A stretch of DNA of 21,022 bases from a virus, in IMG/VR virus record IMGVR_UViG_3300025652_000689, positions 1 to 21,022 of that record, one strand, 5' to 3'. Shown piece after piece: positions 1 through 21,022 of this stretch. The notes beneath the pieces were generated by a model. That model did not search any database. It was not told the DNA's origin and was given only the letters and a program-made list of their open reading frames with translations. How positions within the stretch are numbered: the stretch's first letter is position 1; each line of letters opens with the position of its first letter. The position numbers and the translations under genes are program-made.

Positions 1-785
1 TAGCAAATGAACAAAGTAAAGAAGGAATTACAACAGACCAAAAAAACGCTATAAATGCTAACACTGCAAAGACTGGTATAACAAATGCTCAAAGAGATGC
101 TATTGTAGCAAATACATCTAAAACTGGAATATCAACTGCTCAAAAAGATGCTATTATTTCTAACACAGCTAAAGTTGGAATAACTAATTCTCAAGCAGCA
201 GCAATAGTAAACAATACCAAAAAGACTGGTATAACAACAGAACAAATAAATGCTATTACTGCTAACTCAGCAAAAACTGGTATAACTACTTCTCAAAAAA
301 ATGCCATTATTGCTAATACAGCTAAAGAAGGAATTACAACAACACAGAAAAATGCTATTGTAACAAATACAGCAAAGACAGGTATTACAAGTAATCAGTC
401 GAATGCTATTATTGCTAATACTGCAAAAAGAGGTATATCAACTGCACAAGCAAATGCAATTACTGCCAATACTGCAAAAACAGGCATAACAGATAATCAA
501 GCAAGAGAAATTGCTGCTAATACATCTAAAACAGGTATAACAACTGGACAAGCAGATGCTATTTCTGCTAATACTAAAAAAACAGGAATATCTACAGAGC
601 AATCAAATTTTATAACAGCATTAAATCAAGGAATAGCACAAGCAGTAATAACAAATAATAAAAAAGTTACAGCTACTGTTATTCCAAGAGTTGTAATTGG
701 AAAAACAAATACATTGGAATTATCAGTAAGGTTAAATGATGGTTCTGTTTATGCAACATCATTAACATTAACAAAATTAAAATAG
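1..785 (+). CDS. Tail-fibre-like repeat protein, 5' end missing
   Basis: The gene is open at the left edge; the first complete codon is at 3 and the stop is TAG at 783-785, leaving at least 260 residues. Most of it is twelve tandem 17-residue repeats with the consensus ANTAKTGITxxQxxAIx, where N, K, GI, Q and I are nearly invariant. A non-repeated C-terminal part of about 55 residues follows and is rich in beta-forming residues (TATVIPRVVIG, LELSVRL). A long periodic shaft with a short beta-rich tip is the usual layout of phage tail fibres, and the next genes look like virion genes. The fibre role is therefore an inference from architecture and place, not from a recognised family. The N-terminal part that would attach it to the tail lies outside the window. 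Confidence 0.7.
   Translation, partial: ANEQSKEGITTDQKNAINANTAKTGITNAQRDAIVANTSKTGISTAQKDAIISNTAKVGITNSQAAAIVNNTKKTGITTEQINAITANSAKTGITTSQKNAIIANTAKEGITTTQKNAIVTNTAKTGITSNQSNAIIANTAKRGISTAQANAITANTAKTGITDNQAREIAANTSKTGITTGQADAISANTKKTGISTEQSNFITALNQGIAQAVITNNKKVTATVIPRVVIGKTNTLELSVRLNDGSVYATSLTLTKLK
6..617 (+). repeat. Twelve tandem 51-bp coding repeats
   Basis: Units begin at 6 and recur every 51 bases up to 617, each encoding 17 residues of the fibre-like protein. Spacing is exact throughout with no insertions. Protein sequence is conserved at N, K, GI, Q and I, while third codon positions and the residues after GI vary, so the copies are old or under protein-level selection rather than recent slippage products. 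Confidence 0.9.
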
Positions 786-852
786 TGAATTTGTATATGA
801 AGCAAAAAAGTAATATATTTAACAGTAAAATTTTAAAAGAAAAGGACTAATT

Positions 853-1758
853 ATGGCCTCACCATATCAAATAGCAGGAACAAGAGCAAGCCTTGCAGAT
901 TTATTACAACAAAGTAATCTTCAACAACAACAATCTCAAAGAGCTGGAAGCAAACAAATGGGAGAAATGCAAGAAAAGTTTGAAGATGAACTTGAAAAGT
1001 TACAATCTGATGCGAGAAAAAGAAGTAAAAAAAATAAAGGTTTAGGTAGTTTATTAAATATAGCTGCATTAGGATTGGGGCCTTTAGGTGCAGGTATAGC
1101 AAAAGGATTATCAAGTGGTCTTCAATTACAAGACCAAAAAACAGGTGCTAAAATGCTTCTTAATAAAGATATGCAAAAACGATATGGTAATACTTTTTTA
1201 AGAGGTGGAATGAAAAACTTTACTGAAATGGCAAAAGATGCGCAAGTTTCAAGTGGTGATGTTTTAAGAGGTGCTTTTGGTGGTGGATTATCAGGTTTTG
1301 CAATGAGCAAAATGCTTGGTGGTAGTAAAGAAGACGGTGGATTATTTAAACAAATGGGTGAAGCAAAAGATGCTCAAAAATTAATGCCTCAAGTTGAAAA
1401 GGGATATGAAGAATATTTACAAGATGCTTTTAAAGGTTCTGAAGAACAATATAGTGAATATTTATCTGAATTAGGAGATGTTTCAGTTCCAGGACAAAAA
1501 ACACTTGAAGATTTTAAATCAGGAGTTATGAATAAACAACAATTTGCTGAAACTTCTGTTAATGATATTTTTAAAAAATTTAAAGTTGGCGGTTCTGATT
1601 CAACTATGAGTAATGTATTATCTTCTAAGAATCCAGCATTACAACAATTATTAGAATCATTTAAAGACTTTTCTGGAGGTAAATTAAAAGGTGGAATGGA
1701 AGAAATGCAAAGCGCAATAATGCTTCCTATGTTATTGCAACAATTATTAGGAGAATAA
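853..1758 (+). CDS. Putative virion protein, Gln-rich N-terminus
   Basis: This 301-residue protein starts at ATG 853 behind AAAGGA at 841. The N-terminal 60 residues are rich in Gln, Lys and Glu and predict as helix, including a QQQQ run. Residues 63-90 form a glycine/alanine/leucine-rich hydrophobic stretch (GLGSLLNIAALGLGPLGAGI) that could insert in or pass a membrane. The C-terminus is a helical MLPMLLQQLLGE segment. It begins 67 bases after the fibre-like gene and is followed one base later by the next virion-like gene. I do not recognise a named family. An internal or ejected virion protein is inferred from composition and position beside the giant protein. Confidence 0.72.
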   Translation: MASPYQIAGTRASLADLLQQSNLQQQQSQRAGSKQMGEMQEKFEDELEKLQSDARKRSKKNKGLGSLLNIAALGLGPLGAGIAKGLSSGLQLQDQKTGAKMLLNKDMQKRYGNTFLRGGMKNFTEMAKDAQVSSGDVLRGAFGGGLSGFAMSKMLGGSKEDGGLFKQMGEAKDAQKLMPQVEKGYEEYLQDAFKGSEEQYSEYLSELGDVSVPGQKTLEDFKSGVMNKQQFAETSVNDIFKKFKVGGSDSTMSNVLSSKNPALQQLLESFKDFSGGKLKGGMEEMQSAIMLPMLLQQLLGE

Positions 1759-1759
1759 A

Positions 1760-2224
1760 ATGTTTCAACAAAGTATATTAGATTCATTACAAGGTATGGG
1801 ATTTGGGCCAATGGGCTTTAATCAATTGTCAAATTTATCTCCAGACCAAATTTCGTCTGTATTTCAACAAGAATACGGATTAACCGACCAAGACATACCT
1901 GCATCCATGTTTCAAGGAATATCTCCAGAAATGCTACAAGGAGCAAGCTATTCTACATATGCACCGCAAATACAAGCACAAGGACAATCAATGCTTCCTG
2001 GTTTATATAAAAATCTTGGTGGACAAGCAGCACAACAAGCAAAAGGCGGTTTTGCAGGCAGTTCAGCGTTTGGTAAACAACAAGCAGGTGCAAGAGATGT
2101 TTACGGTAAATCAATGACTGATGTATTAACTAATGTTAGAGGCCAACAATCACAAGGTATTGGAATGATTTCTGATTTAATTAATCAATGGCACAGTACA
2201 GCGCAACGTATTAAAGGATATTAA
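1760..2224 (+). CDS. Putative small virion protein, Gly/Gln-rich
   Basis: This 154-residue protein starts at ATG 1760, one base after the previous stop, with AGGAGAATAAA reaching back into the end of the upstream gene, so translation is probably coupled. The first half is rich in Q, M and S. Residues 89-118 carry a small-residue segment (AKGGFAGSSAFGKQQAG) followed by a helix with RDVYGKS. From memory, similar GFAGS-type helices occur in small internal or connector-proximal proteins of podovirus-like phages; that comparison was not checked. There is no catalytic motif and no signal peptide. Position between two other virion-like genes supports a structural or internal-virion role. Confidence 0.7.
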   Translation: MFQQSILDSLQGMGFGPMGFNQLSNLSPDQISSVFQQEYGLTDQDIPASMFQGISPEMLQGASYSTYAPQIQAQGQSMLPGLYKNLGGQAAQQAKGGFAGSSAFGKQQAGARDVYGKSMTDVLTNVRGQQSQGIGMISDLINQWHSTAQRIKGY

Positions 2225-2227
2225 TCT

Positions 2228-3802
2228 ATGGCAATAAAAGGATTTGAGAAAAAAGACCCTATGGCTGGGTTAAATCAACTGATGCAAATGATGAATCAAA
2301 TGAATCAAATGCAAGATAGAAAAGCTCGAAGACATATGGGTATGGAAGATGAGCTTGGAAAAGGTTTAGAAAGTATATATAATAATACACAATTAGAAGC
2401 TAGACAAAATCAATTTAATTCATATTATCAAAATAATAAAGAAAATATGGATGAAGATACAATAGCTAGATTTGATTTACTTAATCAAAAAATTTCCAAT
2501 CAAGCTCAATCAAACAAAGATTATCAATTTGGAATGGAAAAAATGAAAAACATAGGCAGACAAGTTGAAGATTCTTTAGTTGCTTATTCTGACATACAGG
2601 GAATGTCTGTTGAAGATTTAAATAGTACATATTTAAAATTACTTCCAGATTCTAACCAAAATATAAATATAGAAGCAAAAAGAGAAGAATTAAGACAAGC
2701 TGCAATGGGAGATGTACAAACTTTAGTTGACAGTTATACTCAAGATAGCAGTCAATTTAGAGCAAGTCATGGAGAAAGATTAGGTAGAGCTGGTTTTAGA
2801 CAAGATGCTGCATATATACAAAATTTAAATGAAATGTTTGCATTTGGTATTGTTCAGGCTAAAGATGATTATGTATTTGATTCTGCAGAAGCTGAAGCAA
2901 TGCAAATGGGTATTGAGCTTGGCTCTTATCAGCCTATAGAAGATTATAGAAAACAAGAGTCAAATAGAAATAGAATATTAACAGCTACACAAGATAAAGA
3001 ACTTAAAGAAAATTACGAAACTATTAAAGGATACCAAACAATAATAGATGATGCTAATAAATTTCAAAGATTAGTACAATCAGATACTAAAGTAGATAGA
3101 GCTTTAGCAGCACAAATGGCAAATGAGGTTTGGTATACGGACGGAAATGATGAAGAAGTTATGTATGATTCAATTGTAGGTGAAAATGAATTTTTTAATG
3201 TATTGGGTAATATGGATGCAGAACAAGCAAAGTATATACAAAATGTTAAAAATATAAATAATTCTTACAATAAAAGAGAAGGCATAAGTTGGTTGCAAGA
3301 TAATAATACAGATAGCAGACTTAAATTTAAATTTGAAGATATTGAAACACCACCACCTCCTCCAGAAAGTGAAAATAAAGTTAAAACAGAAGAAGCTAAA
3401 GTTAAAACAGAAAAAGCTCCTGCTATTATATCAGAAAATGATTCAGAATTTTTTACAGAAAAAGGATGGACACCTGTAGCAGGTAGAAGCGGAAAAGGTT
3501 GGGCAGCAGAAACAACGGTTAAAAAAGAAAAATTAGATGAATTTATGTCACTTGCATTTAACCCTGATAATTTTGAAAATGGAAAAATTAAAGAAAATAG
3601 CGAAATATATCAATTAATACAAAGAGCTAAAAAAGGTGGCAGTAGAAGAATGAAAAAAGTTGAACAACAATTAAAAAGATATGCTCAAGGTATTAAAAAT
3701 TATAAAAATCTTGAAAAAGAAGGATTTGACCCTCCTGCATGGGCAAATAGACTTGTTGATGAAGTAAAATTTTTACTGACTACAAAAAAAAGACGTAAAT
3801 AA
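2228..3802 (+). CDS. Putative internal virion protein, helical
   Basis: This 524-residue protein starts at ATG 2228 behind AAAGGA near 2214. It is mostly charged helix. The N-terminal 30 residues are Met/Gln-rich with a NQMNQMQ pattern. Around residues 375-379 a run of five prolines leads into a linker with two near-copies of KVKTE, and a basic C-terminal part ends KKRRK. Proline hinge and basic tail suggest two separable parts, the second possibly touching DNA or membrane. I recognise no enzyme motif. It sits directly upstream of the giant protein with three bases between, so the pair may act together as ejected proteins, as T7 gp15 and gp16 do; this is analogy from gene order, not homology I can show. 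Confidence 0.72.
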   Translation: MAIKGFEKKDPMAGLNQLMQMMNQMNQMQDRKARRHMGMEDELGKGLESIYNNTQLEARQNQFNSYYQNNKENMDEDTIARFDLLNQKISNQAQSNKDYQFGMEKMKNIGRQVEDSLVAYSDIQGMSVEDLNSTYLKLLPDSNQNINIEAKREELRQAAMGDVQTLVDSYTQDSSQFRASHGERLGRAGFRQDAAYIQNLNEMFAFGIVQAKDDYVFDSAEAEAMQMGIELGSYQPIEDYRKQESNRNRILTATQDKELKENYETIKGYQTIIDDANKFQRLVQSDTKVDRALAAQMANEVWYTDGNDEEVMYDSIVGENEFFNVLGNMDAEQAKYIQNVKNINNSYNKREGISWLQDNNTDSRLKFKFEDIETPPPPPESENKVKTEEAKVKTEKAPAIISENDSEFFTEKGWTPVAGRSGKGWAAETTVKKEKLDEFMSLAFNPDNFENGKIKENSEIYQLIQRAKKGGSRRMKKVEQQLKRYAQGIKNYKNLEKEGFDPPAWANRLVDEVKFLLTTKKRRK

Positions 3803-3805
3803 TAA

Positions 3806-6800
3806 ATGACAGTATACGAATATTTAGATAAAAAAAGAGCAGAGAACCCTCAATATAGACAGTTTAGTGATATAGGTTTATATAAAAAACTTCAAGGAGA
3901 AGACCCAAATATTCCTAAATGGAAATCGTCAACTTCGACAGGTGTAAAAACAAATCAGCAAGACCCTGGTTTTATGAATAGTTTATTTGATTGGACTGAC
4001 TATGGAATTAATGAAACATCAGCTAAGTTTGCTAAATCTGCATATAATAACTCAATTACAGGCCTTGCTTATCAACTACATAATGGTGAAGCAAGATTTG
4101 ATTTAGATGATTATGACCCTGGAATAGCTGAGGATATATTTAGCGCTGTATTATCTTTTGCTATGCCTCTTGATATGGCATCAATGTTTGTTGGTGGTGC
4201 TGCAGGTAAAACATTAACTACATTAGGCAGCGCAGGATTAAAAGAAGGTATGGTTAAATCACTTACTGGGAAAGCTGCATTTAAAAAAACATTAGGTGAA
4301 AAAGCTCTTAAGTCCACAACAAAAAAAGAATTAGCAAAAGCTGGTATTAAAAAAACTCCATTACAAAGAAGAAAAGAACTTGCAGAAGACTATGTTAACA
4401 ATTTAATTAAAGACCGTGGACTTTCACCATTATATACAAAACCATCACAATCATATATTGCTGGAGCACAAATGCAAGGTGCTACTCTTGCTGTATTTGA
4501 AGGAGTCAGAGGTGGATTTCAAGCTGCTGTAGATGGTGAAAATATATGGAAAGGTGTTGGTAAAGGTATAGCGCATGGAGGTATGATGGGCGCAGCATCT
4601 GGAGCACTTGGTGCAAGTTTAAATTTTAAACACGGAGAACTTCTTAAAAGATATGCAGATGAAGATTTTCTTAATTACACTCAAAAAGCTAAAAAACTAG
4701 CTACAGGTACAGTAGGGCAAATTGTAGCAGAAACTACTGTATTTACAGCACCAGAGCTTAAAAATGTAATAGGTGATGAAAATTATGGAATGAGAGAGTT
4801 AATGCGTTCATGGGCTACTAATGCTGGTATGATGGGTGTATTAAAGGCTAAAGGTAAACTTTGGAATAAAGGTAAAGATGAAATAGGTAAATGGGCAGAC
4901 AGAGAAGGTTTAAAAGAATATCTTGCAGCACAAGATTTAGTTAAATCTACAAAAGCAGTTAAACAAAATATACAACAAAATATGCCTGAAAACACACCAG
5001 CTGAAAAAGCAGCTAAAAAAGCAGCATTAGAACAATTATCAAACTTTAGAAATAGACAAATAAGAAACGCTGAATTAACTATAAAAGAATATGAATCATG
5101 GGAAGCTGATTATAAAAAAGCTACTGATATTGTTGAGGGAGTTGCAAGTGGTAAAATAAAAAATGTAGATGCTGACCAAGTATTAGATGTTATGAGACAA
5201 ATACACGCTGTACGTGGAGCAATGATAAAAAACAAAAACTTAGGAATCCCTAAGAATTTATCTAAAGAGCAAAGGAAGTTAGCAAAAGCTGAAAGAGAAG
5301 CTGAAATAAATCGTTTAGAAAAATTAGAAAAACAATGGGAAACAGAAATAGAAGGCCCTTTAAGAAACATAGAATCTGGGATTGACCCTAACATAGCTAC
5401 ACAAAAAACAATTCGTGTTGGATATACAAAATCAATAAAAAAAGCATTAAAAGAAAATCCTGAAGCTGTTAAAGAGTTAAGAGAAGGATTAGAAAATGTT
5501 GTTGACGCTAAAGGTAATATTACAAATGTAAAAGAATTTAATAAATTAGCAGAACAAGCTGAGATTAATAGAAAATCATATGAAGATGTGTATGGAAAAA
5601 AACCTAAAAAAATTATACAAGCAGACCCAGATGTATCTAAATCTAAACAAGTTTTTGACACAGAAGTAAAAAACCAAGAAGCTATATCTGACAAAGCTAA
5701 AAAAATTAAAAAATTAACAACGTCTGAAAAAAAAGGAGAAGAACCTTTAAATAAAAAAGATAAACAAATTCAAGAAACTGAATATACAAACCCAGAAGGA
5801 GAGACTACACAAGGTCAAATTGATGCTTATAAAAAAAGTAAACAAGTTTTAAGTTATTTTGCTAGGACATTTTTTTCAAATAAACAATTAATAGCAAAAA
5901 AAGGAGACTCAACTAAATTAGGACATGCAGATAAACTTGCTAAATATTTAGCCAAAGAAGGTAAATCATTTTTTGAAATGACTGATGCTGATTTTGCTGA
6001 CTTTATTAAAAAAAATCCATCTATAAGTAAAGACTCAGCTTCTTCTATTATTAGAGGTTTAGCTGACATAGCTTCGTTAAACAGAAATCAGGCTGCAAAA
6101 TTATTTAATGAAAAATTTAAATTGTTATTTAAACCTGAAATAGGTAAATCTGTTTATAGATTTGTTGGAGAGATAAGAAAAAAAGCAAAAGTTGAAGGTG
6201 CTCAGATTGAAGGCGATGCAGCAATTTATAGTAGTGATGGAAAAATAGAAATTTCTACAAAAACAGGGTTTATAGAAAAATACACATCAAGAGATTTAAT
6301 TAAATCCATAAGAAGTCTTGCAGCAAAAACAGTTAGAAAATTAACAAGGCCTGGACATGAGGAATTTTTATTTAAAGTAAAAGATGGTGGTGAGCATGTT
6401 GTTATACAAAATTATCAATTAAGTGGAATAATTAAAGAAATATTTGGAGTAAAAAAATCAAAGGCTGGAGAAGCCAGGCTTTTTAGAAAATCAATTAATC
6501 AATGGGCTGTTGAAAAATATAAAGAGGGAGCTGTTGAAATTGATATAGTATATGAAAAAATAACAGGTCATAAGCCTTCAGGTGCTCAAAAGGTTGCTAC
6601 AAGTTATCAAAAAGCTATAAGTCAAGGCGAATTACCTGCTAGAGTTAATAAAATATTAAAAGAATATATAAAAGACATTAAAAGTGGAAAAGTTAATTAT
6701 GGTAGAGGAAAAGAAGGTTATACTACTTTAGAATTAAGAAAAGGACTTAAAAACTTAGACAAATTATTATTAACAAAAAAAGATAATGTTTTTGAAATAA

Positions 6801-9800
6801 TTAACAAAGGTAAAAAAGAAAAAGTAACTATAGATAATGCAACATTAGAAACTATGGTTAATTACCTTCTTAAAACTGGCCCACGTTTAAATGAAGTAAG
6901 TATAGATAGTCAAACATTTAATATGCTGACCAAGTATCAATTAAATTCTAAAATTAAAGCAGGTCAAAGTATTGTTGGTGCTGAAAAACTTGCTCAACAA
7001 GTTGCTTGGGTTAAAAAGAAATTTCCAAAATTATCAGTTCAGATTGAAAAAACATTAGGTAAAGTTAATGGTCAGTATGTACTAGGTAAAATACATAACC
7101 ATTTAATTAAAATAGCTTCAGGTAGAGCAAAAATTGATACACTTCCTCATGAGGTATCTCACCATGTTGTAGATATATTAAAAGAGTTTGGTGACCCTAT
7201 TAGTAAAAAAATTGTTAAAGATGGTATTAGAATGTTCAGAAAAAAGAAAATGACCGAAGCACAAGCAGAGGAAGCTTTTGTTGAAGCATTGGGTAAATAT
7301 ACTGCAAAAGAATTACCTAAAGGTATGATAGGCAGAATGAAATCTTGGACTAAAAGAGCTGTTAGTTATATGAGACAATATTTTGGTATGAGAAATCAAA
7401 ACGATGTTAATGGTATGAAACAAGATATTGTTAGAATTATTGGCGGCAAAGTAATTAGCGGTAAAATACCAACAGATTATTTAAGTCCTAGTAACACATT
7501 GAAAGTTAAATATCAAACGCAAAGTACTTCTCAAGGTAAAAAAGTAATTAAAGAATTACAAAAACAAACTGAAGATGCTAGACAAGAAGCTATAGATACA
7601 TATGGTGCTAAAGAAAGTATGCTTAAATCTTTAGAAGCTGATGTATTAGGCCCAAATAGAAATATTAAAAGCAAAGACATTACTGGTGGAGAGCTTGAAA
7701 GAATACAGCAAAATTACAGAGATATGTTTAAGTCTGTTGTGGAAGGTAAATCTGCTGAATATGCTAAAAATCACGCTAAAGTAAAAGGAATTGAAGCTGA
7801 GTATAATATTTCTGAATCACAAAGAGATGCGTATTTTGAAAGATTTGATACAAAGTTTGAAAAAGCATCACAAGATATGATTAATACATATAAATCTTAC
7901 ATAGCACTTGGAGATAAAATTAAACCATTGCAAAACACAAATGCAGATGCGTTTAAAGCAATATCTGATACAAACATAAATAGTACTTTACCTATATGGA
8001 AAAGAGCTTTTTTTAAATCTGCTGATTATATAAGAAGATTTAGTCCTAAAATTGCAAGAAATTTAGAGTTGCATGATTTTACTAGAAGTTTCGAAATGAA
8101 AGGGCCTGGTGAAAGAGGTGTTGAAAGAATTAAATCTATTGTAAAAAGCAAAAGAGTTCAAGATAATTATATGCATTTAATTGACCCTGTTTTAGCTAAA
8201 AATGCAATAAATCAATTAAAAAAACTATCAACAGACAAGACACTAAGTGAATCACGTAGAAATAGGTTTAAAAAAGAATACGTAGAAGCTTTATCAATAA
8301 GAGAAAAATTCACAAAAGGTGAATATGTTGAAGCTGGAAAACAATGGAAAGAAATATCTGATTTTTATTGGAACAATTTATTATTGGCAATAAAAAAGAA
8401 CACTCCATCTAATACAGAATTTGCACAAATAAGAGAAGGTTTAAATGAAAGATATATACAAGAATATTTTGTAAGAAGGCCTACTAAAGAAGTTGTTCAG
8501 CATATACATGAAAATAGCAATGTTATACAAAAAATGGCTGAAAGAGAAATTAAAAAATTATCTTTAGAGGATTTAAAAAGAATTAAAAAACAAGATAAAA
8601 CGCCTGAAGATGTAGTTGCTGCAGAAATTATGCAAATGATTAAATTTGGCCCTTTAGTAGCAAAACCGTCATTTTTAAAAGAAAGAGGAGTTACGCTTCC
8701 TGAATATATGGAGATACCAACAAAAGATGGTGGTAAAAAATTAGTTAAATCATACGAATCAAATATTGATGCAACAATGTCAACATATGTCAATGGAATG
8801 TCTAAGTTTATAGCTACTGTAAAACATTTTCCAGAGTTTACTGAATTAGGTGGTAAATTTGCATTAAAAGGAAGTACTGGGAAAGAAATAGTAGAACAAT
8901 TACAAACAAAAATGCTTGGTGGTAATAAATCTCCTGATGCTGTTTATGCTTTTGAAACAGTTAAAAAACAATTAGGTCTTGACCAGAATATGATTGATGT
9001 TTTAAATCAACCAGTAGCAGAATATATTGGAAAAATAACTAATTGGTCTGCTGTTCTTGGTTTGTCATCTCCACTTGCAGGTTTAAAAAATGTTATGATT
9101 CAGCTACCAAGGAGTATTGCTGTTTATGGAGCAAAGAATACATACAAAGGTTTTGCAAAAGCAATGAAAACAGAGCTTGGCAGAAACCCTAATAACAAAG
9201 AATGGTTAAAAGCTGTAGAAAGAGGTGAAACTGGATACGGTCAAAAAGAATTATTATTTGGAGCTGATTCAAAAATCAAATGGTGGTTTGACAATGTTAA
9301 CCTTATGACACAAACTGAAAACTTAAATAGAATTATGACTGCTGAAGCTGGAAGATTGCATTTTGCAGAGCTTGTAAGTTCATATAAAAAACAAGGTTCT
9401 GGATTTTTTCCTAAATCTAAAAAAGCTGAAATAGATAGAATGTTTACAGATATATTTAGATTAAGCGACAAGCAAATGAAACATTTAAGAGAAACAAAAG
9501 ATTTGCATAATTCTGTTGAATATGAAAATATATTAAATTACGTAGGTTTTACTGCTCACAAAGCTAGTGCTGGAGCAACTGGAGTTTCTGATTTGCCTTT
9601 ATGGATGTCTAATAAATACATGAAACCATTAACATTATTCCAAAGAATGGCTTATTCTGTTACTATTGATTCTTATAAAAATTATGTTAAACCATTAAAA
9701 AATGGAAATGTTGCACCTCTTGTAAAAGCAACTCTCGGTCATATGGCTACAGGAGCAGCTTTATATGGATTATATGATAAACTTATGGGTCAACAAATAC

Positions 9801-10558
9801 CTGTAGAAGAAAACGATGCATTAAGCAAAGCTGTATCTTATATATGGAGAGGTGAAATGCTCGGTGTATTTGGTGAGGCTATATCTCCTTACACTAAAAG
9901 AGGAAACATTAATCCTTTAATGGAGCCTGTTATAGTTAGAAATATATCATCTGCAGGTCAAGAAATTATTAACATGATTAGCAACGGAAAACCTGTTGAC
10001 ATGGCTTTACAAGATTTTGCAAGACAAACAATTGTGATTGGAGCACAAGCAGAAAAAATATGGAACAAATCAACAAATCCATATGCTGTTAATGTTAAAA
10101 GAATTGCAACACTTGAAAGACAATGGAGAAAAGAAATGGGAAGTGGCTATGAGCAAACATCAGGTGGAGTTTTAAAAGAAAGACATTACGCATATAGAAG
10201 ATTAAAAAATGCCTTACTATTAAACAACTCTGATTCTGATATAGCAAAAGCATATTATGTTGCTTACAACACATTATTAGATGAAAGAACTAATGGTGGA
10301 TTTGTTAATATGTCAGAAAATAAAAAATATGCAAGAAAAACAATTATGAGAATGATTGAAAAAATGAACCCTCTTGACATATCTAAAGAAACAAAAGGTA
10401 GAGTTACATCAAGAAGAAAAGAATTTTTAAATTATTTATCTTCAGAAAATCAAAAACTTGCTCTTAAATTAGAAAAAGAATTTCAATATAAAGTACGTAA
10501 ATTTAAATCTATAACAAAAAGAGGAACATATAAAAGATTATATGCTAATCATATTTAA
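3806..10558 (+). CDS. Giant virion/ejection-type protein with HExxH protease motif
   Basis: This single uninterrupted frame encodes 2250 residues, starts at ATG 3806 with only a weak Shine-Dalgarno site, and ends the + strand block. Residues about 108-150 and 215-275 are glycine-rich and hydrophobic. At 1115-1119 is HEVSH, followed 36-41 residues later by an EEAFVEALGKY helix that could supply a third zinc ligand, a gluzincin-like layout. Residues 700-940 resemble a degraded tyrosine recombinase: a SAM-like helical part, then K819, R894, GH 921-922 and Y934. A box-I-like LLKTGPRLNEV lies at 1021-1031. The rest is charged helix, with a conserved-looking segment (SPLAGLKNVMIQLPRS) near 1755. 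Size and place after the fibre and internal-type genes fit a large polyvalent protein carried in the virion and injected with the DNA. T7 gp16, a comparable ejected protein, is much shorter at about 1320 residues. The zinc motif is firm as sequence; function is inferred. Confidence 0.85.
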   Translation: MTVYEYLDKKRAENPQYRQFSDIGLYKKLQGEDPNIPKWKSSTSTGVKTNQQDPGFMNSLFDWTDYGINETSAKFAKSAYNNSITGLAYQLHNGEARFDLDDYDPGIAEDIFSAVLSFAMPLDMASMFVGGAAGKTLTTLGSAGLKEGMVKSLTGKAAFKKTLGEKALKSTTKKELAKAGIKKTPLQRRKELAEDYVNNLIKDRGLSPLYTKPSQSYIAGAQMQGATLAVFEGVRGGFQAAVDGENIWKGVGKGIAHGGMMGAASGALGASLNFKHGELLKRYADEDFLNYTQKAKKLATGTVGQIVAETTVFTAPELKNVIGDENYGMRELMRSWATNAGMMGVLKAKGKLWNKGKDEIGKWADREGLKEYLAAQDLVKSTKAVKQNIQQNMPENTPAEKAAKKAALEQLSNFRNRQIRNAELTIKEYESWEADYKKATDIVEGVASGKIKNVDADQVLDVMRQIHAVRGAMIKNKNLGIPKNLSKEQRKLAKAEREAEINRLEKLEKQWETEIEGPLRNIESGIDPNIATQKTIRVGYTKSIKKALKENPEAVKELREGLENVVDAKGNITNVKEFNKLAEQAEINRKSYEDVYGKKPKKIIQADPDVSKSKQVFDTEVKNQEAISDKAKKIKKLTTSEKKGEEPLNKKDKQIQETEYTNPEGETTQGQIDAYKKSKQVLSYFARTFFSNKQLIAKKGDSTKLGHADKLAKYLAKEGKSFFEMTDADFADFIKKNPSISKDSASSIIRGLADIASLNRNQAAKLFNEKFKLLFKPEIGKSVYRFVGEIRKKAKVEGAQIEGDAAIYSSDGKIEISTKTGFIEKYTSRDLIKSIRSLAAKTVRKLTRPGHEEFLFKVKDGGEHVVIQNYQLSGIIKEIFGVKKSKAGEARLFRKSINQWAVEKYKEGAVEIDIVYEKITGHKPSGAQKVATSYQKAISQGELPARVNKILKEYIKDIKSGKVNYGRGKEGYTTLELRKGLKNLDKLLLTKKDNVFEIINKGKKEKVTIDNATLETMVNYLLKTGPRLNEVSIDSQTFNMLTKYQLNSKIKAGQSIVGAEKLAQQVAWVKKKFPKLSVQIEKTLGKVNGQYVLGKIHNHLIKIASGRAKIDTLPHEVSHHVVDILKEFGDPISKKIVKDGIRMFRKKKMTEAQAEEAFVEALGKYTAKELPKGMIGRMKSWTKRAVSYMRQYFGMRNQNDVNGMKQDIVRIIGGKVISGKIPTDYLSPSNTLKVKYQTQSTSQGKKVIKELQKQTEDARQEAIDTYGAKESMLKSLEADVLGPNRNIKSKDITGGELERIQQNYRDMFKSVVEGKSAEYAKNHAKVKGIEAEYNISESQRDAYFERFDTKFEKASQDMINTYKSYIALGDKIKPLQNTNADAFKAISDTNINSTLPIWKRAFFKSADYIRRFSPKIARNLELHDFTRSFEMKGPGERGVERIKSIVKSKRVQDNYMHLIDPVLAKNAINQLKKLSTDKTLSESRRNRFKKEYVEALSIREKFTKGEYVEAGKQWKEISDFYWNNLLLAIKKNTPSNTEFAQIREGLNERYIQEYFVRRPTKEVVQHIHENSNVIQKMAEREIKKLSLEDLKRIKKQDKTPEDVVAAEIMQMIKFGPLVAKPSFLKERGVTLPEYMEIPTKDGGKKLVKSYESNIDATMSTYVNGMSKFIATVKHFPEFTELGGKFALKGSTGKEIVEQLQTKMLGGNKSPDAVYAFETVKKQLGLDQNMIDVLNQPVAEYIGKITNWSAVLGLSSPLAGLKNVMIQLPRSIAVYGAKNTYKGFAKAMKTELGRNPNNKEWLKAVERGETGYGQKELLFGADSKIKWWFDNVNLMTQTENLNRIMTAEAGRLHFAELVSSYKKQGSGFFPKSKKAEIDRMFTDIFRLSDKQMKHLRETKDLHNSVEYENILNYVGFTAHKASAGATGVSDLPLWMSNKYMKPLTLFQRMAYSVTIDSYKNYVKPLKNGNVAPLVKATLGHMATGAALYGLYDKLMGQQIPVEENDALSKAVSYIWRGEMLGVFGEAISPYTKRGNINPLMEPVIVRNISSAGQEIINMISNGKPVDMALQDFARQTIVIGAQAEKIWNKSTNPYAVNVKRIATLERQWRKEMGSGYEQTSGGVLKERHYAYRRLKNALLLNNSDSDIAKAYYVAYNTLLDERTNGGFVNMSENKKYARKTIMRMIEKMNPLDISKETKGRVTSRRKEFLNYLSSENQKLALKLEKEFQYKVRKFKSITKRGTYKRLYANHI
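10555..10558. other. Interlocking convergent stop codons (TTAA)
   Basis: The giant + strand gene stops with TAA at 10556-10558 and the facing - strand gene stops with TAA at 10557-10555. The four bases TTAA carry both stops, so the two operons meet with no intergenic DNA. Confidence 0.9.
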
Positions 10559-11037
10559 AATAATTCCTTAATTGGTAATAAAACCATTTGACTTGCATTA
10601 TTATCACCACCCATAACCATTTTTAAATTACCTTCTTTTTGAAGGTTTTTTATTTTATCCTTAAGTTGGTCTACCTTAAATATAAATCCGCCCTCTATGT
10701 GCCCATTATAGGCCAATAAATGTATCCAGGCGGTTGATTCTGTGGTAGATAAACCAGATGGCTTGCCACTGCATCTAATTTCAATGGCAATATTACCAGT
10801 ATTTTTCCAAATGTCTCTTTCTGTTTTTACCTCTACTTTACTGTTACCTTCAAATAATTCCTCTACAAACTCTTCACCCATTTTACCAAATTTTAGGTCA
10901 AGGTCAAACCCTTTGCAATATCCCTCTGTTAATGGCATCCACTCATCCCCTTTCATTATCATGGCTTCTCCGCCAGATAGTTTATATATATCCATCATTT
11001 TAATTGTCAAGTTCGTACTGTCCTTTAAACCACCCAT
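10555..11037 (-). CDS. PD-(D/E)XK nuclease-like protein
   Basis: The 160-residue product starts at ATG 11037 with GTGGAG two bases upstream and overlaps the preceding gene by 38 bases. Residues 54-59 (GEEFVE) and 69-71 (EVK) are spaced like the first acid and the ExK of PD-(D/E)XK nucleases. They are followed by TERDIWKNTGNIAIEI and a GKPSG segment, a pattern I associate with phage nuclease-fold proteins and resolvase or restriction-like enzymes. The expected central Asp is not clearly assignable, so catalysis is uncertain. It is the last gene of the - strand replication operon, behind the RuvC-like resolvase, which fits a DNA-processing job. Its coding sequence also holds the other strand's terminator. 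An internal ATG at residue 14 has a poorer ribosome site. Confidence 0.72.
   Translation of the reverse strand: MGGLKDSTNLTIKMMDIYKLSGGEAMIMKGDEWMPLTEGYCKGFDLDLKFGKMGEEFVEELFEGNSKVEVKTERDIWKNTGNIAIEIRCSGKPSGLSTTESTAWIHLLAYNGHIEGGFIFKVDQLKDKIKNLQKEGNLKMVMGGDNNASQMVLLPIKELF
10630..10651 (+). terminator. Rho-independent-like terminator of the virion operon
   Basis: The + strand reads ACCTTC, a TTTTT loop, GAAGGT, then a T-run continuing as TTTTTATTTT. The stem is six perfect base pairs, and the T-run runs from 10646 to 10651. It lies 72 bases after the giant gene's stop and inside the coding sequence of the facing nuclease-like gene, where it encodes part of its NLQKEGNLK segment. On the - strand the structure is preceded by A's rather than followed by T's, so termination should act on + strand transcripts only. 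Confidence 0.7.
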
Positions 11038-11164
11038 TTCTCCACTCTTTTAATATTTGTGATTTGTTTGTTATTATGTTTGTTTTTGCTTTTTTCTTGT
11101 ATTTAACTCTGCCCTTACTGCTCATAGGAACAAAAGTGCATTTTTTTCTGTAATCATAACTCAT
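11000..11164 (-). CDS. Small basic protein of unknown function
   Basis: I start this 54-residue gene at ATG 11164 rather than at an in-frame ATG at 11185, because AGAGGAG lies seven bases before 11164 and that start overlaps the stop of the upstream resolvase gene by 11 bases, a usual coupling. The product is Lys/Arg-rich in its first half (KGRVKYKKKAKTN) and ends with a WRNGWFKGQYELDN helix. No family is recognised. The basic charge and the location between two DNA enzymes suggest nucleic acid or partner binding, which is inference only. Confidence 0.6.
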   Translation of the reverse strand: MSYDYRKKCTFVPMSSKGRVKYKKKAKTNIITNKSQILKEWRNGWFKGQYELDN

Positions 11165-11642
11165 TAAAATACTCCTCTTTTGCATACTTAACTATCAGAA
11201 TTGCATCTGATGTTTTAAGTGTTATTTTTTTAAGCTCTGGATAACATTCCTTAGCTTTATCTTTTAACCATCTTTTTCTTATTACGCTTTTTAAAGCTTT
11301 TGGACAACCTATCCATCTTATCCACTCGGCAGGAATTGCAGTATTCATTTTAACTTCATGTGATGCTGCTATACCAAGCCATTGTCCATAGTTTGTGCCA
11401 TATGAAAATGCGGCTCTTACTGCATTGGTTGGTCTGGCCCATACTCTTTCCATGACAAGTTTAACATTATCTGAAGGTGTATTACCTATAATAACCTCAA
11501 ATAATAGTGCCATATCTTCGCTTGAATCAGGACATTTATATGCTTTTATTTCACCCTCTTCATCTATGCAAGCAATGCCTCCAGATTTACCTGGGTCTAT
11601 ACCTACATATTTATATTTAACTTTGGAACGGTAGTTCGTCAT
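11154..11642 (-). CDS. RuvC-like Holliday junction resolvase
   Basis: The 162-residue protein begins with an RNase-H-fold signature: VGIDPGKSGG with Asp16 in the first strand. Glu65 follows in VMERVWARP, and Asp146 is in TSDAILIVKYA near the C-terminus. This acid-acid-acid order and the length match the RuvC family, which cuts four-way junctions using two metal ions. The segment PAEWIRWIG resembles the variable DNA-facing part of phage members. The start at ATG 11642 has GGGGAG nine bases upstream and overlaps the helicase gene by 26 bases. In a phage it would trim recombination or replication branches before packaging, working after the exonuclease and annealing protein of the same operon. 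Confidence 0.88.
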   Translation of the reverse strand: MTNYRSKVKYKYVGIDPGKSGGIACIDEEGEIKAYKCPDSSEDMALLFEVIIGNTPSDNVKLVMERVWARPTNAVRAAFSYGTNYGQWLGIAASHEVKMNTAIPAEWIRWIGCPKALKSVIRKRWLKDKAKECYPELKKITLKTSDAILIVKYAKEEYFNEL

Positions 11643-12957
11643 TTATCATCTCCCCTATTGAATTATATACCTTACATTTATCTCCATCATAACCTAAGTC
11701 TGCATATCCAGAATCTCCGTATCTTACCTTTGATGCAATTAAAGTTATTATGTTCTTACCTTTACCTGCTTCTCCTTGTACCTTATAATCATAATATGAA
11801 AAGAAAACATTTTCTGCTACTTGTTCAATTGCTCCACTTTCTGCTAAATCTGAAAGTTGTGGCATCAATGCTTTACCTCTTGTATTATTTCTTTCTATAA
11901 ACCTATTTAATTGTGATGCTAAAACAACAACACAATCATTGCCTTTAGCAAGCCACTTATAATCATTAACAAGTTGCTCTATTTGTAATCTTCTTTCACT
12001 CTGTCCACCCTTGCAAGATATAAGTTGTATGTAATCATCAAATATTATATCAGGCTTGAACCTTTTGATTTCTGCGGCAGATGATGAAAAGTCTTTTAAA
12101 TTATCAAACATTAAAAACTTATCACTTGAATACTTTTTCCTTATGCTTTCAATCGTATTGTTAACTAACTTTAAAGATTCATCACTAAATACATTTTTCC
12201 TAACCATTCCATATGAAAGTTGTTCAGATTCTAAACATATTATCTTTTTCATAAGTTCTGAATTTGGTAGTTCTCTGCTAAAAAACATAGCTTTATAACC
12301 CTGCTCAAGAACCTTTGATAGCATATTAATCATCACGGTAGTCTTACCATGACCTGGTCTACCACCAACAATGGTTATCTCACCTCGTGTCAATCCACCA
12401 GAAAACTTATCTACAGATGGATAACCCGTCTTAATTAACTTGGATGTTTTATCTTTTATGCTTGTAAGCGTATCAGAGATTACTTCCTCAATGTCTTGCA
12501 CTTGGCTTGGTCTTATATCCAATAGTTCACCAAATATCATATGTGCTTTCTCTATAGAATCATAGACATCTTCGTAATTACCTTTTGCTTTTTCTTTGAT
12601 TTTCTCACTGTGAACGATAACCCTTCTTAAAAGGTATTTCTCGTATATTTGATTTGCATGATAAGTAACCGCACCTGGACTTGTAGTATTGTTTGTGCAT
12701 TCAGTCACGTAATAAGCGGTTAGGCCAATCTTAGTATCTGTGCCATTTAAAGATGAACACACTGAAATCATATCAATGTTCTCTTTTGCTTTTATCATCT
12801 GTCCTATCTTATACCAAAGCCTTCTTGCTTTGTCTTGATAAAACACTTGGTTGTTTATTATGTATTTACTTACGGTATCATATTCCGTAGGATTCTCTAT
12901 AACAGTGCCTAAGATACAATTTTCAGTTGCACTATCATATGGTAGATTTAACTCCAT
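11617..12957 (-). CDS. dnaB: DnaB-type replicative helicase
   Basis: The 446-residue protein has a DnaB-like N-terminal helical domain (residues 5-110, beginning LPYDSATENCILGTVI). A RecA-fold motor follows, with Walker A GRPGHGKTT at 199-207, Walker B IIFDD at 304-308, and the sensor-like SQLNR at 348-352. A typical LSDLAESGAIEQVAEN stretch starts at 368. Length matches cellular and phage DnaB. It would unwind the fork as a hexamer. There is no fused primase domain and no primase gene in this window. The start at ATG 12957 sits behind AAAGGAG. A small hairpin lies immediately upstream of that ribosome site. The 3' end overlaps the resolvase gene. Confidence 0.93.
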   Translation of the reverse strand: MELNLPYDSATENCILGTVIENPTEYDTVSKYIINNQVFYQDKARRLWYKIGQMIKAKENIDMISVCSSLNGTDTKIGLTAYYVTECTNNTTSPGAVTYHANQIYEKYLLRRVIVHSEKIKEKAKGNYEDVYDSIEKAHMIFGELLDIRPSQVQDIEEVISDTLTSIKDKTSKLIKTGYPSVDKFSGGLTRGEITIVGGRPGHGKTTVMINMLSKVLEQGYKAMFFSRELPNSELMKKIICLESEQLSYGMVRKNVFSDESLKLVNNTIESIRKKYSSDKFLMFDNLKDFSSSAAEIKRFKPDIIFDDYIQLISCKGGQSERRLQIEQLVNDYKWLAKGNDCVVVLASQLNRFIERNNTRGKALMPQLSDLAESGAIEQVAENVFFSYYDYKVQGEAGKGKNIITLIASKVRYGDSGYADLGYDGDKCKVYNSIGEMINDELPFQS

Positions 12958-12972
12958 ATTATTCTCCTTTAT

Positions 12973-12988
12973 AGGACAGTTAAGTCCT
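12973..12988 (-). promoter_or_regulatory. Small hairpin before the helicase ribosome site
   Basis: On the - strand AGGAC, a six-base loop and GTCCT form a five-pair stem ending three bases before the AAAGGAG of the helicase gene. It lies between the zinc-ribbon stop and the helicase start. It could mark an RNA processing site or tune helicase translation, but the stem is short and may be chance. Confidence 0.3.
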
Positions 12989-12990
12989 CG

Positions 12991-13158
12991 CTATTTTTCA
13001 GTTACATTTTCTTCTGGTATTGGCAAGTAAATTAAATAATCCGCATCACATTTGGAACAACTTAAATTACTAACAATCCCTTCACCTTCCATTCCATAGT
13101 CTTCATAGTCATGGTCTCCACCCCATATGACTTCGCTATTACAATGCCAACAGTTCAT
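12991..13158 (-). CDS. Zinc-ribbon microprotein
   Basis: This 55-codon frame has start ATG 13158, stop TAG 12991-12993 and AAAGGAGG close upstream. The product begins MNCWHCNSEVIWGGDHDYED and contains a second CSKC about 31 residues after the first CWHC, giving a CxxC/CxxC zinc ribbon. An acidic stretch separates the pairs, and the tail is acidic. From memory, proteins with this opening recur in phages; I know no function. It may bind nucleic acid or a host protein. It fills the space between the helicase gene and the coiled-coil gene. Confidence 0.8.
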   Translation of the reverse strand: MNCWHCNSEVIWGGDHDYEDYGMEGEGIVSNLSCSKCDADYLIYLPIPEENVTEK

Positions 13159-13171
13159 AACCCCTCCTTTC

Positions 13172-13393
13172 TTATTTAAATAAACGATTTAATGTTTTTT
13201 TCCACTTTTCTTCTTTTTCTTCTAACTCAGATATTCTATCTTCTGTTTGTTTTATCAATTTATCAGTAACCAATACATTATACTGGGTTACCTTACCAAT
13301 CATTCCTCGATATTCTTCAAGGTCTGATTTGTACCATTCGATAATTCGTTGTCTGTCTGATTTTCCTTGTCTTCGGCCTGATGATTTTGCCAT
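13172..13393 (-). CDS. Small coiled-coil protein
   Basis: The 73-residue product has a basic N-terminus (SSGRRQGKSDRQR) followed by two charged helices, the second with a strong heptad feel (EDRISELEEKEEKWKKTLNRL). ATG 13393 has AAAGGA seven bases upstream. The first 94 bases overlap the end of the upstream gene in another frame. No family is recognised. A dimeric DNA- or protein-binding helix is possible. Confidence 0.65.
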   Translation of the reverse strand: MAKSSGRRQGKSDRQRIIEWYKSDLEEYRGMIGKVTQYNVLVTDKLIKQTEDRISELEEKEEKWKKTLNRLFK

Positions 13394-13758
13394 TCGTTCA
13401 TCCTTTCTTCCATTGCTTGTTCAATAGCATCCATTAACTCATCATCCTTAACTTCGTTGATTTTATACATCTGAGTATTGTCCTGAATTGGTAACGATTG
13501 CATTGGCTCATTTTTAAAGAAGATACCCCATTGTTTCTCTTTTATTATACTGCATACAATTTCTGCTATTTTTGTTTTCATGTTGTCCCATCTCCTATCT
13601 TTTTCACGTTGTTCATCTAGATAACATTCGTGTATTATTGCAAGGTTTTCGTCAAAGAACTGCGTTCCATCACTTGTCAGATACACCCTTGCTATCTCTG
13701 TCTTTAGAAAGCTCTTCAGCTTTTCTCTGTATGTACTCTTTAAACTCATCTTTTTCAT
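13300..13758 (-). CDS. Hypothetical phage protein, start uncertain
   Basis: From ATG 13758 the product is 152 residues. Its early part contains VYLTSDGTQFFDENLAIIHE, which has the look of a real folded segment, so I keep the long form although its ribosome site (GGA three bases before) is poor. An in-frame TTG at 13770 and an ATG at 13749 are alternatives. Inside, ATG 13581 has AGGAG ten bases upstream and would give a 93-residue C-terminal product. The C-terminus is Gln/Asn/Glu-rich and probably disordered. The gene overlaps its upstream neighbour by 89 bases and its downstream neighbour by 94. No function is known. Confidence 0.55.
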   Translation of the reverse strand: MKKMSLKSTYREKLKSFLKTEIARVYLTSDGTQFFDENLAIIHECYLDEQREKDRRWDNMKTKIAEIVCSIIKEKQWGIFFKNEPMQSLPIQDNTQMYKINEVKDDELMDAIEQAMEERMNEWQNHQAEDKENQTDNELSNGTNQTLKNIEE

Positions 13759-13888
13759 CTTTCCACTCAAAGTAATTATCTTGAATAAACTCTATGTTAT
13801 ACTGTCTTTTTGCTAGATTTTCTAGGTTTATTATTAGATTGTTTATCACTTTTTCCATCATCTTCATCGTTGGCTTCTTTTTCTTCAT
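13670..13888 (-). CDS. Small charged helical protein in overlap cluster
   Basis: I start this 72-residue gene at ATG 13888, nine bases after AGGAG; ATG 13894 is only three bases from it. The first 92 bases overlap the acidic-tail gene in another frame, so the lysine-rich opening (KKKKPTMKMMEK) may be a by-product of that gene's Asp/Glu codons. The later part (LAKRQYNIEFIQDNYFEWKD and a charged helix) looks protein-like. No family is recognised. Confidence 0.5.
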   Translation of the reverse strand: MKKKKPTMKMMEKVINNLIINLENLAKRQYNIEFIQDNYFEWKDEKDEFKEYIQRKAEELSKDRDSKGVSDK

Positions 13889-14093
13889 CTTCATCTTCTC
13901 CTATAATTGGATTTTCAAAACTATCTTTTGCCTCTTCTGACAACTCCTCTTCCATAACTTCTTCCTCTACGCCATCAATAATATCATCTATTTCATCTAT
14001 TCTTGACACCATTCCTCTTAATTGATTCTGCAACTTTTCTATTTGCACTTTCATTTTTATTATATCATTTTCCATATCTATTGCTCTACCCAT
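13797..14093 (-). CDS. Coiled-coil protein with acidic then basic tail
   Basis: The 98-residue product starts at ATG 14093 behind AAGGAGATATA. Residues 8-40 form a heptad-like helix (MENDIIKMKVQIEKLQNQL). A strongly acidic stretch follows to about residue 78, and the last 20 residues are basic (NNKPRKSSKKTV). Such charge blocks suggest a disordered tail that could mimic or contact DNA-binding surfaces. It lies 99 bases downstream of the SSB-like gene, separated by a clear stem-loop. No family is recognised. Confidence 0.72.
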   Translation of the reverse strand: MGRAIDMENDIIKMKVQIEKLQNQLRGMVSRIDEIDDIIDGVEEEVMEEELSEEAKDSFENPIIGEDEDEEKEANDEDDGKSDKQSNNKPRKSSKKTV

Positions 14094-14120
14094 TATATCT
14101 CCTTTTTTATGTTAGTCGCA

Positions 14121-14173
14121 TGGGCATACAGATTTCTAAACTATTTATTGACATTACTTGGCCTGTACGCCCA
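14121..14173 (-). promoter_or_regulatory. Intergenic 11-bp stem-loop
   Basis: On the - strand TGGGCGTACAG and CTGTATGCCCA can pair over 11 positions with a 31-base loop. One pair is G-U on the - strand RNA but would be an A-C mismatch on the + strand, which favours a role in the - strand transcript. The element is GC-rich for this genome and occupies the longest gap inside the replication operon, between the SSB-like gene and the acidic-tail gene. No T-run follows, so it is not a typical terminator. RNA processing, mRNA stability or a protein operator are possible. Confidence 0.55.
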
Positions 14174-14192
14174 CACTGTTTTCCTCTATAAG

Positions 14193-14825
14193 TTAAAACG
14201 GTATATCCGAATTACCGTCACTTATATCTATCTTTTTTCCATCCTCCCACTTTTTACAGAACTTACAATCCCAAAAGAAAGTTTTTTCACCTCTTTTGTT
14301 AATAAATTCTCTACCCTTATCAACAAATGCAATGACTGGTTGCCCAATCATATTATCTGGAGATAGCGTTGGTAATACTTGAACTTCAATATCATTACCA
14401 TCAATCGTTCTTGTTTCTGTTGGACATGCAACACCTATTGTCTGACAGAATCTAAGGTAGCCTTTATTGCCGCTCACGTTTGATTCAAAAGTATCTTCTT
14501 TAGAAGGCTCCAGGAATCTCCAAAGTTTGCCTTTGAATGTCTTTCCTACGTATGGACTACCATCTGTTGTTACCATGTCTCCATTAATATCCTTATATAT
14601 AAAGTTTGCTCTATTATTTTGTGGAGCAACTTTTACGGTATAAGTATATAGCCTTGCTTTATACTGACCTCCTTTAACGTCAAGTATTTTAGAATCAACT
14701 TCTGTTATATGACCATAGTATTCACCTTGTGTAAAAGGAGTGAATTTCTTCTTAGTATTATCACTCTTTATATAAAAGCTCTGCTCTTTAGTCACCTCAT
14801 TAAACATATCATTTACGTCTGCCAT
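14193..14825 (-). CDS. Putative single-stranded DNA-binding protein
   Basis: The 210-residue protein ends SDGNSDIPF, the acidic tip with terminal Ile-Pro-Phe that bacterial and phage SSBs use to recruit partners. The body has alternating beta-type segments (GEYYGHITEVD, QYKARLYTYTVKV, GKTFKGKLWRFLE), consistent with an OB-like fold, and a FWDCKFCKKW pair of cysteines near residue 190. It is two bases downstream of the annealing-protein gene (14827-15390), a common SSB position. ATG 14825 has GGAAA upstream. I base the call on the C-terminal tip and gene order, because no named SSB family is recognisable by eye. It would coat ssDNA made by the exonuclease and helicase. Confidence 0.68.
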   Translation of the reverse strand: MADVNDMFNEVTKEQSFYIKSDNTKKKFTPFTQGEYYGHITEVDSKILDVKGGQYKARLYTYTVKVAPQNNRANFIYKDINGDMVTTDGSPYVGKTFKGKLWRFLEPSKEDTFESNVSGNKGYLRFCQTIGVACPTETRTIDGNDIEVQVLPTLSPDNMIGQPVIAFVDKGREFINKRGEKTFFWDCKFCKKWEDGKKIDISDGNSDIPF

Positions 14826-14826
14826 G

Positions 14827-15390
14827 TTATTTTCCTTTCCCTTTTATCATGTTTTGTACTTTTTCTACACATGCTTCGTAGTTATGTGCATGAATCGACA
14901 TTTCGTTTACTTTAACTTTTAGATTATCTACAATATCCTTACCAAGAGGGTCTGCTAATTTATATAAATCCTTAGCTTCCTTATCTGATAAAGCATCTGG
15001 CTCTGGCAAATCTTCACCTGCAAAGATATATAATCCTAGTCCATGCAATGCTATTGCTTTTGCCAATGCTCTTTGTAGACTTGTATTAATCTGAAAAGCA
15101 TTTGGTTTTTCTATTGCTTGATTTCGATTATCAAGTACTGGATGTATTTGTGATAGTGAAACACCATCAACTTCTACCCATACATCAACAAAATAACCGC
15201 AATCTGTTTTAAAGAATGGAGAACCATCCTCTGCCTTCGTTACACCCCATCTTGCATTTGGACAAGCGCGTTTAAGCTCTTGCACTGCATATGCCCAAGA
15301 CAAGTAATTGAATCTACCTTTCTTTTGTGTATATTCGCTTACATCTGTCTTGAAGAGTTTCATGAATGTGCTTTGTTTTGTATTACTCAT
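14827..15390 (-). CDS. DUF1071/Sak3-like single-strand annealing protein
   Basis: I start at ATG 15390, which has AAAGGAG seven bases upstream. A longer in-frame ATG lies inside the exonuclease gene and has no support. The 187-residue product has the hallmark RFNYLSWAYAVQELKRACP near residues 26-44, then DCGYFVDVWVEVDGVS and a SLQRALAKAIALHGLGLYIFAGEDLP segment, as in DUF1071 proteins. That family is grouped with Rad52-like phage recombinases (Sak3). It would anneal complementary single strands during phage recombination. Its neighbours are a Cas4/RecB-type exonuclease upstream and an SSB-like protein downstream, the expected partners. Confidence 0.88.
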   Translation of the reverse strand: MSNTKQSTFMKLFKTDVSEYTQKKGRFNYLSWAYAVQELKRACPNARWGVTKAEDGSPFFKTDCGYFVDVWVEVDGVSLSQIHPVLDNRNQAIEKPNAFQINTSLQRALAKAIALHGLGLYIFAGEDLPEPDALSDKEAKDLYKLADPLGKDIVDNLKVKVNEMSIHAHNYEACVEKVQNMIKGKGK

Positions 15391-15400
15391 ATTCACTCCT

Positions 15401-16204
15401 TTACGTTGGTGGGTTACAATGTTCTTTAAATTGACAATAATTACATTGCCATTTTTGAACTGGAGAAACTCCAACTCTGAACTGTGGTAACCCTTGTTTA
15501 TGTTCATCGTTTATATTCTTCCAAAAGAGATATGCTCTTGATATGTAAGTAAGTGGTACTTCTACGCACCTCATCTTAGAATCATCTTTATTGTAGTAAT
15601 AAAGAAACATACCATCTAATTGTCCGAATTGTTGTTTAAGCGCATAACCATATGTGCCTAATTGTAGTTCATAGTGGATACTTGGATTTAAATTCTTTTT
15701 CCTACCGAACTTTAATTTCCAAGACCAGGCCCCACAAGTTTTTATATCATACAAAAAAACACGTTTACCATCATCTGTGTGTTTTGCAACTATATCATAA
15801 AAACCTCTGACATTTAATTCATCAATCCTCACTTCACCTTCAACTAAAAATTCAATACCTTTTTCTTTATTATTAATTTCTTTTTTAAGTTGTGTATTAT
15901 CTATAGATATATCTCTATTATTATCTCTATGAAGTGCGCGTGTGTGCGTAAGAGACTTCTGAACATCATCGTGAATCAAATTTCCAAGTTGTAATAACCT
16001 TTTTGTTCTTTCATCAAAAACACCCGTAGGTTTTATTTTCATGACTGATTCAAAATACAATTTTCTTGAACAAGAACCTGCTCCAGAGGCATGATACCAG
16101 GACTCGTTACCCTCATACCTCTCTTTTCTGTTTTTCTCTTGTAATTCATCAAGATACGAATTGTATATTCCTTCGATGTCGGTGGGACTTTTTACTCCAA
16201 GCAT
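15401..16204 (-). CDS. Cas4/RecB-like PD-(D/E)XK exonuclease with Fe-S cysteines
   Basis: The 267-residue protein shows the full Cas4-type set. Cys45 is in GAGSCSRKLYF, and Cys254, Cys257 and Cys263 are in WQCNYCQFKEHC, suited to a 4Fe-4S cluster. His78 is in LGNLIHD, Asp137 in GFYDIV, Asp153 and Lys155 in LYDIKT, and the QLGTY motif (Gln181, Tyr185) is typical of RecB-family nucleases. Such enzymes resect DNA ends to give single strands. It lies ten bases upstream of the annealing protein gene, forming an exonuclease/SSAP pair. There is no cas1 or cas2 and no repeat array nearby, so CRISPR adaptation is not indicated. ATG 16204 overlaps the previous stop as TAATG. Confidence 0.9.
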   Translation of the reverse strand: MLGVKSPTDIEGIYNSYLDELQEKNRKERYEGNESWYHASGAGSCSRKLYFESVMKIKPTGVFDERTKRLLQLGNLIHDDVQKSLTHTRALHRDNNRDISIDNTQLKKEINNKEKGIEFLVEGEVRIDELNVRGFYDIVAKHTDDGKRVFLYDIKTCGAWSWKLKFGRKKNLNPSIHYELQLGTYGYALKQQFGQLDGMFLYYYNKDDSKMRCVEVPLTYISRAYLFWKNINDEHKQGLPQFRVGVSPVQKWQCNYCQFKEHCNPPT

Positions 16205-16350
16205 TAAATATTTCCTCTTGAATACTCTTTAATAAACCATCTAAAGCATTCTGCTATATTCTTATGCTCACCTTTTATGCATTTAATCTTAAATTTAACC
16301 CATAAATCTTTATCGATTCCTTTGACTAAATAAGACGTGTTATCTTCCAT
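16204..16350 (-). CDS. Small possible ribbon-helix-helix protein
   Basis: A 48-residue product with start ATG 16350 behind AGAGGA; its TAA overlaps the exonuclease ATG by one base. The layout is a short strand-like YLVKGI, a helix beginning DKDLWVKFKIKC, a turn (KGEHKN) and a second helix (IAECFRWFIKEYSR). That strand-helix-helix pattern resembles Arc/CopG-type repressors, but the length is minimal and the match is by eye only. If correct, it might regulate the recombination operon it leads. Confidence 0.6.
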   Translation of the reverse strand: MEDNTSYLVKGIDKDLWVKFKIKCIKGEHKNIAECFRWFIKEYSRGNI

Positions 16351-16369
16351 ATTTCTATCCTCTCTATTT

Positions 16370-16409
16370 TATGTATATACTCTGTAATTAATATAATTAA
16401 ATATACATA
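16370..16409. repeat. AT-only inverted repeat between small genes
   Basis: TATGTATAT and ATATACATA form nine pairs around 22 bases that themselves include a near-palindrome of A and T. It occupies the 66-base gap upstream of the 16350 start. It may be an operator or promoter-proximal element, but AT-rich palindromes arise easily in this DNA. Confidence 0.35.
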
Positions 16410-16416
16410 CATGTTG

Positions 16417-16587
16417 TTAGTTATTTTTTACTTTTTTATTGTTATTGTTTTTTGCTCTTATTTTTAATTTCCTTAACTCTGCCCTTAATTTATCATTTTC
16501 ATCGCATAAAAGGGCAATTTCACGCGCAAAAACGCTATCCATCTCATCATCATTCATTGCTTTTAGCATTCTTATTATTTCTTCCAT
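16417..16587 (-). CDS. Small helical protein, unknown function
   Basis: The start is placed at ATG 16587 behind AAGGAG, giving 56 residues. An in-frame ATG at 16671 would extend into the upstream gene and lacks support. The product is a single charged helix (EIIRMLKAMNDDEMD, then a leucine heptad DENDKLRAELRKLK) with a basic, Asn-rich tail. It may form a small coiled coil. No family is recognised. Confidence 0.65.
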   Translation of the reverse strand: MEEIIRMLKAMNDDEMDSVFAREIALLCDENDKLRAELRKLKIRAKNNNNKKVKNN

Positions 16588-16657
16588 TATCCCATCTCCT
16601 TGTTTATTGTTTCTATAATTATCATAATTAAAATTATAACGCATAAATAACCCACGA

Positions 16658-16831
16658 CTACCTCCCTCCATAATATTCTTTTTCTGTTAATCCTAAATAA
16701 GCCCACACTGGCATATTTGTTTTTGCTACCATTTGCATATCCTTTAGCTTAGGAAGAGTATGGATACTATATCCTAAATCATATCCACATTCTTCTAAAA
16801 AGGTTTCTGCCATACTTGACATTCTGCTCAT
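16658..16831 (-). CDS. Small phage protein, unknown function
   Basis: A 57-residue product with start ATG 16831 and AAGGAGG four bases before it. The sequence contains ECGYDLGYSIHTLPKLKDMQ and NMPVWAYLGLTEKEYYGG, a compact mix of aromatic and helix residues without recognisable motif. The strong ribosome site and protein-like composition support it as real. It lies within the run of small - strand genes. Confidence 0.68.
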   Translation of the reverse strand: MSRMSSMAETFLEECGYDLGYSIHTLPKLKDMQMVAKTNMPVWAYLGLTEKEYYGGR

Positions 16832-16846
16832 TCTTCCTCCTTTTAT

Positions 16847-17014
16847 TTATTTATAATTATTAACAAATACTTCCATAAAATTGATTAACGATTTAAAACT
16901 TTCAGTATCTGCTAAACATTCCCCATTTTTATCACATTCCGATACTGAACCATCTAAATGTTTTAAATTGTCTTTTATAACATCTATTATATCAACTAAT
17001 TTATATAATCTCAT
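16847..17014 (-). CDS. Small acidic protein, unknown function
   Basis: A 55-residue product with start ATG 17014 behind AAAGGAG, overlapping the stop of the upstream zinc-ribbon gene as ATGA. It is two helices (MRLYKLVDIIDVIKDNLKHL and ESFKSLINFMEVFVNNYK) joined by a loop with two cysteines about eight residues apart. No family is recognised. Confidence 0.68.
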   Translation of the reverse strand: MRLYKLVDIIDVIKDNLKHLDGSVSECDKNGECLADTESFKSLINFMEVFVNNYK

Positions 17015-17148
17015 TTTTTCTCCTTTAGTTTATTTAATGCTATCATATCAGGGTCATTATCACAAAATGGGCAATATTTATATCTATCTTCCACTTCATT
17101 ATATTCAATCCAACCCTCACTATCACAAAAACTACACTCTTCTATCAT
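17011..17148 (-). CDS. Zinc-ribbon microprotein
   Basis: A 45-residue product, start ATG 17148 behind AAAGGAG. It has CSFC near the N-terminus and CPFC at residues 26-29, a simple two-knuckle zinc ribbon, then a basic end (NKLKEKK) whose codons carry the ribosome site of the next gene. Both ends couple to neighbours by ATGA overlap. The zinc-binding call is firm; the biological role is unknown. Confidence 0.75.
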   Translation of the reverse strand: MIEECSFCDSEGWIEYNEVEDRYKYCPFCDNDPDMIALNKLKEKK

Positions 17149-17252
17149 TTTTTCTCCTTTCTTAATTTTTTCTGTTGTCGTTTCCATCTTTTTATTTCAA
17201 GGTTCCTACGTTTACGTTCCATCTTTCTTTCTTTCGCTTTTCTATTCGGCAT
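17145..17252 (-). CDS. 35-residue highly basic peptide
   Basis: Start ATG 17252 overlaps the previous stop as TAATG, and the stop overlaps the next start as ATGA. More than half the residues are Lys or Arg (MPNRKAKERKMERKRRN opening), forming one amphipathic basic helix. Size and charge suggest nucleic-acid or ribosome binding. I recall similar short basic phage peptides but no known function. The start lacks a separate strong ribosome site, so reinitiation is likely. Confidence 0.62.
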   Translation of the reverse strand: MPNRKAKERKMERKRRNLEIKRWKRQQKKLRKEKK

Positions 17253-17470
17253 TATTTATCCTCCTCTTTGTCTAGTTGTTCACATAGTTTTTCACAATTA
17301 AGTAATAATTTATCAAGAAATTTCTCATATATCTTATTAATTTTCTCTGCTTTGTCTAATCTCTTTTGTAAACTTACTAATGTACTTGCGGATTCTTTAC
17401 TCATTTTATGCATTTTATTTCCTTTCAGTTTTGTTATGTCTTTTTTCATTTGCTTGGTTAATATTATCAT
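17252..17470 (-). CDS. Small coiled-coil protein
   Basis: The 72-residue form starts at ATG 17470, which overlaps the upstream stop as ATGA and has GGAGGAG just before it. A second in-frame ATG at 17413 also has AAAGGA upstream and would give a 53-residue product. The body is a charged helix with heptads (LVSLQKRLDKAEKINKIYEK) and two cysteines. No family is recognised. Confidence 0.65.
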   Translation of the reverse strand: MIILTKQMKKDITKLKGNKMHKMSKESASTLVSLQKRLDKAEKINKIYEKFLDKLLLNCEKLCEQLDKEEDK

Positions 17471-17592
17471 TTCTCCTCCATTTTTACATCATCATAACCA
17501 TCATTAATGTATTTATCTCTTATTCTGTAAGCTAAAACAATATTTCCACCTTCATAAGCTATTGTTCCACCTACCCAAACTATATATTTCAT
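17467..17592 (-). CDS. Small phage protein (MKYIVWVGG type)
   Basis: A 41-residue product whose start ATG 17592 overlaps the upstream stop as ATGA and whose stop overlaps the next start the same way. It begins MKYIVWVGGTIAYEG, a beta hairpin-like opening, then a short helix (LAYRIRDKYINDGYDD). From memory, similarly opening microproteins occur in many phages with no known role. Confidence 0.68.
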   Translation of the reverse strand: MKYIVWVGGTIAYEGGNIVLAYRIRDKYINDGYDDVKMEEK

Positions 17593-17753
17593 TCTCCCTC
17601 CCATTCTAATTTAATACCATATTGATTTGCGGCATTGTTTAATAATATTTTTGTGTAATACTTTTTATCTGTTGTTAGTTCATCAATAAAACCCTCAACA
17701 AAAAAATACTCCATTGCCTCTATAACATCTTTTTTATTTACTTTATTTATCAT
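17589..17753 (-). CDS. Small phage protein, unknown function
   Basis: A 54-residue product, start ATG 17753 behind AAGGAG. It is helical (KKDVIEAMEYFFVEGFIDEL, then a TKILLNNAANQYGIKLEW segment) and ends EWEGE, whose codons carry the next gene's ribosome site. The stop overlaps the downstream start as ATGA. No family is recognised. Confidence 0.7.
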   Translation of the reverse strand: MINKVNKKDVIEAMEYFFVEGFIDELTTDKKYYTKILLNNAANQYGIKLEWEGE

Positions 17754-17754
17754 T

Positions 17755-17919
17755 TTAACTCCTTTTCTTTTCTATTTCTTTAATCTTATCATCAATCATA
17801 TTTTCGTATTTCTCCACCAGGATTGCTCTCTGATTGTATGTTAAATTGTCTGAGTACTGCCCATAGTACCAACACATATGGGCAATCTCATCTTCCGTGT
17901 AATAATCCTCCATTAACAT
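17755..17919 (-). CDS. Small acidic phage protein, unknown function
   Basis: A 54-residue product. Two in-frame ATGs exist at 17919 and 17913. I choose 17919 because GGAGG lies nine bases upstream, against fifteen for the other. It overlaps the end of the 164-residue gene by seven bases. The sequence has YYTEDEIAHMCWYYGQYSDN and a terminal helix ending EKKRS. No motif is recognised. Confidence 0.66.
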   Translation of the reverse strand: MLMEDYYTEDEIAHMCWYYGQYSDNLTYNQRAILVEKYENMIDDKIKEIEKKRS

Positions 17920-18407
17920 ATCTCAAATCCTCCACTTTCAATACAGAATAGGGCAAAGTTCTCAACATTATTAACATCAAATGGATATGAATGTTCATCA
18001 TCTTTGGCTAAATCATTGTAAGTTTTTTCATATGACATTGTTGAACCATCTGCAATATTTTCCATCAATATTTCACCAAGCATTTTTGCTTTTTCTGCGT
18101 TTAATCCACTACCATCATTGTGATGTCCACTTTCCCATAATTGGTCTGAAATAAGCTCGGGAGCAACGTGTTTACAATAATCCCATAGTGGTCTCCACCA
18201 CCAACAACTATTGCGGAAATACGTGCCTCTATTGTCATCTTGATAACTACTCATTTCTGAATAAAACTTATCTTGTTCCTTTTCCCATTCCTCTTTCTTT
18301 GCTCCGCTCCTTTCTCTCCAATCAATATTATCCCATTTGAAGTATGTTTTATATTTCTCTTTACCTTTGTTCATTTTCGGATTTAATCCGTGTACGTCCA
18401 TTCCCAT
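17913..18407 (-). CDS. Conserved phage protein (MGMDVHGLNP type)
   Basis: The 164-residue product opens MGMDVHGLNPKMNKGKEKYKT and contains GTYFRNSCWWWRPLWDYC. I recognise both as marks of a protein group common in phages and some bacteria, with no established function. The triple tryptophan and the later GHHNDGSGLN loop may form a binding or catalytic pocket. The start ATG 18407 has AGAGGAG eight bases upstream, inside the end of the previous gene. It is the largest gene in the small-gene block. Confidence 0.8.
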   Translation of the reverse strand: MGMDVHGLNPKMNKGKEKYKTYFKWDNIDWRERSGAKKEEWEKEQDKFYSEMSSYQDDNRGTYFRNSCWWWRPLWDYCKHVAPELISDQLWESGHHNDGSGLNAEKAKMLGEILMENIADGSTMSYEKTYNDLAKDDEHSYPFDVNNVENFALFCIESGGFEIC

Positions 18408-18408
18408 T

Positions 18409-18651
18409 TTATTCTCCTCTTTTTTGGTTAAATGATATATTTCTTGCTAATCTTATTCTGTTCTTGTTATCTAATCCGCTTATCCACATTATAAAATGTG
18501 TCTGCATCTGTCTAAATTTATCTCTTAAATATTCTCCATTAGATGCAACATCAAAATCGGTTCCTGTTACTCCATATGCATCTTCTGCAAATTTCTTTAA
18601 ATCGCTATCTACTGACCATCTTACTAATTTATCTATATCGTGTTTATTCAT
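18409..18651 (-). CDS. Small phage protein, unknown function
   Basis: An 80-residue product, start ATG 18651 behind GGAGAAAG, overlapping the previous gene by eight bases. It is mostly helical, with KLVRWSVDSDLKKFAEDAY, a central VTGTDFD loop, and MQTHFIMWISGLDNKNRIR. It is charged and soluble-looking. No family is recognised. Confidence 0.7.
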   Translation of the reverse strand: MNKHDIDKLVRWSVDSDLKKFAEDAYGVTGTDFDVASNGEYLRDKFRQMQTHFIMWISGLDNKNRIRLARNISFNQKRGE

Positions 18652-18994
18652 TATCTTTCTCCATTTCTGCTATATGTTCGTGTAATCCGTTGCAAATGTC
18701 TTCGTATATATTCGCTTGGATTTGGTCGTGGGCGTTACCTTCGGGGTTTATTTCGGATTTAATGGTCATTAAACAACTATTATGTGCGGCAAATTGGCCA
18801 ATATCATAATAATAGATTGGTACTGCATTGTCTGCTATTTCGTGGATTGTATCGTCAATATCATCAACTAAAATATCGATTTCTTCCTCTTTTATTCTCT
18901 GTTCTAAATCCATACACGCATCAATAATTAAGTCCTTCATGTCGTATCTATTTCTGCTCTTTGATTGGTCTACTTTTACTTTGATTGGTTCCAT
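18644..18994 (-). CDS. Small acidic phage protein (VPIYYYDIGQ type)
   Basis: A 116-residue product, start ATG 18994, overlapping the upstream TAA by one base, with a modest AAGGG site. It is strongly acidic (EQRIKEEEIDILVDDIDDTI), followed by IADNAVPIYYYDIGQFAAHN, a pattern I recall from small phage proteins of unknown function. The acidic face could mimic DNA or bind a host protein, which is speculation. Confidence 0.72.
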   Translation of the reverse strand: MEPIKVKVDQSKSRNRYDMKDLIIDACMDLEQRIKEEEIDILVDDIDDTIHEIADNAVPIYYYDIGQFAAHNSCLMTIKSEINPEGNAHDQIQANIYEDICNGLHEHIAEMEKDNE

Positions 18995-19128
18995 TATTTA
19001 TTCCCTTTCTTTTTATTGTTTTTCTTTTTCTTTGGTTCGTATGTTTTGCAAATATGCACTCCGTTTTTATCTGCAAATTCTTTGCAATCCATACAAAATG
19101 CGGTTGTTAGTGGGTACCACTTAGTCAT
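18994..19128 (-). CDS. Cys-rich microprotein with basic tail
   Basis: A 44-residue product, start ATG 19128 behind AAGGAG. CMDC at residues 12-15 and HIC at 25-27 could give a single zinc site, followed by a lysine-rich tail (KKKKNNKKKGNK). Its TAA overlaps the next ATG. Zinc or nucleic-acid binding is plausible from composition. No family is recognised. Confidence 0.68.
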   Translation of the reverse strand: MTKWYPLTTAFCMDCKEFADKNGVHICKTYEPKKKKNNKKKGNK

Positions 19129-19130
19129 AA

Positions 19131-19430
19131 TTACGCTCCTTTTTCTGTGTTATATTTTGCGTAGCTTGTTGTTCTTGGTGAGAAATATTTGTGATATGTT
19201 CCGTTTATATCGTGGGCAATTGTTGGTGTGATTTTGTCGGTCATTTCGTGGTCTTTACAAAATTGAATAAATCCTTTTACTGCATCAATTCCAAACTTTT
19301 CTACATAGTCCAAACACGTGATGTGCTTGTGCCAATTTTCTTCCCATTTCCAATGAGATAAATACTTATTAACTACTTTTATTAGTTCCTCTTTTCTCTC
19401 CATATTTACTTTGATATTTTCTTTTTTCAT
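19131..19430 (-). CDS. First gene of the leftward operon, unknown function
   Basis: A 99-residue product starting at ATG 19430 with GAGG about eleven bases upstream. It is 45 bases or so downstream of the predicted start site of the leftward promoter. It contains LSHWKWEENWHKHITC and a C-terminal YHKYFSPRTTSYAKYN, giving an aromatic, histidine-rich character. Being promoter-proximal, it is probably made early. No family is recognised. Confidence 0.72.
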   Translation of the reverse strand: MKKENIKVNMERKEELIKVVNKYLSHWKWEENWHKHITCLDYVEKFGIDAVKGFIQFCKDHEMTDKITPTIAHDINGTYHKYFSPRTTSYAKYNTEKGA

Positions 19431-19481
19431 TTTCTTTTTTTCCTCTCATTTTCTTATTTATTTAACTGCTTGAACAATTGA

Positions 19482-19510
19482 AATATAAAAAATATTGGTT
19501 GAATAATCAA
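19482..19510 (-). promoter_or_regulatory. Leftward sigma70-like promoter
   Basis: On the - strand TTGATT (19510-19505) is followed by exactly 17 bases and TATATT (19487-19482), each matching the sigma70 consensus at four of six or better. The predicted start near 19475 precedes the first - strand gene by about 45 bases. It sits in the only sizeable gap of this region, between divergent gene blocks. Confidence 0.55.
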
Positions 19511-19552
19511 AGTAATAAAAATAATAAATATATAAAATATGTCTTGTATAAT
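19499..19552 (+). promoter_or_regulatory. Candidate rightward promoter(s)
   Basis: Two weak candidates lie upstream of the first rightward gene: TTGAAT at 19499-19504, 17 bases, then TAATAA at 19522; and a perfect -10 TATAAT at 19547-19552 with no good -35. The first overlaps the leftward promoter, so the two directions may compete. The gap 19431-19598 is otherwise A/T-rich with no gene. Confidence 0.4.
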
Positions 19553-19598
19553 GTGTATATTATGATAGTTAACGAAAATAAAAAACGAGGTAAAAAAA

Positions 19599-19784
19599 AT
19601 GTGGAATAAATTCGATTTTAAAAATATGACACTTGAAACCGCAGAAGAAGAAATATATGATTTGAAAGGCACTCAATTTGGTCATAATATGATTGGCTTA
19701 ATACTTGGCGAGGTTGCCAAAAAATTCGGTGAAGATTTTGCGGAAGAAATGCGTATTAATACTGACGCGTTTGGAGGGTGTTAA
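19599..19784 (+). CDS. Small phage protein, unknown function
   Basis: A 61-residue product, start ATG 19599 with GAGG nine bases upstream. It contains MTLETAEEEIYDLKGTQFGH and a helix (GLILGEVAKKFGEDFAEEMR), a pattern I recall in small phage proteins without known function. It is the first rightward gene past the divergent promoter region, so probably early. The next gene's ribosome site lies in its last codons. Confidence 0.75.
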   Translation: MWNKFDFKNMTLETAEEEIYDLKGTQFGHNMIGLILGEVAKKFGEDFAEEMRINTDAFGGC

Positions 19785-19785
19785 A

Positions 19786-20028
19786 ATGATAGTAGAACAT
19801 AATTATATAGAATACCCGCCCAAGTATGAAATTATAACCGATGGCAGGGTGTTAAACGCACTCGTTAAACGCTTATTAATAAATAAATGGAATAAGACAC
19901 ATAAATATATTGATTGTTATGAGTTTTGCCGTAATAATGTGGTATATAAAAAACGTTTGTATGTGCGTAAATACTTTGAAGGGTGTTTTAGTCCGTTTGT
20001 ATGTAAAGTAAAATCAAATAATAAATAA
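19786..20028 (+). CDS. Small basic phage protein, unknown function
   Basis: I start at ATG 19786, one base after the previous stop and behind GGAGGG; an upstream in-frame start lies within the previous gene and is not needed. The 80-residue product has an EYPPKYEIITDGRVLNALVK opening, two cysteines in YIDCYEFC, and a Lys-rich C-terminus. No family is recognised. Confidence 0.7.
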   Translation: MIVEHNYIEYPPKYEIITDGRVLNALVKRLLINKWNKTHKYIDCYEFCRNNVVYKKRLYVRKYFEGCFSPFVCKVKSNNK

Positions 20029-20038
20029 AGGGGAAGCA

Positions 20039-20308
20039 ATGCAAAAAGAGATAAAAATAGTTGATATTAATAAAGATTGTCAATTTTTAAAAGACTTGAA
20101 CACGTCAAAAAATTTCGGAGGTACGACAATGGGACTTTGGAATTTGGCGGTATGTGTTGGTCAAGTTAAATTGTTTAGTAAGGGAATAAAACCATCTAGA
20201 CACTGGCGTTTAAAAGATGTCAAGAATTATTTTGGTATTAGTGGCAATACTGAAACAATCTTAGCAAAATTAAACCATATAAATAAAATCGTGAAAGGTG
20301 AAATATAA
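20039..20308 (+). CDS. Small phage protein (GLWNLAV...HWRLKDVKNYFG type)
   Basis: The full frame is 89 residues from ATG 20039, behind AAGGGG. An internal ATG at 20129 has a perfect GGAGGT six bases upstream and would give 59 residues. The conserved-looking part (GLWNLAVCVGQVKLFSKGIK and HWRLKDVKNYFGI) follows the internal start. I recall this block from small phage proteins of unknown function. The first 30 residues may be an extension or the product may exist in two forms. The TAA overlaps the next ATG. Confidence 0.72.
   Translation: MQKEIKIVDINKDCQFLKDLNTSKNFGGTTMGLWNLAVCVGQVKLFSKGIKPSRHWRLKDVKNYFGISGNTETILAKLNHINKIVKGEI
20117..20122 (+). promoter_or_regulatory. Strong internal ribosome-binding site
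   Basis: GGAGGT lies six bases before an in-frame ATG at 20129, better than the site of the long start at 20039. It marks the shorter start as at least co-used. Confidence 0.65.
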
Positions 20309-20940
20309 TGAATGATATTAATAAAAGATACAATCTTGGAATGTCAATTCAAGATAAATATAATAGTAAAACAATGAGAATTATTCTTAATGATTGGATT
20401 AATTATTACAATCAATATTTAAAAATAAATAATAATCAAGGAGTAAAAGCAATGAAAACGATATATAGTAAAATAAGTTCTATAATTAATAATACCTTTG
20501 AAAAGATAGGATATTTTTTTATCGGTTATAAGGTAGACATAAAACAAAATCAAAGCGCTTTAAGCTATGCAAAATATGGGATAAAAGCGTTAAGAGATAC
20601 ACAAAGTCACAACATCGACGATATAAAAGTAATACAAAAGTATAAAATTGGTTTGCACGAATTCGAAGAGCTAAAAAAAGAAGTTGAAGCGGTAAAAGAT
20701 ACACTTAATAAACTTCGTAGAGATTGCGCCAAGCAAAAGAAAACGCCCACAAAAAATAAAGTAAATGAGTTATTATTTACAACTAATAACAAAATGTTAA
20801 ATGATTGCTCTAGGGAGTTAATAAACTTTGTTCTTGATGCTAATGAATACGATGACAAGGTGGATATTAAAGACGTTAACAACATATTACGTAAACATAT
20901 TAACTTAACTAATGAAAGGGGTCAAGATGGCACTAAGTAG
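20308..20940 (+). CDS. Hypothetical protein with internal start
   Basis: The 210-residue frame starts at ATG 20308, overlapping the previous stop, behind AAAGGTG. A second start at ATG 20452 has AAGGAG nine bases upstream and would give 162 residues. The first 48 residues are a helix (NDWINYYNQYLKINN). After the second start there is KTIYSKISSIINNTFEKIGY, possibly membrane-associated, then a long charged coiled-coil (HEFEELKKEVEAVKDTLNKL). No family is recognised. Its end overlaps the next gene by 14 bases. Confidence 0.62.
   Translation: MNDINKRYNLGMSIQDKYNSKTMRIILNDWINYYNQYLKINNNQGVKAMKTIYSKISSIINNTFEKIGYFFIGYKVDIKQNQSALSYAKYGIKALRDTQSHNIDDIKVIQKYKIGLHEFEELKKEVEAVKDTLNKLRRDCAKQKKTPTKNKVNELLFTTNNKMLNDCSRELINFVLDANEYDDKVDIKDVNNILRKHINLTNERGQDGTK
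20438..20443 (+). promoter_or_regulatory. Internal ribosome-binding site
   Basis: AAGGAG precedes an in-frame ATG at 20452 by eight bases inside the 210-residue gene, suggesting a second, shorter product or that the upstream part is a separate leader. Confidence 0.55.
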
Positions 20941-21022
20941 AAAATACTATGAAGCAATAGCACAAGCAATAAAAGAATCAACACTAAAAGATGATACAAT
21001 GTTATTACCAATAGTAAACAAA
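20927..21022 (+). CDS. Small phage protein, cut by the window edge
   Basis: ATG 20927 follows AAAGGGG and overlaps the previous gene by 14 bases. The visible 32 residues begin MALSRKYYEAIAQAIKES. Short proteins with this SRKYYEAIA-type opening are, as I recall, frequent in phages and of unknown function. The C-terminal part lies outside the window, so nothing more can be said. Confidence 0.65.
   Translation, partial: MALSRKYYEAIAQAIKESTLKDDTMLLPIVNK

Follow-up and report, generated by a model that had tools for sequence, protein, structure and literature searches.

A giant protein closing a phage structural gene cluster combines a predicted zincin metallopeptidase with a tyrosine-recombinase-like region

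The window, that is, the whole stretch of DNA analysed in this study, is a fragment of an uncultured virus whose source record comprises 21,022 bases. It opens (1-784, + strand, frame 3) with the C-terminal part of a fibre-like protein that contains at least nine 51-base (17-residue) repeats in register, of the form NTAKTGITTxQxNAI; homologous repeats are carried by L002 and L001. Open reading frames of 301, 154 and 524 aa follow with gaps of 1-4 bases and run directly into the giant gene. The neighbours and the 2250-residue length of the giant protein are as the preliminary description gave them. The features discussed below are as follows.

853..1758, + strand: 301-aa protein, placed in the same structural/ejection gene cluster by its tight spacing
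1760..2224, + strand: 154-aa protein, occupying the place of N4 gp52 in the gene order
2228..3802, + strand: 524-aa protein, occupying the place of N4 gp51 in the gene order
3806..10558, + strand: giant polyvalent/ejection-type protein (open reading frame with ATG start, 2250 aa)
3806..5785, + strand: N-terminal region, residues 1-660 (hydropathy scan, alignment of relatives)
5828..6625, + strand: tyrosine-recombinase-like region, residues 675-940 (Pfam matches in relatives, hhalign)
6707..6910, + strand: segment with an ArgI-like box, residues 968-1035 (subgroup alignment; model 1 pLDDT 87-94)
6941..7489, + strand: zincin metallopeptidase domain, residues 1046-1228 (alignment of 24 relatives, AlphaFold2 model of L047, Foldseek)
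7148..7162, + strand: HEVSH, residues 1115-1119, predicted to supply two ligand histidines and the catalytic glutamate (H, E and H invariant in 25 sequences)
7271..7273, + strand: E1156, proposed third zinc ligand (invariant in 25 sequences)
7493..10555, + strand: C-terminal region, residues 1230-2250 (alignment)

The genes downstream of the giant gene lie on the opposite strand. The nearest of them encodes a 160-aa protein (10555-11037, - strand), which overlaps the 3' end of the giant gene by 4 bases and matches phrog_13596, a family of unknown function (2.7e-28). Open reading frames similar in size to that of the 301-aa protein occupy the matching place in L002, L007, L037 and L040.

Relatives of the giant protein were collected by pattern scans of IMG/VR, which yielded 24 proteins (23 distinct, as L052 and L053 look identical), all from uncultured-phage contigs, with lengths of 2123-2446 aa where complete and overall identities of 19-70%. 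No relative was found by whole-protein tblastn against 50,697 phage records or in GTDB genomes, the C-terminal block gave nothing beyond E 0.7 matches to Bordetella phage structural proteins among named phage records, and PDB sequence searches with four profiles returned chance matches only. In the N-terminal region, the hydropathy scan revealed a single strongly hydrophobic stretch (residues 111-129) along with Gly-rich segments, and the block YL..R..NP....S...LY..L is kept among relatives; residues 1-660 are possibly a membrane/ejection part. The C-terminal region ranks with the family's best conserved stretches (for example LGLSSP..G.KN, NVNLM..TEN.NRI and PLTLFQRMA) and matched nothing in Pfam, PHROG or NCBIfam.

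Concerning the middle of the protein, the preliminary description had proposed a gluzincin ligand layout formed by HEVSH and a downstream helix within a giant polyvalent-type protein. HEVSH, at residues 1115-1119, is indeed the sole HExxH of the giant protein, against 0.023 expected by chance from composition, and EEAFVEALGKY at residues 1155-1165 places E1155, E1156 and E1160 at 36, 37 and 41 residues past H1119. In the alignment of 25 proteins, H1115, E1116, H1119 and E1156 are invariant without exception, and the complete set of invariant zincin-domain residues is D1111, P1114, H1115, E1116, H1119, V1121, L1125, F1144, E1156 and G1163. The other two glutamates that had been suggested as ligands vary: E1155 is replaced by Arg in L016, and the position of E1160 is occupied by E, Q, D or L. 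Since neither is required, E1156 is the candidate for the third ligand.

The conservation of HExxH does not stem from how the relatives were selected, because 12 of them (L011-L016, L030-L035) were found through C-terminal patterns. Ten others (L029, L047-L061) were found with a pattern containing HE, which leaves their second His and E1156, but not their HE, as independent evidence. The distance between H1119 and E1156 ranges among relatives from about 29 to more than 60 residues, with both ends conserved. In the loop between the HExxH and Glu helices, L002 and L013 have the same insert of about 27 residues; the two relatives (L002:12157-12786 and L013:7769-8398) are otherwise diverged, with 34-43 identical bases of 60, and rise to 59 of 60 exactly over this loop, forming a sharp recombination patch.

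An AlphaFold2 prediction for window residues 660-1230 with 9 sequences (model 1) gave an unusable zincin part, whose first half had pLDDT values of about 35-59. AlphaFold2 was also run on the corresponding domain of L047, which is 46% identical to that of the window, using an alignment of 24 sequences. The resulting model, of moderate confidence (pLDDT 68, pTM 0.61; block means of 76-92 for helices and 59-71 for strands), shows the order N-terminal helix, three strands, HExxH helix, helix and Glu-bearing helix, which is the minimal zincin topology, with HExxH on helix 65-81 and the Glu ligand candidate on helix 100-111. A Foldseek search of BFVD with this model returned viral zincins as best matches (E 6.9e-4 and 9.1e-4, prob 1.00); the other viral matches included proteins named IrrE-like, M48, SprT-like, 'Lethal factor', 'Metalloprotease' and 'Large polyvalent protein associated'. 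In the PDB, the top match was the zincin PPEP-1 (prob 0.54, E 0.42), followed by M1 peptidases, none of them significant alone. At the sequence level, no Pfam zincin reached its cut-off (SprT-like, 17.0 vs 25.6 bits), and SprT-like (PF10263) aligned weakly with the HExxH helix in 11 of 16 members, with a best E of 0.0017; unlike in SprT-like proteins, the third ligand proposed here is a Glu on a later helix.

Because ligand conservation, model topology and Foldseek matches point the same way when taken together, residues 1046-1228 are assigned as a gluzincin-like metallopeptidase of the phage polyvalent-protein kind with predicted activity, in agreement with the earlier proposal. The core described for polyvalent-protein metallopeptidases (MPTases) by Iyer et al. 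2017 consists of a helix, three strands, the HEXXH helix and a later Glu helix (PMC5512222). The window domain resembles these MPTases in lying inside a giant multidomain protein, in having the same core and in carrying a variable insert between conserved helices; H1099 before HExxH, which is mostly conserved, and D1123 just after it recall one phage clade (PMC5512222). It differs from them in having no sequence-profile match above the cut-off to a named Pfam family and in its fusion to a tyrosine recombinase.

An alternative reading of HEVSHHVVDILKEFGD, in which it is no protease motif but what is left of box II (pattern HxLRHTFATHLLEAG) in a second, decayed tyrosine recombinase, was also considered, given the similar letters, the recombinase domain just before it and an ArgI-like box 88 residues upstream. 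When the zincin-domain profile was compared with integrases, however, it scored 17.0 (shuffled 12.1 +/- 2.1, maximum 18.9) and aligned elsewhere in the domain, the position of the essential Arg is Ser or Ala throughout while H, E, H and the distant Glu are invariant, and the model and Foldseek point to a zincin. This reading is thus extremely improbable, and on profile, conservation and zincin model a degenerate box II can be set aside for practical purposes.

The preliminary description was right about the zincin, but it overlooked the adjoining tyrosine recombinase. Of the two domains this is the less usual one, and it alters the probable role of the protein. In the relatives, Phage_integrase (PF00589) matched L050 at 1.1e-13, above the Pfam cut-off, L032 at 1.2e-5 and L034 at 6e-4, and Phage_int_SAM or SAM-like N-domains matched with a best value of 2.6e-6; the window's own region had no Pfam match. 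No other PF00589 match was seen elsewhere in 20 virus records, several of them fragments. Profile-profile comparison was used because a local HMM of 16 integrases was not sensitive enough for most members. In hhalign comparisons with 16 known integrases, the score was 56.8 for 11 relatives of canonical order (shuffled 9.4 +/- 1.3) and 33.2 for the window's subgroup (shuffled 11.6 +/- 1.5, maximum 16.5). The latter alignment places K819, R891xxR894, G921-H922 and Y934 on the integrase Lys, HxxR, GH and Tyr, and in the window these residues (K819, RxxR 891-894, GH 921-922, Y934) follow a SAM-like core-binding part. A weak XerA match (prob 0.44, E 0.22) appeared among noise in the Foldseek search with the model of residues 660-1230. 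Based on the evidence from sequence profiles, residues from about 675 to 940 are a tyrosine-recombinase (phage integrase) domain. It shares with phage integrases (PF00589) the SAM-like core-binding part, K, RxxR/HxxR, GH and Tyr, and is unlike them in being part of a giant structural-cluster protein and, in the window's subgroup, in having the ArgI-like box after the tyrosine.

This box, TGPRLNE at residues 1024-1030 (T-x-P-R-x-x-E), lies C-terminal to the putative catalytic Y934, and its T1024, R1027 and E1030 are invariant in 11 of 11 members of the subgroup, in which the usual ArgI position is empty. Conversely, relatives with a canonical ArgI box have none after the tyrosine, with the possible exception of L016, which may have both. 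As the two box positions are complementary between subgroups, the recombinase of the window's subgroup may be circularly permuted. The permutation is put forward as a hypothesis, since the comparison with integrase profiles left the post-tyrosine ArgI segment unaligned to the integrase start. A limited open-access literature search recognised no circularly permuted tyrosine recombinase and no virion-carried integrase.

Within the subgroup, R894, Y934 and R1027 are invariant, the Lys register is shifted by one in 3 of 11 members, and the HisIII position is H, D or R. With no Pfam match of its own and an ArgI box out of order, the window's recombinase may be catalytically dead. One might go further and regard both folds as inactive structural or DNA-binding modules of an ejection apparatus, a reading to which the displaced ArgI box and the variable HisIII lend themselves and which has a parallel in N4, where the HExxH subdomain C1 of the virion RNA polymerase (vRNAP) is part of a C-terminal domain that has been reported to autoinhibit the polymerase (PMC12633501). 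Against this, the canonical full recombinase set and order are retained in several relatives, and in the zincin all four residues of the active site stay unchanged even where overall identity falls to 19-30%, which is difficult to account for unless the domain is catalytic or, at a minimum, binds zinc. We consider loss of activity in both modules distinctly unlikely.

In longer relatives, one strand carries the terminase, P22-type portal, SU10-type capsid and tail-type genes, then genes like those for the 301-, 154- and 524-aa proteins, with the giant gene last; it converges on replication genes including, in the window, a RuvC-type resolvase at 11154-11642. This order recalls N4, in which gp52 (150 aa), gp51 (644 aa) and gp50 (vRNAP, 3500 aa) correspond to 154, 524 and 2250 aa here. 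Both the Schitoviridae vRNAP and the window protein end the structural cluster behind genes for proteins of about 150 and about 520-690 aa, and a gene for a RuvC-type resolvase likewise lies convergent behind the vRNAP gene in two N4-like phages. N4 gp50 consists of a membrane part, an RNA polymerase, the HExxH subdomain C1 and a helical C2 (PMC12633501); the window protein thus has the domain plan of gp50 with a tyrosine recombinase replacing the RNA polymerase, and no T7-like RNA polymerase domain was matched in it in Pfam, PHROGs or NCBIfam. By hhalign, the N- and C-terminus of the window protein and the 301-, 154- and 524-aa proteins did not rise above shuffles against N4 gp50, gp54, gp52 and gp51, and the zincin scored 23.4 against N4-like MPTases (shuffled 10.7 +/- 2.0) over just 21 columns around HExxH. 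The likeness to N4 is accordingly one of organisation, in gene order and domain plan, without demonstrable sequence homology. Since it is organisational, packaging and ejection are read as probable: the terms virion-type and injected, as used in the preliminary description, find their support in gene position and analogy with N4, T7 and P1, and both enzymes may enter the bacterium along with the phage DNA.

The window protein is also like T7 gp16 in that, of the ejection-type proteins, it is the largest and is encoded where the structural cluster ends, and unlike it in carrying a protease and a recombinase in place of a transglycosylase. The zincin could be supposed to open the cell envelope, as a peptidoglycan or periplasmic peptidase replacing the gp16 transglycosylase in DNA entry; this would suit the ejection-type gene position, T7 gp16 has a wall-cutting domain (PMC8954989), and no lysozyme or transglycosylase domain was found in the giant protein. 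The zincin, however, lies mid-protein, directly behind a DNA enzyme that must reach DNA, and the proteins named in its Foldseek matches are IrrE-like, SprT-like or polyvalent ones, which are not known wall peptidases, making an envelope function improbable.

From the two domains, their order, their conservation and the gene order, all of which come from the sequences, we infer packaging, ejection, proteolysis, self-cleavage and recombination in the following scheme. The plan would be a membrane/ejection N-terminus, a tyrosine-recombinase-like DNA enzyme, a zincin protease and a long helical C-terminus. The giant protein would be produced with the late genes, packaged and brought into the host with the DNA. 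Zinc would be held by H1115, H1119 and E1156, with water activated by E1116, and the zincin would cleave the giant chain itself, in the head or after entry. Cleavage would free or activate the adjoining recombinase, which could then act on the incoming phage DNA by circularising, resolving or integrating it. We give about an even chance to this reading as a whole, namely an ejected internal virion protein of a short-tailed-type phage whose zincin cuts its own chain and thereby releases or activates a recombinase for incoming DNA.

Going by precedent, a zincin of this sort could have any of three roles, namely processing before packaging as in P1 DdrB, processing after entry, and attack on host proteins (PMC5512222). 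The preference for processing that frees the recombinase has two grounds: recombinase and protease are direct neighbours, and no other part of the middle region is as well conserved as the protease. P1 DdrB is a precedent for self-processing (PMC5512222), whereas the self-cleavage reading is weakened by the closest analogue, N4 vRNAP, which is packaged uncut (PMC5512222). The zincin could instead be injected as an effector to cleave a host protein, such as a defence factor or an RNA-polymerase factor, with the giant protein as its carrier. Such use has been proposed for polyvalent proteins (PMC5512222) and would fit a zincin in an ejection-type context, but the protease is one domain of a far larger conserved protein and stands beside another enzyme, and the precedent with data, P1 DdrB, concerns processing of the phage's own protein. 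A host effector is thus unlikely, and judging from precedent, self-processing is at least as likely as host-protein cleavage.

A more far-reaching form of the self-processing scheme is that the virion carries, within an ejected giant protein in the slot of the N4 RNA polymerase, its integrase, circularly permuted in the window's subgroup, which the zincin cuts free after entry and which acts on the DNA at once, without gene expression; taken with all its parts, this is unlikely. A recombinase delivered with the DNA would allow the genome to be circularised or integrated before transcription.

The zincin alone is a known kind of domain, whereas a recombinase combined with a zincin in the vRNAP slot is an architecture of which a limited open-access literature search found no description. 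Unrelated enzymatic domains, zincin and recombinase, are joined here in one giant phage-encoded protein of 2250 aa, and a tyrosine-recombinase fusion partner is absent from the main text of PMC5512222, in which the words integrase and recombinase do not occur. A protease beside a DNA recombinase in the vRNAP slot suggests a modular chassis for giant proteins of the ejected type, composed of a membrane part, an exchangeable nucleic-acid enzyme, a protease and a helical part. With this family, the idea that a protease frees a passenger enzyme becomes directly testable.

Several further observations were made in the same records. In L040 (4853-10687) and L038 (1300-7221), a second giant open reading frame of 1945-1974 aa lies in the structural cluster; that of L040 had no PHROG match. 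In L033 (6275-7915), residues about 626-693 of the giant protein gave a weak Pfam match to the Eco29kI restriction endonuclease (2.7e-4, below the cut-off), just upstream of the recombinase region of L033. In the window, a Sak-type single-strand annealing protein is encoded beside a PD-(D/E)XK (Cas4-like) exonuclease (14827-16204, - strand), and this pair, with the DnaB-type helicase and RuvC-type resolvase beyond it, forms a compact recombination-replication module.
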